NCBI RefSeq assembly: GCF_029607905.1
Contig: NZ_JAPHEH010000001.1
Location: forward strand, 1,455,530-1,519,529
DNA: 64,000 bases
Reading direction: 5' to 3'
DNA from: Thiovibrio frasassiensis
GTDB lineage: Bacteria > Desulfobacterota > Desulfobulbia > Desulfobulbales > Desulfurivibrionaceae
Part shown: in pieces, positions 1 through 64,000 of the stretch
Numbering within the stretch: position 1 is the stretch's first letter
How the letters are laid out: every line of letters begins with the position of its first letter
Made by a program: the position numbers and the translations under genes
The notes under the pieces: model-generated
Told to the model about the DNA's origin: nothing
Database searches by the model: none
Seen by the model: the letters and a program-made list of their open reading frames with translations, nothing else

Positions 1-1505
1 ACCTCGGCCGGGAAGATCCTCCCATCTTTTTTCCTGGCCACGAGTTCCCGCGATTTGTCAAGGATGGGCCCATGGCCTGTCTGCCAGAACTCTGCCAACC
101 CCTCGTGCGCGGCTTGCTGCATTTCCTCGACGACCACCAGCCGGTGGAGTTTCTGGCCTAGGATCTCCTCGCTGGTATAGCCAAAGATGCGTTCTGCCGC
201 CGGATTGAAGAAGCGGACCGTGTCCTGGTCGTCGATGAGGATCACGGCGCTCTGTACCGAGTTGAAAACAACCCGGAAGATGTCCTCGCTCTCCTGCAGC
301 TTGTTTTGGGCAGCCTTGCGTTCCTCTTCCATGGCGCCGTATCGGGACAGGAGGGAGTCCAGCTTGTCGGAAAATGCGGCAAGTTCCAGGACTCTGGTGT
401 TTCTGCCGCACATGCTCTGTTTCTGTCGGAGAAGGGCTTCTTCCAGACAGGCAAGGAACTGGCCGGAAAGGCGGCGCACATATTTTGAAAAAAAGAAGGA
501 AAGGAGCAGCGATACGGTCAGCAGCAGAGCAAGGGTCACCGCAATGGTGAGCATGATTTTTTTGCGGGCGGTCTGGACCGAGGCAAGATCAACCCTCTTC
601 CCGGCCCACAGTGAAACGGTGTCGTTTTCTCCGGGGAGGAAGGGAATCCAGGCCATCTTTTGGTCGGCAATGTTCCAGATGGCGGTTTTTTTCGAGGCGA
701 AAATCTGTTTGAGCCCGGGAAAATCCTGAAAGGCGGTGGGATTGCCCTTTGCCTCCGCCAGATAGCAGCCATCGTCCAAGACCCACCGTATCTGTGGAAA
801 GAGTTGGGTGAGGACACCCATGTCGATGTCGGCAATATAGGCTCCGATTGTTTCTTCCTCCGCCCGGATCGGGCTGAAAATCCGGATAAGCAGCTGGTGG
901 TCGGGTTGGTGCGGCTCTGCTTGCTGATTTTGGTGCAGGGGAACGAGGAGAAAGCCTTTGTCGTGCATGGCGAGCGTCTTTTTTACTGATTCCGGATCAA
1001 CGGTAAGCGCAGGGTTTTGCTCCTGCTGGTATTTCGTGGAACCCGGAATTCTGGAGAGGGAAAACCGCACCACCGAGTTCCGATCCAGAACATGGATGTG
1101 CACCACATCGCTATTCCTGGCAAAGGCGCGGTTTAGCACGCCTGTGTAACGGAGAAAGGCGGTCTCTCTGTCGATGCTGCCGGCCCTGCTTTTGCCGTGG
1201 TCCAGAATTTCCATGACCGCCGGAAGCTGCGAGACAAAATCGACCATCTGCTGGTAATGCTCAATCCGTGTTTCAAGGTGATGGAGCTCATCCTTCATGA
1301 AATGAAGTTCCGCGTTTTCTTCAATGGCATTCAGCTGGGCGAGGATGCCATTCAGGGTGAAGAATGAAAACGCTGTCAGTGGGGCAAAACTGAAAAGAAG
1401 GAGAAAGCCCAGCACCAGGGTGGCAAAGTTTATCTGCCGGGGGAAAAAAGGTTTTTTCAGGTCGTCTGCCATGCGGTGTCCGTGTCCTGGAGAGTGCAGT
1501 CTCAT
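1..1505 (-). CDS. Membrane PAS-domain sensor protein, 3' end outside window
   Basis: Reading the minus strand from the ATG at 1505 gives an uninterrupted frame of about 501 codons that runs off the left edge, so the C-terminal output domain (kinase or GGDEF) is not visible. A first hydrophobic segment lies near residues 27-50, followed by an extracytoplasmic region of about 260 residues. A second hydrophobic segment near residues 313-335 is followed by a charged linker and a PAS domain from about residue 400 (motifs FNPAAERIFGYTSEEILGQ). This is the architecture of a two-pass signal-transducing receptor. An alternative start is the ATG at 1472 (MADDLKK). The family is clear, but ligand and output are unknown. 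Confidence 0.75.
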   Translation of the reverse strand, partial: MRLHSPGHGHRMADDLKKPFFPRQINFATLVLGFLLLFSFAPLTAFSFFTLNGILAQLNAIEENAELHFMKDELHHLETRIEHYQQMVDFVSQLPAVMEILDHGKSRAGSIDRETAFLRYTGVLNRAFARNSDVVHIHVLDRNSVVRFSLSRIPGSTKYQQEQNPALTVDPESVKKTLAMHDKGFLLVPLHQNQQAEPHQPDHQLLIRIFSPIRAEEETIGAYIADIDMGVLTQLFPQIRWVLDDGCYLAEAKGNPTAFQDFPGLKQIFASKKTAIWNIADQKMAWIPFLPGENDTVSLWAGKRVDLASVQTARKKIMLTIAVTLALLLTVSLLLSFFFSKYVRRLSGQFLACLEEALLRQKQSMCGRNTRVLELAAFSDKLDSLLSRYGAMEEERKAAQNKLQESEDIFRVVFNSVQSAVILIDDQDTVRFFNPAAERIFGYTSEEILGQKLHRLVVVEEMQQAAHEGLAEFWQTGHGPILDKSRELVARKKDGRIFPAE

Positions 1506-1622
1506 GCCGCGAGAAAAGATTTTTTTTAATCGTAACTTTTGGCGGCGGAAAAATCCAGCGATATCCTCGGCGAGCTGGCCGAGTTTTTTGGCTTTGTCCT
1601 TGTCCGGCAAAAGGAGGACTGC

Positions 1623-2591
1623 TCAGGGAAGCATGGCGGGGAGGAGGGCCAGCAGATGTTTGCGCAGGGCAATGCAGGCCAGCAGGGTAAAGGCGGAGGA
1701 AAGCAGCATCAAGCGGTTGGCGCGGAGAATGTCCTGCGGTTCGATGGGCCGGGTGGCATCGCCGATGGTGGGTTTTTTCACTACCCTGCCGAAGTAGCTG
1801 TTCGGGCCGCCCAGCTGCACCCCCAAGGCCCCGGCCACCGCAGCTTCGCTGTGGCCGGAATTGGGGCTGGCGTGGGCAAAGCGGTCGCGGAGCAGGAGCA
1901 GCAGAGAGCGTTTTGGCTCGAGCCCAAGCGGGAAGGCAGCGGCCGGGATCATCAGGGAGGTGATCCGGGCGGGAACAAAGTTGGCCAGGTCATCCAACCG
2001 GGCCGGTCCCCAGCCGAACTTGCGATAGTGCTCGTTTTTATAGCCGAACATGGAGTCCATGGTGTTGATCGCCTTGTAGAGCATGGCGCCCACAGGCCCC
2101 CCCAGCAGGGCAAAGAAAAGCGGGGCGGTCACCCCGTCCACCATGGATTCCGCCACCGATTCCACCGCCGCCCGTGCCACCCCGCTTTCGTCCAGACCGG
2201 CCGTGTCCCTCCCGACGATCATGGACACCCGTTTGCGGGCCTCGGGAAGATCTCCTCCCTGCAAAGCGGTGTAAACCTCGGTGCTGTGGCGTACCAGATC
2301 CCGGGCGGCAATGGTGGTGTAGAGGATCAGGATGGAGATTGCCGTGCCCAGCCAGGGGTGGAGCAGGGTTGTCCCTGCGATTATCCCCCAGGTCGTTGTC
2401 CCGGTGAGCGCCAGAACAAGGAGAACGGAGGCGATCCCGGCAATAAATGGCGGCAAAACGGCACGGGTGAGTTGTTCGCACCAGTGGCAGGCCGCACCGA
2501 TGAGCCGCACCGGATGCGGCAGCCAGCGCGGGTCGCCAAATAACTGGTCGAGAAGAATGGCAATGAGGATCTGGTATTCGAGTGCGATCAT
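1623..2591 (-). CDS. cbiB: Adenosylcobinamide-phosphate synthase (CbiB/CobD)
   Basis: Integral membrane enzyme of cobalamin synthesis that attaches the aminopropanol (phosphate) arm to adenosylcobyric acid. The 322-residue length matches the family. The N-terminus contains the typical [15 protein letters not shown] signature, and further conserved stretches are [22 protein letters not shown] and the later [19 protein letters not shown] region. Several hydrophobic segments cross the membrane. Its start overlaps the end of cobQ by 4 bases, so the two are translationally coupled and catalyse neighbouring steps. No cobalamin riboswitch is seen upstream because the preceding genes abut. Confidence 0.93.
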
Positions 2592-4072
2592 TTGCCGAGC
2601 AGCCGGTAGATGGCGTTCATGTCGATCTGGCTGCGCACCGCCTCGGCCAGCCGGTCGAAGGCCGGTTCCAGGTCGTAGGCGGCCTGCACCTTTTTCAGCG
2701 GGGGAAGCCCGCGCCGTTCCCGCAGCCGGTCGATGAACCAGCGCCGGAAGGGGTCCGCGTCAAAGATGCCGTGCAGGTAAGTGCCCCAGATGGTTTGGCT
2801 TGGGTTGCCGACCCCGCCGCTTTCCCCGTTGCGGAAGGTGAGGGTGTCGCAGGTCCGGTTGGCCCGGCTCTGGCCGTGGTGGATCTCGTAGCCGTGCACT
2901 GCAAGGGACGAGGCGAGATGGGTGCCGCTCTGCCGAACCAGGGTCTTGTCTTTTTCCAGGACGGTGGCAAGGTCAAGCAAGCCGAGGCCGGCCAGGGTTT
3001 CGCCGGCGGATTCGATATGATGGGGGTCTTCAATGCTTGTCCCCAGCATCTGGAAGCCGCCGCAGATGCCGACGATCTCCCGCCCCTTGTTGCTGTATTT
3101 TTTGAGGGCCTCGGCCAGACCGGAGCCGAACAGCCACTTGAGGTCACCGATCACATTCTTGCTGCCCGGCAGGATCACCCCGTCCACCTCCGCGAGATCG
3201 GCCGGGGTTCTGGCTATCTTGACAAAGAGGTCCGGCTCGGCCAGAAAGGGCTCGAAATCGGTGAAGTTGGAGATATGCGGCAGGTCGATGAGCGCCAGGG
3301 TGACATGCTCGCCCGCGGGGCGGTGCGGGCTGAAGAGACCGGCCTTGAAGTTCACCGAATCCTCTTCGGGCAGGCCGAGGTTTTTCAGATAATCCACCAC
3401 CCCCAGCACCGGCTTGCCGGTTCTTTTTTCCATGTACTCAAGGGCATCGTCGAGTAGCGATTTTTGGCCGCGGAAGCGGTTCACGATGTAGCCGGCGATC
3501 AACTCCCGCTCCCACTGGTCCAGAATCTCCATGGTACCGACAAAGGAGGCGAACACCCCGCCCCGGTCGATGTCGCCCACCAGCAGGACCTTGGCCTCGG
3601 CATAGCGGGCCATGGGCATGTTGACGATGTCGTGGGCCTTGAGGTTCACTTCGGCCGGACTCCCCGCCCCTTCCAGGACCATGACCTCGTATTCGGAGGC
3701 CAGGGAATCGTAGGCCGCCTGTACCGCGAGAAAGGCCTGGGGCTTGTAGGCTAGATAATCGTTCACCGTCATATTGCCCACTGGCTTGCCCAGGAGAATG
3801 ACCTGGCTGCCCGTATCGCTGGAAGGCTTGAGCAGAATTGGGTTCATGCGCACATCCGGATCGAGGAGGGCGGCCTGGGCCTGCACCACCTGGGCCCGCC
3901 CCATCTCGCCGCCGTCCCGGGTGACAAAGGAGTTGAGCGACATGTTCTGCGCCTTGAACGGGGCGACCCGCATCCCATCCTGCAAGAGGATGCGGCAGAG
4001 GGCGGCGGTGAGCACGGATTTGCCCGCGTTGGAGCAGGTGCCTTGGAACATGATGGCCGGGGTCTTGGGCAT
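2588..4072 (-). CDS. cobQ: Cobyric acid synthase, glutamine-hydrolysing
   Basis: Cytoplasmic amidotransferase that amidates side chains of adenosylcobyrinic acid a,c-diamide using glutamine and ATP. The 494 residues fit the family. The N-terminal ATP-binding half begins with [19 protein letters not shown] and continues with the KAQNMSLNS motif. The C-terminal class I glutaminase half has the nucleophile Cys in [10 protein letters not shown] and the catalytic His in YEIHHGQS, followed by GTYLHGIFD. It lies 4 bases downstream of rsmG and overlaps cbiB, consistent with one minus-strand transcript. Confidence 0.96.
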
Positions 4073-4076
4073 GAGC

Positions 4077-4760
4077 TTACGCGCCTTCTTTGCTGAAGAT
4101 GACCAGGTTGCGGACCTTGCCGGAAAAGGGCAGGGTCAGGGTGACGATCTCCTGCAGCCGATAGGGGGAGTGCGGTTGTTCGCTGCGCCAGGTAGCGATC
4201 TCCTCTTCGGCCCGCGGGCCCTTCATGCAGATGACCCGGCCGCCCACAGGGTTGACCGCCTCGGTGTGCAGGAGAAATTCCCCGAGGTTGGTGAAGGCGC
4301 GGCTGGTGACGATGGGCACGCATAAGGTTGTGCCGTCCACCACCGATGAATTTTTTTCCAGCCGGCCGCAGAGCACCTCAATGTCGTTGAGCCCCAGGGT
4401 CCGGATCACGTGGCGCAGAAAAGAAACCCGTTTCTGGCGCGGCTCCACCAGGATGACCGGCAGCTCGGGGCGGGCGGCTTTGAGGGCCAACCCGGGAAAG
4501 CCTGCACCGCTGCCGATGTCGAGCAGCGGCGGCTGCACACTCTCCGGCACCGGGAGAACCCGGAGCAGGCTCAGGGAATCGAGAAAGTGGCTCTCCCAGA
4601 TCTCCCGCAGCTCCGCTTTGGCCACCAGATTGATCTTGGCGCTCCAGCGGAGCAGCTCTCCGCAATAGGCCACCAGCCGACCCTGGGCCTGTTCGTCAAG
4701 GGGGATCCCCATGGCGGCGAGCCCTTCCTGGAGGATTTTTTTGGACTGGGCATCGCTCAT
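4077..4760 (-). CDS. rsmG: 16S rRNA (guanine-527-N7) methyltransferase RsmG
   Basis: SAM-dependent methyltransferase acting on G527 of 16S rRNA; loss in other bacteria gives low-level streptomycin resistance. The 227-residue protein begins MSDAQSKKI at 4760. The frame is open further upstream, but that extension lies inside the next gene and does not resemble the family. The SAM-binding motif [15 protein letters not shown] and the family segments FLDSLSLL and VTSRAFTNL are present. Its ATG overlaps the stop of the upstream GH17 gene (ATGA), which supports this start. The pairing with cobalamin genes is not functionally obvious. Confidence 0.94.
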
Positions 4761-6721
4761 CCGACAACGGCCTCCCTGTTTTTTAGATGCACCAGGGTGA
4801 TGCCGGCCAAAACAAAGGCCACGGCCGATAGATTGACATTGTAAAAGGCAAGTCCGGCCAGGGAGGCAACCAGGGTCAGGGCGCAGAGCCACCCCGAGTT
4901 GCGCCAGACCGCAAGTCCGGCCAGGGCCAGGCTGGTCCAGGCAAAGACCTGATTGTACATCAACTTGCCGATCATGGCGCGGACCAGGCAGATGGTCTTG
5001 TCCGGCGAATCCGCGCAGACCCCCACCAGCCGTTCCGCAATAAAAACCCCGTGGCGCAGGGCGGTAAAGGCAGCAAAACTGCCAAGCACCAGGAGCCCGA
5101 CGGGCAGCAAGGGGCGCAGCGAGATAAATCGATTCTCTCGCCAGAGAGGGTAGGCCAGCAGCAGGCAAAGAAGCGTCCATATGTCCGCCTGCCAGTTCAG
5201 TGGGGTTTCATTGAGCAAGATCGCCACTGCCCCTGCGGCCAACAAGAGGCCGCTGAGTTTTTCGAGCCAGGACAGGCCGTTTGCCCTGCCCTGGCGGCGG
5301 GAAAACCAAGCATAGGCCAGGGCGGGGATGGCAAAGCCGAAGTTGTTGAAATTCCGGTACCGGGCGTCAAGGACCAGGCCGAGGACCGCGATCAGGGCGC
5401 AGGCGATAACTCCTAAGCGCAGGATACCGTGCACGGCTTCCGGGCTGAGGCGGGATTTGGAGCGCAGGAAATCCAGGGAACCATCAAGGCTCAAATGGGT
5501 GGGGGGGGTACCGGAAGCGATGGCCTTTAAGGTCAGGAGATAGAGGCTGCCACTCAGTGAAAGGACGACAAACCCCCAGAGGTATTCATAAGTGTTGGTG
5601 GAGATGATGGAAAATTGATGCCCCTGCAATACGATGAGGATGGCCCCGCCAGCCATGGCCGTGGAAAACAGCAGCCAGCGGCTCGCCCCCATGGAGCCAT
5701 GACCCCGGGCAACGAACAGGGTCAACAGGGCAATGATCGCGGATTGGGTAAAGAGTATGCGCCAGTTGGGAAAACTTGAAACCGGACCGGAAAGGATATG
5801 CTTGTCGGTCCGCTCCGGGCTGTACAATCCCCAGTAGCCGCCCACCGCGCCTTCTTTGATTCGTTTCCATGGCTGGTCAAAGGCTTCGATCAGGTTGTAC
5901 TGCCAATGCTCCTGTTCGGCCAGGGCGATGAAACCGCGGATGAAGCGGGCCTGATTCTCCAGACTGGGCAAGGCGCCTTCCCGCATGCGTCCCTGGGAGG
6001 GCCAGCCGGTTTCGCCGATCAGGATCTCCTTGCCCGGGATCTTTTGCCCGATCTCTTCGCGGATCTTTTTGATATGCGGTATGGCCCCGCTGATCGCGAG
6101 AGGATCATCCTCCCAATAGGGCAGGATGTGGATGGTGACGAAGTCGCAGGCCGGGGCCACCTCCGGGTGCTTGAGCCAGAACTCCCAGACATCGGCATAG
6201 GTGACCGGCACCCCGGGCAGTTCGGCTTTGACCTGACGGATGTATTCGGCGAGCTGCGGGCCGGTGATCTCCCTTCGGAGCAGCGCTTCGTTGCCCACCA
6301 CCACGGCGCGGACGCTTTTCGGGTACTGTTTGGCCAGGGCGACCACCTTGGCCAGCTCCTGCTGGTTGAGCTTGGGATCCGCGCCGATCCAGGCACCGAG
6401 CAGGACCTGCATCCCGTATTTCTCGGCATACTTGGGCAGGGATTCAAGCCCGGCCACCGAATAGGTGCGGATGCAGGAAAAGCGTTGGGAGAGGAGGGCC
6501 AGGTCCGCGTCGATCCGGGCATCGGCAATGGTCATGCCCTTGCTGAAATCAAAGGGGGACTGGTCCCTTTCAAAGGGCGCATAGGAGACGCTTTGCAAGA
6601 TATGGCCATCAGCCACTCCCGCTTCCGGGATCGGGCGGGGTTGGCCGATTCCATACCAGAAGCCGAAGATCGCGGCCAGGGCCAGGCCATAGGCAAGAGC
6701 CGTGCGCAGGATTGTATTCAA
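4757..6721 (-). CDS. GH17-family beta-1,3-glucanase/glucosyltransferase-like membrane protein
   Basis: The N-terminal part has a membrane anchor (about residues 3-22) and then a glycoside hydrolase family 17 barrel up to about residue 310. The acid/base Glu is in VVGNEALLRREI and the nucleophile Glu in IGETGWPSQG. The C-terminal half (about residues 325-650) is a run of hydrophobic segments. Bacterial GH17 proteins of this layout act in beta-1,3-glucan synthesis or remodelling at the inner membrane; activity here is inferred. The proposed start is the TTG at 6721 preceded by AAGGTG. The open frame reaches 6850, but that extension would overlap the next gene and looks non-coding. It overlaps rsmG by 4 bases. 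Confidence 0.85.
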   Translation of the reverse strand: MNTILRTALAYGLALAAIFGFWYGIGQPRPIPEAGVADGHILQSVSYAPFERDQSPFDFSKGMTIADARIDADLALLSQRFSCIRTYSVAGLESLPKYAEKYGMQVLLGAWIGADPKLNQQELAKVVALAKQYPKSVRAVVVGNEALLRREITGPQLAEYIRQVKAELPGVPVTYADVWEFWLKHPEVAPACDFVTIHILPYWEDDPLAISGAIPHIKKIREEIGQKIPGKEILIGETGWPSQGRMREGALPSLENQARFIRGFIALAEQEHWQYNLIEAFDQPWKRIKEGAVGGYWGLYSPERTDKHILSGPVSSFPNWRILFTQSAIIALLTLFVARGHGSMGASRWLLFSTAMAGGAILIVLQGHQFSIISTNTYEYLWGFVVLSLSGSLYLLTLKAIASGTPPTHLSLDGSLDFLRSKSRLSPEAVHGILRLGVIACALIAVLGLVLDARYRNFNNFGFAIPALAYAWFSRRQGRANGLSWLEKLSGLLLAAGAVAILLNETPLNWQADIWTLLCLLLAYPLWRENRFISLRPLLPVGLLVLGSFAAFTALRHGVFIAERLVGVCADSPDKTICLVRAMIGKLMYNQVFAWTSLALAGLAVWRNSGWLCALTLVASLAGLAFYNVNLSAVAFVLAGITLVHLKNREAVVG

Positions 6722-6816
6722 AAGGTTCACCTTTTTGGGTGGGGCGCGGAAGATTTTTCTTCTTGTACCCTGAGTGGCTGACGCGGTCAACGGCAAAGAC
6801 TTGCGCCGGATACCGG

Positions 6817-7752
6817 TCAACCCGGCGGTGTTTCCGGGAGGTTCAGGCATTGCGGGCTGCGTTGGTAGCGGGAGGGATTGCGCGGGTCCTGATGGATGAT
6901 GAGATCGGCCAGCGGGAAGGCGGCCAGGATGGCGTTTTCCACCTCTTTTGCCACCCGGTGCGCCTCGGAAAGGGGCAGTTCCTGGTCCAGGTCAAGATGG
7001 AGCTGGATGTGCATGGTCTGCCCGGATTGTCGGGTGCGCAGGTCGTGGATCCCGAGCACCGTCCCATGGGCCAGGGCGATATCGCAGATGCGCTGGCGGG
7101 TTTCCTCCGGAAGCTCGCGGTCCATGAGAATCCGCATGGCCTCTTGCCCGATCTGCCAGGCGCTGTAAAGGATATAACAGGCAATGGCCAGGGCGCCCAG
7201 GGGGTCGAGCAGGGGGTAGCCGGAGCCGGCAAAGAAGAGGGCGACGATGGTGGCCGTGTTGGTGAGCAGATCGGTTTTGTAATGCAGGGCATCGGCGCGG
7301 ATGGCGGAAGAATTGGTCCGCTTGATGACGTAGCCCTGGAAGGCCAGAAGGATCAAGGTGGCGCCAATGGCGAAAACCATGACCCAGAGGCCGAGATTGA
7401 TTGCTTGCAGGGGTTGCGGGTGTTTGAGCCGTTCGGCACCGTGCATGAGCAAAAAGATGGCCGAGCCGGCGATAAAGCAGGCCTGCCCGAGTCCGGCCAG
7501 GGCCTCCGCCTTGCCGTGCCCGAACTGGTGATCCTCGTCCGGGGATTTGAGCGAATAGCGCACCGCCAGCAGATTGATCAGCGAGGCGGCCCCGTCCATG
7601 AGCGAGTCCACCAGGGAGGCCATGACGCTTAGGGATCCGGTCATGAACCAGGCTGCCAGCTTGACCCCGATGAGGACCAGCGCCGTGGCGGTGGAGGCGT
7701 AGGTCGCCCGCTTGAGCAGGGTGTCGGTGTCGCGGGGCATGGTTCTTTTCAT
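6817..7752 (-). CDS. Cation diffusion facilitator family metal exporter
   Basis: Inner-membrane proton-coupled exporter of divalent metals (Zn, Fe, Mn or similar) of the CDF family. The 311 residues contain the metal site pair SLVDSLMDGAAS in membrane helix 2 and DALHYKTDLLTN in helix 5, the family signature HQFGHGKAEALAGLGQA, and a soluble C-terminal domain from about residue 215 ending in metal-binding-type His and Asp residues (LIIHQDP). The DxxxD/HxxxD pattern resembles FieF/YiiP. The start overlaps the stop of the upstream mscS-like gene by 4 bases, so the two are coupled. Metal specificity cannot be read from the sequence. Confidence 0.92.
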   Translation of the reverse strand: MKRTMPRDTDTLLKRATYASTATALVLIGVKLAAWFMTGSLSVMASLVDSLMDGAASLINLLAVRYSLKSPDEDHQFGHGKAEALAGLGQACFIAGSAIFLLMHGAERLKHPQPLQAINLGLWVMVFAIGATLILLAFQGYVIKRTNSSAIRADALHYKTDLLTNTATIVALFFAGSGYPLLDPLGALAIACYILYSAWQIGQEAMRILMDRELPEETRQRICDIALAHGTVLGIHDLRTRQSGQTMHIQLHLDLDQELPLSEAHRVAKEVENAILAAFPLADLIIHQDPRNPSRYQRSPQCLNLPETPPG

Positions 7753-8582
7753 GAAAGGTTCTGATCCTTCATAATGGTGACCACCCGTTGCGGGAAGGGA
7801 ATGGTGATGCCGGCTTGGCCAAGTGCCTGATACACCGCGAGATTTACCGCGTGCATGGTTTCGATGTAGCGCTGGGTGGGCGCCCAGTAGCGGTAGCCGA
7901 TGGCCACCGAGGAATCCTGAAAATCTTCGATGCCGATCTGCGGCGCAGGCCCGTTCTGCAGCTGGGGAAACCCGGCGAGGGCCTGGCTGATGACCGCGAT
8001 GGCGCGGGCGGGATCGGCACTGTAGCTGATGCCCACCGAGCTTTCCACAATGCGGTGCTCCCCGGAATTATGCAGGATCTCCCCGACAATGTGCTTGTTG
8101 GGCACGGTGATCCTGACCCCGTCCTCGGTGCGCAGGGTGGTGTGGGCCAGGGTGATCGTCTCCACCACCCCAAAGACCCCGGCCACCGTGATGGTGTCGC
8201 CGACGAGAAAGGTGCGGCCCAAAATGATGGCCAGTCCGGCCCCGTAGTTGGAGAGCGGACCCTGGAGGGCATAGGTGGCTCCGAAGGCCGCGGCGCCGAT
8301 GGCCGCGATAAATGGGGCGATGGTGATGCCAAACTTGCTGAGGGCAATGATCACCGCAAAACCGATGACCACGATCTTGGCCAGGGAAGAGAGGAAATGG
8401 CCCAGGGTGACGTCGATCTCCCGTTTTTCGCAGAGTTTGCTTACGGCGGTGGAGACCCAACTGCCGAGCAGGAAGCCGCCGATGAGGATGATGATCGCCC
8501 CGACCACCTGAAAGCTGTAGTCCACCAGAAAGGCGGTGCCCCTGGTGACGATGGTGTGCAGTGCTTCAAGCTGCTGGTCCAT
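7749..8582 (-). CDS. Small-conductance mechanosensitive channel (MscS family)
   Basis: Inner-membrane tension-gated channel that releases solutes on hypo-osmotic shock. The 277-residue length is that of E. coli MscS. Three N-terminal hydrophobic helices are followed by the pore helix with Gly/Ala packing (AFGATYALQGPLSNYGAGLAI) and the beta domain starting RTFLVGDTITVAGVFGVVETI. A short C-terminal domain ends FPQRVVTIMKDQNLS. It is translationally coupled to the downstream CDF exporter through a 4-base overlap. Confidence 0.94.
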   Translation of the reverse strand: MDQQLEALHTIVTRGTAFLVDYSFQVVGAIIILIGGFLLGSWVSTAVSKLCEKREIDVTLGHFLSSLAKIVVIGFAVIIALSKFGITIAPFIAAIGAAAFGATYALQGPLSNYGAGLAIILGRTFLVGDTITVAGVFGVVETITLAHTTLRTEDGVRITVPNKHIVGEILHNSGEHRIVESSVGISYSADPARAIAVISQALAGFPQLQNGPAPQIGIEDFQDSSVAIGYRYWAPTQRYIETMHAVNLAVYQALGQAGITIPFPQRVVTIMKDQNLS

Positions 8583-8710
8583 GCTTGTTTCTCCCGGTTG
8601 AATAGGCGCGTACGGAATCTATCCCATCATAGCGGGATTGGCGGATACTGTCGAGGGGTTCGCAGGGATGCGGCTGAGTTTGCCGATTGGCGAGGGAGAA
8701 GCGGCAATAG

Positions 8711-9298
8711 CTAATAGGGACGGCGGCCGATGATATTTCCGGCCGGCGCGTAGTTGCACACCCAGACCTGGGAGCTGTCCTCGCAGATGGCTTTGGCGCA
8801 GCCGACCTCCCGGGTGGTTCGCCAGACCATCTGGGTGTAATGGCCGCAGCTTTTTCCGGAAGGGGCAGCGCAGGTGTTGCTGGCTTGGGAGTACCACGAT
8901 TGCTCAACACCCCAGCTGGCAACGACATTTTTTTCCGTGATGGGCTGCGGGGAGAGGCGCCACTGCCAGCTGCTCTTGCCCGGGCTTCTGGTGCCGGATT
9001 TCCAGGCGCTGGCCCAGTAGATATTTTCTCCGAGACCGGACTGGCTGTGTTTCATCCCGCAGCCTGTTTTTTGGAGCTCCTTGGCCCAGGCGGCCGCTTG
9101 TCCGGCAAGGGCATCGGACCAGCGCAACTCCGGAGTGCCCACTGCGGCGCGGAGGATATTGTGTTCTTCCAGCATGCACATCGCATCAACCGGCTTGTCC
9201 TGTGCCGGGCTGGGCTGAGCGGAAAGAAGAGAGAGGAGGAGCAGTGAACCGGCAAGCAGGAGATCTCTGCGGAACCTTATCGTCGGTTGCTGTTGCAT
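8711..9298 (-). CDS. Secreted CAP (SCP/PR-1-like) domain protein
   Basis: A 195-residue protein with an N-terminal signal peptide (hydrophobic residues about 14-30, cleavage near SAQPSPAQD) and one CAP domain. Seen features are the EEHNILRAAVGTPELRWSDALAGQA helix segments, GENIYWA, and the CAP signature GHYTQMVWRTTREVGCAKA followed by WVCNYAPAGNIIG, with His and Glu residues that form the CAP cavity. Cys residues are placed as in eukaryotic PR-1 proteins and may form disulfides in the periplasm. CAP proteins bind sterols or lipids or act as proteases in different organisms; the role here is unknown. Its 5' end overlaps the small ORF upstream by 22 bases. Confidence 0.88.
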   Translation of the reverse strand: MQQQPTIRFRRDLLLAGSLLLLSLLSAQPSPAQDKPVDAMCMLEEHNILRAAVGTPELRWSDALAGQAAAWAKELQKTGCGMKHSQSGLGENIYWASAWKSGTRSPGKSSWQWRLSPQPITEKNVVASWGVEQSWYSQASNTCAAPSGKSCGHYTQMVWRTTREVGCAKAICEDSSQVWVCNYAPAGNIIGRRPY

Positions 9299-9471
9299 TG
9301 GCAGGTCTGGGTAATCACGAGGTCGAGGTTATGGAAAAAAACCAAGGATTCCGGGTCTTCGGGGTTTTGTGCCAGACGTGCCTCGTACAGGGCGAAAAGC
9401 CGGGCGAGGACATGGGGAGCCTCTTCTTCCGGCAGGGAACCCAGACCATCCCACAGGGTAGCGGTGTTCAT
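9277..9471 (-). CDS. Small hypothetical protein coupled to the RND pump gene
   Basis: This 64-residue ORF has an ATG that overlaps the RND permease stop codon (9468-9471) and a 3' end that overlaps the CAP gene by 22 bases. Tight overlaps at both ends favour a real gene in the operon. The sequence is acidic and Leu-rich in its first half (VLARLFALYEARL, then NPEDPESLVFFHNL) and ends CQCNSNRR. There is no signal peptide or membrane segment and I recognise no family. A short cytoplasmic helical protein is the most that can be said. Confidence 0.5.
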   Translation of the reverse strand: MNTATLWDGLGSLPEEEAPHVLARLFALYEARLAQNPEDPESLVFFHNLDLVITQTCQCNSNRR

Positions 9472-12400
9472 GGCTGAACAACTTCCGCTTCGCCGGGATT
9501 GGGATCCGGCAATTGCTCTTGGCCATGATCGCGGGCCACCAGCATGTAGATCGAAGGCACCACGAAGAGGGTGAAGATGGTGCCAACCGCCATGCCCCCC
9601 ACCAGCACGAGGCCGATGGAGTTTCGCGCTGCCGCTCCGGCGCCGGTGACCAGGGTCAGGGGAAAATGCCCGGCCACCGTGGCGGTGCTGGTCATGAGGA
9701 TGGGGCGCAACCGGGTCATGGAGGCTTCCCGGATGGCGGCCAGCTTGGGCAGCCCCTGTTCCTGCAGGGTGTTGGCGAACTCGACGATCAGGATGCCGTT
9801 TTTCGCCACCAGGCCGACGAGGGTCACCAGCCCGACCTGGGAATAGATGTTCAGGGTGGTGGTCCAGCCGTGGGTCCAGAAGGGCACATTGGGGTCGGGG
9901 ATCTTCAGGAAGGTGAAGATCAGGGCGCCGAACATGGCCAGGGGCACCGAACCGGCCAGGATGACAAAGGGGTCGCGGAAGCTGTTGAACTGCGCGGCCA
10001 GAACCAGAAAGATCAGGACCACGGCCAGACCGAAGGCGGGGAGGAACTTGTTGCCCTCGCTGCGCAGCTGCCGCGATTCCCCGGTGTAATCAAGCGAATA
10101 TCCTTGCGGCAGGATTTTCGCCGCCTCGTCTTCCAGGTAGCGCAACGCCTCGTCCAGAGGGCGGATGGAAACGCCGCTGATCTTGACCGCGTTCAGCTGT
10201 TGGAAGCGGTTCAGGGAACGGGGCACCGTGGAATCCTGAATGGTGGCCACGGTGGAAAGCGGCACCATCTGGCCGTTTGGTCCGGTGACGTAGATCTTCC
10301 GCAGTTGTTCGGGATTGAGGCGATCGGTCCGGGCGATCTGGGGAATGACCTTATAACTGCGGCCGGCGATGTCGAAGCGGTTGACAAAATTGCCGCCCAC
10401 CATGGCCCCCAGGTCAGCGCCCACCTGTGCCAGGCTGAGGCCCAGATCCGCCACTTTTTCGCGGTCGATGACGAACTCCGACTGAGGTTGGTCGATTTTC
10501 ACGTCGATGATCGGCGGAAAGGCAAACATGCCGCTCTGCATGGCCTTTCGCTGGATCTGCTGGGCGAATTCCAGGATCTGCGGGGTTTCCGCGGTGGAGG
10601 CGAGGACGAATTCCACCGGAAACTGGCCGCCGCCCGGGAGCGAGGGGCGCAATACCGGGAAGATCCGGATGCCCGGCAGACCCTGTAATTTTTGTTGCAC
10701 CTCGGGCATGAGCTGAAACACCGAACGCTCGCGCTGGGCCCAAGGCTTGGTGACCATGCCGCTAAAGCCCGAAGTGGGCTGGGTGAGCTGAAAGGTGAAG
10801 TCCGTTTCCGGGAAATCGAGAAAGATCTTGTTGGCGGCGGCGGCATAGCCGCTGGTCTGGTCCAGGGTGGAGTTGGCCGCCGCATCGACGATGCCGAAGA
10901 TGACCCCCTGATCCTCGTTGGGGGCGAGCTCCTTGGCCGACATGGTGAACATGGGGATGGTGAGCAGGGTGATGACGATCCAGACCGTGTAGACCGCGGG
11001 TCTGGCGGCAAGGGTGGCATCGAGCCAGCGGCCGTAGGCGGTGCGCAGCCGAGCAAAATCGCGGGCGATCCTGCCCGCCAGCCCATGTTCTTCAATGCCG
11101 GGTTTGAGCAGCTTGGCCGACATCATCGGCGACAGGGTCAGGGCCACGATCCCGGAGATGGTCACCGCCCCGGCCAGGGTGAAGGCGAATTCCCGGAAGA
11201 GCGAACCGGTGAGTCCGCCCTGGAACCCGATGGGCATATAGACCGCCGCCAGGGTGATGGTCATGGCGATGATCGGCCCCACCAGCTCGCGGGCGCCAAG
11301 CAGGGCGGCGTCCAGGGGCGATTTGCCTTCCCGGAGGTGGCGTTCGACGTTTTCCACCACCACGATGGCATCGTCCACCACCAGCCCCACGGAAAGCACG
11401 ATGGCCAGCAGGGTGAGCAGATTGATGGAAAAGCCGAAAAGCTGCATCAGAAACAGGCCGCCGATGAGGGAGAGCGGGATGGCCACAATCGGGATCAGCA
11501 CCGAGCGGAAGGAACCGAGGAAGAGAAAGATGACCAGCATGACGATGAGCAGGGTGTCGCCCAGGGTTTTGGTGACCTCGTGGATGGCATCGTCGATGTA
11601 GGCCGTGGCGTCATAGGCGATCCGCCCCTTGAGGCCGGTGGGCAGATCCTTTTGGATGGCCTTCATTTCCGTGCGCACCAGCTTGATCATGTCCAGGGAG
11701 TTGGCGTTGGGCAGGGGCCAGATCCCCATGAAGGTGGCGGTCTGGCCGGAAAAACGCACCTCGCTGTCATAATCCTCGGCCCCCAGGGCCACCTCGCCGA
11801 TATCGGCCAAGCGGATGGTGGCGCCGTTCTCTTCCCGGACCACCAATTGCTTGAATTCTTCCACCGAACGCAGGTCGGTATTGGCGGTCAGGTTGACCTG
11901 GATGAGCGCTCCCTTGGTTTGCCCCAGGGCGGCAAGATAGTTGTTGGCCGCCAAGGCTTTGCGGACCTGGGCCGGGGTGACGTTGTAGGCGGCCATGCGG
12001 TCGGGCTTGAGCCAGATGCGCATGGCAAAGGTGCGGCCGCCGCGGATGTCGGCGCGCTGCACCCCTTGGATGGCGGAAAGACGGGGCTGCACCACCCGGG
12101 TCAGGTAATCGGTGATTTCGTTCTGGGTAAGCACATCGGAGGTGAAACTGAGATAGGCCGCGGCAAACTGGTTGTCCGCCGATTCGATGTTGATCACCGG
12201 CACCTCCGCCTCCGGCGGCAGGTCGCGGCGGACCTGATCCACCTTGGAGCTGATCTCGGCCAGGGCCTTGGTCGCATCGTAGTTGAGTTTTAAGCGGACA
12301 GTGATGGCGGAGACGCCTTGGGAGCTCTGGGATTGGAGGTAATCAATGCCGTCGGCCGCGGCAATGGCCCGTTCCAGCGGGGTGGTGATAAAGCCCCGGA

Positions 12401-12575
12401 CCAAGTCGGCATTGGCGCCGACATAGACCGTGGTCACGGTGACCGAGGCGTTTTCGCTCTTGGGGAACTGGCGGACATTGAGGCTGCGCATCGCCTGCAG
12501 CCCGGCAATGATGATGAGCAGGCTGATCACCAGGGCGAGGACTGGGCGGCGGATGAAGATATCGGTGAATTTCAT
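9468..12575 (-). CDS. RND multidrug efflux permease (HAE1/AcrB-like)
   Basis: Inner-membrane proton antiporter of a tripartite drug efflux pump, 1035 residues as expected for AcrB/MexF relatives. It starts with the classic MKFTDIFIRRPVLALVISLL. The proton-relay Asp pair is in helix 4 (GLVVDDAIVVVENVERH), and the second half has the matching GLVAKNGILIVEFAN segment with the helix 10 Lys. Two large periplasmic loops (about residues 40-330 and 560-870) form the porter and docking domains. The adaptor gene lies immediately upstream. No outer-membrane TolC-type partner is in the window, so the pump must borrow one from elsewhere. Confidence 0.95.
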   Translation of the reverse strand: MKFTDIFIRRPVLALVISLLIIIAGLQAMRSLNVRQFPKSENASVTVTTVYVGANADLVRGFITTPLERAIAAADGIDYLQSQSSQGVSAITVRLKLNYDATKALAEISSKVDQVRRDLPPEAEVPVINIESADNQFAAAYLSFTSDVLTQNEITDYLTRVVQPRLSAIQGVQRADIRGGRTFAMRIWLKPDRMAAYNVTPAQVRKALAANNYLAALGQTKGALIQVNLTANTDLRSVEEFKQLVVREENGATIRLADIGEVALGAEDYDSEVRFSGQTATFMGIWPLPNANSLDMIKLVRTEMKAIQKDLPTGLKGRIAYDATAYIDDAIHEVTKTLGDTLLIVMLVIFLFLGSFRSVLIPIVAIPLSLIGGLFLMQLFGFSINLLTLLAIVLSVGLVVDDAIVVVENVERHLREGKSPLDAALLGARELVGPIIAMTITLAAVYMPIGFQGGLTGSLFREFAFTLAGAVTISGIVALTLSPMMSAKLLKPGIEEHGLAGRIARDFARLRTAYGRWLDATLAARPAVYTVWIVITLLTIPMFTMSAKELAPNEDQGVIFGIVDAAANSTLDQTSGYAAAANKIFLDFPETDFTFQLTQPTSGFSGMVTKPWAQRERSVFQLMPEVQQKLQGLPGIRIFPVLRPSLPGGGQFPVEFVLASTAETPQILEFAQQIQRKAMQSGMFAFPPIIDVKIDQPQSEFVIDREKVADLGLSLAQVGADLGAMVGGNFVNRFDIAGRSYKVIPQIARTDRLNPEQLRKIYVTGPNGQMVPLSTVATIQDSTVPRSLNRFQQLNAVKISGVSIRPLDEALRYLEDEAAKILPQGYSLDYTGESRQLRSEGNKFLPAFGLAVVLIFLVLAAQFNSFRDPFVILAGSVPLAMFGALIFTFLKIPDPNVPFWTHGWTTTLNIYSQVGLVTLVGLVAKNGILIVEFANTLQEQGLPKLAAIREASMTRLRPILMTSTATVAGHFPLTLVTGAGAAARNSIGLVLVGGMAVGTIFTLFVVPSIYMLVARDHGQEQLPDPNPGEAEVVQP

Positions 12576-12595
12576 GGGATTTCGGCTTGGGCGGC

Positions 12596-13726
12596 TTAAC
12601 TGTTGTTTGGCTTGGGAGTGAGGCTGAATTTCGGGGTCAAGGTATTGTCCACCACGACGGACTGGCCGTTGCGCAGCTTGAAGACGCCGGAGCTGACCAC
12701 GGTGGCGCCTTTATCAAGACCCGAGACAATGGCGACGAAGTCGCCGCGTTTCTCCCCGATCCGGACAAATTGCTGGCGCACCGCCAGGCCGGAGGTGCCG
12801 GTTTTTTCATCCTTGCGCTCTTCCACCACGAAAACCGAATCCCCATAGGGGGCCGGCAGAATTGCGGTGGCGGGGAGGGCTACGACCTGATTTTTCCCCG
12901 GGAGCACCACGGCCACGGAGGCGAACATGCCGGGGTGCAACCGCTCATCCTTGTTGGCCGCCGTCGCCTGTACCCGGACATTGCGGGTGGCGCTGTCCGC
13001 CTGCGGGTTGATGGCGGTGATCTTGGCGGCAATGGCTTCTCCGGGCAGGGCGTCGGAGGTTATCCGCACCGCCAGGCCCGGCTGGATTCGGGCCAGGTCC
13101 TGCTGGGGCAGCATGAAATTGATAAAGATCGGGTCCATGGCCTGGAGGGAAACAATGGGGTCCCCCTCCTTGAGGATTTGCCCCAAATTGACCAAGCGGA
13201 TGCCGAGCCGGCCGGAGAATGGGGCGCGGATCGTTTTTTTGGCGATGGTCGCCCGAATCGTGTCGGCCTGGGCCGCAGCCTCGCGGAGTTTCGCCTCGCC
13301 CTCGTCGTATGCCGCCTGGGAAACCGCGTGTGTCTCGATGAGTTGGCGGAGGCGCTCGAAGTTGACCTTGGCCAGGGCGGCCTGCGCTTCCGCTGCCTTG
13401 AGCTGCGCTTCCTCGGAAGAGGTGTCCTGCTGGAGCAGGAGGGAGCCTGTCTGTATCCAGGTGCCTGGAGTAAGGTCAATGCGGGACACCTTGCCGGGCA
13501 GTTCCGCGGCAACGGTCACGCCTTGCGCCGCTTCCAGCGAACCCACCGCGGAGAGGGTTCTTTCCCAGGATTCCGAGTGGGCCTTAGCCGTGGTTACCGT
13601 TTCCGGCGGCGGGACAAAGCTGTTCTTTTTGCCCACCATCTTGAAGATCTGCAGACCTTTGATGCCGGCAAGGAGGCCGATCACCAGGAGCAGGCCCAAA
13701 ATGGAGAGAAGGATGCGTTTTTTCAT
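12596..13726 (-). CDS. RND efflux periplasmic adaptor (MFP family)
   Basis: Periplasmic membrane-fusion subunit that links the RND permease to an outer membrane channel. The start at 13726 (MKKRILLSILGLLLVIGLL) gives a proper N-terminal membrane anchor and 376 residues; the frame is open 35 codons further upstream without a family-like sequence. Visible parts are the lipoyl half-motifs (LPGKVSRIDLTPGTWIQTG and RAPFSGRLGIRLVNLGQIL), the alpha-hairpin rich in Ala, Gln and Glu between them, and the beta-barrel region (ITAINPQADSATRNVRVQA). It is the first gene of the pump operon, 20 bases from the permease. Confidence 0.93.
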   Translation of the reverse strand: MKKRILLSILGLLLVIGLLAGIKGLQIFKMVGKKNSFVPPPETVTTAKAHSESWERTLSAVGSLEAAQGVTVAAELPGKVSRIDLTPGTWIQTGSLLLQQDTSSEEAQLKAAEAQAALAKVNFERLRQLIETHAVSQAAYDEGEAKLREAAAQADTIRATIAKKTIRAPFSGRLGIRLVNLGQILKEGDPIVSLQAMDPIFINFMLPQQDLARIQPGLAVRITSDALPGEAIAAKITAINPQADSATRNVRVQATAANKDERLHPGMFASVAVVLPGKNQVVALPATAILPAPYGDSVFVVEERKDEKTGTSGLAVRQQFVRIGEKRGDFVAIVSGLDKGATVVSSGVFKLRNGQSVVVDNTLTPKFSLTPKPNNS

Positions 13727-14170
13727 GGGCGTAATTCTTTCACTGGGCGAAGGTTTTTGAGGAAAAGAAAGGGGGAATCCTTCTGTTTTTTGTCTGAACG
13801 GCATGTGCTGTGGAGGATAAGTTAAATACACATTTGACTTATCCGTCCGGTCCCGTCAAGGTTTTTTTGGTTTTTCGTCTGCGCTTCTTGTGCACCCCAG
13901 CACTGGGTCCGTCTGAAAAAAAAATGGTGGCTGCGCTCTTCTTGGGGGGCTTGCAGGTGTAGGGCGGACAAATATGTAACCATTGCCCGCGTGAGGCTTC
14001 AAAAATGTAGATGTTTTCCTTGGCGCCTATTTTGGGCCTTTTGTTATTCTTTCTGATTAGTTGAATGTTTTCATTATGTTATCTTATTTTTCCCTGCGCG
14101 GGGTTGCTGGCATGAAACTTGATATGCAACAGGCTGAAAGGATGCGACGCCGGAAAACCCCTTGCGCAAC
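13727..14170. other. Divergent intergenic region between efflux operon and mod operon
   Basis: About 440 bases without a convincing gene. It must hold the minus-strand promoter of the efflux operon and the plus-strand promoter of the molybdate operon. A 30-bp imperfect palindrome lies near the efflux gene and a ModE box lies near modE; both are listed separately. The middle (13860-14100) is T-rich on the plus strand with no clear -35/-10 pair that I would defend. Confidence 0.6.
13815..13844. promoter_or_regulatory. 30-bp imperfect palindrome, candidate operator of the efflux operon
   Basis: The arms GGATAAGT and ACTTATCC are perfect 8-base inverted repeats, and the inner bases are also partly symmetric (AAAT and ATTT), giving a dyad of 30 bases centred near 13829. 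It lies about 90 bases upstream of the adaptor start, where a TetR-type repressor would bind. No regulator gene of that kind is adjacent, so the binding protein is unknown. Confidence 0.5.
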
Positions 14171-14194
14171 CGTTATATTCTGGTAAATATAACG
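14171..14194. promoter_or_regulatory. ModE box
   Basis: The 24 bases form a perfect dyad: CGTTATAT, an 8-base spacer, then ATATAACG. This matches the known ModE operator pattern (CGNTATAT, spacer, ATATAACG). It ends 2 bases before the modE start codon, so it covers the place of the ribosome binding site, and a bound regulator would probably block transcription through this point. Negative autoregulation of the mod operon by molybdate-bound ModE is the natural reading. Confidence 0.85.
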
Positions 14195-14196
14195 CT

Positions 14197-14601
14197 ATGA
14201 AAAACAAAGCACGTCAAGAAAAAGTGGGGGAGGGCTTCGCGTGGCGGGGGCGGCTCTGGCTCGAAGGGCAGGAGGGCACCTTTCTCGGCTATGGCCGGGT
14301 GGTGCTGCTGGAGCAGATCCGGGAGTCCGGCTCCATCGCCCAGGCGGCCCGGGGCATGGAGATGTCCTACAAACATGCCTGGGATCTCCTCGAGTCCATG
14401 AACCGTCAGGCCGGCTGCAAGCTGGTGGAAACCTCACGGGGCGGCAAGAGCGGCGGCGGGGCCAGGCTCACCCCGACGGGGGAGCGGGCCATCGCGGTTT
14501 TCTGGCAGTACCACGCGCGCTTTCAAGAGGTTTTGCAGGAAATGACCGCGCAGTTGGGGGATGTGCTGGGTGAGGCGGGAAGTGGTGATCGTTCCTCCTG
14601 A
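14197..14601 (+). CDS. modE: ModE-type molybdate-responsive regulator, DNA-binding domain only
   Basis: A 134-residue winged helix-turn-helix protein of the ModE N-terminal class (also LysR-like). Conserved motifs are RVVLLEQIRESGSIAQAARGMEMSYKHAW and the GG..GGGARLTPTGE wing. Full-length ModE has about 260 residues with two C-terminal molbindin domains; here these are absent, so molybdate sensing must be done by another protein or not at all. The ATG at 14197 is chosen because a TTG further upstream (14119) would run through the ModE box. No clear Shine-Dalgarno precedes the ATG. It is followed 46 bases later by modA. Confidence 0.87.
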   Translation: MKNKARQEKVGEGFAWRGRLWLEGQEGTFLGYGRVVLLEQIRESGSIAQAARGMEMSYKHAWDLLESMNRQAGCKLVETSRGGKSGGGARLTPTGERAIAVFWQYHARFQEVLQEMTAQLGDVLGEAGSGDRSS

Positions 14602-14647
14602 ATACAGGCCGTATATCTTTTTCATATTCATTATAAGGAGCCATGCC

Positions 14648-15409
14648 ATGGTGTTGCGAACCCTCATTGCCCTCTCCGTTGTCCTCTCTTCGCTCTCCTG
14701 GGTGCCAACCCCGGCCAGGGCGGAAACCGAGCTGCTCGTCTCGGCCGCCGCCAGCCTGACCGAGTCGTTCAAGGAGCTCACCAGGGTGTATGGACTGAAA
14801 ACCCCCGGGGTGAAGGTGCGCTGCAACTTTGCCGGCTCCGGCACCCTCCTGCAGCAGATTTCCCAAGGCGCTCCGGCGGATCTCTTTGTCTCCGCCGATC
14901 AGGAGACCATGGACCGGGCGGAAAAGAGCGGGTTGCTTGTTCCCGGAAGCAGGCTCAATTTCGTGGGCAATTCCCTGGTGCTGATCACCCCGGCGCAGAT
15001 GGTCCAGGTGACCGACCTTGCTGATCTCAAATCCGTCAAGGTGCAACGGATCGGGATGGGCAACCCCAACTCGGTGCCGGCGGGAAGATACGCCAAGGCG
15101 GCCCTGGAAAAGCAGGGTCTCTGGCAGGATCTGGCCCCCAAATGCGTCATGGGGATCTCGGTAAAACAGGCGCTTGAGTATGTGATGCGGGGCGAGGTGG
15201 AGGCCGGTTTCGTCTTTGCCTCCGATGCGGTGGCCGCCAAGGAGCGGGTGCGGGTGGCCGCGGAGATCCCCACCGTAAGCCCCATTGTCTACCCGGTGGC
15301 GGTGGTGGCCGGGAGCAGCCAGCAAGCGGAGGCGCAGGCCTTTGTCCGCTTTTTGCAAGGTAAAGAGGCGCAGACCATCTTGGCGCAATACGGTTTTAAG
15401 AAGCCATAG
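14648..15409 (+). CDS. modA: Molybdate ABC transporter substrate-binding protein ModA
   Basis: Periplasmic molybdate/tungstate binding protein. The start at 14648 has an AAGGAG 7 bases upstream; a nearer upstream ATG at 14643 is out of frame. A signal peptide (MVLRTLIALSVVLSSLSW..., cleavage near ARAETEL) is followed by the ModA pattern LLVSAAASLTESFKEL, NFAGSGTLLQQISQGAPADLF and a later IGMGNPNSVPAGRYAKAAL region that contributes ligand-binding residues. The 253-residue precursor is typical. It is the second gene of the mod operon. Confidence 0.96.
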   Translation: MVLRTLIALSVVLSSLSWVPTPARAETELLVSAAASLTESFKELTRVYGLKTPGVKVRCNFAGSGTLLQQISQGAPADLFVSADQETMDRAEKSGLLVPGSRLNFVGNSLVLITPAQMVQVTDLADLKSVKVQRIGMGNPNSVPAGRYAKAALEKQGLWQDLAPKCVMGISVKQALEYVMRGEVEAGFVFASDAVAAKERVRVAAEIPTVSPIVYPVAVVAGSSQQAEAQAFVRFLQGKEAQTILAQYGFKKP

Positions 15410-15434
15410 TTTCAGGAACCTCAAGGAAACCAGC

Positions 15435-16103
15435 ATGCCCGATCTCACCCCCCTCTGGCTCACCTTACGGGTGGCAACATTTGCCACGGCGATCGCCTTT
15501 GTCTTTGGTGTGGCTTTTGCCTGGCTCACCGCCCGCTTCAGTTTCTGGGGCAGGGATTTTCTCGACGCCATCCTGACCCTGCCCCTGGTGATGCCGCCCA
15601 CGGTTCTGGGCTATTACCTCATCGTGGTCTGGGGCAGAAACGGCTGGCTGGGCAGTTGGCTTAACGCGCATTTCGGGATCAGCCTGATGTTCACCTGGCA
15701 GGGCGCGGTGCTGGCCGCCACGGTGGTCTCCTTCCCCCTGCTCTTCAAGTCCGCCCGGGCCGCCTTTGAAGGGGTCAGTACCGAATACGAACAGGCGGCC
15801 CGCATCCTGGGCGACACCGAGCTGCGGGTCTTTTTCCGCATTACCCTGCCCCTGGCCGCCCGAGGGCTGCTGGCCGGGACCATGCTCGCCTTTGCCAGGG
15901 GTATGGGGGATTTCGGCGCAACCCTGATGGTGGCGGGCAATATCGAGGGCAAGACCCAGACCGCCTCCATGGCCGTATTCGATGCGGTGCAGGCCGGGGA
16001 TTACACCCTGGCCAATACCCTGGTGGTCATCATGTCGGTGGTCTGCGTCGCCATTCTCGTCACGATCAACAAGCTGGCCGGCAGAGGGAGGGGTGGGCGA
16101 TGA
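15435..16103 (+). CDS. modB: Molybdate ABC transporter permease ModB
   Basis: Inner-membrane permease of 222 residues, within the usual ModB range. The start MPDLTPLWLTLRVATFATAI follows AAGGAA. Five to six hydrophobic helices are visible, with the ModB motif LPLVMPPTVLGYYLI and the EAA loop that contacts the ATPase (ARILGDTELRVFFRITLPLAARGLLAG). It overlaps modC by 4 bases, so permease and ATPase are coupled. Confidence 0.96.
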   Translation: MPDLTPLWLTLRVATFATAIAFVFGVAFAWLTARFSFWGRDFLDAILTLPLVMPPTVLGYYLIVVWGRNGWLGSWLNAHFGISLMFTWQGAVLAATVVSFPLLFKSARAAFEGVSTEYEQAARILGDTELRVFFRITLPLAARGLLAGTMLAFARGMGDFGATLMVAGNIEGKTQTASMAVFDAVQAGDYTLANTLVVIMSVVCVAILVTINKLAGRGRGGR

Positions 16104-16891
16104 GGCTTGAGGTGGATATCAAAAAAACCCTGCACTCGGGGGCGAGGCGTTTTGGACTGGAGGCGGCTTTTTCCTCCCAGGACGATCTCACCGTGATCTT
16201 CGGCGCTTCCGGCTCGGGCAAGAGCCTCACCGTCCAGGCCATTGCCGGGCTGGTCACCCCCGAGCAGGGCAGGATTGCCGTGGACGGCGAAGCGCTGTTC
16301 GATGCCTCGCAGGGGATCAATCTCCCGGCAAGAGCGCGGGGGGTGGGGTATCTCTTTCAGGACTATGCCCTCTTTCCCCATCTCACCGTGCGGGAAAACA
16401 TCGGCTATCCCTTGAAGAAGGGGTACCGTTTCACTCTCCTGCCCGAGGCGCGTAACAAGGTGACGGAGATCATGGAATCCTTCGAGATCACCCATCTGGC
16501 TGGAAGCTACCCGGCGGAGTTGTCCGGGGGCCAGAAGCAGCGGGTGGCCCTGGCCCGCGCCATGATCAAGAAGCCCTCCATCCTCCTGCTGGACGAGCCG
16601 TTCTCGGCTCTCGATTCCATGCTCCGCCACCGGATGCGCATGGAGCTGCTGGAGATCCGGCAACGGTTCGCCGTGCCCCTGGTGGTCATCACCCATGATC
16701 CCGCCGATGTGGAGGTCTTTGGCGACACCCTGGTTGTTTTTGCTAACGGCAGGGTGGAAGAGGTCAGCAGCCGCAAGACCCAAGGGGTGTCGGCGGAGGA
16801 GGATGGCTGGCGGAGTAAGGTGTGTTGGCGGGCGCAGTGGAAGAAGGAAAATCTTGGTGCCGAGGGTTTGGTGGCGGTGTCAGGGGGTTGA
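16100..16891 (+). CDS. modC: Molybdate ABC transporter ATP-binding protein ModC, short form
   Basis: ATPase subunit of the ModABC importer. It has Walker A (FGASGSGKSLTVQAIAGL), Q-loop (YLFQDYALFPHL), ABC signature (LSGGQKQRVALARAM), Walker B (SILLLDEPFSALD) and the switch His (VVITHDPADV). At 263 residues it stops soon after the nucleotide-binding domain; standard ModC has about 350 residues with a C-terminal TOBE domain. The last 40 residues are low-complexity and Trp/Gly-rich, and may be a decayed tail. The reading frame ends about 90 bases before the toxin-antitoxin operator. Confidence 0.94.
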   Translation: MRLEVDIKKTLHSGARRFGLEAAFSSQDDLTVIFGASGSGKSLTVQAIAGLVTPEQGRIAVDGEALFDASQGINLPARARGVGYLFQDYALFPHLTVRENIGYPLKKGYRFTLLPEARNKVTEIMESFEITHLAGSYPAELSGGQKQRVALARAMIKKPSILLLDEPFSALDSMLRHRMRMELLEIRQRFAVPLVVITHDPADVEVFGDTLVVFANGRVEEVSSRKTQGVSAEEDGWRSKVCWRAQWKKENLGAEGLVAVSGG

Positions 16892-16983
16892 GGGGGGCAG
16901 TTGAGGAGGCAGTGTTGCTATTGGTGGCCGAACAGGGGGCGTGATCTGTTTTTTCTTCCCATCTTGACGGAGATACGTCTATG

Positions 16984-17004
16984 TTGTACAGTCTTTCTGT
17001 ACAA
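16984..17004. promoter_or_regulatory. Palindromic operator of the yefM-yoeB operon
   Basis: TTGTACAG, 5 bases, CTGTACAA: a perfect 8-base inverted repeat with the TGTACA core typical of YefM operators. It ends 19 bases before the antitoxin ATG and would overlap the promoter, fitting conditional autoregulation by the toxin-antitoxin complex. Confidence 0.8.
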
Positions 17005-17022
17005 TAAAAAAGGGAGGGCATT

Positions 17023-17301
17023 ATGCTCCAGACAACGTATTCCAAGGCCAGGGAAACATTAGCCAGCCTGTGTGACGAGGTCACCGAGAATCGGGAGATC
17101 GTCGTTATCACTCGCCGCAAGGGCGGCAGTGTCGCCATGATCGCGGCCGACGAACTGGTGAGCCTTGTGGAAACCACCCATCTGCTACGTTCTCCGGCAA
17201 ACGCCGAACGGCTGCTGGCCGCACTCAACCGCGCCCTCAAGCGCGAAGGGGAGCCGTCCACCGTCGCGGAACTCCGCAAGGAAACAGGACTTGAAGGGTA
17301 A
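17023..17301 (+). CDS. yefM: YefM-type antitoxin (Phd/YefM family)
   Basis: A 92-residue antitoxin that neutralises the partner YoeB RNase and represses the operon. The N-terminal DNA-binding and dimer fold is recognisable from TTYSKARETLASLCDEVTENREIVVITRRKGGSVAMIAADEL. The C-terminal half (NAERLLAALNRAL...) is the toxin-binding helix region. A strong AAGGGAGGG ribosome site precedes the ATG. Its last 11 bases overlap the toxin gene. Confidence 0.93.
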   Translation: MLQTTYSKARETLASLCDEVTENREIVVITRRKGGSVAMIAADELVSLVETTHLLRSPANAERLLAALNRALKREGEPSTVAELRKETGLEG

Positions 17302-17560
17302 ACCCCGCGAGGCGGTCTTTCAGAAAGAGTTCCGCGAGGATATGCGGCACTGGGTTGAAACCGACCGCAAGGTGGCGCTGCGGGCCTTTAGCCTGATCGA
17401 GGCCATCATGCGCGATCCTTTCTCCGGGATCGGTAAGCCGGAACCCCTCAAGTATCTTGCTCCCGGCACATGGTCCCGCCGTTTAACCCAAGAACACCGC
17501 CTCGTCTACCTCGTCCGTGACGACCGAATCGATTTTCTTCAAGCACGCTATCATTACTGA
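17291..17560 (+). CDS. yoeB: YoeB-type ribosome-dependent mRNA endonuclease toxin
   Basis: An 89-residue toxin of the RelE/YoeB fold that cleaves mRNA in the ribosomal A site. The family pattern is clear: DMRHWVETDRKVALRAFSLIEAI, DPFSGIGKPEPLKYL, then WSRRLTQEHRLVYLV with the catalytic Glu, Arg and His positions, ending ARYHY as in E. coli YoeB. The start is taken as the TTG at 17291, overlapping the antitoxin by 11 bases. It gives the normal YoeB length, and a TTG start would keep toxin yield below antitoxin yield. Confidence 0.9.
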   Translation: MKGKPREAVFQKEFREDMRHWVETDRKVALRAFSLIEAIMRDPFSGIGKPEPLKYLAPGTWSRRLTQEHRLVYLVRDDRIDFLQARYHY

Positions 17561-17636
17561 ACAGGCGGCATTCAGGATTTTCCTACCGCAGGAAATCGGG
17601 CTCGTCCCCATTTTCTTGCTCCCCTGGTTGGCAGGA

Positions 17637-17665
17637 ATTAAGTATTATGTCCCCGGAATTCCTTT
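17637..17665. repeat. GTCCCC-type repeat remnant left of the SIR2 gene
   Basis: The stretch ATTAAGTATTATGTCCCCGG resembles the short repeats scattered in many proteobacterial genomes around REP-associated (RAYT) and other transposases. It lies in the 150-base gap between the toxin gene and the stop of the SIR2 gene. A GGGGACA-type copy in opposite orientation lies beyond the other end of that gene (20370). No transposase remains. The assignment is by resemblance only. Confidence 0.4.
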
Positions 17666-17711
17666 CGGCACTAATGCACCGTTCTCTCCAGTATGATTGT
17701 CGGAAAAGATC

Positions 17712-20138
17712 TTATTTTTTAGGAGGTTTAATTTCATTTAATATGGATACAAACATTGCTTCACACTCATCAGTATAAGCACCATGATGACGCTCAATAA
17801 AGCCTTTTGATTTTGAAAACCTTGCAATAATTTTTTCACACATATTTTGAAAATTAGCCTTATTTCTATTAGTGAAGTTTTGATAGAAACCCTTGAAGTA
17901 TTCTTCGAAAAATCTCGCTTGCTTACAGAAATAATAATCAATATCTTGCGAAGAAAGTAGCTTGTATGCAGCCTGTAAGTGGTCGAATACATCTGAAGGT
18001 TTTGTTTTCGTTAAACCAAATTCCAAATGCCATCTTGCCATTTGGTTATCAATATATTTGGTGTCATAATAAGGTGTGTTCTCTGCAGTTCCATATGCGT
18101 TTTCGAAGTATTGTTTAGCCATCGAAAAATCATTTATGAACATGTTGGCCATGCCATATTGTAACCAAAAGTGTGGACTTCTATCTAGCCAACTTAAGGT
18201 TGATTTTAAGTTGTTGAAGAAAGTCCTTAAGTTTGAGCCTCGATTGTCATCTGGGAGCATAAAGTTAACATTTTTAAATCTCAGTAATTCCTTAAACACA
18301 CTGTCGTTAACTTGGCTAGTTTTCTTGATTGTTTCAAAATGAGCAATGATATCAATCATTTTGTCCACAATCTCTCTTCCTGAGAAATATTTATTAAGAA
18401 TATATTTTGATAAGATTCCAGAGCTTATTTCGACATGGCCATCCTTAAAAGTTAGAAGAGTTTTAACGATTTGATTATTTGAAAATTCAGAACTATATAT
18501 TTGTTCATTTCCGCATATGTCTGAAACAAGTGACTTTCTAGGGGAAAAAGGGAGCATTCCTAATAAGATAATTACAAAAATCACATCGCGATTTTTGTTT
18601 TTAGTGTTACGCAAATCAGATAAGAATTTATCAAGCTCGTTGCGAACATATTCTGATTTAAAAAATTCTAATAATATTGAAGAAAATTTACCTTCACATG
18701 TTTCTGACAAATATCTTTCTTTTTTGTTGTTTGACCACGAGTTTTTTACCCCCCAATAACCTATAAAATTGCATATCCTATTCAAATTTGAAATTTCGTC
18801 ACTACACAGATGGTCAAAGTCTTCTTCGAAAAAATTCAAATCAATATTGGCTAATGCAATTTTCGTGCGTTCTATGAAATCTGTTCGGCCAGCCAAAACA
18901 AAAGTGGCTCTACCTCCAAAGAAAGCATACAAATCTTTGATGACATCTTCATGCCGAAATGCATTATCGATTATAAATATTGGAGATGGTGAGATGTCGT
19001 TTATAATAGTTACGTCTCTTTTGTAGTCGCCTTCTTCATTTGTGAGAAAAAACACATCTTTACCTTGACTGCATATAATTGACGATAATTGTTTTATATA
19101 AATTGTTTTACCGCAGGCTATTTCGCCGATGACCAAAAAGTTTTTACCATCAGCAACAAGTTGTGCATTTTTATCAACATCAATTCTTTTGATCAAATAA
19201 TTTGACTCATCAGTAACAGATGTAAATATCTCCGATTGAAGCAATTTCCCTTTGAAAAAAAGTTCTATAATTTGATTGTCTGTAGGTTCTTTTATTCTCT
19301 CGGTAATGGTGAATTTGCTAAAAAATTCTAAATCATCGGATTGCGCCGAGGTATCGTCAGCGATTATCTCTGAAACCAATTTTGCGAATTCATCGATCCC
19401 AATATCAAGGACAGATCCATACTTAGATAATTTGAAAATTTCCTTCTTGTCTTCGCCGGGTTTGACAATGAAAAAAGTCTTGCTTTTAACATCAATATCA
19501 TTTTTTATGATTCTTTTTATGTCCAAATCATACATTGAGTATCCGACAAAAAATATTGCAGATGCATGCTCAATATCAACTGAGAAAGTACTTTTCCATT
19601 TAGAGTTGTTTAGCGTTTCTGGAGTAACATAAGAAGAGTCGGATAATTTGAACTCTTCAGACAGGGCATCTTTGGTTAAATTTTCTATTGTTCCGTTTAG
19701 GTGGACGCATTGATTGTTCTGGCTATACTGTGATGGCGCTGAAGATATGCTGACACTTTCACAAACTTTGCCAACGTTGTTTGAGGCAATTTCAAACACA
19801 CGATCATAATTAGTTGTATAAACTCTCCGCCAGCTTTTTCTTGCAATTAATTCATGAAATTTAGATACTTCTTTTATCGAATACTCAGATTTCAAAAGAT
19901 CAACCAACTTGTTGGGTGGCTTATTGTCCAAATAATATTCAGATGAATAATATAAATCATCATCTTCGTCAATTTCGGCAATTTTGCATATTTGTCTAGA
20001 TAAGTTTATAGAGTCTCTTGGCATTTCTCCTTTAATGTTTTTCGAACCAAAAGAAAATCCTGCACCTGTAAACAAAATTGACGTGCCATTGTTGGATTTG
20101 CTTAGGTGTGCTCGTAGTCTTAATAAATCTTTTGTCAT
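17712..20138 (-). CDS. SIR2 domain + STAND-like NTPase + helical repeat protein, probable anti-phage effector
   Basis: An 808-residue protein. Residues 1-260 form a SIR2-like NAD-binding domain (GAGFS at 25-29, TTNYD at 108-112, HLNG at 146-149, GYSMYD near 199). Residues about 330-520 form a P-loop NTPase with Walker A GEIACGKT at 338-345, a Walker B-like PIFIIDN and a sensor-like LAGRTDF. The rest is helical and resembles TPR-type repeats. SIR2-NTPase-repeat proteins such as Avs5 are known NAD-depleting phage defences; that role is inferred here. The ATG at 20138 has GGAG 7 bases upstream; the longer open frame to 20306 lacks a ribosome site. The gene is far more AT-rich than its neighbours, which indicates recent transfer. 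Confidence 0.82.
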   Translation of the reverse strand: MTKDLLRLRAHLSKSNNGTSILFTGAGFSFGSKNIKGEMPRDSINLSRQICKIAEIDEDDDLYYSSEYYLDNKPPNKLVDLLKSEYSIKEVSKFHELIARKSWRRVYTTNYDRVFEIASNNVGKVCESVSISSAPSQYSQNNQCVHLNGTIENLTKDALSEEFKLSDSSYVTPETLNNSKWKSTFSVDIEHASAIFFVGYSMYDLDIKRIIKNDIDVKSKTFFIVKPGEDKKEIFKLSKYGSVLDIGIDEFAKLVSEIIADDTSAQSDDLEFFSKFTITERIKEPTDNQIIELFFKGKLLQSEIFTSVTDESNYLIKRIDVDKNAQLVADGKNFLVIGEIACGKTIYIKQLSSIICSQGKDVFFLTNEEGDYKRDVTIINDISPSPIFIIDNAFRHEDVIKDLYAFFGGRATFVLAGRTDFIERTKIALANIDLNFFEEDFDHLCSDEISNLNRICNFIGYWGVKNSWSNNKKERYLSETCEGKFSSILLEFFKSEYVRNELDKFLSDLRNTKNKNRDVIFVIILLGMLPFSPRKSLVSDICGNEQIYSSEFSNNQIVKTLLTFKDGHVEISSGILSKYILNKYFSGREIVDKMIDIIAHFETIKKTSQVNDSVFKELLRFKNVNFMLPDDNRGSNLRTFFNNLKSTLSWLDRSPHFWLQYGMANMFINDFSMAKQYFENAYGTAENTPYYDTKYIDNQMARWHLEFGLTKTKPSDVFDHLQAAYKLLSSQDIDYYFCKQARFFEEYFKGFYQNFTNRNKANFQNMCEKIIARFSKSKGFIERHHGAYTDECEAMFVSILNEIKPPKK

Positions 20139-20522
20139 TATTTGTCTCCAAAGGTTATGGATATCGTTTGCTATATGAAAAACATTTAAGATGTTAATGC
20201 CGAAGATAATATTCCCCCGTATGGGCGAATATGTGGCTGAGTATATAATTCCGTATAAAAACAATCTGAATATTATCTGTCTACCTGACAACAAGGAGCA
20301 ATACAAGAAATTTGTTCTTTATGGACAGAGGGTTAGGTCGGTATACCTGTCCTGTTCTTTCGCTCAGATATGGGGACAGATTTATTGTCTCTGTAACTAC
20401 TAAAAATAGTTCTGTCTCCATTTTCGTTTGCGACCAACAGAATGCTTGAACATTTCCCCTTCCGGCTCTAAGCTGCATTAGGCGCTTCACCCTTGGAGAT
20501 GCCGACCGCAAAGAGGCCCATT
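20139..20522. other. Intergenic region upstream of the SIR2 gene
   Basis: About 380 bases, AT-rich at the SIR2 side and returning to core composition near 20440. It holds the SIR2 promoter on the minus strand and an inverted GGGGACAG repeat pair (listed separately). A 70-codon open frame on the plus strand (20191-20403) has no ribosome site or family resemblance and is not called. Confidence 0.5.
20370..20421. repeat. Imperfect inverted repeat with GGGGACAG/CTGTCTCC arms
   Basis: ATGGGGACAGATTTATT is followed after about 18 bases by an imperfect inverse copy (AAATAGTTCTGTCTCCAT), so the transcript could form a hairpin of REP/BIME type. The arm sequence is that of widely dispersed proteobacterial REP elements. 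It marks the right edge of the AT-rich island carrying the SIR2 gene. Confidence 0.5.
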
Positions 20523-21821
20523 ATGAATAAAGACAATATATTCTCGCTGCTGGACCGCACCGGTCCGTTCGCCACCGGGGATCACCCTCCGGCCCTGGCT
20601 CCGTTTTCCTCTGAGGCGCGGTTGTTCGCCAGGGGGTTGGACGAGGCCGACATGGCAACCCGTTACCGGATTCTGCGCAACCAGATCTTTGAGTTTCTCG
20701 ACGTGCGTTCTTTTCGCGAGATCCAGGCGATCATTGCTGATCCGGCCCGGCGGAAGCTGGTCAACGAGCGGGCCTATCGGCTGCTGGGCAATATGTTCGG
20801 CATCGAGGGCAACGCCCGGGAGGTGATCCTGCGGGTCAACACCTATTCCCGGACCGCGGACGGGGTGATCAACTACCTCAAGGGCAAGGTGCTGGCCAAC
20901 TACGCCTCCTACATCGAGATGACCAACGAGATCGACTCCTGCAAGTCCCCGGTGGATCTGATGCTCATCCTCTTTGACGACCGCTACCACAAGAAGGCGC
21001 GGTTCGAGGCCAAGCGCAAGCTGATTTTGATGAGCCTTGCCGCTTCCATCGACCAGCGCGAACGGGAAACCGAGGTGGAGGGCAAGTTCGGCCAGTTCCT
21101 CGACTTTTTGAACGAACATGTCTGGAGCAAAAAAAACCGGATCGGCGAGCTGGAGATCGTCTATCTCCTGAGCGACCATGACCCGGAGACCTTTGCCTGC
21201 ACCAAGGTTTCCATCATCAGCCGGGAGCAGGCCCGGACCATAAAAAGCAAGGCCAACCAGAAGCTCACCCTGATCAAGCGGAGGCGGTTCCAGGCCAACG
21301 GGGCCGAGGTGCCGATCTATGTCTCCATCCGCAAGAAGCAGTCCGAGGCCAAGGTGCTGAAGCTCCTGCGCAAGGGCGAAGAAAATCCGGCCGTGGCGGT
21401 GGATGACGAGCTGGGCCTCATGGGGGTGGTGGACTCGGTGGCCGAGGTCAAGGCGTTCCAGAAACACCTGACCCAGAGCGCCACCCGGGCCGGCTCCCTG
21501 ATGACCCTGGAGGAGGTGACCGACACCCTGTCCGGCGGGGGGCATCAGAGCGGCAGTATCGGCAGCTCCGCCAAGACCCAGATGTTCAAGTTTTTCGCCC
21601 GCATGGGCGGGATGCGCGTGGAGTTCATCGTCCACACCAACCGCTCCTACCTCAATTATATGTATGAGCGGGAGGTCTCCCACGACGAGTACGAGGTGAA
21701 GCGGATCTTCGACTCCGGGGTGGCGGAGCTGCTGTTCCCCCAGGATATCTACGAGATCGACATCGCCGAGAAGAAGGAGGCGGTGATCCGCTGGTTCAGG
21801 AAGCGGATCGAGGAGTTTTGA
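20523..21821 (+). CDS. Conserved-looking hypothetical protein, 432 residues
   Basis: I do not recognise this family. The protein is soluble and charged, with no signal peptide, membrane segment or nucleotide-binding motif. The N-terminal half is mainly helical with Arg/Lys-rich stretches (RYRILRNQIFEFLDVRSFRE). A Gly/Ser linker occurs near residues 345-360 (LSGGGHQSGSIGSSAK), and the C-terminus (RKRIEEF) is again charged. The ATG at 20523 is chosen because AGAGG stands 7 bases ahead; an in-frame TTG at 20493 is possible. Base composition matches the core genome, unlike the adjacent SIR2 gene, so it belongs to the chromosome and not to the island. Confidence 0.75.
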   Translation: MNKDNIFSLLDRTGPFATGDHPPALAPFSSEARLFARGLDEADMATRYRILRNQIFEFLDVRSFREIQAIIADPARRKLVNERAYRLLGNMFGIEGNAREVILRVNTYSRTADGVINYLKGKVLANYASYIEMTNEIDSCKSPVDLMLILFDDRYHKKARFEAKRKLILMSLAASIDQRERETEVEGKFGQFLDFLNEHVWSKKNRIGELEIVYLLSDHDPETFACTKVSIISREQARTIKSKANQKLTLIKRRRFQANGAEVPIYVSIRKKQSEAKVLKLLRKGEENPAVAVDDELGLMGVVDSVAEVKAFQKHLTQSATRAGSLMTLEEVTDTLSGGGHQSGSIGSSAKTQMFKFFARMGGMRVEFIVHTNRSYLNYMYEREVSHDEYEVKRIFDSGVAELLFPQDIYEIDIAEKKEAVIRWFRKRIEEF

Positions 21822-21952
21822 GGGGGACGGCTTGTTGTTGCCTTCCCCTTGACAGTTTTTCGGAAAAACGGTAAGTCCTTTCAGTAGGTTATGGGTTTCC
21901 TGGAGTGAAACCGCGGTTTCTTCTTTCGTTTTCTGTCTGCACTGGGGAGTAA

Positions 21953-23392
21953 ATGGCCACAAAATTCGAGTCCGCCGGAAAACCGGCAGCTTCCACCCAA
22001 CGGTTGCTTCAGGCTATTCCCAAAGTTGACGAATTTCTAGGCTGGCTGGACCCGGCTCTTGATGCGCCAGCTTTTCTGGTGAAAAGCACGGTGCGGCAGT
22101 TACTGGAGTCGCTCCGGCAGGAGATCCTCAAGGGCGGAGCGATCAAGCCCGCTGATCTGAGCCAGGCAGCCCTGCTGCCCCGCTTGCACAAGCTGCTTGC
22201 AGCCAGGCTCCGTCCCAATTTCCGCACCGTGATCAACGGCACCGGCGTGGTGATCCATACCAACCTCGGCCGCTCCCTGCTGCCCGAGGTGGCCATGGAG
22301 AGCCTGTTGGCCGTGGGCAGCCGTTATTCCAATTTGGAGCTTGATCTGGCCACCGGCAAACGGGGCAGCCGCTACAGTCTGGTGGAGGAGATCCTCTGCG
22401 AGCTGACCGGGGCGGAGGCCGGGTTGGTGGTCAACAACAATGCCGCCGCGGTGATGCTGGTGCTGGACACCCTGGCCAAGGAGCGCGAGGTCATCGTCTC
22501 CCGTGGCCAGCTGGTGGAGATCGGCGGCTCCTTCCGGATCCCCGAGGTGATGAGCCGCACCGGGGCCAAGCTGGTGGAGGTGGGCGCCACCAACCGCACC
22601 CATCTCCGCGATTATGAAAATGCGATCAGCGAGGAAACCGCCCTGCTCCTCAAGGTGCACACCAGCAACTACCGGATGATCGGCTTTACCTCCGAGGTTC
22701 CGCTTACTGAGCTGGTCACGCTGGCTGGTAAGCACACCCTGCCGGTGATGGAGGATCTGGGCAGCGGCTGTCTCCTGGATCTTTCCCGCTTCGGCTTGCG
22801 CAAGGAGCCCACGGTCGGCGAGGTGGTCCGGGCCGGGGTCGATGTGGTGACCTTCAGCGGCGACAAGCTGCTGGGCGGCCCCCAGGCCGGGATCATTTTG
22901 GGCAAGAAAGAGATCATCGCCCAGATCAAGCAAAACCCCATGACCCGGGCGCTGCGTATCGACAAATTCACCCTGGCCGGGCTGGAGGCGGTGCTGCGGC
23001 TCTATTTCGATGAAGAACAGGCCATTGCCGCCATCCCCACCCTGGCCATGCTGGCCATGCCCTTGGCGGTCATCGACCGGAAGGCCAAGCGCTTGCGCCG
23101 CTTGATCGGTAAGGAGCTTGGCTCGGTCTGCAAGGTGGAGCTGAAGAATATTACCTCCATGGTGGGCGGCGGCTCGCTGCCGGAACAGCCCCTGCCCAGC
23201 CGGGCGGTGGCCCTTGCTCCCCTGGACCGGAGTGTCAATGAATTGGAAAAGGGCTTGCGGGAGTTGTCCCTGCCGGTGCTCGGCCGCATCGAGGACGACT
23301 GGCTGCTCCTTGATTTGCGTACCGTGGCGGACAAGGAAATCCCGCTGTTGGCCAACTGTTTGAAAGAAGTTTTCGAGGCGAAGAATACATGA
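21953..23392 (+). CDS. selA: L-seryl-tRNA(Sec) selenium transferase SelA
   Basis: PLP enzyme that converts Ser-tRNA(Sec) to Sec-tRNA(Sec) using selenophosphate; its presence implies selenoproteins such as formate dehydrogenases or hydrogenases. The 479 residues fit SelA. Visible motifs are the NGTGVVIHTNLGRSLLPE N-terminal signature, NNNAAAVMLVLDTLA, the substrate segment EVGATNRTHLRDYE, and the PLP-Lys in VVTFSGDKLLGGPQAG. GGGGAG precedes the ATG. It overlaps the next gene by 4 bases (ATGA). selB and selC are not in the window. Confidence 0.96.
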   Translation: MATKFESAGKPAASTQRLLQAIPKVDEFLGWLDPALDAPAFLVKSTVRQLLESLRQEILKGGAIKPADLSQAALLPRLHKLLAARLRPNFRTVINGTGVVIHTNLGRSLLPEVAMESLLAVGSRYSNLELDLATGKRGSRYSLVEEILCELTGAEAGLVVNNNAAAVMLVLDTLAKEREVIVSRGQLVEIGGSFRIPEVMSRTGAKLVEVGATNRTHLRDYENAISEETALLLKVHTSNYRMIGFTSEVPLTELVTLAGKHTLPVMEDLGSGCLLDLSRFGLRKEPTVGEVVRAGVDVVTFSGDKLLGGPQAGIILGKKEIIAQIKQNPMTRALRIDKFTLAGLEAVLRLYFDEEQAIAAIPTLAMLAMPLAVIDRKAKRLRRLIGKELGSVCKVELKNITSMVGGGSLPEQPLPSRAVALAPLDRSVNELEKGLRELSLPVLGRIEDDWLLLDLRTVADKEIPLLANCLKEVFEAKNT

Positions 23393-25521
23393 CCATCCCC
23401 CTCCTGTTTGTGGCCGGGCCTCTGATCCCTGCCGATCTGCACCGCTTTTCCACCCTGTTCACCAAGACCGCTTTTGATTTTTTCCCCTGTGAGAGCGCGG
23501 AGCTGATCCCCTTGGGCGAAGGGGAGGGCAAGCCGCCGGTCGAGCTGAAGGCGGGCCTCAAGCTGATTCGTGACAACCATCTGCCCGTGGTTGATCCGGA
23601 GCGAGAGGAGCTGCTCTTGCCCATCTGGGGCGGGGAAACACTCTGCGGGCTGTTGGTGGTCCGGGGCGGGGAGTCCCAGCTCTACGGGATGCCCCTGGTC
23701 TGGCTTGACGAGCAGAGCCATATCATCTCCCGGGAATTTTATCTGCTCAAGCAGAGCTGCCAGGATCCGGGTACCGGTTTGGTGAACGGCTTCCATCTTC
23801 GCGGTGAGCTTGAGGCTTTGCTGCAGGAAGCGGCGGAAGCCGGAGCACTCGTGGTCCCGGCCACCCTTGCCCTGCTTGAGGTGTATCCGCGCACCCGCGA
23901 TGCCGACCGGAGTCTCCGCTATATCGTGCGGGCCGGCAGCTGTCTGGCCTCCATGCTCGGCGAGGATATGCATCTCCACCATCTCGGCGCCGGGATTTTC
24001 GGTCTGCTCTGGTATGGCTTGGACATGGAACAGGCCCGCCAGATGGGAGATTCGCTGCTCCTGCGGCTTAAGCGGGAAAATTTTGTCACGGCCCGTCTCG
24101 GCATCACCACCGTTACGCCCCATGATCCCGAGGAGAGCGGGGCCCCGGAACAACTTCTCGAGCAGGCGTGGCAGGCCCTGCGCACCGCCCGTTTGCGGGG
24201 GCCTTTCTCTCTCTGCGGCCATGTCACCGCCCGGGATATTGAATTGCACCCCTTTCGGAAAACCTCGGAATCGGTGCTCAGGAAATTGCGCGCGCTCTAT
24301 CGCGGGAAAAACAGGTTCTCCCTGGTCTTGGTCCGCATGGATCAGGAGCCGGCCAGCAACCATTTCTCCAAACGGCTCAGAACCCTGGTCGGCCAGGATC
24401 AGGGGTTGGTGCTGGTCAGCCAGCGGGAGGCGTTTCTCTTCCTCGATGGGCTCGATGGCGAGGCGGCCCGAGCCTGGCTCAAGGAGTTCCGCGACAAGAT
24501 GGAGGGTATCGGCGGCAGCTCCTTTTCCATGGGGGTGGCGACCTTTCCCTTTCACGACTTTAAAAAATCGGACTTGCCCCTGAACTGCCGGAAGGCGTTG
24601 CAACATGCCACCTTTTTCGGCCCGGATTCCCTGGCGGTTTTTGATGCGGTCAGCCTCAATATCAGCGGCGATATCTATTATAACGAAGGCGATCTGGTCA
24701 AGGCCCTTGGCGAATACCGGCAAGGTCTGCTGCTTGAGCCGGGCAATGTGAACATCCTCAACAGCATGGGGGTTGCCAACATCCAGCTCAATCGGCCCAA
24801 GGGGGCTCGGGCCTGTTTCCAAAAGGCGCTTGGGGTTGCGCCGGAAAATTGCATGGCCCTGTTCAATCTGGGTTTTATCTATCTGGAAGACGGGGAACCT
24901 ACAGAGGCGCTGGCGCTCTGGGAAAGGGCGCTGGCTGTAGACGGCGACCAGCCCGATCTCTTGCAGCATCTTGGCATGCTCTATTGCCGGCAGGGACGAT
25001 ATGGAGAGGGGCGTGCGGCCTTGGAGGGTTGTGAGAAGCTGATGCGGAAGAAGTCTTCCTTGGGCGGAGAGCCCATGGTGGTGGCGCGCTGGCTTGGACG
25101 GGCCTGCGAGGCCTTGGGGGACAATGGTTCGGCCATTGCTGCCTACCAGCGTGCGGTGAGCGGCAATCCCAGGGACGCCGGTTCGTTGAGCAGGCTTGGC
25201 CACCTCTATGCCGTGGAAAAACAGGGGCAGGATATCGCCCTTGCCCTGTGTGGTCAGGCGGTTGAACTGGACGGGGGCAAGGCAGACCACTGGTATCGCT
25301 TTGCTCAGGTGCAGGAGATGAGCCAGGATCAGGAGGGGGCAATGCAGTCCCTGAGCGAATGTTTGCGCCTGGACCCGCGTCAGGCCAAAGCAGCATTGTT
25401 GCTGGGTCGGATCTTCGTGCAGCAGGGCAAGCCTGCCAAGGCCAGGAAGCTCTATAAGAAGGTGTTGCGGTACTCCCCGGAGTTTGGTCCGGCGCAAGAG
25501 GCGTTGGCAGCTCTTTCCTGA
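23389..25521 (+). CDS. Degenerate GGDEF domains with C-terminal TPR repeats
   Basis: A 710-residue cytoplasmic protein. After an N-terminal region of about 125 residues, residues about 125-275 resemble a GGDEF domain (DPGTGLVNGFHLRGEL..., with HLGAGIFGLLW where GGDEF should be). Residues about 280-425 look like a second degenerate copy ending FSMGVATFPFHDF...CRKALQHA. Residues about 430-710 are at least six TPR repeats (for example GDIYYNEGDLVKALGEYRQGLLLEPGN). With the GGDEF signature lost, diguanylate cyclase activity is unlikely; a scaffold or ligand-sensing role is inferred. The ATG overlaps the selA stop, so it is translated with selA. Confidence 0.72.
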   Translation: MTIPLLFVAGPLIPADLHRFSTLFTKTAFDFFPCESAELIPLGEGEGKPPVELKAGLKLIRDNHLPVVDPEREELLLPIWGGETLCGLLVVRGGESQLYGMPLVWLDEQSHIISREFYLLKQSCQDPGTGLVNGFHLRGELEALLQEAAEAGALVVPATLALLEVYPRTRDADRSLRYIVRAGSCLASMLGEDMHLHHLGAGIFGLLWYGLDMEQARQMGDSLLLRLKRENFVTARLGITTVTPHDPEESGAPEQLLEQAWQALRTARLRGPFSLCGHVTARDIELHPFRKTSESVLRKLRALYRGKNRFSLVLVRMDQEPASNHFSKRLRTLVGQDQGLVLVSQREAFLFLDGLDGEAARAWLKEFRDKMEGIGGSSFSMGVATFPFHDFKKSDLPLNCRKALQHATFFGPDSLAVFDAVSLNISGDIYYNEGDLVKALGEYRQGLLLEPGNVNILNSMGVANIQLNRPKGARACFQKALGVAPENCMALFNLGFIYLEDGEPTEALALWERALAVDGDQPDLLQHLGMLYCRQGRYGEGRAALEGCEKLMRKKSSLGGEPMVVARWLGRACEALGDNGSAIAAYQRAVSGNPRDAGSLSRLGHLYAVEKQGQDIALALCGQAVELDGGKADHWYRFAQVQEMSQDQEGAMQSLSECLRLDPRQAKAALLLGRIFVQQGKPAKARKLYKKVLRYSPEFGPAQEALAALS

Positions 25522-25562
25522 ACCATGTTGTGTGCAGACAAGCTCTGTACAGGAGATCAAAG

Positions 25563-26246
25563 ATGAGAGTGACCAAGGCTGGGGTTGTCGATGAGCGGCA
25601 ACAGTATTCGCTGGATAGTTTTCAGGTCGGGGATTCCTGGCGGTTGTTTCGGATCATGAGTGAGTTTGTCGAGGGTTTTGATACCCTGGCCAGCATCGGG
25701 AGGCCTGCGGTGTCGATCTTTGGTTCTGCTAGAACCAGCCCGGATAACCGGTACTATCAACTGGCCGAACAGATCGCCCAGGATCTGGCCATGGCCGGGT
25801 ACGGGATCATCACCGGTGGCGGTCCCGGGATCATGGCGGCAGCCAACAAAGGGGCGGCCATGGCTGAAGGACTTTCCATCGGCCTCAACATCAACCTGCC
25901 CTTTGAGCAGGAGCCCAACCCCTTTACCAATGTGCCGCTCAGCTTCAAGTATTTCTTCGTGCGCAAGGTGATGTTCATCAAGTATTCCATGGCTTTTATC
26001 GGCATGCCCGGCGGTTTTGGCACCATGGACGAGCTGTTCGAGTCCTTGACCCTGATCCAGACCAGGCGGGTCAAGCGCTTTCCGGTCATTCTGGTGGGCT
26101 CTGATTACTGGGGCGGGTTGGTGGATTGGATCAAGGAACGGCTGTTGGCGGAAAATTATATCAGCGAGGACGATCTCCTCTATTTTCAGGTCATGGATGA
26201 CCCGGATGAGGTGGTGAAATACATCAAGCGCACCGTGGTGCTGTAA
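25563..26246 (+). CDS. LOG family (TIGR00730-type) nucleotide phosphoribohydrolase-like protein
   Basis: A Rossmann-fold protein of 227 residues in the LOG / lysine-decarboxylase-like family, whose characterised members release cytokinin bases or hydrolyse nucleoside monophosphates. The two diagnostic motifs are present: GGGPGIMAAANKGA and the catalytic PGGFGTMDELFESLT. The ATG at 25563 has AGGAG 8 bases upstream. It stands alone after the selA pair and ends before a bidirectional terminator. Confidence 0.9.
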   Translation: MRVTKAGVVDERQQYSLDSFQVGDSWRLFRIMSEFVEGFDTLASIGRPAVSIFGSARTSPDNRYYQLAEQIAQDLAMAGYGIITGGGPGIMAAANKGAAMAEGLSIGLNINLPFEQEPNPFTNVPLSFKYFFVRKVMFIKYSMAFIGMPGGFGTMDELFESLTLIQTRRVKRFPVILVGSDYWGGLVDWIKERLLAENYISEDDLLYFQVMDDPDEVVKYIKRTVVL

Positions 26247-26270
26247 GCGGGTTGTTGCTGAGAAAAACAT

Positions 26271-26315
26271 AAAAAAAGGCCCTGTCCGAAGAATATCCGG
26301 GCAGGGCCTTTTTTG
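26271..26315. terminator. Bidirectional Rho-independent terminator
   Basis: A-run, GC-rich stem (GGCCCTGTCCG against a near-perfect CCGGGCAGGGCC), 8-base loop, then T-run. It is flanked by As on one side and Ts on the other, so it can stop both the LOG gene from the left and typA from the right. Confidence 0.92.
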
Positions 26316-26349
26316 TGGTTCAGGATAAGGAAGGGAGGGTGCGCCCTTC

Positions 26350-28134
26350 TTATTTAACGTTCAGCGATCTCTTCCGCAACCGGATGGTCTTGGGGGTCAC
26401 TTCCACCAGTTCGTCATCATTAATATAGGCGATACAGTCTTCCAGGCTCATCTGCACCGGCGGGACCAGAACCACGTTTTCATCGGAGCCCGAAGCACGC
26501 ATGTTGGTGAGCTTCTTGCCCTTGGCCGGATTGACCACCATGTCCTGGTTCCGGGCATTCTCGCCGATGATCTGGCCGGCATAGATCCTGTTGCCCGGGC
26601 CGAGGAACAACCGGCCACGATCCTGGAGGTTGAAAAGGGCGTAGGCCACGGTAGTGCATGTATCCATGCTGATGAGGACCCCGTTGACCCGGTTGATGAT
26701 GTCTCCGGCATAGGGACCATACTCGGCAAAAACGTAGTTCATCATGCCCAATCCCTTGGTGGCGGTCATGAATTCCGAGCGGTAGCCCAGCAAGCCGCGG
26801 GTGGGAATCTTGTAGACCAGCCGGTTCATGCCGTTTGCTTGGGTCATTTCCTGCATCTGTCCTTTGAGCATCCCCAGCCGTTCGATTACCGCGCCAGCGT
26901 ACTGTTCGTCCACGTCAATGGTCAGCTCTTCGTAAGGCTCGAGGGTGACGCTGCCTTCTTGTTTCATGATGACCTGGGGGCGGGTGACCTGGAGCTCGAA
27001 GCCCTCGCGGCGCATCTTTTCGATGAGGATGGAAAGATGCAGCTCGCCCCGGCCGGCAACGACATAGCCGACGCCTTCCGTCATGGGTTCTACCCGGAGG
27101 GCCACGTCGGCAAGGGTCTCTTTCCGGAGTCGGTCTTCGATATGACGGGAGGTGACGAATTTTCCATCCAACCCAGCAAACGGGGAGTCGTTGGGGATGA
27201 AATTCATCGAGATGGTCGGCGGATCGATCTCGATCAGAGGCATGGGCATGGGGTTGTCTGCGTCGGTGAAAGTCACGCCAACGGTAACGTCATCCATACC
27301 TGCAACGGCAACTAGCTCGCCAACCCCCGCGGAATCGGTGGCCACTTTTTGGTCGGACTCGAAGCGGAAGATCTTGGTGAGCCGTGCCGAGTGGATGCTG
27401 CCGTCGCGCTTGACCACGGCAATGGGTTTGTTGATGCTCAGGGTGCCGTTTGTTACTTTGCCGATGCCCAAGCGCCCAAGATAGGGGGAGTGGTCCAGAG
27501 AGCTGACCTGCATCTGCAAGGGGGCATTTTGGTCGCCTGATGGCGGGGGTACATGCGCGGCGATCAGCTCGGAGATCGGCACCATATCGGTGGATTCATC
27601 GGCGAGGTGATGCTTGGCGTAGCCCTGTTTGGCAGAGGCATAGACCACCGGGAAATCCAGGAGGTGGTCCGGGGCTTCAAGTTTGACAAAGAGGTCGAAG
27701 ACCTGGTCAACCACCCACTCGCAGCGGGCCGCCGGCTTGTCGATCTTGTTGATCACCACAATGATGCGCAACCCTGCGGCCAGCGCCTTTTTCAAAACAA
27801 AATAGGTTTGGGGCATGGGGCCTTCCTGGGCGTCCACCAAAAGAAGGCAGCCGTCCGCCATGCGCAGGACCCGTTCCACCTGACCGCCGAAATCGGCGTG
27901 TCCGGGGGTATCAATAATGTTGATCCAGTAATCCTTGAAGCAATATGAGCCATTCTTGGCGGTGATGGTAATACCGCGTTCCTTTTCCAGGTCCATGGAG
28001 TCCATGAGGCGTTCGGCTACTTCCTGATTTTCCCGGAACATGCCGCTTTGCTGGAACAGTTGGTCGACCAGGGTGGTTTTTCCGTGGTCAACGTGGGCAA
28101 TAATGGCGACGTTTCTGATTTTACTTTGATCCAT
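26350..28134 (-). CDS. typA: Ribosome-associated GTPase TypA/BipA
   Basis: Translational GTPase related to EF-G that acts in ribosome assembly and stress adaptation. The start [21 protein letters not shown] at 28134 gives 594 residues, close to the family norm. The open frame reaches 28269, but the extra residues are not family-like. G motifs are present ([41 protein letters not shown]), followed by the EF-G-like domains and the BipA C-terminal domain with [15 protein letters not shown]. It is convergent with the LOG gene. Confidence 0.95.
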
Positions 28135-28487
28135 AACTTTTTGACTTCCCATGAAAAAGGGTTCGTCCCCGGTTGGGGAAAAAAAGAGGCATCTTAAATG
28201 AAAGTTGGGGGAAAGGCAAGGAAAAACCAAAAAATCAGCAAGATAAAGAGGTGAAGCGTGTCGCGCCATGGTCTCGGCGGGAAGGGAGCTTGCTCCTGGG
28301 AAAAATCCGGTTTGTGGTGAAAATTCACCCCACCGTGCCCCACAAAAAAATATTTGATTGGGTGGAATATGGGGAATCTTTCCACTGAATACTTTCTGTG
28401 GTGTTTTGCTGTCAAGTTGTGTCCATATGTAGTGTTTTTAAGGCTTTGATTAAGGGGAAAGAATAAGCTGTTCCGCTTGTTTTTTCC
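28135..28487. other. Divergent intergenic region between typA and the dcw cluster
   Basis: About 350 bases with no supported gene, holding the typA promoter on the minus strand and leading to the mraZ promoter. T/A-rich runs around 28330-28440 may form part of the typA promoter. Nothing else is recognisable. Confidence 0.5.
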
Positions 28488-28517
28488 TTGACACTGATCG
28501 TTCATTTTCACTATAAG
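28488..28517 (+). promoter_or_regulatory. Promoter of the dcw cluster
   Basis: TTGACA at 28488-28493 and TATAAG at 28512-28517 are separated by 18 bases, a good sigma70-type promoter. Transcription would start near 28524, immediately ahead of or within the MraZ boxes, so repressor binding there would block initiation. Confidence 0.8.
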
Positions 28518-28526
28518 GGTACATAA

Positions 28527-28561
28527 AGTGGTGTAAAGTGGGTAATCGGGGAGTAACAGGG
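28527..28561 (+). promoter_or_regulatory. MraZ operator: four direct repeats at 10-base spacing
   Basis: AGTGG at 28527, AGTGG at 28537, CGGGG at 28547 and CAGGG at 28557 are spaced exactly 10 bases apart, the arrangement bound by the MraZ ring in other bacteria (repeated GTGGG-type boxes on one face of the helix). The site lies between the promoter and the mraZ start, which supports autorepression of the cluster. Confidence 0.75.
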
Positions 28562-28569
28562 GGCTGCGT

Positions 28570-29046
28570 GTGGTTGAAGGGAGTGTGAAGAATCCAGTCT
28601 GTCGTTTCCGCAGTCGCTCCGAGCATGTCCTCGACGCGAAAGGCAGGCTGAATATCGCGACCAGGTTCCGCGAGTCCTTGCGCAATCAGGGCGATGAACG
28701 GCTCATGGTCATTCCCTGGCACAACTGCATTCGGGCCTACCCGCTGCCGCAGTGGGAAGAGCTGGAGGCGGCCCTTTTGGCGCAAGGCCAGAAAAGCCCT
28801 GAAACAGTCAAGTTGATTCGGTACATGATCGGCGGCGCAGAGGAATGCGCCCTGGACAAGCAGGGGAGAATACTGCTTCCTGCAACCTTGCGGGAAGATT
28901 GCGGCATCAAGAAGGAAATCGTAGCGAACGGCATGATTACCTATTTTGAAATCTGGGATAAGGAAGTTTGGGCGGCTGAAAACAAACCGACCGCCCAGAA
29001 TTTCCAGAATTTCGAGCAGGTTCTTCAGGAATTGGGGCTGTTCTGA
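28570..29046 (+). CDS. mraZ: Transcriptional regulator MraZ
   Basis: First gene of the dcw cluster; a 158-residue AbrB-fold DNA-binding protein that forms a ring and represses its own operon. The duplicated fold is visible: SEHVLDAKGRLNIATRFRESL in the first half and EECALDKQGRILLPATLREDCG in the second. The start is a GTG at 28570, just after the operator boxes. The ending LQELGLF is longer than in minimal MraZ but normal for this group. Confidence 0.93.
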   Translation: MVEGSVKNPVCRFRSRSEHVLDAKGRLNIATRFRESLRNQGDERLMVIPWHNCIRAYPLPQWEELEAALLAQGQKSPETVKLIRYMIGGAEECALDKQGRILLPATLREDCGIKKEIVANGMITYFEIWDKEVWAAENKPTAQNFQNFEQVLQELGLF

Positions 29047-29052
29047 TCCGGT

Positions 29053-29940
29053 ATGCAGCCATCTCATCTCCCGGTCATGCTCGAGGAAGTGGTCACCTGT
29101 CTGGCCCCGAAGGATGGAGGTCTGTATGTTGACGGCAATCTGGGGTTGGGTGGCCATACGGAAGGAATTCTTGAGGCCTGCGGTCCCACCGGGCAGGTTG
29201 TGGGGTTTGACTGGGATGCTGCGGCTCTGACCCTGGCACAGGAACGGCTGGCCCGCTTTGCAGGCCGTGTTCGCTTTGTGCATGAAAATTTCACCTCGAT
29301 AAAGGAGACCCTGATGGAGCTTGGCATTGGCACAATTGATGGCCTGCTGCTCGATCTGGGTCTTTCTTCGTTGCAGCTGGACGGAAGTGGTCGCGGTTTC
29401 AGTTTTAAAGGCAGCGAGCCGCTTGATATGCGGATGGACCAGCGTCAGGCCACCACGGCGGCCGAGTTGGTCAACGAGGCCTCCGAGGAAGAGCTGGCCG
29501 ACATTTTTTTCTACTATGGCGAAGAGCGCCAGGCGAGAAGGATCGCCGAGCAAATTGTCGCAGAGCGTCGGAAAGAGAAGATTGTTACCACCGATCAGCT
29601 TGTCGCTCTAGTGGCGCATGCCATTCCCAAGCGTTTCCATCCCCCCAAAATTCATGTGGCCACCAAGGTGTTTCAGGCGTTGCGCATCGCCGTAAACCGG
29701 GAGCTTGACAGTCTTGAGCAGATACTGGCCGATGGCGCTACCCTGCTTGCGCCCGGGGCCAGATTTTGCGTCATCTCCTTCCATTCCCTGGAAGATCGGT
29801 TGGTGAAACAGGCCTTTCGCGAAAATCCCCTCCTCGAGGTCGTGACCGCCAAGCCCATTATCCCCAGTCGTGCTGAATGCGTGCGTAATCCCCGAGCCAG
29901 AAGTGCCAAGCTGCGGGTTGCCGCACGAGGAAGAACCTGA
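29053..29940 (+). CDS. rsmH: 16S rRNA (cytosine-1402-N4) methyltransferase RsmH (MraW)
   Basis: SAM-dependent methyltransferase for C1402 of 16S rRNA, the normal second gene of dcw clusters. 295 residues. Family signatures are HLPVMLEEVVTCL at the N-terminus, VDGNLGLGGHTEGIL (SAM site), LLLDLGLSSLQLD and FCVISFHSLEDRLVK near the C-terminus. It lies 6 bases after mraZ and 1 base before ftsL. Confidence 0.96.
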   Translation: MQPSHLPVMLEEVVTCLAPKDGGLYVDGNLGLGGHTEGILEACGPTGQVVGFDWDAAALTLAQERLARFAGRVRFVHENFTSIKETLMELGIGTIDGLLLDLGLSSLQLDGSGRGFSFKGSEPLDMRMDQRQATTAAELVNEASEEELADIFFYYGEERQARRIAEQIVAERRKEKIVTTDQLVALVAHAIPKRFHPPKIHVATKVFQALRIAVNRELDSLEQILADGATLLAPGARFCVISFHSLEDRLVKQAFRENPLLEVVTAKPIIPSRAECVRNPRARSAKLRVAARGRT

Positions 29941-29941
29941 G

Positions 29942-30286
29942 ATGCGGGATTATGCGAATAAATACTCCGGCGGGGGTAGCAAAAGGCAACATGTAACCGG
30001 GCGCCGGGGCAACGGTTCGGATCGGCAGGTGCCTTTCAAAATTATAGGGGTGGTGGCGGTTGTCGCCATGTTGTTGGGGGTCGCCAGCAGCCTCTGGTTT
30101 GGCGTGGCTTTGCAAGACAACCTTGGCCGACTCGCGAAAAACAAACAGGAAGGAACCGAACTCATGGCTGCCAATGCGGCGCTCTCCGCGGAAAAGGAAG
30201 CGCTGCTGCAGCAGGGGAAGATAGAAGCTGCGGCGGCAAGGCTGGGATTGTTCCCGCCGTCTGACAAGCAGAAGAGAAGGCCATAG
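29942..30286 (+). CDS. ftsL: Cell division protein FtsL-like
   Basis: A 114-residue single-pass membrane protein. A basic cytoplasmic N-terminus is followed by one transmembrane helix (VVAVVAMLLGVASSLWFGV) and a periplasmic coiled-coil-like segment (ELMAANAALSAEKEALLQQGKIEAAAARLG). Identification rests on size, topology and position between rsmH and ftsI; FtsL sequences are poorly conserved. The ATG at 29942 follows GAGGAAG and is 1 base after the rsmH stop. In other bacteria FtsL bridges FtsQ/FtsB and activates FtsWI. Confidence 0.8.
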   Translation: MRDYANKYSGGGSKRQHVTGRRGNGSDRQVPFKIIGVVAVVAMLLGVASSLWFGVALQDNLGRLAKNKQEGTELMAANAALSAEKEALLQQGKIEAAAARLGLFPPSDKQKRRP

Positions 30287-30294
30287 GCCCCGGG

Positions 30295-32295
30295 ATGAAG
30301 AAACGGGCAATGGAGGGGAAAGACCGAAAACCGGCCATGGTGGGCGGTTTTTTTCTCTTGTTGGCCCTGGTCTTTGTCGCGGTGGCCATTAAAAGTCAGT
30401 TTTTTGAGGGAAGCGGACAACCGGAGCAGAGCGAAGGGCCAAAGGACGAACAGGCCAGCGTCGTACGGGGCGGCGGGAGAAGAAATATCTATGATCGGAA
30501 CTTCATGGAACTGGCCGTGAGTTTTCAGCGGAGTTCTCTCTATGCTCGCCCCTTGGAGCTTGAAGCGCCCGAGGAAGTTGCCCGTGAGGTTGCAAAAATT
30601 CTTGGACTGGATGAGAAAAATATTCTCTCGGCCCTGAAGGGGGAAAGAAGTTTTGCCTGGTTGGGCAGGGATCTTTCCCGCGAGAAAGCGGTGAAAATCG
30701 CGGATCTCAACCTGAAGGGGGTCTACCGCATCAACCAGGTGCAGCGGTTTTACCCGGGAAATCAGCTTGGCGCCCATGTCATCGGTTTTATTAAGGATGA
30801 ACAGGGGTTGGCCGGGGTCGAGTTTTACTATGACAGTGTCCTGCGGGGCGGCGGCGTATACGACCAAAGACTTGCGGCGGCAGGGGTGAGCCGGAAAATC
30901 GCCGAGGGGAGTGACAGCGCCAGCCTTATCCTGACTCTCGATATTCATCTCCAGAATGTTCTTGAGCAAAAGCTGAAAACTCTGGTGCAAAATACCGGGG
31001 CCAAGGGTGGGGTGGCGGTGCTCATGGTCCCGGATACCGGGGAGATTATCGGCTTGGCAAGTTTGCCGGATTATGACCCCAATCGCTTTTGGGAATTCCG
31101 GGCTGAGGCGCGCAGAAATAGGGCCATTGAAGATGTCCTTGACCTTGGCGCCATGGACCGGCTCTTCCAGGCGGCGGCGGTCATGGAGAAGAGGATTGGT
31201 CAGAAAAAAAACGTGCTGGCGGAAGACGAGCCGGCTCCCGAGATGGAAGCGGTCCAGCGGAGTGTCTGGAACGAGGTGCAGGGCGGCAGGTATATTTCTC
31301 TGGAAGGGGTTGGCTTTGGCCAGACCGTGTTGGGGCGTGATGAGTATAACGCCTTTGCGGACAGAATCGGTCTGACCGTCAAGGGGGAAGTGGATTTGCC
31401 CGAGGCGCTGTTTACCGTAAAGGATATCCCTGGAGGGGTAACGAACAAGAAGGACGAAGGGGTTGGTGAGGAAAGCTCTCCGGATCCGAGCAAAACCATG
31501 GTCCCGCATCCCGATAAAGATTCTGTCGCAACAGCAACCCCTCTGGCGTTGCTGTCGGCATTTTGCCGGTTGATCAACGGAGGCCAGGTGATGACACCCC
31601 ATGTGCTCCGCGCTGTCTGGCAGGATGAGCAGGTGTGGGATGTCCCGGTCCGGCAGGGAATAGGCGAGTTTGCTGTGCCGGCCCAGGTAAGCGCGAATAT
31701 GCGCAACGAAATGAAAAAGGCAGCAGGGGCCGGGCGGGGGAATTTTCTCATCGAATCGCTGCTGCAAAAAAATAGTGCGGTATCAAGCGAGGCGCAGTCA
31801 GCCGGGGACGGGGGCGAAAATACGGTTGCAGGGAAGGCGGTGATGGAAAGTATTCTCTTGGGGATGGCCCCGTTGGAACATCCGGAAATAGCCATGATCG
31901 TTGTCCTTGAGGACGCCCGTCTCGACCTGCAGTCCAGATCGCCGGTTCGGGATCTGGCCGAAGAAATGATGCCCCAGGCGAGAGCGGCGTTGCAGAATCA
32001 GGTAAAGCCGCCCAGCGCCAAGGAGTTGGCGGTGCGGGAAGGCGGCTATTACAAAAAAATGGAAATGATTCAGGCGAAATCCACCCTGCCCGCTGCCTTG
32101 GGCCAGGGTCCGCAGGGGCTTGTCATGCCGGATGTTCGGGGCTTAAGCGGGCGCAAGGCGATGCAGATTTTGCAGCCTTATGGGGTAAGATTGCAGATTA
32201 CCGGCTCAGGACAGGTGGCAAGTCAATATCCGCTTGCAGGCTCAGCCTTGCGGGGTGTGGAAGAGTGTGTGCTGAATCTTAAGGCGATGCAGTAA
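30295..32295 (+). CDS. ftsI: FtsI/PBP3-like protein with all transpeptidase motifs lost
   Basis: A 666-residue protein in the ftsI position with a class B PBP layout: transmembrane helix near residues 17-35, dimerisation region (NIYDRN... to RFYPGNQLGAHVIGF), a transpeptidase-like domain (about 225-560) and a C-terminal PASTA domain (VMPDVRGLSGRKAMQIL). Three motifs are changed. The SxxK site reads A286-M-D-R289, in a context that otherwise aligns (RRNRAIEDVLDLG before, LFQAAAVME after). The SxN site near 335-339 reads SLEGV. The KTG site reads K514-A-V-M. It should therefore not acylate substrate or beta-lactams and is best viewed as a structural pseudoenzyme. The frame is intact over 2 kb, so it is not simply a pseudogene. 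Confidence 0.88.
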   Translation: MKKRAMEGKDRKPAMVGGFFLLLALVFVAVAIKSQFFEGSGQPEQSEGPKDEQASVVRGGGRRNIYDRNFMELAVSFQRSSLYARPLELEAPEEVAREVAKILGLDEKNILSALKGERSFAWLGRDLSREKAVKIADLNLKGVYRINQVQRFYPGNQLGAHVIGFIKDEQGLAGVEFYYDSVLRGGGVYDQRLAAAGVSRKIAEGSDSASLILTLDIHLQNVLEQKLKTLVQNTGAKGGVAVLMVPDTGEIIGLASLPDYDPNRFWEFRAEARRNRAIEDVLDLGAMDRLFQAAAVMEKRIGQKKNVLAEDEPAPEMEAVQRSVWNEVQGGRYISLEGVGFGQTVLGRDEYNAFADRIGLTVKGEVDLPEALFTVKDIPGGVTNKKDEGVGEESSPDPSKTMVPHPDKDSVATATPLALLSAFCRLINGGQVMTPHVLRAVWQDEQVWDVPVRQGIGEFAVPAQVSANMRNEMKKAAGAGRGNFLIESLLQKNSAVSSEAQSAGDGGENTVAGKAVMESILLGMAPLEHPEIAMIVVLEDARLDLQSRSPVRDLAEEMMPQARAALQNQVKPPSAKELAVREGGYYKKMEMIQAKSTLPAALGQGPQGLVMPDVRGLSGRKAMQILQPYGVRLQITGSGQVASQYPLAGSALRGVEECVLNLKAMQ

Positions 32296-32317
32296 GGGAA
32301 GAAACCGGGTACTGGAC

Positions 32318-33913
32318 ATGGGAAAAAATAAGAACCTTGCCGCAGTATCTCTGAGGAAACTGGCCGAGGAGCTGGAAAACGTGAACCTGGACAGGCTGGA
32401 GGATAAAGCGATACGCAGCATCACCGCCGACTCCCGACAGGTCGGGGAGGGTTCCTTGTTTGTCGCAATTCCGGGGCTGACGGTGGATGGCCATGATTAT
32501 CTGGATGTTGCCGTAAAGAAAGGGTGCGCGGCCGTGCTGGTTGGCAAGGGCCGGTGCCGCGGCTGGAAGCATGCCAAGGTTGCCTGTCTGGAGCAGAGCG
32601 ATCCGGCAAAAGCCCTTGGCCAGTTGGCGGCAAGGTTTCATGGCCATCCCGCTCGCCGGATGTGTATGGTCGGAATTACCGGCACCAATGGCAAGACAAC
32701 GACAACCTATCTCCTGGAGTCGATGATCCGCGAGGCAGGGGGCAATCCCGGGGTGATCGGCACCGTGAACTATCGCTATAATGCGGTGGAGATCCCTGCC
32801 CCCTTCACCACCCCTGATCCAGTGAGCCTGCAACGGATCCTGGCGGAGATGGCGGAAAACGGGGTGACCCATGTGCTCATGGAGACCTCCTCCCATGCCT
32901 TGGAGCAAAAAAGGGTGGCCGGCCTCCGCTTCGATGTGGCGCTTTTTACCAATCTGAGCCGGGATCACCTTGATTTTCACGGGGATATGGAGAGCTATTT
33001 CGCCAGTAAAAAAATGCTTTTTACCGAGTACCTGAAAGAGGATGGCAAGGCGGTGGTCTTCTGTGATGACCGCGATGAAACCGGGACGGATTGGGGGCAT
33101 CGGTTGCTGGCAGAACTGCAGGCAGACAAAGCGCTGGGGTACACGGGGAAAAAGGGGCGGGTTCTGTTAGATTGTGGTTTTTCAGGAACCAAGGTGGCTG
33201 TGCAAGAGGCCCGGGAGAGTCTGGGCGGCACCGTAGCCAGTTTGGCAACCCCGGTTGGCGAGCTGCAGGTCCGTTCCGATCTGGTTGGCACCTTTAACCT
33301 GAAAAATCTCCTCGGTGCGGTCGGGGTGGGTGTGGCCCTGCGGATTTCCCCAGATGAGATTGTTGCCGGTCTGGCCCACGCCCAGCACGCGCCCGGACGA
33401 TTGGAAAGGGTTCCCGCTCCCCCGGGAGTGAGCGTTTTTGTTGATTTTGCCCATTCACCGGATGCGCTGGCCAATGTGCTCCAGACCATGCGCCGCCTCA
33501 CCAAGGGACGGTTGCTCGTTATTTTCGGCTGCGGCGGCGACCGCGACCGGGGGAAGCGCCCCCTGATGGGCAAGGTTGCCGGATCGCTGGCCGATGTGGT
33601 GGTGCTCACCTCGGATAATCCGCGGAGTGAAAACCCCGCTGCCATCCTGCGGGATATTGAGGCGGGGCTTTTGGAAATCGCCCTGCCGCGCATGCGGCTT
33701 GAGGCGCTTCTTACGCGGGAAGCACAGCAGGGTTACGATATTGTGCCCTCCCGGAGAGAGGCGATCCGGGAAACCATCCGTCATGCCCGGTCCGGAGATG
33801 TGGTGTTGTTGTGCGGCAAAGGACACGAGACCTACCAAATAACTCCGGAGGGGAGATTTTTTTTCGATGACAGGCTTGAAGCTGCGGCCCAGGCGGCAGT
33901 GATCAACTGGTAA
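32318..33913 (+). CDS. murE: UDP-MurNAc-L-Ala-D-Glu:meso-DAP ligase MurE
   Basis: Cytoplasmic Mur ligase adding meso-diaminopimelate to the peptidoglycan precursor. 531 residues. The ATP loop is GITGTNGKTTTTYLLESM, and the DNPRSEN motif specific for meso-DAP recognition is present (LTSDNPRSENPAAIL), as are DSRQVGEGSLFVAIPG and FVDFAHSPDALANVL. The C-terminus is complete. It follows ftsI by 22 bases. Confidence 0.96.
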   Translation: MGKNKNLAAVSLRKLAEELENVNLDRLEDKAIRSITADSRQVGEGSLFVAIPGLTVDGHDYLDVAVKKGCAAVLVGKGRCRGWKHAKVACLEQSDPAKALGQLAARFHGHPARRMCMVGITGTNGKTTTTYLLESMIREAGGNPGVIGTVNYRYNAVEIPAPFTTPDPVSLQRILAEMAENGVTHVLMETSSHALEQKRVAGLRFDVALFTNLSRDHLDFHGDMESYFASKKMLFTEYLKEDGKAVVFCDDRDETGTDWGHRLLAELQADKALGYTGKKGRVLLDCGFSGTKVAVQEARESLGGTVASLATPVGELQVRSDLVGTFNLKNLLGAVGVGVALRISPDEIVAGLAHAQHAPGRLERVPAPPGVSVFVDFAHSPDALANVLQTMRRLTKGRLLVIFGCGGDRDRGKRPLMGKVAGSLADVVVLTSDNPRSENPAAILRDIEAGLLEIALPRMRLEALLTREAQQGYDIVPSRREAIRETIRHARSGDVVLLCGKGHETYQITPEGRFFFDDRLEAAAQAAVINW

Positions 33914-33959
33914 TGTTCGAAAAAGGTTGGCAGGTTTTTTTAAAACAGGGGGGAGCGTG

Positions 33960-35456
33960 ATGGAACTGGCAGCGGTACGCAAGACAGGGGCATGCACGAT
34001 GAACACCGGAAGAAGAGAAAATAAATCCGAGGCAGGTGTTGGCTCCATGCAGAATCCAATCTGGACGCTCTCCCAGGTTCTTTTGGCAACGGGAGGGAGG
34101 TTTCTCGCCGGCAGAACCGAGGCCGGTTTTCGGCGGGTCTGCACGGACAGCCGGGCTGTTGAGCCGGGGGATCTTTTTGTCGCCCTGCGCGGGGAAACCT
34201 TTGACGGCCATGCCTATCTTGCCCAGGCGGTGGAGAAAGGGGCCGCCGGGTTGCTGGTGGAAACGATGCCCGAGAAGATGCCGCCGGTGCCGGTGGTCTT
34301 GGTAGCGGACACCCTCCGGGCTCTCGGGGATCTGGCCGCCTACCGGCGATCCCTGATGCCGGATCTGCAGGTGGTGGCAATGACCGGCAGCTGTGGCAAG
34401 ACCACGGTCAAGGAGATGATCGCCGCGATTCTGGAAAGGGAATACAACGTCTTGAAGACGAAGGGAAATTTTAATAATCTGATCGGTCTGCCCCTTTCTC
34501 TTTTGCCTGTGGAATTGCACCATGATTTTGCCGTATTGGAAATGGGCATGAATCAGCCCGGCGAGATAGCCCGCCTCACCGAGATTGCCGACCCGGATAT
34601 CGCCTGCATCACCAATGTTCAGGATGCCCATTTGGCCGGATTGAGTGATATCAACGGGGTAGCCAGGGCCAAGGGCGAGCTCTTTGCCGGCATCAAGGCC
34701 TGGGGCAAGCTGGTGGTAAATATTGACGACAAAAGAGTCCGGGGCATCGCCCGGCGCTGCAGTCAGAAAAAAATTACCTTTGGCCGCAGTCCTAAGGCGG
34801 ATATCCGCGGTCTGCGCTTGCGCAGCCTTGGGGAGCGCGGCATGGCCTTTACCCTGAAGATCGGCAGTAACGTGGGTCGGGTGAATATCCGGGGTCTTGG
34901 CGCCCATAATGTGCAGAACGCCTTGGCCGCAGCGGGCATGGCCCATGCGGCGGGGGTGAAATTTAAGGATATCGTGGCCGGGCTGGAGAGTTTCGCCCCC
35001 TTTGAAAAACGGCTCCAGGTGCAGAAGCTTTCCGGCGGAATCAGGCTGGTGAACGACGCGTACAACGCCAATCCCTCCTCGGTGCTGGCCGCCCTTGACA
35101 CATTGCGTCAGATGGACCGCACCCATAAAAAAGTGGTCATCCTCGGGGACATGCTGGAACTCGGGGCACAGAGTGTTGCCTCGCATCAAGACATTGGCAA
35201 ACAGGTGGCGCGGCTTGGCTTCGACGGACTGCTGGTGGTCGGCGACTTTGCCGAAACCTTGGTGAGCGCGGCCTGGAAAGCGGGGATGAGCAAGAAGAAA
35301 GCCATGTTTTTTGCCAAAAAAGAACAGATCACGGACTGGCTGCGTGAGAGCATTGATGCGGGCTTCCTGCGCCCCGGGGATTGGGTGCTGGTCAAAGGCT
35401 CGCGCGGGATGCGGATGGAAACAATAACCCACGATCTGCTTGAGAAGCAGGGCTAA
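33960..35456 (+). CDS. murF: UDP-MurNAc-tripeptide:D-Ala-D-Ala ligase MurF
   Basis: Last cytoplasmic ligase of the stem peptide. Motifs: TDSRAVEPGDLFVALRGETFDGH, ATP loop MTGSCGKTTVKEMIAAIL, KGNFNNLIGLPLSLL, and NDAYNANPSSVLAAL. The start at 33960 has GGGGAG 4-5 bases ahead and gives 498 residues, with about 30 residues before the conserved region. An ATG at 34047 would give the usual N-terminus (MQNPIWTLSQVL) but has a weaker ribosome site. Confidence 0.94.
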   Translation: MELAAVRKTGACTMNTGRRENKSEAGVGSMQNPIWTLSQVLLATGGRFLAGRTEAGFRRVCTDSRAVEPGDLFVALRGETFDGHAYLAQAVEKGAAGLLVETMPEKMPPVPVVLVADTLRALGDLAAYRRSLMPDLQVVAMTGSCGKTTVKEMIAAILEREYNVLKTKGNFNNLIGLPLSLLPVELHHDFAVLEMGMNQPGEIARLTEIADPDIACITNVQDAHLAGLSDINGVARAKGELFAGIKAWGKLVVNIDDKRVRGIARRCSQKKITFGRSPKADIRGLRLRSLGERGMAFTLKIGSNVGRVNIRGLGAHNVQNALAAAGMAHAAGVKFKDIVAGLESFAPFEKRLQVQKLSGGIRLVNDAYNANPSSVLAALDTLRQMDRTHKKVVILGDMLELGAQSVASHQDIGKQVARLGFDGLLVVGDFAETLVSAAWKAGMSKKKAMFFAKKEQITDWLRESIDAGFLRPGDWVLVKGSRGMRMETITHDLLEKQG

Positions 35457-35468
35457 GGATAAGAAACC

Positions 35469-36548
35469 ATGCTCTACCATTTTCTCTATCCGCTCCATGC
35501 CTATTTCAGCGCGCTGAATGTTTTTCGCTATATCACCTTTCGCGCCATCGGAGCAACGCTGACCGCTTTTCTGATTCTGTTGCTGGTTGGCAACAGATTC
35601 ATCAAAGCGCTGCAGAAAAACCAGATCGGTCAGGTGGTGCGGGACGACGGCCCGGCAAGCCACTTCAGCAAGCGGGGAGTGCCCACCATGGGAGGGGTGC
35701 TCATTCTTTTTGCCGTAACCGTGACCACCCTGCTCTGGGTCGATCTGGCAAACAGTTTTGTCTGGATCATCCTCGGGGTGACCCTCTGGTTCGGAGCAAT
35801 CGGCGCCTATGACGACTACTGCAAGATTAAAAAACAGAACAGCAAGGGGTTGAGTGCCCGGGGGAAGATATTCTGGCAGATCCTCGGCGCCTCCATAGCC
35901 GGGTTGCTCATCTATTTTGATCCGAATTTTGACGGACACCTGAGCTTTCCCTTTTTAAAGAATATACAGCCCGACCTGGGCACCTATTATGTGTTGTTCG
36001 CCATTCTTGTGGTGGTCGGCGCCTCGAACGCGGTGAATCTCACCGATGGCCTCGATGGCTTGGCAACCGGGCCTACGGTGGTGACGAGCAGTGTGTATTT
36101 GCTCTTTTCCTACCTGGCCGGACATGCCGGTTTGGCGGCATATCTGCAAATCCCCTATGTGCCTGGGGCAGGCGAGGTTGCCATCTTCTGCGGCGCCCTG
36201 GTTGGCGCCAGCCTTGGCTTTCTCTGGTTCAATGCCTACCCGGCCCAGATCTTCATGGGAGATGTGGGCTCCCTCTCCATGGGGGCAGCGCTCGGCATGG
36301 TGGCGATCATCATCAAGCAGGAGATGCTCCTCTGTATTGTCGGGGGAGTTTTTGTCATGGAGGCGGTTTCGGTCATTCTCCAGGTGGGTTTTTTCAAGAT
36401 GACCGGCGGCAAGAGGATCTTTCTCATGGCCCCGTTTCATCATCATTTTGAAAAGAAGGGGTGGACAGAGCCAAAGGTTGTGGTCCGATTCTGGATCATC
36501 TCCATCGTCCTGGGCTTGACTGCCTTGGCAACCTTGAAGCTGCGTTAG
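35469..36548 (+). CDS. mraY: Phospho-MurNAc-pentapeptide transferase MraY
   Basis: Integral membrane enzyme that makes lipid I from UDP-MurNAc-pentapeptide and undecaprenyl phosphate. 359 residues with ten predicted helices. Family motifs: GVPTMGGVLIL, GAYDDYCKIKKQNSKGLSARGK (Asp-rich active site), NAVNLTDGLDGLATGP, FMGDVGSLSMGA and the His-rich loop MAPFHHHFEKKGW. It is 12 bases after murF. Confidence 0.97.
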   Translation: MLYHFLYPLHAYFSALNVFRYITFRAIGATLTAFLILLLVGNRFIKALQKNQIGQVVRDDGPASHFSKRGVPTMGGVLILFAVTVTTLLWVDLANSFVWIILGVTLWFGAIGAYDDYCKIKKQNSKGLSARGKIFWQILGASIAGLLIYFDPNFDGHLSFPFLKNIQPDLGTYYVLFAILVVVGASNAVNLTDGLDGLATGPTVVTSSVYLLFSYLAGHAGLAAYLQIPYVPGAGEVAIFCGALVGASLGFLWFNAYPAQIFMGDVGSLSMGAALGMVAIIIKQEMLLCIVGGVFVMEAVSVILQVGFFKMTGGKRIFLMAPFHHHFEKKGWTEPKVVVRFWIISIVLGLTALATLKLR

Positions 36549-36569
36549 AACAAACAGGCGGAAAAGGCA

Positions 36570-37997
36570 ATGATGCACTGGAATCTCAAGGAAATACTGA
36601 AACCCGGAGCCCATGTAGTGGTGGTGGGCTTGGGCAAGTCAGGTGTTTCCGCGGTGCGATTCCTGCTCAAGCTTGGCGTGAAAATATCGGTTTCAGAGGG
36701 TGGCCGTCAGGAGAACCTTGAAGGAGACTTGGTTCGGTGGCTGAAGGAGAAAAGAGTTTTTGTAGAAACTGGCGGCCATACCTCTGAGCTTTTAACTTCG
36801 GCGGACTGTATTTTGGTAAGCCCTGGCGTACCGCTGGGCATCGCACCCCTTGCAGCGGCAAGGAAAAAAGGGATCCCTGTTTTGGGCGAGCTGGCTCTGG
36901 CCAAGGATTTTCTCAAGGTGCCGGTGGTGGCGGTGACCGGTACCAACGGCAAAAGCACGGTGACGAGCCTGATCGGCGATCTCCTCACCGGCAGCGGGAA
37001 AAAGGTTTTTGTCGGCGGCAATATCGGGGTTCCCCTGGCCGAGTATCTGGCCGGCCCCCAGGAGTGTGAGGCGGTGGTCCTTGAGGTGAGCAGCTTCCAG
37101 CTGGACAGCGGTGGTGAGTTTCGGCCCCAGGTGGGGGTGTTGCTCAATATCAGCCCGGACCATTTGGATCGCTACGATTCTTACGAAGCGTATATCGATT
37201 CGAAAATGTCGCTCTTTAAAAACCAGGCGCCCGGAGATGTCTCGGTCTTGAATGGCGACGATTCAGCAATCGCTGCGTGGTTGGCTGCAGAGGGTGCACA
37301 GAAAAGCCCTTGGCCGATTCGAGGAGAAATCAGGCAATACCGGAGTGGATGTACGAGCGGGATAGCCGCGTGCCTTAAGGGAACCAAGGTGCTGCTTGCT
37401 TCCGCAGAAGCTCCGGACAAGTTGGCTGAAGAATACGAGTTGTCGGGTACCCACCTTGCCCAGGCACCAAATACGGAAAATGCCATGGCGGCGATCCTTG
37501 CCGCCCGGGCCATGGGGTGCAGCCCGATAGCCATCCAGAACAGCCTGGCTGGTTTTACCCCCCTGCCGCACCGGTTGGCCCTGGTGGCGGAGATTGCGGG
37601 TGTCACCTATTATGACGACTCCAAGGGGACCAATGTCGGCGCTGTCTATTCCGCCCTGGCAGGCATGAAGCAACCGGTGGTCCTCATCGCCGGCGGCCGG
37701 GAGAAGGGTGGCGGCTACGAGATGCTGATTCCGTTGGTGCAGGAAAAGGTCCGAGGGATGGTTTTAATCGGCGAGGCACGGGAGGCAATGGCCAAGGCTT
37801 TTGCTCAGAGCACCCGGATTGATTTTGCCGAATCAATGGATGAGGCGGTACGAAAGGCGGGAAGTATGGCGGAGAAGGGAGATGCGGTTCTTTTATCTCC
37901 GGCCTGTGCAAGTTTTGACATGTTCAGAAGTTACAGCCATCGGGGCGAGATGTTTGCCCAGGCGGTAGGCAGGTTGGGGCGGCAGGACGCACAATAG
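36570..37997 (+). CDS. murD: UDP-MurNAc-L-Ala:D-Glu ligase MurD
   Basis: Adds D-glutamate to UDP-MurNAc-L-Ala. 475 residues. Motifs: VVVGLGKSGVSAVRFLLK at the N-terminus, ATP loop VTGTNGKSTVTSLIGDLL, EVSSFQLD, NISPDHLDRY and DDSKGTNVGAVYSAL, ending with the LLSPACASFDMF... segment typical of MurD. Two adjacent ATGs at 36570 and 36573 are both possible. In most dcw clusters ftsW follows; here it does not. Confidence 0.96.
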   Translation: MMHWNLKEILKPGAHVVVVGLGKSGVSAVRFLLKLGVKISVSEGGRQENLEGDLVRWLKEKRVFVETGGHTSELLTSADCILVSPGVPLGIAPLAAARKKGIPVLGELALAKDFLKVPVVAVTGTNGKSTVTSLIGDLLTGSGKKVFVGGNIGVPLAEYLAGPQECEAVVLEVSSFQLDSGGEFRPQVGVLLNISPDHLDRYDSYEAYIDSKMSLFKNQAPGDVSVLNGDDSAIAAWLAAEGAQKSPWPIRGEIRQYRSGCTSGIAACLKGTKVLLASAEAPDKLAEEYELSGTHLAQAPNTENAMAAILAARAMGCSPIAIQNSLAGFTPLPHRLALVAEIAGVTYYDDSKGTNVGAVYSALAGMKQPVVLIAGGREKGGGYEMLIPLVQEKVRGMVLIGEAREAMAKAFAQSTRIDFAESMDEAVRKAGSMAEKGDAVLLSPACASFDMFRSYSHRGEMFAQAVGRLGRQDAQ

Positions 37998-38076
37998 GAG
38001 TGCTTGACGGAAAAAGTCCGGACGGTTTTGTGTCTGAGGGGGCACGGCTGGGGCGGCAAAAGGCGAGGACGGGATA

Positions 38077-38268
38077 ATGCAGACAGTGTGCTGTGTGTGC
38101 CAGAAAACCAAGAGCCAAACAGGATGGATACAGGAGCAGCTGGTGAGTAAGGGAAGTCGGGTTTCCCATGGATATTGCCCGGACTGTTTTGATCGGACCA
38201 TGGAGCGGGCCCAAGGGTGGTTGTTGGCGAGAAGTGCGGGAAATCGGGGCTTGGCCCTGGGACGGTAA
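38077..38268 (+). CDS. Small Cys4 zinc-ribbon-like protein in the ftsW position
   Basis: A 63-residue ORF with a GAGGA ribosome site 7 bases upstream, in the 291-base gap between murD and murG. It has two CxxC pairs (CCVCQKTK and HGYCPDCFDR) about 30 residues apart. The pattern resembles the C-terminal ICxxCKKIR...SHGICPEC tail found on many sensor and receiver proteins of delta-proteobacteria, here standing alone. Metal binding is inferred from the Cys spacing; the function is unknown. It occupies the slot where ftsW normally sits. Confidence 0.65.
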   Translation: MQTVCCVCQKTKSQTGWIQEQLVSKGSRVSHGYCPDCFDRTMERAQGWLLARSAGNRGLALGR

Positions 38269-38288
38269 GGAATAAGAGAGGAATGTTG

Positions 38289-39365
38289 ATGCGGATGATC
38301 GTGACCGGAGGAGGAACAGGAGGGCATCTTTTTCCCGGCATTGCCGTGGCCGAAGAGATGTTGCGCCGTTTTCCCGAGGGCAAGATCCTTTTTGTCAGCA
38401 CGGATCGCGCCATTGACAATAAGGCCCTGGCCGGACGTTCCTTTGCGAAAAAGGCGATTGCCTGCCTGCCCATAAAGGGAAAGTCTCTCTGGGGAACCAT
38501 CAGGAGCGTGGCCCAGCTGCCCATCAGCCTGTGGCAGGCCTTGCGGATTGTGGGTGGATTCAAACCCCAGCTTGTTTTAGGGGTGGGCGGGTATGTGACT
38601 GGGCCGGTAGTGTTGGCGGCACACCTCATGGGAGTGAAAACCTGTATCCACGAGCAGAATTCTATTCCGGGCATGGCCAACAGGATGCTTGGAAAAATCG
38701 TTGACCAGGTATATATTTCCATCCCCGGCTCCGAGGATTTTTTCCCCAAGGGAAAGAGTGTGCTGACCGGGAATCCGGTGCGGGCTGAGTTGCTGGCAAC
38801 GGCTGCTCAGAAGAAGGAGCAGGGGGCAGAAAAAACGGTCCTGGTTTTGGGGGGCAGTCAGGGTGCGCACCGGGTCAATGCCTTGATGGTGGAGGCCTTA
38901 ACCGCGCACCAGTCTGGTGAGTCCGTTCGGGTGCACCACCAGACGGGAAACAGCGACGAAGCATGGGTGCGCAAGGCGTACGAAGAGGCAGGGGTTCCAG
39001 CCCAGGTCTCTGCCTTTATCACCGAGATGGCTGTGGCGTACCGGGACGCGGATCTTGTAGTCTCCCGGGCCGGGGCAACAACCCTGGCGGAGCTGGCGGT
39101 ACTGGGCAAGCCGGCTATTTTGATTCCCTATCCGTATGCCGCGGATGACCACCAGACGACCAACGCGGCGTATCTGGTACGGGGCGGGGCCGCCGTGATG
39201 TTTCAAGAGCGGGATCTCGATGGCTCAAAGCTGCGCGAGACGATACTGGGTCTGCTGGACGATGGCTCTCGGTTGCAGGGGATGGCAACGCAGATGCGGC
39301 AATACGGTCGGCCGGAAGCGACCGACGCCATTGTGGAAAAAAGCATGGAGTTGTTGGCCGCCTGA
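38289..39365 (+). CDS. murG: UDP-GlcNAc:lipid I GlcNAc transferase MurG
   Basis: Peripheral inner-membrane glycosyltransferase that converts lipid I to lipid II. 358 residues from the ATG at 38289, which has AGAGGA about 7 bases ahead; nearby in-frame ATGs at 38283 and 38295 are alternatives. Motifs: MIVTGGGTGGHLFPGIAVAEE, LGVGGYVTGPVVLAAHLMG, HEQNSIPGMANR, VLGGSQGAHRVN and the UDP-GlcNAc site VVSRAGATTLAELAVLGKP. Lipid II made here must be polymerised by enzymes encoded elsewhere, since no SEDS gene is present. Confidence 0.96.
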   Translation: MRMIVTGGGTGGHLFPGIAVAEEMLRRFPEGKILFVSTDRAIDNKALAGRSFAKKAIACLPIKGKSLWGTIRSVAQLPISLWQALRIVGGFKPQLVLGVGGYVTGPVVLAAHLMGVKTCIHEQNSIPGMANRMLGKIVDQVYISIPGSEDFFPKGKSVLTGNPVRAELLATAAQKKEQGAEKTVLVLGGSQGAHRVNALMVEALTAHQSGESVRVHHQTGNSDEAWVRKAYEEAGVPAQVSAFITEMAVAYRDADLVVSRAGATTLAELAVLGKPAILIPYPYAADDHQTTNAAYLVRGGAAVMFQERDLDGSKLRETILGLLDDGSRLQGMATQMRQYGRPEATDAIVEKSMELLAA

Positions 39366-39392
39366 GCGGTCGAGGGTTGAGGATACCATTGC

Positions 39393-40784
39393 ATGTATAA
39401 GAAAACACAACATATCCATTTCGTGGGCATCGGCGGCATAGGCATGAGCGGCATCGCCGAACTGCTCCTGAATCTCGGCTATGTCGTGAGCGGTTCGGAT
39501 CTGCGGGAGAGCGAGATCACCAAGCGTCTGGCCGGGCTGGGAGGCACGGTACACGTCGGCCATCAAGGGCAATGGATTGCCGGCGCCGACGTGGTGGTGA
39601 CCTCCTCGGCGGTACGGGAAAACAACCCGGAAGTGCAAGCGGCCCGTGGTGCGCATATCCCGGTCATCCCAAGGGCGGAGATGCTGGCGGAACTGATGCG
39701 CTTGAAGAAATACGGGATCGGCGTGGCGGGCAGTCATGGGAAAACCACCACCACTTCCATGCTCGGCTGGCTAATGGCTGAGGCAGGCCTTGATCCCACG
39801 GTGGTGATCGGCGGCAAGGTCAACAGCCTGGGCACCAACGCAAAATTGGGGGAGGGGGAGTTCCTGGTTGCCGAAGCGGATGAGTCCGACGGCTCCTTCT
39901 TGAAATTGTCCCCGGTCCTTGAGATCGTAACCAATATCGATTTGGAACATCTGGACCATTATCGGGATATTGAGGAGATCAAGGCCGCCTTCTTGGAATT
40001 CATCGAGAAGCTCCCTTTTTATGGGGCGGCGATTGTCTGCCTGGATGATGTTAATGTTGCTTCGATCCTTCCGCAGATCAGGAAACGGGTGATCACCTAC
40101 GGATTGACCAGTCAGGCCGAGGTACATGCCAGAGCAGTAACGGCACAGGGCTTGACCTCGGTTTTTGAAGTCTGCCGGAATGCGGAGGTGTTGGGGGAGA
40201 TAACCCTCAATGTTCCCGGCCAGCATAATGTTTATAACGCCTTGGCCGCCATCACCGTGGCCCTGGAGCTGGATATCCCCTTTCCCGTGATCCAGCAGGC
40301 GCTGAAAACCTTCAGCGGCGTCCAGCGGCGGTTGCAGATCAAGGGTGAGGTGAATGGGGTCATGGTTATTGATGATTATGGCCATCATCCCACCGAGATC
40401 AGGGCGACCTTGGCGGCGATGCGTTCGGCCTGGCCGAGAAAGCGGCTCATCGTCATGTTTCAGCCCCATCGCTACACGCGCACAGCCGGGTTGTTCAAGG
40501 AATTCAGCACCGCCTTCCATGAGGCGGATGTCCTGTTGCTCACGGAAATATATGCGGCCAGCGAAACCCCCATCGAGGGAGTCAGCGGGGCGGCGCTCTT
40601 GCAGGAGATCAAACTGCACGGGCAGAAGAACGCTCATTTTGTCGCGGATGTCGGCTCTCTGCCGCGCACGGTTTTGGGCATGGTGGAACCCGACGATATC
40701 GTCTTGACGCTGGGTGCCGGCAATATCTATCAGGTTGGCGAGGAACTCTTAGAGAAACTGGAGCAGGGCCATGGTGCCTGCTAG
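39393..40784 (+). CDS. murC: UDP-MurNAc:L-alanine ligase MurC
   Basis: First Mur ligase. 463 residues. Motifs: [38 protein letters not shown] loop [40 protein letters not shown] and [14 protein letters not shown] with FQPHRYTRT. It overlaps murB by 14 bases. Confidence 0.97.
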
Positions 40785-41772
40785 AGCCTGCAACCTGCAT
40801 GGCAGGCCAGACGGGGTGGTTCTGCCTGTAACGGGACCGAGGAAGATGCAAAAAGGGATGGACAAGGGGTGGCCGGAGCAACTGCGTACCCTCTGGCCAG
40901 GCGAGATCGAATGGGACAGTCCCATGGCCCGTTGGTGCACCCTGCAGGTGGGCGGCCCGGCCAAGGCCATCGCCATGCCGGCCAGCCGGGAAGAATTGCA
41001 AAGCCTTATCGCGCTGTTGGCCCGACTCGGGGTAAGTTGGCGGGTTATCGGCCGGGGCAGCAACCTCCTTGTCTCGGATGCGGGCTATGATGGGGTCATT
41101 GTAATGCTGGGCCGGAAGTTCGCGGCCATTTCCCAGCACCCCGGGGAAAAAGCCGGGGAGAGACGGGTGCGGGTTGAGGCAGGATGCAGCCTGATGAAGT
41201 TGGTCAACTGGTGTGCTCGCCAGGGATTGCAGGGTTTGGAATTTGCCGCAGGCATTCCGGGCTCGGTGGGTGGCGCAGTGGTTATGAATGCCGGGGCCTG
41301 GGGCATGGAGATGGGTGAGACGCTCTTCTCGGTTTCCTTCTTGCGCGAGTCCGGGGAGATTGTGGACAGAGAAAAAGAGGCTCTGCTCTTTTCGTACCGC
41401 CATTTGGAGACAGAGGGGATGATTGTTGTGGCGGCGGAGTTTTTATTGCAGGCTGGGGATCGGCAGCTCATTGAGAGGAAATGTGCTCAGTTGATGCGGG
41501 AGCGGAAAGAAAAGCAGCCGCAGGGTTTGGCCAATGCCGGGTCGTTTTTTAAGAACCCCGCAGGGTTGCCTGCCGCCGGCAAGCTTATTCAAGACGCTGG
41601 ACTCAAAGGGGTTTGCCTCGGTGGCGCGCAAGTTTCCGAGGTGCATGCGAATTTTCTCGTGAATACCGGGACTGCCACACCCCAGGATTTTCTCGGTTTG
41701 ATGCGGCTTGTTCAGGAAAAGGTTGCAGAGCGGTTCGGTGTCTGGCTGGAGCCGGAAGTACATATTCTTTAA
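40771..41772 (+). CDS. murB: UDP-N-acetylenolpyruvoylglucosamine reductase MurB
   Basis: FAD enzyme that reduces UDP-GlcNAc-enolpyruvate to UDP-MurNAc. 333 residues from the ATG at 40771, which has GGAG 7 bases ahead inside murC. Later ATGs at 40846 and 40858 would remove a non-conserved leader. Motifs: [54 protein letters not shown], the proton donor Ser in NAGSFFKNP and the C-terminal [11 protein letters not shown] with the catalytic Glu. The ddl gene often found after murB is absent. Confidence 0.95.
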
Positions 41773-41804
41773 GCGGTTTGGGCAAAAAAGGGGCAAAAAC
41801 GATT

Positions 41805-42623
41805 TTGCGAAAGGGAAAGCCCATACAGCAGCGCTACGGGAGCAGCAAGAAAAGCCGCACCCTGGACCTGAAGAAAAAACTGGCCATTTTGGTGGTTGGT
41901 TTGCTGCTGCTGGTAGCAGGTTTTGCTGTGGTTGGCTTTATCGTTTATAAAGCCATGGGGCGGGCGGATTTTTTCCAGATCACCGCCACCAATATTCAGG
42001 GCTGCCGGAGGACCACTAAGAACCTCATTCTGGAAATGAGCGGAGTGGATGTGTACAGCAATCTCCTGGCGCTCGATATCAAGAGGGTGAAGTCCGGGAT
42101 TGAGGCCCATGAATGGGTCGAATCGGTGGAGATCGAAAGGGACTGGCCCAACCGTTTGACCATTGTTGTTAAGGAACGACTGCCGGTGGCCATTGCCAGC
42201 CTTGATAACGGGCTGTTCTATCTTGATCAGAAAGGAGTGGCCTTTGCCAAGGTATTGCCGCCCGAGGACATGGATTATCCCATCATCTCCGGGTTGAAAA
42301 GGGATGAATGGCCGCGGAACCTCAAGGATTCACCATTGGGGGAGGCCCTGCAGCTCATTAAATATGCGGGCCAGGGGAGTTCCATTCTGCCAAAGCAGAA
42401 TATCTCTCAGTTGCATGTGGACGGGGATGAAAATATCATCCTCTATCTGGTGGACCGGCCGTTTCCGATCCATCTGGGAGCAGGCAATGTCGGGACCAAA
42501 TATTACTGGCTGACCAAGGTGCTGTACAAATTGTACAAGAGCAAGGAATTTGACAAAGCCGCCTATGTGAGAATGGACTATGGGCGGAACCAAGTTCTGG
42601 TAGGTTTTGACGAAGAAGGATGA
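41805..42623 (+). CDS. ftsQ: Cell division protein FtsQ
   Basis: Bitopic division protein of 272 residues: basic N-terminus, one transmembrane helix (LAILVVGLLLLVAGFAVVGFIVY), then the POTRA domain (ITATNIQGCRRTTKNLILEMSGVDVYSNLLALDIKRVKSGIEAH.. in part) and the FtsQ beta domain with VKERLPVAIA. The frame is open from 41613, but the sequence before about 41800 overlaps murB and is not FtsQ-like, so the TTG at 41805 is chosen; this start is uncertain. In other species FtsQ scaffolds FtsL/FtsB and hence FtsWI. Confidence 0.88.
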   Translation: MRKGKPIQQRYGSSKKSRTLDLKKKLAILVVGLLLLVAGFAVVGFIVYKAMGRADFFQITATNIQGCRRTTKNLILEMSGVDVYSNLLALDIKRVKSGIEAHEWVESVEIERDWPNRLTIVVKERLPVAIASLDNGLFYLDQKGVAFAKVLPPEDMDYPIISGLKRDEWPRNLKDSPLGEALQLIKYAGQGSSILPKQNISQLHVDGDENIILYLVDRPFPIHLGAGNVGTKYYWLTKVLYKLYKSKEFDKAAYVRMDYGRNQVLVGFDEEG

Positions 42624-42773
42624 GCTGAAAACGTTTCTCCCGACATGCTCGCATCGGGGGATGGATAGGTGTCCAGCGGAAAGAACCAGCGGACACGAGC
42701 AAAGAAGCAACGGTTTGGCTTGTGATAACCGTCGGTGGCGTGACTTGTTCCGGGATCGACTAAAGGTGAATAA

Positions 42774-44006
42774 ATGGCACATGAAGAACGTGGCGATCTG
42801 ATTGTCGGGCTGGATATCGGCACCACCAAGATATGCGTGGTGGTTGGGGAGGTCCATGATAACCGCCTTGATATTATCGGCATTGGCCGGCACCCCTCGG
42901 TGGGCTTACGGCGCGGGGTGGTGGTCAATATCGAGAGCACCGTCCATTCCATCAGGCAGGCAGTGGAAGAGGCGGAGCGGATGGCGGGCTGCGAGATCGG
43001 CTCCGTGTATGTGGGCATCGCCGGCAGTCACATCAAGAGCTTCAACAGCCACGGTCTGATCGCCATCAAGCATAACGAGATCCGGCAGGACGACATCGAC
43101 AGGGTGGTGGATGCGGCCCGGGCCGTACCCATCCCGCCGGACCAGGAAGTGATCCATGTGCTCCCGCAGGAGTTCATGGTGGACGGACAGGCGGATATCC
43201 AGGATCCCCTCGGCATGACCGGCGTCCGTCTCGAATCCGATGTGCATATCGTGACCGGTTCGGCAACCGCGGTGCACAACATTGTCAAATGTTGCAACCG
43301 GGCCGGACTTGAGGTGACGGATGTGGTCCTCGAACCCTTGGCCTCGGCAGGCGCGGTCCTGACCCGGGAAGAAATGGAATTGGGGGTGGGGTTGCTGGAC
43401 ATCGGCGGCGGCACTGCCGATTTGGCGATCTTTGCCGATGGGACGATCAAGCATACCTTTGTTCTTGGGCTGGGCGGACAGAATCTCACCAACGATCTCT
43501 CCATAGGGCTGCGTACTCCGCAGAAAGAGGCGGAAAGGCTGAAGGAGGAGTTCGGGAGTGCCTTGGCCTCGCTGATCGACAAGGATCAGGTCATCGAGGT
43601 GCCCAGTGTGGGGGGGAGAAAGAATCGGAAGCTTTCCCGGCGGGTCATGGGAGAGATTCTCGAGCCCCGGGTTGAGGAGATGCTTACCCTCATCAATCAG
43701 GAACTGTTGGATTCCAAGTACAAGGAAATGGTCAACGCCGGTATGGTGCTGACCGGCGGGTCCTGCCTGCTGGCCAACATGGAAGAGCTGGCGGAACAGA
43801 TCTTTGATCTGCCGGTGCGCATCGGCCGGCCGGAAAATATCGGCGGGGTGGTGGATGTGGTGGGGACACCGCAGTGGGCAACCGGCGTTGGTCTGGTTGT
43901 CTACGGTATGAAGAATGGACCGGGGGAGAGATTCAAACGGCCCAAGGGTGGAATAGTAGGGAGAGTCACCGGTCGGATGAAAGACTGGTTTAAGGGAATA
44001 GTATAA
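42774..44006 (+). CDS. ftsA: Cell division protein FtsA
   Basis: Actin-like membrane tether of FtsZ. 410 residues. Motifs: LIVGLDIGTTKICVVVGEV (phosphate 1), the 1C domain region with GCEIGSVYVGIAGSH, LLDIGGGTADLAIFADG (phosphate 2), GMVLTGGSCLLANMEELA (adenosine) and the amphipathic C-terminal membrane helix (GRMKDWFKGIV). It starts 150 bases after ftsQ with AAAGGTG upstream. Confidence 0.96.
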   Translation: MAHEERGDLIVGLDIGTTKICVVVGEVHDNRLDIIGIGRHPSVGLRRGVVVNIESTVHSIRQAVEEAERMAGCEIGSVYVGIAGSHIKSFNSHGLIAIKHNEIRQDDIDRVVDAARAVPIPPDQEVIHVLPQEFMVDGQADIQDPLGMTGVRLESDVHIVTGSATAVHNIVKCCNRAGLEVTDVVLEPLASAGAVLTREEMELGVGLLDIGGGTADLAIFADGTIKHTFVLGLGGQNLTNDLSIGLRTPQKEAERLKEEFGSALASLIDKDQVIEVPSVGGRKNRKLSRRVMGEILEPRVEEMLTLINQELLDSKYKEMVNAGMVLTGGSCLLANMEELAEQIFDLPVRIGRPENIGGVVDVVGTPQWATGVGLVVYGMKNGPGERFKRPKGGIVGRVTGRMKDWFKGIV

Positions 44007-44073
44007 AAACGCTCATCAGGCGCCAGGCGATGTAGGGGAGTAGGTCAATGACCTTGAACAGGGAGAGCAGGAT

Positions 44074-45243
44074 ATGACTTTTAAATTCGCGGAAACAGAG
44101 TCACGGGCAAAGATCAAGGTTTTTGGCGTTGGCGGCGGTGGGGGCAATGCGGTCAACACCATGGTGGACAGCAAGATCCTCGGGGTGGAGTTCATCGCCG
44201 GCAACACCGATATCCAGGACTTGGAGAAATCCAAGGCCGATGTCCAGGTGCAGCTTGGCAAGAGTGTCGCCAAGGGACTGGGGGCCGGAGCCAACCCTGA
44301 AAGAGGCAGGGAGGCGGCGGAGGAGTCCATCGATGAAATCAGAAAGCAGTTGAAGGACTGCGACATGGTTTTTATCACCGCCGGCTTGGGTGGCGGAACC
44401 GGGACCGGGGCCGCGCCGGTTATCGCGAGAATTGCCAAGGAACTTGGGGCCCTCACCGTGGCGGTCGTTACCAAGCCCTTTGCTTTCGAGGGCAGAGCCC
44501 GGATGAAAAATGCCGAGCTTGGCTGGAAGAATCTCAAAGAACATGTGGACACCATCATCACCATTCCCAATGACCGCTTGATTTCCATGAGCCAGAAGGG
44601 GACCCGCTTCATCGACGGGATGAAGATGGCGGACGATGTTCTGGTGCAGGCGGTGAAAGGCATTACCGATCTGATCAACCTGCCCGGCTATATCAACCCG
44701 GATTTTGCCGATGTGCGTGCCATCATGAACGAGATGGGGCAGGCGCTCATGGGTTCAGGCTATGGGGTGGGTGAAAACCGGGCCGTTGAGGCGGTGAACA
44801 TGGCGATCAACAGCCCGCTTTTGCAGGACATCAGTATCGATGGCGCCAAGGGGGTTTTGGTCAATATCTCGGCCAGCCGGGAGACCTTGACCATGCCGGA
44901 GGTGACCGAGGCAACCACCAAGATCTACCAGGAGGTGCATGAGGACGCCAATATTATTCTGGGCGTGATCTTTGACGAGAATCTGGGAGACGAGTTGCAG
45001 GTAACGGTTATTGCCACCGGTATCCGCGATACCGTGGAAGAGATCGAGGAGTTGCCGGACAAGGTGCAGCTCATGCCGAAAAAACGGGAGCCCGCCGCAC
45101 AGCAGCTGCCGTTCAGAAAAGGGGAGCAGGGCATGGCTGCGGGCCGCGCTGTGGCCAACGGTATGCAGAGATCCTATGCCAACAATATTTTAAACGAGCA
45201 GGACTACGACCGGCCGACCTTTTTGCGCCGGAATGAAAGCTGA
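44074..45243 (+). CDS. ftsZ: Cell division GTPase FtsZ
   Basis: Tubulin homologue that forms the Z ring. 389 residues. It has KVFGVGGGGGNAVNTM, the tubulin signature GGGTGTG near residue 107, the T7 loop NPDFADVRAIMNEMGQALMG, and a C-terminal peptide DRPTFLRRNES that binds FtsA. It closes the dcw cluster. Its normal sequence shows that the organism divides with a Z ring even though its FtsI is degenerate and ftsW is missing here. Confidence 0.98.
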   Translation: MTFKFAETESRAKIKVFGVGGGGGNAVNTMVDSKILGVEFIAGNTDIQDLEKSKADVQVQLGKSVAKGLGAGANPERGREAAEESIDEIRKQLKDCDMVFITAGLGGGTGTGAAPVIARIAKELGALTVAVVTKPFAFEGRARMKNAELGWKNLKEHVDTIITIPNDRLISMSQKGTRFIDGMKMADDVLVQAVKGITDLINLPGYINPDFADVRAIMNEMGQALMGSGYGVGENRAVEAVNMAINSPLLQDISIDGAKGVLVNISASRETLTMPEVTEATTKIYQEVHEDANIILGVIFDENLGDELQVTVIATGIRDTVEEIEELPDKVQLMPKKREPAAQQLPFRKGEQGMAAGRAVANGMQRSYANNILNEQDYDRPTFLRRNES

Positions 45244-45345
45244 TCGCCTTGTGAATAAGAAAAAACACAGAGTTGTTTAGAAAATGGTGGTAACGCGCAG
45301 GCTGTTGCCATCATTGTTGTACTGCCAATAAAAAGCGGATAGGCA

Positions 45346-47139
45346 ATGGCTGCCCGCTGTCAACCACTGCCAGGGCGGACCTTCCTCCCTGGCACGCTCG
45401 AAATGGAGCCCATGCGCCAGCGCCAACCTGTATCCGGTGATTTCCTTGCCAGCGAAAAAGGGACGCAGCGGAAGAAGTGGAAAGGGCTACTGCCGGTTGC
45501 CCTTATCTTTCCAAACAGGTATGGACTGGGCAATTCCAACCTGGGGTTCCAGCTTGTCTATGCTCTGGTAAACAGCCTCCCTGGTTTCGTTTGCGAGCGG
45601 TTTTTTTATCAAGAAGGCCAGCCCCCGGTTTCCCTGGAATCGGGACGCCCCCTCCGCGATTTCCCGATCCTTCTCTGCTCGCTGAGCTTTGAACAGGACT
45701 TCCTCAATCTCTTGGCCCTGTTTTCTACCGGCGGCATTGAGCCCTTGGCCGAAAAACGCAGCGCAAAGACGAGCCGGTTTCGCCCTGGGCAACCCCTGGT
45801 CATCGGAGGCGGTGTTGCCACCTTTATCAACCCCGAGCCCCTGGCCCCCTTTGTGGATCTTTTTGTCGTGGGGGAAGCGGAGCCGATTCTCCCGCAACTC
45901 ATGGAGCATCTTGCCGAGCACCTGGCAAACGAAGAACCGGAAGGTCTGCTCCGAGGAATCGTTCGGGAGTTCAGGGGCTGTTATGTCCCGCGCTTCTATG
46001 CCATGCATTATGGGGAAGACGGGATCCTGAACAGAATCGAGGTGGATTCGGCAGCGCCGAGCCGGGTCCGCCGCCTGGTTCTTGAACATTCCGAGGTGGC
46101 CGGACATTCGAAACTTCTCTCTCCGGACGCTGAGTTTGCCAACCTTTTTCTCACCGAACTGGGCCGCGGTTGCAGCCGTGGCTGCAGGTTCTGTGCGGCC
46201 GGATTTGTTTACCGTCCACCCCGACTCTGGCAGGCGGAAAGCATCTTGGCCGCCTTGGCCGAGCGGCCGGAAGAGATACAACGGGTGGGTCTGCTCGGCA
46301 TGGAGATGGCCCGGGTTGAGGATCTTGCCAAGATTGCCGATTATCTGTTGCACGAAGGGTGTGCCCTCTCTTTTTCCTCCTTGCGGGCTGACGCTATCAG
46401 CGGTGAGCTGTGTCATCTGCTGGCGCAAAGCAAATTGAAAAGCGCGGCAATCGCACCGGACGGCGGGTCGGAAAGGCTCCGGCGGGTAATCAATAAAGGA
46501 ATCAGCGAGGAGGATGTTTTGTGTGCGGCAGAGGCTCTGGCCCGGGCCGGGATCAATCATCTCAAGCTTTATTTTATGATCGGTCTGCCCACGGAAACCG
46601 AGGACGATCTGGGGGAACTTTTGCTCTTAACCGACAAGGTGCGCAAGACCCTGCTCGGTGTAGGGCGGGAAACGGGACGCATGGGCAACATAACCCTCAG
46701 TGTCAACAGCTTCGTGCCCAAGGCCTGGACCCCGTTTCAGTTTCATGGTTTTGCGCCATTGACATCGCTTAAAAAGAGCATAAAATTCCTGCGCAAAGGG
46801 GTGGCTGGTATGGCGAATACCCGTCTGGTTGTTGACCAGCCCGGCAACGCTTTTTATCAGGCGGTACTGGCCCGCGGCGACCGCAAGGTCGGCCTGGCAC
46901 TCTATGCCATGCTGCAGGGGCAGCAGAACTGGCGGCAGACCATGCAGGGGTGCGGCATAGAGCCGGAAGGATATGCCATGCGCCAGCGTGGCCAGGAAGA
47001 GCTTTTCCCCTGGGAAATTATTGATCATGGGATCGATCGACGGTATCTCTGGGCGGAGTATCGGAAATCCCTGGAAGAAAAGTCAACGATTGCCTGTGAC
47101 ACAAAGCGGTGCAGGCGCTGCGGGGTATGCCATGATTGA
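45346..47139 (+). CDS. Radical SAM protein with N-terminal B12-binding-like region
   Basis: A 597-residue radical SAM enzyme. The cluster motif is CSRGCRFC in ELGRGCSRGCRFCAAGF (near residues 280-287). It is preceded by about 270 residues of the type seen in B12-binding radical SAM proteins (PNRYGLGNSNLGFQLVYALVN, then VIGGGVATFINPEPLAPFVD). Further family segments are AIAPDGGSERLRRVINKG and LYFMIGLPTETEDDL. A second Cys cluster ends the protein (CDTKRCRRCGVC). The substrate is unknown. Its stop overlaps the start of the histidine kinase gene, suggesting co-expression. Confidence 0.85.
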   Translation: MAARCQPLPGRTFLPGTLEMEPMRQRQPVSGDFLASEKGTQRKKWKGLLPVALIFPNRYGLGNSNLGFQLVYALVNSLPGFVCERFFYQEGQPPVSLESGRPLRDFPILLCSLSFEQDFLNLLALFSTGGIEPLAEKRSAKTSRFRPGQPLVIGGGVATFINPEPLAPFVDLFVVGEAEPILPQLMEHLAEHLANEEPEGLLRGIVREFRGCYVPRFYAMHYGEDGILNRIEVDSAAPSRVRRLVLEHSEVAGHSKLLSPDAEFANLFLTELGRGCSRGCRFCAAGFVYRPPRLWQAESILAALAERPEEIQRVGLLGMEMARVEDLAKIADYLLHEGCALSFSSLRADAISGELCHLLAQSKLKSAAIAPDGGSERLRRVINKGISEEDVLCAAEALARAGINHLKLYFMIGLPTETEDDLGELLLLTDKVRKTLLGVGRETGRMGNITLSVNSFVPKAWTPFQFHGFAPLTSLKKSIKFLRKGVAGMANTRLVVDQPGNAFYQAVLARGDRKVGLALYAMLQGQQNWRQTMQGCGIEPEGYAMRQRGQEELFPWEIIDHGIDRRYLWAEYRKSLEEKSTIACDTKRCRRCGVCHD

Positions 47140-48580
47140 AAGAAAAAAAACGATGGATGATGCGGCCAGTATTGCCAATCTGAAGCCTTTTCGCTTGGTG
47201 AAGTTTTTTTCCTACAGCGGCTTGGCGGTTTTTCTCCTGTTTACCCTGGTCCTGTCCTGGATCATTTCGAACCACGCCAAAAAGGTTCTCCTGGAACGAA
47301 GCGAAGCCTATGCCTTTGTGGTGGCCGAGAACCTCAGCCACCAGGTGTTTCAGCAATTTGTCCTGCCCACGGTGGTCCGGTATGGGAAGATCGCCCTGCG
47401 CAAGCCCGAGCAGTTCGCCCGGCTTGACGCCGTGGTCCGCACTGCCACGCACGGCATGCGGATTCAGGCGGTAACCATCTTCGATTCCAAGGAAAACATC
47501 ATCTCCTACAGTACGGTGGCCGCGCGCATTGGCCGCACAGGAGAGGGCGGCATTGAATACCGCAAGGCTCTGGCCGGCAATAACAATTCCGTGGTCCGCT
47601 CAACCGGAACGCTGCTGAACCTGCTGCCTGGTGCGCGGCCCATAACTTCGCAGCTGAGCACCTTTATCCCCTTTCGTCAGTATCAGGTCAACAACCAAAA
47701 ACGCGACGTGATCATGGGGGTTATTGAAGTGGTTCAGGATCTCTCGGAGGATGTCGTCGCGATTACCAAATTGCAGGGCTCCATCATTCTCACCTCCATG
47801 CTGATCATGTCGGCCCTCTTTGTGGTCCTTGGTTTTATCGTGGCCAGGGCGGACCGGATTATTGAGGCCCGGGCAGAGGAGCGGCGCCGCCTTGAGCAGC
47901 AACTGCATCAGAGCCAGAGGCTTGCCACCCTCGGCAAGATGGTAGCCTCGGTTTCCCATGAGATAAAGAATCCCCTTGGCATTGTCCGCAGTACCGCTGA
48001 TATTCTCGGAAAACGGCTGAAGAGCGTGGCGCCGGGCAATGAACATCTGGCCGAGATTATCGTGGAGGAAACAGGCCGGCTGGATGGCATCGTCTGTGAG
48101 TTTCTGGATTTTGCCCGTCCCCAGGAGCCGAGGATGGCAGCGACCTCGGTCAATGAGATCTTCAGTAAGATTCTCAAATTCATGGAGCCGGAACTGGAGC
48201 GGCAGAACATTGTTTTGGAAACCGCGCTTTCCCAAGATATGCCCAAGGTAAACTTGGATCAGGGCTTGATCTACAGGGCTTGTCTTAATATCCTGGTGAA
48301 CAGTGTGCAGGCGATGCCGGAAGGGGGAAAGCTGAGGGTGGCAACCGAATATCAGGAAGCAACGGGGATGGCGCTGCTTGTCGTTACCGATACCGGGGAG
48401 GGAATGTCCCTGGAAAAACAGGGGCATATCTTTACTCCGTTTTATACCGATAAAAACCGGGGAACCGGACTTGGCTTGGCTATTGCCAAAAACATCGTTG
48501 ACAGCCACCAGGGAACTATCTCGGTGGAGAGCAAGGAAGGGGAGGGAACAACCTTTATGATCGCCCTCCCCGCAAAGTGA
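47132..48580 (+). CDS. Two-component sensor histidine kinase
   Basis: A 482-residue membrane kinase. There are two hydrophobic helices (near residues 25-45 and 205-230) with a periplasmic sensory part between them, and a short linker. The HisKA domain has the phospho-acceptor His in SVSHEIKNPLGIVRS. The ATPase domain has the N box (NILVNSVQAMPEGG), G1 (DTGEGMSLEKQG) and G2 (GTGLGLAIAKNIVDSH). This is the NtrB-like class. The ATG at 47132 overlaps the radical SAM gene by 8 bases; an alternative is the ATG at 47153. No response regulator is adjacent, so the partner is unknown. Confidence 0.92.
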   Translation: MIERKKTMDDAASIANLKPFRLVKFFSYSGLAVFLLFTLVLSWIISNHAKKVLLERSEAYAFVVAENLSHQVFQQFVLPTVVRYGKIALRKPEQFARLDAVVRTATHGMRIQAVTIFDSKENIISYSTVAARIGRTGEGGIEYRKALAGNNNSVVRSTGTLLNLLPGARPITSQLSTFIPFRQYQVNNQKRDVIMGVIEVVQDLSEDVVAITKLQGSIILTSMLIMSALFVVLGFIVARADRIIEARAEERRRLEQQLHQSQRLATLGKMVASVSHEIKNPLGIVRSTADILGKRLKSVAPGNEHLAEIIVEETGRLDGIVCEFLDFARPQEPRMAATSVNEIFSKILKFMEPELERQNIVLETALSQDMPKVNLDQGLIYRACLNILVNSVQAMPEGGKLRVATEYQEATGMALLVVTDTGEGMSLEKQGHIFTPFYTDKNRGTGLGLAIAKNIVDSHQGTISVESKEGEGTTFMIALPAK

Positions 48581-49549
48581 TCAGCTTTTCTTGTCCGTCG
48601 GTTTCTGCCCTTCGATTTGTTCCTTGAGCAGATCGCGGTCGCGGCGAAGCGCTTCGTAGGTTTCCATGGCCTGTTGTTCCGCCTCGCCCTGGTTGGTTTT
48701 CAGCTTCTCCACCCGCGCCTTGACTTTTTCTTCCTTAATCTTTAGTTCGTTGGTCCCGAAGATGGAAGAAGCCAGGTATTTGCTGGAAAATTTCATCAGG
48801 GCAATATCGTCGGTTTTGATCTTTGCAAGGATTTCCTCGTCGATGTCATAGGTCTCCAAAAAGGAGCTGTTGAAAACAAAATCCCGGAATTTGTCAAGGT
48901 CGGTGCTGGCCATGAAAAACATCTTCTGGGCTTGCTCGCTCAAGGTGGCCTGCAGGCCGAACGACTTGCGGCGCATGACGATTTCCATCCATTCCCGATT
49001 CATCTCGTCCGACTCATCAATTCCCTGATCAATGCGCCATTCACGGATGGTCTGCTCCTTTGGTTCTTCATGCCCTTTGCAGTAAGGTTCTTTAACGAGG
49101 AAGTAGAACTCCTCAGCCGCAGTCCCCTCGTTGCCTGCCGCATGAAAATAAGACATCCCCACCGGATAATAACGGCAGGTCGTTGGCCGGTAAGGATAGA
49201 TGGTGCACCCTTCTTCGGTGACAAAGGGGCAGCGGCCATTCTCGTCGAGATGGATCTTTACCCCTGGCAGATCGGTCTTTTCCAGGTAGGTCGGGGTTGT
49301 GAAACGCAGAAGAAATTCTTCCGCTGTAAGGTTGAGGGGGCGCCTGATGCGGAGAATATCATACGGGGTCAAAATGATATTGATATTGCCGCAGCAATTG
49401 GTAAAGCAGGAAACTCCGGGATGGCAGCGGAATTTCAGGGTGCTGTCCGCCGTGAGTTTAGCGGGCATGATATTGCTTGGATTGTTGTCCGCAGCGAACA
49501 AAGACTTGTTGAAAGAAGGGGATTCTGGTGTCTGTTCTGACTTGCTCAT
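48581..49549 (-). CDS. YkgJ-type cysteine cluster protein
   Basis: A 322-residue cytoplasmic protein of the YkgJ / zinc-or-iron-chelating family. Conserved Cys are in FRCHPGVSCFTNCCGNINI, GRCPFVTEEGCTIYPYRPTTCRYYPVG and a later PYCKGHEE. The C-terminal third is charged and coiled-coil-like (KIKEEKVKARVEKLKTNQGE). Members bind a metal, but their reaction is unknown. The gene is convergent with the histidine kinase, with the two stop codons abutting. Confidence 0.85.
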   Translation of the reverse strand: MSKSEQTPESPSFNKSLFAADNNPSNIMPAKLTADSTLKFRCHPGVSCFTNCCGNINIILTPYDILRIRRPLNLTAEEFLLRFTTPTYLEKTDLPGVKIHLDENGRCPFVTEEGCTIYPYRPTTCRYYPVGMSYFHAAGNEGTAAEEFYFLVKEPYCKGHEEPKEQTIREWRIDQGIDESDEMNREWMEIVMRRKSFGLQATLSEQAQKMFFMASTDLDKFRDFVFNSSFLETYDIDEEILAKIKTDDIALMKFSSKYLASSIFGTNELKIKEEKVKARVEKLKTNQGEAEQQAMETYEALRRDRDLLKEQIEGQKPTDKKS

Positions 49550-50269
49550 GGTGACGACCTTCGAAGAATGTGTTGTTAGGATACAAAAAGCGACCGCATT
49601 ATAGCTATCAGGATCGTGAAAAGCTTGGGCCCTGATGGTGCAGAAAGGAAAGCATTCAGACTGTTTCTGCGCTTTTAGCCAGTTATATCAACAATGCGTG
49701 ACGATGCCAGGGGTGATTTTGGCAACACAGTAACCACGGGATGGCTCTCTGTCAAATTCATTTCTCGAAGGAGAAGATGGAAGCGGGTAAGGAGGGGGAA
49801 ATGATTTTTCCCAGGGGCGCAAATCAAGGGGAGAATTTCCCCTCAGCGAGTTGAGAAGAATAGACGGGTGTTCCGTTCGCAACGAGGTTGCAAACAAAGG
49901 GATATGTAGCAAAAAAAGCAGGGTGTGCAGGTCCTGTGATGGAGAATGGAAGCAATGTTTTTTTCTTGACTTTTATCAGGTGAGAAATTATACAGACCAA
50001 TGTTCTAGAAAATGAGTCGCTCTTCAGTTTTGTGTAAAAAAGAAGAAAAAATTTGCAAAATTAGCCGCTTAGATATGGGGCGGCGAGAACTTTTCTCTTC
50101 TTGAGGATATCTCGAGGTGGTCGTTCAGATGGTCAACGGGTTCATGGTCTTTCTTTAGAAGCGATTGCTTTGAGCGGTTTTGAACCTGATGGTTGTCATT
50201 TAATATGGTAAACGCGAATTTCGTAAGATCGGAGTTCGGAAAATTCAATCCAAGTGAGGAGGTTAGTGA
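49550..50269. other. 720-base intergenic region upstream of aprBA, including a long leader
   Basis: No supported gene. Small hairpins occur near 49796-49816 (GGGAAA...TTTTCCC) and 49832-49848 (GGGGA...TCCCC), which could end a short transcript from the YkgJ side. The apr promoter is near 49966-49994, leaving an untranslated leader of about 270 bases before aprB. That leader is AT-rich and could hold regulatory structure, but I recognise no known riboswitch. Confidence 0.55.
49966..49994 (+). promoter_or_regulatory. Promoter of the aprBA operon
   Basis: TTGACT at 49966 and TATACA at 49989 are separated by exactly 17 bases, close to the sigma70 consensus. This fits the very high expression expected for APS reductase in a sulfate reducer. 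Confidence 0.72.
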
Positions 50270-50698
50270 ATGCCAAGTTACGTAGATCCTTCTAAATGTG
50301 ACGGCTGCAAGGGTGGTGACAAAACTGCCTGCATGTACATCTGCCCCAATGACCTGATGGTCTTGAACAAGGAGGAGATGAAGGCATACAACCAGGAGCC
50401 TGATGCATGTTGGGAATGTTACTCCTGTGTAAAGATTTGTCCGCAGGGCGCCATTGCTGTTCGTGGCTACAATGACTTCGTACCCATGGGTGGCCAGGTT
50501 CATCCGATGCGGAGTTCCGATTCCATCATGTGGACCGTTAAGTTCCGTAACGGCAACATGAAGCGCTTCAAGTTTCCCGTGCGGACCACCGCTGAGGGTG
50601 CTGCCAATGCATATCCTGCACTGAAATGCACGAACCTGGACGACGAGTTGCTCTCCACCGAGAAGCAGCTGCCCGTACCGACCATGGTTGCCAAGTAA
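50270..50698 (+). CDS. aprB: Dissimilatory APS reductase beta subunit AprB
   Basis: Iron-sulfur subunit of adenylylsulfate reductase, which reduces APS to sulfite and AMP in the cytoplasm. 142 residues. Two [4Fe-4S] binding sets are visible: CDGCKGG...CMYICP and CWECYSCVKICP. The C-terminal tail (about residues 100-142) wraps around AprA in known structures. A very strong GAGGAGG ribosome site precedes the ATG, and codon use is highly biased, as expected for an abundant protein. Confidence 0.98.
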   Translation: MPSYVDPSKCDGCKGGDKTACMYICPNDLMVLNKEEMKAYNQEPDACWECYSCVKICPQGAIAVRGYNDFVPMGGQVHPMRSSDSIMWTVKFRNGNMKRFKFPVRTTAEGAANAYPALKCTNLDDELLSTEKQLPVPTMVAK

Positions 50699-50747
50699 GT
50701 TTTTGGATAATTAACTGATTTAATACAATTTCTTAAGGAGATTTACT

Positions 50748-52763
50748 ATGGCGTTACCTAATAAGCCGCTGGGTGAATTGGCAGCCGTTGCCAATCCTGA
50801 GGTTGTCGAGCACGATGTAGACGTTCTGATCATCGGTGGTGGTATGGCTGCATGCGGTACTGCTTTCGAGATCAAGAAGTGGTGTCCTGCCGACATGAAG
50901 ATCAAGCTGGTGGACAAGGCATCCATGGAGCGTTCCGGCGCTGTTGCCCAGGGCCTTTCCGCCATCAACACCTACATTGGTGACAACAAGATCGAGAACT
51001 ACGTAAAAATGGTTCGTAACGATCTCATGGGTGTTGTTCGTGAAGACCTGATCTACGATCTGGGCCGTCACGTTGATGATTCCGTACATCTTTTCGAAGA
51101 GTGGGGCCTGCCCGTTTGGAAGCTCGATGCCAACGGCAACAACCTCGATGGCGCACAGCCTGCTCCGAAACTGACCGAAGGCGGCAAGCCCGTTCGTACC
51201 GGTAAGTGGCAGATCATGATCAACGGTGAGTCCTACAAGTGCATCGTTGCTGAGCCCGCCAAAACCGCTCTCGGCGACGAGAACATCATGGAGCGCGTAT
51301 TCATTGTTAAGCTGATCCTTGACAAGAACAAAGCAAACCAGATCGCAGGTGCTGTTGGTTTCTCCACCCGTGAGAACAAGGTTCACGTTTTCCGTTGCAA
51401 GACCGCTCTGTGTGCATGCGGCGGCGCAGTAAACATCTTCCGTCCCCGGTCCACCGGTGAGGGTAAGGGCCGCGCTTGGTACCCCGTATGGAATGCTGGT
51501 TCCACCTACACCATGTGTGCACAGGTTGGCGCCACCCTGACCATGATGGAAAACCGTTTCACGCCTGCTCGTTTCAAAGACGGGTACGGACCGGTTGGTG
51601 CATGGTTCCTTCTCTTCAAGGCCAAAGTACAGAACGGTCTTGGTGAGTTCTACGCCAACAGCGATTCAGTGAAAGGTGAGCTTGAGAAGTTCATGCCTTA
51701 CGGCGCTTCTCCGGTAACCCCGACCTGCCTGCGTAACCATCTTATGCTCAACGAGCTGAAAGCTGGCCGTGGCCCGATCTACATGGCTACCGACGTTGCT
51801 CTGAATGCCTTCATCGATGCCAGAAAGGCTACCGGCATGGACGAGAAGGAAGTGAAGAAGTTCTGGAAGCATCTCGAGTCTGAGGCTTGGGAAGACTTCT
51901 TGGATATGTCCGTTGGTCAGGCTGGTCTTTGGGCCGGTGCGAACATCGAGCCCGAGAAGGTTGGTTCCGAGATCATGCCGACCGAACCATACATGCTCGG
52001 TTCTCACTCCGGCTGTTGTGGTATCTGGACCTCCGGTCCGGACGAAGCATGGGTACCCACCGTTGACGGTCCCCGTAGCCATCAGTACAAATGGGGCTAC
52101 AACCGCATGACCACCGTTGACGGTCTCTTCACCGCAGGTGACGGCGTTGGCGCTTCCGGTCACAAGTTCTCTTCCGGTTCCCATGCCGAGGGTCGTATTG
52201 TTGCCAAGCAGATGGTTAAATTCTGCCGTGACAATGCTTCCTTCAAGCCTGAGCTGCCGAAGTCCGCTCAGGAGTATGCTGATGAAGTATACGCACCGGT
52301 TCGGCGTTACCTTGAGTTTGTTGGCGCATCCACCGCTGCCGACGTTAACCCCAACTACTGCAAGCCTGCCGGTATCATGATGCGCCTGATGAAGGCCACT
52401 GATGAGTACGGCGGCGGTGTTGCCACCTACTACATGACTTCCGGCAAGCTGCTGAACATCTGCTTGGATCTTCTCCGCATGCTGCGTGAAGACGCTGAGT
52501 TGATGGCTGCTGGCGACCTGCATGAGTTGATGCGCGCTTGGGAGAACTACCATCGTATCTGGTGTGTAGAGACCCATATCCGTCACATCGAGTTCCGTCA
52601 GGAGAGCCGCTACCCCGGGTTCTACTACCGGTCTGACTTCCCGACCGTTGACGATGCCAACTGGAAGGCATTTGTTAACTCCACTTTCAATCCTGCAACC
52701 CAGGAGTGGAAGTGTGAAAAGGTTAAATGCATCAACATCGTTGAGACCGAGCCGTGGGTCTAA
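50748..52763 (+). CDS. aprA: Dissimilatory APS reductase alpha subunit AprA
   Basis: Flavoprotein subunit that binds APS and FAD. 671 residues. The FAD dinucleotide fold is VDVLIIGGGMAACGTAFEIKKW at the N-terminus. Further family marks are MERSGAVAQGLSAINTYIGD, SHSGCCGIWTSGPDE and the flavin segment GLFTAGDGVGASGHKFSSGSHAEG. The C-terminus ends ETEPWV. It is followed by a strong terminator hairpin. AprBA accepts electrons from menaquinol through the QmoABC complex encoded next. Confidence 0.98.
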   Translation: MALPNKPLGELAAVANPEVVEHDVDVLIIGGGMAACGTAFEIKKWCPADMKIKLVDKASMERSGAVAQGLSAINTYIGDNKIENYVKMVRNDLMGVVREDLIYDLGRHVDDSVHLFEEWGLPVWKLDANGNNLDGAQPAPKLTEGGKPVRTGKWQIMINGESYKCIVAEPAKTALGDENIMERVFIVKLILDKNKANQIAGAVGFSTRENKVHVFRCKTALCACGGAVNIFRPRSTGEGKGRAWYPVWNAGSTYTMCAQVGATLTMMENRFTPARFKDGYGPVGAWFLLFKAKVQNGLGEFYANSDSVKGELEKFMPYGASPVTPTCLRNHLMLNELKAGRGPIYMATDVALNAFIDARKATGMDEKEVKKFWKHLESEAWEDFLDMSVGQAGLWAGANIEPEKVGSEIMPTEPYMLGSHSGCCGIWTSGPDEAWVPTVDGPRSHQYKWGYNRMTTVDGLFTAGDGVGASGHKFSSGSHAEGRIVAKQMVKFCRDNASFKPELPKSAQEYADEVYAPVRRYLEFVGASTAADVNPNYCKPAGIMMRLMKATDEYGGGVATYYMTSGKLLNICLDLLRMLREDAELMAAGDLHELMRAWENYHRIWCVETHIRHIEFRQESRYPGFYYRSDFPTVDDANWKAFVNSTFNPATQEWKCEKVKCINIVETEPWV

Positions 52764-52795
52764 GTTTTACCACGCACCTGGTATAACGGTATAAG

Positions 52796-52833
52796 AAATC
52801 TCCAGGCACCCCAAAGGTGCCTGGAGATTTTTC
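52796..52833 (+). terminator. Terminator after aprA
   Basis: A perfect 15-base stem AAATCTCCAGGCACC with a 5-base loop (CCAAA) and its complement, ending in a T-rich run (ATTTTTC). It would separate most aprBA transcripts from the downstream qmo genes. Confidence 0.92.
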
Positions 52834-52958
52834 TATGAGATGGTCGCATAAGTTTTTTTGGTTGAGGTGGCCAGACGGGCACCAACGTATCCTGGTCGAT
52901 TGAGCCAAAAAAACTCGTTTTCACAGATAAATACTATTTTACTTAAATGGAGGAAGGC

Positions 52959-54221
52959 ATGACAGACGAACGCAGCGCACCCGCAGGTGCTGTACTTGTC
53001 GTTGGCGGTGGCATAAGCGGGCTTACGGCCGCCTTGGAAGCCGCTGAAGTCGGAAAAGATGTTTTTCTGATCGAGAGAAATCCGTATCTGGGTGGTCGGG
53101 TTGCGCAGCTGAATCAGTACTTCCCGAAGCTTTGTCCGCCGAGTTGCGGACTGGAGATCAATTTCCAGAGGATTAAAGCCAATCGTCGGGTTCGCGTCTA
53201 CACCATGACCGAGGTCAAGAGTGTTGCCGGAGGGCCGGGCAAGTATCAGGTCACTCTGGAGAGCAAGCCGCGCTTCATCAACAACAATTGCACCGCTTGC
53301 GGTGCTTGTGCTGATGCCTGCCCCGATGAGCGTGACAATGATTTCAATTTTGGCATGAACAAGAGCAAGGCGGTGTATAAGCCTCACGACATGGCTTTTC
53401 CCATGAAGTATGTGCTTGATAAAGACGCTTGTAGTGCAGCCGGGTTGCAGGCGGTCAAAGATGCCTGCAAATACGATGCGGTTGAGCTTGATATGGCAGC
53501 CAAGGAATTCACCGTTGACGTGAGCGCCATTGTTTGGGCTACTGGTTGGAATCCTTATGATCCGACCAAGCTGACCAACCTTAAGTACGATTCCAGCAAC
53601 GCGATCATCACCAACATGATGATGGAGCGTTTGGCTGCGCCCAACGGCCCCACCGGCGGCAAGATTCTCCGTCCCGGCGATAACAAGGAACCCGCAAGCT
53701 TTGCCTTTGTTCAGTGCGCCGGTTCCCGTGATGAAAATCATTTGGAGTACTGTTCTTATATCTGCTGCATGGCCTCCATGAAGCACATCAACTATATCCG
53801 TGAACAGTATCCCGAAGCGAAGATCACCGTTTTCTACATCGATCTTCGGACTCCCGGCAAGTATGAGAAGTTCCGTGAGAAATTGATGTCTGATGCGAAC
53901 ATCACCTGGGTGAAGGGCAAGGTTGCCGATATTGTTGCCGAAGCGGACGGGTCTGTTACCCTGATCGCTGAAAATGCTGTGACCGGTGATAAGATCAAGG
54001 AAACGGTCGATCTGGCCATCCTTGCTACCGGCATGGAGCCTGCGGCCAAGGCCCAGGCCGCAGCGCTTGGACTTTCAGTTGACAGCAATGGATTTATTCT
54101 GGCCGATGCGGAAGGCGGGATGGTTTCCGCCGGTTGCGCTAAAAAAGCAGCCGACGTCGTAACCTGTGGCCAGAGTGCAACGGCAGCAGCCATGAAAGCT
54201 ATTCAAGCGTCCAGGAGGTAA
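52959..54221 (+). CDS. qmoA: Quinone-interacting membrane-bound oxidoreductase subunit QmoA
   Basis: HdrA-like FAD protein of the QmoABC complex that passes electrons from menaquinol to APS reductase. 420 residues from the ATG at 52959, which follows GGAGGAAGG; an ATG at 52947 is upstream in frame but inside the ribosome site. The FAD site is VLVVGGGISGLTAALEAAEVG, then LGGRVAQLNQYFPKLCPPSCGLEIN, and a Cys cluster CTACGACADACPDE. The C-terminus has CGQSATAAAMKAIQ. It is 5 bases from qmoB. Confidence 0.95.
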   Translation: MTDERSAPAGAVLVVGGGISGLTAALEAAEVGKDVFLIERNPYLGGRVAQLNQYFPKLCPPSCGLEINFQRIKANRRVRVYTMTEVKSVAGGPGKYQVTLESKPRFINNNCTACGACADACPDERDNDFNFGMNKSKAVYKPHDMAFPMKYVLDKDACSAAGLQAVKDACKYDAVELDMAAKEFTVDVSAIVWATGWNPYDPTKLTNLKYDSSNAIITNMMMERLAAPNGPTGGKILRPGDNKEPASFAFVQCAGSRDENHLEYCSYICCMASMKHINYIREQYPEAKITVFYIDLRTPGKYEKFREKLMSDANITWVKGKVADIVAEADGSVTLIAENAVTGDKIKETVDLAILATGMEPAAKAQAAALGLSVDSNGFILADAEGGMVSAGCAKKAADVVTCGQSATAAAMKAIQASRR

Positions 54222-54226
54222 GGTGA

Positions 54227-56485
54227 ATGGATAAAAAATACGGTGCATATCTCTGCACAGGTTGTGGTATAGGAGATGCCCTCGATATTGCGGCGCTGGC
54301 AAAGGCGGCAAGCGAGAACGGCATGGAGGCCAAGACCCACGAGGCGCTTTGCAGTGCGGCCGGTCGTGAGTTGATTGAAAATGACATCACCAACGACGGG
54401 GTGAACACCTTGGTTGTTTGTGCCTGTTCCCCCAGGGTCATGAAGGATGAGTTCAATTTCGGGGATGATAAGTACGTCACCCGTGCCAACCTGCGGGAAG
54501 GCGTGGCCTGGTGTGCCGAGGCAGTCACGGAGAAACACACTGCCGAGAAGGTGAAGGAATTCGCCACGGAAAAGGGACAGGATTATATCCGCATGGCATG
54601 TGTTCAGGCCAAGAAAGGTGATGTGCCCGATCCTTACAAGCTTGAAACCCTGAACCGGAAGATTCTTGTAATGGGTGGTGGTATTGCCGGCATGACTGCA
54701 GCCATCGATGCTGCCAAGGCTGGGTATGCAGTAACCATCATTGAGGCCCAGGATAAGTTGGGCGGCAAAGCGCTTGGCTGGCGGAAGCAGTTCCCCATGT
54801 CGGCTCCGTGGACCGATTTAGAAGAGCCCACGGTTCAGGCCATGGTCGATGCGGTTCAGGCCGAGGCTGGAATTACCCTGAAGACCTCTACGGAAGTGGC
54901 CCGTATTGCTGGGGCTCCCGGCGCTTACAAGGTAACCCTTAAAGCGGCTGGCACCAAAAGTGAGTGGGATGCACCGAAAAAGGTTGGTGTTGACGAGCAG
55001 GATAAAATTTCCAAAGGCGAGATGGAAGATCCGAACGCTGGCCTGAAGCCCTATATGGCAGATGATGCAGACGCCGAAGATTTTGGTGCGGTTGTGCTCG
55101 CCACGGGTTGGAATCCTGCGGATGTTTCCGAATATGCCCATCTCGGCTATGGCAAACTGAAAGGCGTGGTTACCAACGCCGAGTTTGAAAAACTTGCCAA
55201 GACCGGCAAGGTCCCGGCCAATGTTGCCTTTGTTCAGAGCCCCGGCGGCGCTGAGCATGATCAGGATTTTCCGTATTGCAACTCAGTAACCAGCATGGTT
55301 GCTTTGAAGCAGGCCCAGTATGTCCGTGAAGACAATGCTGAAGGCAAGGCCTATGTCCTCTATCAGCACATGCGGACTCCGGGCAATATGGAGATGTTTT
55401 ACAAGGGTGCCCAGAATAACGACGGTATCTTCATGACCAAGGCCACAGTGACCCAGGTTGAAGAATCCGGCAATGGGCTGGCAGTTCACCTGAAAGACAC
55501 CCTGCTCAACGAGGATGTTACTCTCAATGTGGATATGGTGGTTCTTGCTGCAGGTATGGTTCCGACCACCTCCGACAAGCCGACCATCAATCTTGCCTAT
55601 CGTCAGGGTCCTGGTTTCCTTGACCTGGAACTCTTCGATGGCTATGCCGATTCGCACTTTATCTGCTTTCCCTATGAAACCCGGCGTACCGGGGTTTATG
55701 CCTGTGGTGGTGTGCGCAAGGCCATGAACATGGAAGAAACCATGGATGACGCTTGCGGCGCAGCGCTCAAGGCGATTCAGTCCATTGAATCCGCGGATCG
55801 CGGCGTGGCGGTACATCCCCGTTCCGGTGACGGCACCTATCCGGAATTCTTCATGCAGCGTTGCACCCAGTGTAAGCGTTGTACGGAAGAGTGTCCGTTT
55901 GGCGCCCTTGATGATGACGAGAAGGGAACACCCAAGCCCAACCCAACCCGGTGCCGCCGTTGTGGTACCTGCATGGGTGCTTGTCCCGAGCGGATCATCG
56001 GCTTCAAGAACTACAATATCGACCAAGTCGGCTCCATGGTGAAGAGCATCGAAGTCCCGGATGATGATGAGGACAAGTTGCGCATCATCGTTTTTGCTTG
56101 CGAGAACGACGCCTACCCTGCTTTGGATATGGCGGCTATGCGTAAGCTCCCGCAGAATGCCCTCATTCGGGTTATTTCTGTTCGTTGCCTTGGCTCGGTG
56201 AACATGGCCTGGATCAAGGATGCGCTTTCCGCCGGTATGGACGGTGCGCTCCTTCTCGGCTGTAAGTTCGGTGATGACTATCAGTGCCATTTTGTTAAGG
56301 GCAGTGAACTGGCCGATAAACGTATGGCCAACATTGGCGAAACCCTGGGCAGCCTCGGTCTTGAGCCGGAGCGCTGTGCGGTCCGCCAGATTGCCATTAA
56401 CGAGTATAATAAAGTAGATGAAGTCATTAACGAGTTTGTTGAGGCGATCATCGAACTTGGCCCGAACCCCTTCAAGGGTTTTTAA
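54227..56485 (+). CDS. qmoB: Quinone-interacting membrane-bound oxidoreductase subunit QmoB
   Basis: A 752-residue fusion of an HdrA-like flavoprotein and an MvhD-like domain. The N-terminus has CTGCGIGDALDIAALAK, and the FAD fold starts KILVMGGGIAGMTAAIDAAKAG near residue 145. Two [4Fe-4S] sets occur near residues 545-590 (CTQCKRCTEECP and CRRCGTCMGACP). The MvhD-like C-terminal domain contains IVFACENDAYPALDMAA and LLLGCKFGDDYQCHFVKG. It works with QmoA and the membrane subunit QmoC. Confidence 0.96.
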   Translation: MDKKYGAYLCTGCGIGDALDIAALAKAASENGMEAKTHEALCSAAGRELIENDITNDGVNTLVVCACSPRVMKDEFNFGDDKYVTRANLREGVAWCAEAVTEKHTAEKVKEFATEKGQDYIRMACVQAKKGDVPDPYKLETLNRKILVMGGGIAGMTAAIDAAKAGYAVTIIEAQDKLGGKALGWRKQFPMSAPWTDLEEPTVQAMVDAVQAEAGITLKTSTEVARIAGAPGAYKVTLKAAGTKSEWDAPKKVGVDEQDKISKGEMEDPNAGLKPYMADDADAEDFGAVVLATGWNPADVSEYAHLGYGKLKGVVTNAEFEKLAKTGKVPANVAFVQSPGGAEHDQDFPYCNSVTSMVALKQAQYVREDNAEGKAYVLYQHMRTPGNMEMFYKGAQNNDGIFMTKATVTQVEESGNGLAVHLKDTLLNEDVTLNVDMVVLAAGMVPTTSDKPTINLAYRQGPGFLDLELFDGYADSHFICFPYETRRTGVYACGGVRKAMNMEETMDDACGAALKAIQSIESADRGVAVHPRSGDGTYPEFFMQRCTQCKRCTEECPFGALDDDEKGTPKPNPTRCRRCGTCMGACPERIIGFKNYNIDQVGSMVKSIEVPDDDEDKLRIIVFACENDAYPALDMAAMRKLPQNALIRVISVRCLGSVNMAWIKDALSAGMDGALLLGCKFGDDYQCHFVKGSELADKRMANIGETLGSLGLEPERCAVRQIAINEYNKVDEVINEFVEAIIELGPNPFKGF

Positions 56486-56501
56486 GCCAGGTCAGTAAGA
56501 A

Positions 56502-56543
56502 ATAAATCGTTCAGCAGGTCTTTGTGCCTGCTGAACGATTTAT
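56502..56543 (+). other. Perfect 17-bp hairpin between qmoB and qmoC
   Basis: ATAAATCGTTCAGCAGG, an 8-base loop, and its exact complement. No T-run follows, so it is unlikely to be a normal terminator. It lies 16 bases after the qmoB stop and about 80 bases before the qmoC start, a good place for a transcript-stabilising or processing element that would adjust the amount of QmoC relative to QmoAB. Confidence 0.7.
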
Positions 56544-56625
56544 GTTGGGAAGGGGTGCGTTTCGGCGCATGAGTCATGGGTCAGTGTGAGCTGACAATTT
56601 GAGGGAGAAATACTGGAGGCGTGTT

Positions 56626-57840
56626 ATGGCTGAAGGAATGAAGGTTGAACCTGATTTAGAGTTTATAAAGTATTTAAAAAATGCTGGCGGGGACACCTTG
56701 AAGAAGTGCTATCAATGTGCCACCTGTTCGGTTGTTTGTCCCCTGTCTACTGATACAAAGCCATTTCCCAGAAAGGAAATGATTTGGGCGCAGTGGGGCT
56801 TGAAGGATAAGCTGGTTGCTGATCCTGATGTCATGCTTTGCCATCAGTGCGGCGATTGTACCGCTTATTGTCCCCGTGGCGCCAAGCCCGGCGATGTTCT
56901 CGGTGCGATTCGGGCCTATGCCTATACCCATTATGGTTTTCCTTCAGGTCTTGCCAAGCTGGTGAGCAAGGGCAGTAACCTGCCGCTCATTATTGCTTTG
57001 CCCGCCTTGGTAATTCTGGCAGTATGGTGGTTGTCCGGCGGCATGGCTCTGCCTGCGGCCGATGCCATTGATTTTGGCATGTTTTTTGATTCGCGCAAGG
57101 ATCATCCTACCCTGATCGGTGGTTTGACCCTGAATGTTCTGCTCATTGACGCCATTTTTGTCCCAGCTCTCGGTTTTGCGGTTTTTGCCGCGTACAAGGG
57201 GGTTTCGAACATGTGGCGGGCAATGGCCGCCAACCTGCCGGTGAAGAGCGAGTTCCGTCCTTCCGCCCTGCAGTTTGTCACCGAGTTCCTGGTGCCATCG
57301 CTCAAAGAGATCCTTGCCCACAAGCGATTTAAGGAGTGTGGGGCGAACCTGAACAGGGTCAATGGCCATCTGCCGTTGCTCTTGTCCTTTCTCGGGTTGT
57401 TTGTCGTTACCACCTATGGGATGATCCGCAAGGATATCCTTGGCATGTTTATCGAAGGTATGCATGGACCGATTCCTCTCGCCGACCCCTTCAAGTTGCT
57501 GGCCAACATCAGTGCCATTGCCTTGATTGTCGGCGTAGGCATCCTCTGGATGAACCGGGCCCACATGGAAGAGGAAAACAATACCACCCCGACCTTTTAT
57601 GATTGGTTCTTGATTGTTAAGATCATGACCGTCGGTATCACCGGTCTTTCCGCGGAATTGACCCGGTTGATCGGAATCCCCGTGCTGGCGTACCTGTTCT
57701 ATTTCATGCATCTGGTTTCCGTGTTAATGTTGTTCCTGTATATGCCCTATTCCAAATTCGCCCACATGGTATACCGGACGTTTGCCATGGCGTTTGAGAA
57801 ATATCGCGAGAGTGCGTTTGCCAAGAATATCGAAGACTAA
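56626..57840 (+). CDS. qmoC: Quinone-interacting membrane-bound oxidoreductase subunit QmoC
   Basis: A 404-residue fusion of an HdrC-like iron-sulfur domain and an HdrE/cytochrome-b-like membrane domain that oxidises menaquinol. Two Cys sets are in CYQCATCSVVCPLS and CHQCGDCTAYCPRGAKPGD. From about residue 110, hydrophobic helices with paired His and Arg residues follow, ending with the helix that carries FYFMHLVSVLMLFLYMPYSKFAH. The ATG at 56626 has GGAGG 7 bases upstream; the frame is open 9 codons earlier. Confidence 0.95.
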   Translation: MAEGMKVEPDLEFIKYLKNAGGDTLKKCYQCATCSVVCPLSTDTKPFPRKEMIWAQWGLKDKLVADPDVMLCHQCGDCTAYCPRGAKPGDVLGAIRAYAYTHYGFPSGLAKLVSKGSNLPLIIALPALVILAVWWLSGGMALPAADAIDFGMFFDSRKDHPTLIGGLTLNVLLIDAIFVPALGFAVFAAYKGVSNMWRAMAANLPVKSEFRPSALQFVTEFLVPSLKEILAHKRFKECGANLNRVNGHLPLLLSFLGLFVVTTYGMIRKDILGMFIEGMHGPIPLADPFKLLANISAIALIVGVGILWMNRAHMEEENNTTPTFYDWFLIVKIMTVGITGLSAELTRLIGIPVLAYLFYFMHLVSVLMLFLYMPYSKFAHMVYRTFAMAFEKYRESAFAKNIED

Positions 57841-57857
57841 GCGAAAACCGTATTGAC

Positions 57858-57902
57858 CAATCAGGCGCTCTTTCTCATGATGGAGCGCCTGATTGTTTTT
57901 TG
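57858..57902 (+). terminator. Terminator after qmoC
   Basis: A 13-base perfect stem CAATCAGGCGCTC / GAGCGCCTGATTG with a 12-base loop, followed immediately by a run of Ts. It ends the qmo transcript before the tRNA-tuf operon. Confidence 0.93.
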
Positions 57903-57936
57903 CTTCTCTGATTGTCTGCGTCGCTTAAAAAATAAG

Positions 57937-57965
57937 TTGATATTTCGGAATGAAGCGATTAGTAT
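57937..57965 (+). promoter_or_regulatory. Promoter of the tRNA-tuf operon
   Basis: TTGATA at 57937 and TAGTAT at 57960 are separated by 17 bases. Transcription would begin near 57972, a few bases before the first tRNA at 57981, as usual for tRNA-led operons. Confidence 0.72.
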
Positions 57966-57980
57966 TGCCCGTCTTATCAA

Positions 57981-58056
57981 GCTGGCGTAGCTCAATTGGT
58001 AGAGCAGCTGATTTGTAATCAGCAGGTTGCGGGTTCGAGTCCCATCGTCAGCTCCA
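57981..58056 (+). tRNA. tRNA-Thr (anticodon TGT)
   Basis: A 76-base cloverleaf with acceptor GCTGGCG/CGTCAGC, a D-arm AGCTCAATTGGTAGAGC, an anticodon loop TTTGTAA and the T-arm GGGTTCGAGTCCC. The CCA end is encoded. It is first in a Thr-Tyr-Gly-Thr-tuf order known from many proteobacteria. Confidence 0.97.
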
Positions 58057-58130
58057 CCAATGCGAAGCTGGCGATGGCTTGATATAACGACTGATTAAGT
58101 GGCTGCCATCGGGCAGTCTTGTGTTTTCGT

Positions 58131-58215
58131 GGAGGGGTTCCCGAGTGGCTAAAGGGAACAGACTGTAAATCTGTCGGCAATGCCTTCGGAGGTTCGAATC
58201 CTCCCCCCTCCACCA
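58131..58215 (+). tRNA. tRNA-Tyr (anticodon GTA)
   Basis: An 85-base class II tRNA with a long variable arm. The anticodon loop is CTGTAAA, the acceptor is GGAGGGG paired with CCCCTCC, and CCA is encoded. It lies 74 bases after tRNA-Thr. Confidence 0.97.
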
Positions 58216-58299
58216 TTTATGCTCATGGTGGGAACACGGTAAAACATAAGTTGTTGCCGTCATATTCCTGCTTTTTCATTTGGCTTGTGGTTCGTGAAA

Positions 58300-58375
58300 G
58301 CGGGAATAGCTCAATTGGTAGAGCATCAGCCTTCCAAGCTGAGGGTCGCGGGTTCGAGCCCCGTTTCCCGCTCCA
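58300..58375 (+). tRNA. tRNA-Gly (anticodon TCC)
   Basis: A 76-base cloverleaf with acceptor GCGGGAA/TTCCCGC, anticodon loop CTTCCAA and encoded CCA. It is the third tRNA of the operon. Confidence 0.97.
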
Positions 58376-58450
58376 GTGATGGCACAAAATACCTGGCTCA
58401 GCAATAGGGTGAGCAAACTGGCTTCTTTTTTTTGTTTGGACTGTTTGGTT

Positions 58451-58526
<76 letters not shown>

Positions 58527-58607
58527 TTTTTTTAGTGATTTTCAAACATTATTAGGTTGGAAGTAAAGCGCAACCGTTGAGAAATCCGGGCTGAGGAGGA
58601 GAAGGAC

Positions 58608-59798
58608 ATGGCAAAAGAGAAATTTGAACGCAAGAAACCGCATGTAAATATTGGCACGATCGGCCACATCGATCATGGTAAGACCACTTTGACCGCGGCC
58701 ATCACCCGAGTTCTGTCACTTAAGGGTTTCGCCAAGGCGACCGCTTTTGATCAGATCGATAAGGCTCCGGAAGAGAAAGAGCGTGGTATTACTATTGCGA
58801 CCGCCCATGTAGAATACGAGTCCAACCTGCGTCATTATGCCCATGTGGACTGCCCCGGTCATGCTGACTACATTAAGAACATGATCACCGGTGCGGCGCA
58901 GATGGACGGCGCTATCCTGGTTGTTGCTGCAACGGACGGCCCCATGCCCCAGACCCGTGAGCACATCCTGCTTGCTCGTCAGGTTGGTGTTCCCTCCATG
59001 GTCGTCTTCATGAACAAGTGCGACATGGTTGACGATCCCGAACTCATCGAGTTGGTTGACATGGAGCTGCGTGAGCTTCTTACCAAGTACGGTTTTCCCG
59101 GCGACGACACCCCGATCATCCAGGGCAGCGCCTTGAAGGCCCTTGAGAATCCGGAAGACGAGGCTGCATCCAAGTGCATCTGGGACCTGATGGACGCATG
59201 CGACAGCTTTATTCCCGAGCCTGCCCGCGCCCTTGATAAGCCCTTTCTGATGCCGGTGGAAGATGTTTTCTCCATCTCCGGTCGTGGTACCGTTGCCACC
59301 GGTCGTATCGAGCGCGGTAAGGTAAAGGTCGGGGAAGAGATCGAGGTTGTTGGTATCCGCGATACGGCCAAGACCACGGTTACCGGGGTCGAGATGTTCC
59401 GTAAGCTTCTCGATGAGGGTATGGCCGGCGATAACGTTGGCGTCCTGCTGCGCGGCTTGAAGCGTGAGGATATCGAGCGCGGCCAGGTCCTGGCCAAACC
59501 GGGTTCCATTACTCCGCATACGAAATTCATGGCTGAAGCCTATATCCTTTCCAAGGATGAAGGTGGTCGTCATACCCCGTTTTTTAATGGATATCGTCCT
59601 CAGTTTTACTTCCGGACCACGGACGTGACCGGAGTTGTCAAGCTGCAAGAGGGCGTTGAGATGGTAATGCCTGGTGACAACGTGACCATTGAAGGCACCT
59701 TGATTACCCCGATCGCCATGGAAGATGGGTTGCGCTTCGCGATTCGTGAAGGCGGCCGTACCGTGGGCGCCGGTGTTATCAATAAAATTATCGAATAG
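58608..59798 (+). CDS. tuf: Elongation factor Tu
   Basis: GTPase that brings aminoacyl-tRNA to the ribosome. 396 residues, the normal length. G motifs are [34 protein letters not shown] and NKCDMVDD, and the C-terminal domain contains [46 protein letters not shown] precedes the ATG. It is co-transcribed with the four upstream tRNAs. Confidence 0.99.
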
Positions 59799-59835
59799 TC
59801 GCCAGCACGGTTTTGACTGGAATAGAGGAAATTAG

Positions 59836-59985
59836 ATGCGAGATATTATTACATTGGGTTGTCAGACCTGCAAAAGACGTAACTACACCACGACCAAGAA
59901 CAAGCGGTCTACTCCGAGCAAGCTTGAGTTCAAAAAGTTTTGCCCTTTTTGCAGATCGCATACCCTGCACAAGGAAACGAAATAG
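59836..59985 (+). CDS. rpmG: 50S ribosomal protein L33
   Basis: A 49-residue protein starting [17 protein letters not shown] and ending [12 protein letters not shown]. It has two CxxC pairs (CQTC and CPFC), so it is the zinc-binding form of L33. AGAGGAAA precedes the ATG. It sits between tuf and tRNA-Trp, a common arrangement. Confidence 0.96.
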
Positions 59986-59990
59986 TTTTT

Positions 59991-60066
59991 AGGCCAGTAG
60001 CTCTAATGGTAGAGCATCGGACTCCAAATCCGAGGGCTGGGGGTTCGAGTCCCTCCTGGCCTGCCA
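59991..60066 (+). tRNA. tRNA-Trp (anticodon CCA)
   Basis: A 76-base cloverleaf with acceptor AGGCCAG/CTGGCCT, anticodon loop CTCCAAA and encoded CCA. It begins 5 bases after the rpmG stop and precedes secE. Confidence 0.97.
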
Positions 60067-60209
60067 GAGACGAGAGATTGTGATTGCTTCGCCCTTTTCT
60101 GGTATGAGGGGGCGAAGTAGTTATTTGGATAGTCGGTGCTTTTCATTGTGCCCGAACTCCACCCTTCATGTGTAAGAACGATCAGCCTGTGCAGGAAGAG
60201 ACGATCATT

Positions 60210-60470
60210 ATGGCAAGCAAGGAAGACCGATTGGCTAAAAGTAAAAAAGTCGCGGGCAATGATCCTGAGCAGGGATCTGCATTCAGGCCGGGTCGGATTA
60301 AAGAATTTGCCAATGAAGTGAAAAATGAATTCGGCAAGATCGTTTGGCCGGCCAAAAAACAGACTGTTGGCACTACGGCGGTAGTTGTAGTTCTGGTGAT
60401 GATCATCTCCTTTTATTTGGGAGCTGTTGATCTGCTGCTGGGGAAAATAATCGGTTATGTTTTGCGGTAG
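60210..60470 (+). CDS. secE: Protein translocase subunit SecE
   Basis: An 86-residue single-span subunit of the SecYEG channel. The conserved amphipathic segment is FANEVKNEFGKIVWPAKKQT, followed by one transmembrane helix (AVVVVLVMIISFYLGAVDLL). The ATG at 60210 follows AGGAAGAG. The extension upstream to 60168 is not conserved. It is followed by nusG as in most bacteria. Confidence 0.96.
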   Translation: MASKEDRLAKSKKVAGNDPEQGSAFRPGRIKEFANEVKNEFGKIVWPAKKQTVGTTAVVVVLVMIISFYLGAVDLLLGKIIGYVLR

Positions 60471-60503
60471 GAAGCCAGCGTAAGCCGGGAGAGAGACAGC
60501 ATT

Positions 60504-61034
60504 ATGGCACGTCACTGGTATATTGTTCATACATACTCCGGCTTTGAAGAGCAGGTGAAAACCAGCATGCTTGAGCGCATTAAAACTGCTGGTCAGGAAG
60601 AGCTGTTTGGGGAAATTCTTGTTCCTACCGAACAAGTTGTTGAAATGGTGAAGGGCGCACGGAAAACCTCGTCCCGTAAGTTTTTTCCAGGCTATATTCT
60701 GGTAAACGTCGATCTGAATGATGAAACCTGGCATACAGTTCGGGGCACCCTGAAGGTAACAGGTTTCGTCGGTAACGATATGAGCCCGGAGCCTCTTTCC
60801 GATGAAGAGGCCATGAAGATTATTGGCCGGATCAAGGATGGCGCTCTCAAGCCAAAGCCTAAAGTTTCTTTTGAATTTGGCGATGTTGTCCGGGTTATCG
60901 ATGGGCCATTCACCAATTTTCAAGGTGTTGTGGATGAGGTTTTTCCGGAAAAGGGTCGGGTCCGGGTGTTGGTTTCCATCTTTGGTCGCGAAACCCCGGT
61001 AGAGCTGGAATATATTCAGGTGAGTAAAGGCTAG
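60504..61034 (+). CDS. nusG: Transcription termination/antitermination protein NusG
   Basis: A 176-residue elongation factor that binds RNA polymerase and Rho or ribosomal S10. The NGN domain starts WYIVHTYSGFEEQVKTSMLE and contains the RKFFPGYILVNV segment. The C-terminal KOW domain is FGDVVRVIDGPFTNFQGVVDEV. It lies 33 bases after secE. Confidence 0.97.
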   Translation: MARHWYIVHTYSGFEEQVKTSMLERIKTAGQEELFGEILVPTEQVVEMVKGARKTSSRKFFPGYILVNVDLNDETWHTVRGTLKVTGFVGNDMSPEPLSDEEAMKIIGRIKDGALKPKPKVSFEFGDVVRVIDGPFTNFQGVVDEVFPEKGRVRVLVSIFGRETPVELEYIQVSKG

Positions 61035-61175
61035 TCGTACTATTTTGCAAGTGCGACATGAATTGCGTAGCACATAGAGGTAGTTGTTCCGCTAAATTTA
61101 TGATGTCGGTTTACTGGGGTCTTGCGGCAGGGTAACGAGCAGGGAATCGGTTTTCGACATGTGGGAGTCCCAGCA

Positions 61176-61601
61176 ATGGCTAAGAAGATTGAAGGATACA
61201 TAAAGTTACAGATTCCAGCCGGCAAAGCGAATCCGTCCCCCCCTGTTGGACCGGCCCTTGGCCAGCGCGGCGTCAATATTATGGAGTTTTGCAAGGCGTT
61301 TAATGCAAAAACCCAGTCGGAAGGCGATACGGTTATCCCTGTAGTGATTACTGTGTATGCTGATCGGTCGTTTACTTTTGTTACCAAGACCCCTCCTGCC
61401 TCAACTCTGCTTTTTAAAGCATGCAGTCTTGGTAAAGGATCCAGCAATCCCAAGCGTGATCGTGTGGCGAAGATTACCCGCGATAAGATTAAAGAAATTG
61501 CCGAGAGAAAACTTCCCGATCTGAACGCCTACGATATTGACGCCGCAATGCGGATTATCGAAGGAACTGCGAGAAGTTGCGGGATTACAATCGTCGATTG
61601 A
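61176..61601 (+). CDS. rplK: 50S ribosomal protein L11
   Basis: A 141-residue protein from the ATG at 61176 (GGGAG upstream). The characteristic segments are [40 protein letters not shown] and the C-terminal [18 protein letters not shown] that binds 23S rRNA. The frame is open 18 codons upstream without family resemblance. Confidence 0.98.
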
Positions 61602-61686
61602 TCTACGGTTGACGATGTTTAATAGATTTTTAATTGGTTAACCGTAGCACTTCTGATGTGGAAGGCTTGAAAGTTTGGAGATCGCC

Positions 61687-62397
61687 ATGGCAAAGAAAGG
61701 CAAGCAATATAAAAACAGTGCTGCACAGCTTGATCCGGTGAAGGCTTATAATCTGGAAGAAGCTGTTACTCTCGCGTTACAGAGTAAGTTCGCAAAGTTT
61801 GATGAGTCGGTTGATTTGGCTCTCAATCTTGGCGTTGACCCTCGCCATGCCGAGCAGATGGTGCGGAGCAGCGTAGTTCTCCCTAATGGTACTGGCAAAA
61901 CCGAGCGTGTCCTTGTTTTTGCCAAGGGTGAAAAGGTCCAGGAAGCTCTTGATGCCGGCGCTGATTATGCTGGCGGGGATGAGCTTCTCGAGAAGATCCA
62001 AGGCGGCTGGCTTGAATTTGATAAGACCATTGCCACCCCTGATATGATGGGAACCGTGGGCAAGATCGGCAAGATCCTCGGACCCCGCAATTTGATGCCC
62101 AATGCCAAGCTTGGCACGGTCACTTTCGATGTCGGCCGGGTCGTCAAGGAAATCAAGTCCGGCAAGGTTGATTTCAAGGTTGATAAGGCCGGGGTTCTCC
62201 ACTGTATGGTTGGGAAGTCCTCCTTTGGTACCGAAAAATTGCAGGAAAATATTTTGGCCTTTGTTGACAAGGTTATTCAGCTCAAGCCCTCTTCCAGTAA
62301 GGGCGTTTATTTGAAGGCGATTTTCTTGTCCACCACCATGGGGCCTGGTTTGAGGCTTGATCCCATGGAGTTGCGGGTTCTTTGCAAGCACGCCTGA
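61687..62397 (+). CDS. rplA: 50S ribosomal protein L1
   Basis: A 236-residue protein of the L1 stalk, also an autogenous translational repressor in other bacteria. Motifs: [39 protein letters not shown] and [19 protein letters not shown]. The ATG at 61687 is 86 bases from rplK. Confidence 0.98.
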
Positions 62398-62461
62398 TGC
62401 ATGTTGTCCCCGCTGGTTGCAACCAGCGTTTTTTATATATTTTGTTTTAAGCAGTTAAGTC

Positions 62462-62550
62462 GTCAAAGACCGTGGGTACCTAAAGGTTTAATCGGCGTTT
62501 TGGTTCTCTGAGAGACTCAAAGCGCGGGCCTGCCGAGGCGGAATGTCATT
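62462..62550 (+). ncRNA. L10(L12)4-binding ribosomal protein leader
   Basis: In the 279-base rplA-rplJ gap, the paired segments CAAAGACCGTGGGTACCT and GGCCTGCCGAGGCGG match the conserved core of the L10 leader, which binds the L10(L12)4 complex and represses rplJL translation. The exact ends are estimated from the core motif. Confidence 0.7.
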
Positions 62551-62676
62551 GCTTTTCGCAGTGTCGTCACATGGGTTGTTTTCATTTTCTGGAAAGAGCC
62601 TATTCGTCTGTACCGGTCGACCTCGACTGCTTCTCGCTAACCCTAATATGTTGTTAGTTTAAAGGAGGTAGAGGAA

Positions 62677-63204
62677 TTGAATCGAGACGATAAGGTTGCG
62701 GTAGTCGAGGAACTCAGCAGCAGATTGGCCCATGCCAAGTTTGCGGTTGTTTCCGATTATCGTGGTCTGACCGTGCCTGTCATCTCACAACTCCGCCGTG
62801 ACCTCAAGCAGAGCAACGCCGAAATCCGTGTCGCAAAAAACACCTTGCTGCGCCGGGCTATCAAAGGTACGCCTTTTGAGCCCATGGATCAGTTCCTGGA
62901 AGGAACAACGGCTGTTACTTTTGCGGATGGGGATCCGGTGGCACCGGCTAAAGTTTTGGTTGAGTTTATTAAGACGAACCCAAAGCTTGAGATCAAGGTG
63001 GCTGTTTTAGATGGCAAATTGCTTACGGCAGACGATCTCAAGGCATTGTCCACATTGCCTGGCAAGGACGAACTCCGCGCGCAACTGCTTGCAGTCATGC
63101 TCGCTGTTCCCACCAGTTTTGTACGGGTGCTCAGCGCTGTACCACAAAAGGCGTTGTATGCATTGCAGGCAATAAAAGACCAGAAAGGTCAGGGCGACAA
63201 CTAA
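62677..63204 (+). CDS. rplJ: 50S ribosomal protein L10
   Basis: A 175-residue base of the L7/L12 stalk. The start is a TTG at 62677 with AGGAGG 8 bases upstream; no in-frame ATG gives the conserved N-terminus. Motifs: FAVVSDYRGLTVPVISQLRR and KNTLLRRAIKGTPFEPM. It is followed by rplL after 28 bases. Confidence 0.97.
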   Translation: MNRDDKVAVVEELSSRLAHAKFAVVSDYRGLTVPVISQLRRDLKQSNAEIRVAKNTLLRRAIKGTPFEPMDQFLEGTTAVTFADGDPVAPAKVLVEFIKTNPKLEIKVAVLDGKLLTADDLKALSTLPGKDELRAQLLAVMLAVPTSFVRVLSAVPQKALYALQAIKDQKGQGDN

Positions 63205-63232
63205 ACAAGAATAGTATTTGGAGGATATAGCA

Positions 63233-63613
63233 ATGGCAGTATCAAAGGAAGATGTAATTGATTTTATCTCTAACATGACCGTTCTCGAGCTTTCCGAGCT
63301 CATCAAGGAACTTGAAGATAAGTTTGGCGTTTCCGCTGCCGCTCCGGTAGCAATGATGGCTGGCCCCGCTGCCGGCGGTGAAGTTGCGGCTGCCGAAGAG
63401 AAAACCGAGTTTGACGTAATCCTCGTCACCGCTGGCGACAAAAAGATCGGCGTCATCAAAGAGGTTCGCGCCATCACCTCTCTTGGTCTCAAGGAAGCCA
63501 AGGATTTGGTCGAAGGCGCACCCAGCCCGATCAAGGAAGGCGTATCCAAAGATGAAGCTGCCGATATCAAAGCCAAGATTGAGGCTGCCGGTGGAACTGT
63601 AGAGATCAAGTAG
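63233..63613 (+). CDS. rplL: 50S ribosomal protein L7/L12
   Basis: A 126-residue acidic stalk protein. The N-terminal dimerisation part ([21 protein letters not shown]), an Ala-rich hinge ([15 protein letters not shown]) and the factor-binding C-terminal domain ([20 protein letters not shown]) are all present. GGAGG precedes the ATG. Confidence 0.98.
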
Positions 63614-63630
63614 TGTAAACTTCGTATGGC

Positions 63631-63750
63631 TTTCTTGCTGAGCTGCTCAGGTTTCAGCAAGAAAAAATAGCATATTCTGGGGCTGACCAAAAGCCCCAGG
63701 GATCAACAAGAGATGCAGCGACGCTACGGGGGAAACCCCGTAGCGTTCTT
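63631..63750 (+). other. Three consecutive hairpins between rplL and rpoB
   Basis: Three perfect stems follow one another: TTTCTTGCTGA (63631-63664), CTGGGGCT (63677-63699) and ACGCTACGGGG with a GAAA tetraloop (63721-63746). Only weak T-runs follow. In E. coli the same gap holds a partial terminator and an RNase III processing site that set the rplL:rpoB ratio, so attenuation or processing is the likely role. Confidence 0.7.
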
Positions 63751-63871
63751 GCGTTCTTATCAAAGGGAGAGATTTGGCCACCATGAATTATGGCACAAAG
63801 CACCTCCTGACGCTCCACACCGGGGAGCCCGTTCCCTTCCGCTACCGCTAAACAGATGAGGGTATTGCTGC

Positions 63872-64000
63872 ATGCAAACTATCAAACGAGTTCGGAAAAG
63901 TTTCGCTAAAACCAAGAGTATTGTTGAGATCCCACATCTCATCGAGATGCAGCGCCTGTCTTACGAAAAGTTTCTGCAAATGGCTACAGAGCCAGATCAG
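63872..64000 (+). CDS. rpoB: RNA polymerase beta subunit, 5' end only
   Basis: The first 43 codons (MQTIKRVRKSFAKTKSIVE.., then PHLIEMQRLSYEKFL) are the conserved start of bacterial RpoB. The gene runs out of the window on the right. Its position after rplL and the hairpin series fits the standard rplKAJL-rpoBC order. Confidence 0.93.
   Translation, partial: MQTIKRVRKSFAKTKSIVEIPHLIEMQRLSYEKFLQMATEPDQ

Follow-up and report, generated by a model that had tools for sequence, protein, structure and literature searches.

A motif-less FtsI homologue in the FtsW-free dcw cluster of Thiovibrio frasassiensis and other Desulfobulbales

Introduction

FtsW and FtsI are usually regarded as the universal synthases of the septal wall, FtsW being a polymerase that is normally activated by FtsI. 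The catalytic SxxK motif contains the serine that is acylated and a lysine that serves as general base. In E. coli, the activation signal passes from FtsN through FtsQLB to FtsI and then to FtsW, with the FtsI pedestal acting as the SEDS-activating hub (PMC8078798). Bacillus subtilis can divide with a catalytically dead PBP2B, provided that PBP3 supplies transpeptidation (PMC5656894). The main published exception we found to a universal FtsW/FtsI is Clostridioides difficile, which has no canonical FtsW/FtsI pair; septation is carried out by the class A penicillin-binding protein (PBP) PBP1, and the class B PBP3 stimulates septum synthesis non-catalytically (PMC10693644, PMC12539705).

Among bacteria closer to the locus described here, two species of Desulfobulbus and two cable bacteria are reported to lack ftsW along with zipA and ftsN, in a study that takes FtsI to be the septal synthase that is active there (PMC7873302). 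In Thermodesulfobacteria, too, the dcw cluster has been described as having lost ftsW (PMC8871954). We found no report in the open-access literature of FtsI inactivation in either of these groups, or of a naturally inactive FtsI in general. The absence of FtsW is thus already known in four Desulfobulbaceae; the inactivation of FtsI is the new part, as far as the open-access literature shows.

Results

We analyzed a 64,000-nucleotide stretch (the window) of the Thiovibrio frasassiensis genome, whose assembly measures 2.84 Mb and is 95.5% complete. The window contains a complete dcw cluster with the gene order mraZ-rsmH-ftsL-ftsI(dead)-murE-murF-mraY-murD-murG-murC-murB-ftsQ-ftsA-ftsZ (28570..45243; this and all features below lie on the + strand), which was delineated from open reading frames (ORFs) and from synteny in 54 loci of the order. 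The gene under study (30295..32295) sits between ftsL and murE, the usual dcw position of FtsI. The ftsL gene directly upstream (29870..30286) was assigned from its ORF, its position, and weak NCBIfam FtsL matches below cut-off. The junction between murD and murG (37998..38216) is the place of ftsW in FtsW-positive relatives; examination of ORFs, a profile search, and comparison with loci of the order and outgroup revealed no ftsW, or any other gene, at this junction of the window. The murE and murF genes are separate in the window and fused into an ORF of ~1010-1100 amino acids in much of the order (L071, L072, L075, L080-L098, L106, and L108; families f4, f5 in part, f11, and f12).

The ORF in the ftsI slot starts with ATG and continues unbroken for 666 amino acids, and Pfam recognizes PBP_dimer (residues 62-185; PF03717, 40.8 bits, cut-off 24.4), two weak Transpeptidase pieces, and PASTA (residues 610-652). 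The hydrophobic stretch PAMVGGFFLLLALVFVAVAIKSQFF near the N terminus (approximately residues 14-36; 30334..30402) is predicted to anchor the protein in the membrane; a structure prediction from 18 sequences, a low-confidence model with a mean pLDDT of 36, places a helix at residues 12-36. The anchor is followed by the pedestal or PBP_dimer domain (residues 62-206; 30478..30912), the remnant of the transpeptidase domain containing the PF00905 pieces (residues 207-545; 30913..31929), and the PASTA domain (residues 608-666; 32116..32292; PF03793). The best NCBIfam match is SpoVD (TIGR02214) at 172 bits, under the equivalog cut-off of 688 bits. Thus, the class B PBP architecture and intact frame in the ftsI slot that a first-pass annotation of the DNA had described are borne out by the ORF and by Pfam.

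The top match in the Protein Data Bank is Pseudomonas aeruginosa FtsI. The segment RNRAIEDVLDLGAMDRLFQAAAVME aligns without gaps with a 25-residue stretch of this enzyme that runs through the catalytic helix, and A286 and R289 fall exactly on its catalytic serine and lysine. The first-pass annotation was therefore correct in reading A286-M-D-R289 (31150..31161) as the replacement of the catalytic SxxK. It had also found no SxN; the order-wide alignment and comparison with FtsW-positive relatives revealed none in the protein, and the motif is missing from all 53 homologues compared. Its claim for KTG holds in part. The motif is indeed lost, as the entire strand is absent and low-complexity sequence stands in its place, but KAVM is not its counterpart; this tetrapeptide sits just ahead of the next conserved strand (VMESILLGMAP / AYRSLFAGFAP), out of register with KTG. 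A displaced catalytic motif was considered and rejected, the scattered matches to S..K or K[TS]G being nowhere in register. The S..K in the homologues of loci L067 and L102 lies one turn downstream of the site and is not accompanied by KTG. With no catalytic serine or lysine and no SxN or KTG left, the protein is predicted to carry out no transpeptidation and to bind no beta-lactam covalently; the lost serine predicts that the dead FtsI is itself insensitive to beta-lactams.

A search of the genome with PF01098 identified exactly one SEDS protein, which passes the RodA profile (TIGR02210; 427.6 versus a cut-off of 336.7) and fails the FtsW profile (TIGR02614; 297.4 versus 337.5). Its gene lies in the order mreB-mreC-mreD-mrdA-rodA, and the adjoining MrdA passes the MrdA cut-off. 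Because the sole SEDS protein scores as RodA and is placed in this setting, we conclude that the genome lacks FtsW. PF00905 detected MrdA with intact motifs (SVFK/KTGT), three class A PBPs, and the pieces of FtsI, and nothing else. MrdA (PBP2) is accordingly the only class B PBP with intact motifs, the point that the first-pass annotation had raised, and the idea that another enzyme of this class had taken over from FtsI was rejected. The state of FtsI would not make the cell insensitive to beta-lactams, since the motifs are intact in MrdA and in the class A PBPs. The class A PBPs comprise a PBP1A-like protein, a PBP1B-like protein (UB2H), and an atypical protein of 874 amino acids. The latter (L004, C1:2587089-2589710) has a divergent transglycosylase domain that PF00912 matches at positions 19-155 only (110.7 bits), and frames of ~950-970 amino acids that resemble it occur in genomes G017, G025, and G033.

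The frame of FtsI remains open in all 17 species of the genus, with 70-82% identity; in G007 and G008 the gene is interrupted only by contig ends. None of 25 aligned homologues from the family has SxxK, SxN, or KTG, and the three motifs are missing from all 53 FtsI sequences of the order (12 families, window included). In the 53-sequence comparison, the motifs are retained by MrdA and by two class B PBPs from the outgroup, and no FtsI of the order carried catalytic residues at the motif positions, an outcome that upholds the first-pass reading of the sites. The open frame throughout the genus and a motif loss common to the order indicate that the frame is not a chance one. The motif-less sequences include that of Desulfurivibrio alkaliphilus AHT2, a cultured, non-spore-forming curved rod (PMC5016858). 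Its genome is complete, and artefacts of draft genomes thus do not explain the loss.

We extracted dcw loci from 54 genomes of the order. No ftsW stands between murD and murG in any locus that spans both genes, and all 52 loci that reach the ftsI slot have a gene there. A single SEDS gene was detected in 113 of 117 genomes of the order; of the other four, two have fragments and two have none. The first-pass annotation missed both the genome-wide absence of FtsW and the order-wide extent of the trait. Individual genomes deserve comment. The SEDS match of G108 consists of pieces at contig edges. In G036, assembled as one contig, the sole rodA is broken by a one-base frameshift in a run of C (L149, C1 near 138110), which is probably a sequencing error. 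G061 (family f11), a metagenome-assembled genome (MAG) rated 99% complete, has no SEDS protein, no PF00905 match of MrdA strength, and no true MreB; either its mre-mrdA-rodA operon falls in an assembly gap, or the organism may lack any SEDS-bPBP pair.

Selection acts unevenly on the domains of the protein. Median omega among 15 sequences of the genus (105 pairs) is 0.053 for the pedestal, the strongest purifying selection in the protein, 0.092 for PASTA, and 0.175 for the whole of FtsI; it rises to 0.34 in the stretch of the transpeptidase remnant that follows the old SxxK and precedes the C-terminal part. The corresponding values for neighboring genes are 0.068 (mraY), 0.093 (rsmH), 0.132 (murE), and 0.268 (ftsL). 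At the level of the order, the best-kept parts are PASTA (mean pairwise identity 43%, with an occupancy of 0.99) and the pedestal (37%); the middle of the transpeptidase remnant shows 17% identity at an occupancy of 0.65. The first-pass annotation had argued for selection on a non-catalytic role and proposed dN/dS as a check. The result agrees with that argument: pedestal and PASTA are strongly constrained, the former active site is relaxed, and frames are intact in 12 families. This domain-wise pattern is that of a protein kept for contacts rather than catalysis and speaks against a relic.

Most genomes of the phylum outside the order encode two SEDS proteins. In ten outgroup dcw loci that contain ftsW, FtsI carries SxxK, SSN, and KTGT (STFK/SSNI/KTGT), and the motifs are likewise present in FtsI of an eleventh outgroup on a short contig (G122). 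FtsI has decayed in FtsW-less families outside the order, in some of them further than within it. It is full length but dead in f28 and dead also in f66 and f72. In f39 it is a stub of 334-340 amino acids with traces of a much eroded pedestal and without PASTA; in f35 and f65, remnants of 248-329 amino acids match the window protein by BLAST and have lost the pedestal. Neither domain is therefore needed everywhere. Most stubs of the FtsW-less families fall below the Pfam cut-off, and their identity as FtsI accordingly depends on position and weak similarity. Taken locus by locus, loss of FtsW and decay of FtsI coincide in every locus read.

Mapping of FtsW loss onto the best tree of the phylum (eight concatenated dcw proteins, LG+G4) required three changes, and a tree constrained to a single origin was rejected (p-AU 0.02, LG+G4). 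These results tentatively suggest more than one loss of FtsW in the phylum; with long branches and uneven composition the signal is weak, and a single event retains some probability. G183 (family f43, L123) presents the reverse case: its single SEDS protein is a dcw-located FtsW, and its FtsI is intact.

Discussion

The ftsI-slot protein of T. frasassiensis is FtsI by descent and gene position, and it has very probably become a pseudoenzyme that acts as a non-catalytic scaffold or activator of division in a divisome that is free of FtsW. We infer this role from features that are directly observed, namely, the loss of the motifs and of FtsW, the order-wide conservation, the domain-wise selection, and the intact RodA-MrdA and class A PBPs. 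The dead FtsI would be anchored in the membrane and would serve the divisome through its pedestal and through its PASTA domain, which is of the peptidoglycan-binding type. FtsQ and FtsL would still recruit and act on it, and it would in turn recruit or activate another synthase at mid-cell, either a class A PBP or RodA-MrdA. Another enzyme must build the septal wall because FtsW and the catalytic residues of FtsI are both lost, which leaves RodA-MrdA, class A PBPs, or both as the source. We give the class A PBPs about an even chance of being the partner, RodA-MrdA a substantial but lesser one, and both together or some other enzyme a small one. The order keeps a tool set like that of C. difficile (RodA-MrdA plus class A PBPs), and we accordingly propose a scaffold or activator for either. 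It is somewhat probable that the whole order, including the relatives of cable bacteria, divides without FtsW-FtsI, using FtsI as an adaptor, and that this loss and decay occurred more than once in the phylum.

Two accounts of the septal synthase compete. That class A PBPs build the septum under non-catalytic regulation by the dead FtsI, much as in C. difficile, is quite possible, if short of even. Class A septation has a precedent in that organism, the window's genome encodes three such enzymes, and two to six PF00912 proteins occur per sampled genome of the order. At least one PBP of the transglycosylase type is present in 59 of 59 genomes tested, several of the FtsW-less ones having a single one plus RodA-MrdA; however, we found no direct link of FtsI to any class A PBP gene. 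A more doubtful but still plausible account has RodA-MrdA serve both elongation and division, the pedestal of the dead FtsI giving RodA a second activator at the septum. The window's genome encodes no SEDS-bPBP pair other than RodA-MrdA, and the most constrained domain of the dead FtsI is the very part known to activate SEDS proteins. Against this, Thermodesulfobacteria-like and related lineages kept RodA while the pedestal eroded or disappeared, and one Desulfobulbus-like MAG yielded no RodA, MrdA, or MreB, although an assembly gap could account for the absence.

Other explanations dispense with a structural role. A functionless relic, decaying since the loss of FtsW, would fit the relaxed, length-variable region of the old active site and the truncated remnants in other lineages. 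We consider it improbable, given a frame that is intact across 12 families, a pedestal whose omega is no higher than that of MraY, and invariant PASTA residues throughout the order. A protein that kept or gained another enzymatic activity through different residues is more improbable still; the transpeptidase fold is partly recognizable, but no conserved cluster of Ser, Cys, Lys, or His replaces the motifs across the order, and the conserved residues lie in the pedestal, the strands, and PASTA. Sequencing error or a chance frame has a negligible probability and is refuted by the agreement of independent genomes from many sites, the complete AHT2 genome among them.

A non-catalytic scaffold or activator, the reading we prefer, can be set beside the described systems. 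The dead FtsI shares with P. aeruginosa and E. coli FtsI (PBP3) the dcw position, the anchor, the pedestal, and the fold through the SxxK helix; it differs in having no SxxK, SxN, or KTG and no FtsW partner, and in the presence of PASTA. Its domain order is that of the PASTA-containing class B PBPs of the SpoVD/PBP2B type, but it is catalytically dead and its host is a Gram-negative non-spore-former. The divisome of C. difficile resembles that of the order, with no canonical FtsW/FtsI pair and with RodA-PBP2 and class A PBPs present, and its septation can involve a class B PBP in a non-catalytic capacity, as we propose for the dead FtsI. However, the dcw-encoded SpoVD/SpoVE of C. difficile remain active and serve sporulation, whereas the order lost FtsW and its dcw FtsI is dead. 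In B. subtilis, the S309A variant of PBP2B provides a dead FtsI homologue that supports division; that variant is engineered, FtsW is present, and PBP3 rescues it, whereas the dead FtsI of the order is natural and ancient.

An order of non-spore-forming, sulfur- and sulfate-metabolizing Gram-negative bacteria in which FtsW is gone and FtsI is naturally inactivated amounts to a natural experiment of long standing, one that sets the structural job of FtsI apart from its catalytic job and reveals which domains are worth keeping. The dead FtsI also calls for a correction of the cable-bacteria literature, where FtsI is assumed to make the septal wall. Cultured, non-pathogenic models in which to find the septum-building enzyme are at hand, for example D. 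alkaliphilus. One candidate septal synthase is a class A PBP of very large size (open frame of ~1100-1150 amino acids), of which the window's own genome yielded no copy; it is present in most sampled genomes of the order, with examples at L133 (D. alkaliphilus C1:1977000-1982000) and L134.

Follow-up and report, generated by a model that had tools for sequence, protein, structure and literature searches.

How does a bacterium build its division septum when ftsW is missing from its dcw cluster and the FtsI encoded there has lost its active site? This question is raised by the 64-kb window analyzed here (the term covers the whole stretch of DNA). Passages of a study of C. difficile (PMC10693644) state that septal wall synthesis has been held to require FtsW and FtsI in all bacteria, and C. 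difficile itself is the experimentally shown exception that we found. The genes of the cluster in the window follow the order mraZ, rsmH, a short gene in the ftsL position, ftsI, murE, murF, mraY, murD, murG, murC, murB, ftsQ, ftsA, and ftsZ. All features located below are on the plus strand. mraZ (28570 to 29046), at the start of the cluster, and the retained ftsA (42774 to 44006) and ftsZ (44074 to 45243) were named from their place and conservation, and the short protein in the ftsL position (29870 to 30286), which has no trusted Pfam match, from its place only. murD (36570 to 37997) and murG (38283 to 39365) match TIGR01087 and TIGR01133, respectively. ftsQ (41613 to 42623) carries POTRA_1 and FtsQ_DivIB_C, and its true start is probably internal to the ORF. 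mraY (35469 to 36548) served as the query for locating the cluster in other genomes. A first-pass annotation of this DNA had described a cluster complete from mraZ to ftsZ except for ftsW, and no other SEDS gene in the window. Both statements were borne out, as the full gene series was identified with ftsW alone missing, and no SEDS gene lies within the window. The usual ftsW site is the interval from the end of murD at 37997 to the start of murG at 38283 or 38289 (37998 to 38282 for the former start). It contains no SEDS gene, and at approximately 285 to 291 nt it is too small for a SEDS protein. An assembly gap was rejected as the cause of the missing ftsW, because the interval is intact in one contig and the same pattern is found in single-contig genomes.

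The genome (2.84 Mb, three contigs, 95% complete) contains one SEDS gene, located outside the window (C1:406228-407277), and no second SEDS was detected even at E values of up to 10. The encoded protein scores 427.6 bits against the RodA model TIGR02210 (cutoff, 336.7) and 297.4 bits against the NCBIfam FtsW model, which is below the cutoff of 337.5. In a SEDS tree that splits FtsW from RodA with full support, it falls on the RodA side, as do the lone SEDS proteins of all sampled FtsW-less lineages. Its scores, its place in the tree, and its location outside dcw identify it, at the level of sequence, as RodA, the elongation enzyme. The gene directly follows that of PBP2 (mrdA), with mreB-, mreC-, and mreD-like genes (named by sequence) upstream, and rodA also adjoins a PBP2 gene in 19 of 19 other loci fetched from the order, in locus L101, and in most single-SEDS relatives. 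The RodA/FtsW scores are 411 to 438/298 to 324 bits in six FtsW-less lineages and 409 to 445/288 to 313 bits for three RodA proteins of genomes or families with FtsW. Besides the dcw FtsI, PF00905 is matched in this genome by three class A PBPs and by the PBP2 whose gene adjoins rodA. Thus the genome-wide search that the first-pass annotation had proposed, for a SEDS protein next to an active class B PBP, returned RodA, with PBP2 as its neighbor, and no active class B PBP other than PBP2.

The FtsI homolog (30295 to 32295; 666 amino acids) lies between rsmH/ftsL and murE, the location of an ftsI, and matches PF03717 (40.8 bits) and PF00905 (50.1 bits) above the cutoff of each. The first-pass annotation had called it degenerate, and this proved correct: GAMDR stands at the site of GSVFK in PBP2, with the catalytic Ser and Lys replaced, and neither SxN nor KTG is present, whereas the FtsI of FtsW-containing relatives has all three motifs. 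The three regions of this dead FtsI have diverged to different degrees. Among 18 sequences of the order, the strongly conserved pedestal (PBP_dimer, PF03717, residues 62 to 185; 30478 to 30849) shows 39% identity, the degenerate transpeptidase part (30862 to 32094) 22%, and the conserved PASTA domain (PF03793, residues 610 to 652; 32122 to 32250) 46%. The corresponding values for ten active FtsI proteins of more distant relatives are 37%, 45%, and 34%, with region borders that were taken from the FtsI in the window and are less exact for this set. The dN/dS ratios against two congeners are 0.034 and 0.057 for the pedestal, 0.053 and 0.079 for PASTA, and 0.208 and 0.147 for the transpeptidase part, versus 0.065 and 0.078 for MraY (the murF row for L014 was left out of this comparison). 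To judge from these ratios, purifying selection constrains the pedestal and PASTA as tightly as MraY, and the transpeptidase part has drifted, which suggests a protein maintained by selection, not as an enzyme, and no decaying pseudogene. The predicted structure of the dead FtsI (the window together with loci L180 and L182) had a mean pLDDT of 40 and was left unused.

The absence extends across the order, which is probably the Desulfobulbales; the named loci L181 (Desulfocapsa sp.) and L182 point to this, and a published survey of Desulfobulbaceae genomes (PMC7873302) is in agreement. Among 197 genomes from 15 families, one SEDS match was found in 184, none in 8, and more than one in 5. The multiple matches correspond to one split gene in G052 and to contig-edge or broken pieces in G044, G089, and G186; G095, whose assembly carries 8% contamination, has two full-length genes. 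One genome without a match, G058, is 99% complete. A divergent or relocated FtsW was considered and rejected, as 15 genomes of the order searched at E values of up to 10 show one SEDS each; the extra matches score 13.2 bits or weaker, and the control genome G430 yields its two SEDS proteins. The first-pass annotation had also proposed a comparison of gene order across the order. None of the 61 dcw loci (60 genomes plus the one studied here) contains a SEDS gene, with murD and murG both in view in 58, and none of the 58 loci with a readable FtsI has the catalytic Ser motif, SxN, or KTG (L049, with a split gene, was read partially). A scan of 64 dcw loci of the order, which took in L121, L180, and L182 (Desulfobulbus sp.), with FtsI in view in approximately 61, detected no single ORF that combines SxxK with KTG. 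In three loci of family f6 (L038, L039, and L040), murD and murG were not found after mraY in a 17-kb stretch, and the cluster looks split. Insertions in the dcw region after mraY are described in passages of a paper on cable bacteria (PMC7873302).

Outside the order, the loss of ftsW and the loss of the FtsI active site go together. The phylum set comprised 394 genomes, 373 of them outside the order, and among the latter at least two SEDS matches were found in approximately 288, one in approximately 83, and none in 2. The dcw cluster was fetched for 35 of these genomes. FtsI is active in all 12 relatives whose dcw cluster includes a SEDS gene. Another 22 relatives lack such a gene; the FtsI region is in view in 21 of them, and in none of these is FtsI active. 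L117, in which the locus is cut before murG and FtsI is active, was excluded. Therefore neither a dcw ftsW with a dead dcw FtsI nor, among the 21 readable loci, an active dcw FtsI without a dcw ftsW was seen in any relative. This supports the earlier claim that the two partners of the septal synthase were lost or moved as a pair. The two partners were lost, not moved, because this genome has neither a second SEDS nor a second active class B PBP. The one complication comes from genus g184 (family f61), two genomes of which, G358 and G460, have outside dcw a second, divergent SEDS gene adjacent to one for a class B PBP that looks active. These genes (L260, 3786 to 6976; L261, 237 to 3421) lie near Ser/Thr kinase-like genes and, in L261, near genes for FHA- and phosphatase-like proteins, all named by eye. 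The FtsI of FtsW-less relatives shortens stepwise. Outside f61 and f33 it measures 515 to 643 amino acids in most cases, 440 and 457 in two, and 340 in one. In clade B (f61 and f33), FtsI measures 248 to 356 amino acids, and by eye a membrane segment, a linker, and a PASTA-like end remain. As a named control beyond the phylum, 80 loci were read. murD and murG are both present in 69, of which 66 also have a SEDS gene (the others are L180, L182, and L256). KTG is found in 58 of 60 loci with a SEDS gene and a listed FtsI; the exceptions are L193 and L238, and in L238 a 17-amino-acid ORF had been picked as FtsI.

The losses were mapped on species trees of the mur genes and rsmH rooted on Escherichia coli. 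The tree with all lineages shows three changes in the presence of ftsW. A tree of 25 rows shows two, and there a single clade of all FtsW-less rows is rejected (p-AU, 0.003), which speaks against a single loss. In an unrooted tree made with a simpler model and without E. coli, f61 and f33, which are on long branches, join f96, f72, and f37 (support, 91), a topology that would allow fewer losses. At least two independent losses of ftsW are thus likely, a count that holds in the rooted trees and that the simpler tree does not separate.

Since ftsW is lost and FtsI lacks its active site, the septal wall must be built in another way. A GT51 enzyme is kept in 60 of 60 genomes tested, and exactly one, of class A PBP length, is found in 13 of 14 FtsW-less relatives tested (families f27, f38, f55, f62, f68, f72, f73, f81, f85, f96, f101, and f109). 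In four single-contig FtsW-less relatives (G281, G416, G361, and G223), one class A PBP and PBP2 account for the strong transpeptidases. Together with the GT51 protein in all 60 genomes tested, this leaves few candidates, either a class A PBP or RodA-PBP2. One of the class A PBPs of the genome studied here (L010, 2862 to 5711; 950 amino acids) has weaker GT51 and transpeptidase matches, and proteins of similar size are found in several genomes of the order. Many genomes of the order, G002, G051, G062, G111, and G118 among them, encode an extra GT51 protein of approximately 1,100 amino acids with a weak transpeptidase match, which this genome does not have.

We favor, at a probability of roughly 0.48, a divisome of FtsZ, FtsA, and FtsQ without a dedicated septal synthase, in which septal peptidoglycan would come from a synthase whose gene lies elsewhere than in dcw. 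The most likely candidate is a class A PBP, an enzyme that both polymerizes and cross-links. The dead FtsI may serve as a noncatalytic, membrane-anchored adaptor, its transmembrane, pedestal, and PASTA parts linking FtsQ and FtsA to this synthase. The class A PBP is preferred because of the precedent of C. difficile, for which passages of two studies describe the class A PBP1 as the septal synthase (PMC10693644) and a class B PBP that acts noncatalytically in complex with PBP1 (PMC12539705). The PCB_OB domain is a point against the class A reading. It is found above the cutoff in at least 154 of the 394 genomes of the phylum, with no FtsW-less lineage among the matches listed (G416, with an E value of 2.2e-5, is near the cutoff). 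In the FtsW-less genomes read, the main class A PBPs are without it, but so are those of many genomes with FtsW, and its loss appears to be a weak correlate of the loss of ftsW.

RodA-PBP2 follows close behind the class A PBP as a candidate. The elongation pair may do double duty: it would be brought to the Z ring for division, and the dead FtsI would be the adaptor that ties it to the divisome. We hold this reading as a serious, if somewhat less probable, alternative. RodA is the sole SEDS and is kept throughout, never being clearly lost where ftsW is lost, and several families with FtsW retain FtsW only (RodA is lost in f28, f90, and f107), which shows that loss of RodA can occur when FtsW is present. 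The pedestal of a class B PBP faces its SEDS partner, and that of the dead FtsI is as constrained as MraY. Both the persistence of RodA and the retained pedestal would favor RodA over a class A PBP. On the other hand, the RodA scores of FtsW-less lineages show no shift toward FtsW, and clade B is left with short remnants of FtsI. A further, rather unlikely possibility is a combination in which RodA, freed from PBP2 at the septum, would be activated by the pedestal of the dead FtsI, with PBP2 or a class A PBP providing the cross-links and with at least two conversions of the dcw FtsI to a nonenzyme in this phylum, each accompanying a loss of ftsW. If so, a class B PBP would have been turned into a pure activating subunit.

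That the dead FtsI has no function and is a relic in slow decay is very improbable. The divergence of the transpeptidase domain, down to 22% identity, and the loss of most of the protein in clade B would fit such decay, but a long open frame persists in nearly all of the 58 loci of the order (L049 is split), and the overall dN/dS is 0.13 to 0.16 and far lower in the pedestal and PASTA. Finally, a hidden pair of septal SEDS and class B PBP, overlooked because of divergence, assembly gaps, or mobile DNA, has in its favor the 8 genomes of the order without any SEDS match and the second SEDS of G358 and G460, but it is largely refuted by the low-stringency search of 15 genomes and by a pattern consistent over 15 families, and we give it hardly any weight.

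With respect to gene content, the FtsW-less bacteria resemble C. difficile: there is no FtsW/FtsI pair, one RodA-PBP2 pair, and a class A PBP. According to passages of PMC10693644 and PMC12539705, vegetative division in C. difficile likewise involves no canonical FtsW/FtsI pair, and its single RodA-PBP2 pair is essential. The septal role of the class A PBP is shown in C. difficile and inferred here, and the noncatalytic division role of a class B PBP is proposed here for the dead FtsI. In contrast, the dcw cluster of C. difficile keeps an active SpoVE and SpoVD for sporulation, whereas the cluster described here has no SEDS and a dead class B PBP. C. difficile lacks homologs of FtsA and FtsN, and here ftsA and ftsQ are kept in cells that are probably nonsporulating diderms. 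Members of the Planctomycetota and Chlamydiota are also reported to have lost division genes widely held to be essential, but these lineages are reportedly marked by division without FtsZ (PMC12283558), unlike the bacteria studied here, which keep FtsZ, FtsA, and FtsQ.

The absence of ftsW in four Desulfobulbaceae genomes is already in print, with FtsI taken as functional there. Passages of Geerlings et al. 2021 (PMC7873302) report that ftsW, zipA, and ftsN are absent from two Electrothrix and two Desulfobulbus genomes, place the genes for PBP2 and RodA in a single cluster with the mre genes, and count FtsI as present with a role in septal synthesis. These passages deal with four genomes and do not mention a lost active site of FtsI, class A PBPs, or a wider distribution. 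In searches of the open-access PMC literature, we found no prior report of the dead FtsI, the extent across the order, or the wider co-loss. Our results thus describe a whole order and several relatives in which FtsZ, FtsA, and FtsQ are kept, FtsW is gone, and FtsI is apparently maintained without its active site. This offers a natural test of the roles of FtsI beyond catalysis and of the capacity of a class A PBP, or of RodA, to make a septum in such cells. It also bears on the division of cable bacteria, in which FtsI has been assumed to be the septum maker, and it predicts that beta-lactams directed at FtsI will not filament these bacteria.

The ftsW slot itself contains a conserved ORF of 63 amino acids (38077 to 38268, plus strand) with two CxxC pairs. 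This zinc-ribbon-like protein has no match in Pfam or NCBIfam, and we take it to be similar to the small ribbons at the termini of some signaling proteins. It recurs in 27 of the 61 loci of the order, and dN/dS ratios of 0.07 and 0.16 against two congeners indicate that purifying selection acts on it. In locus L021, it is present in tandem copies.
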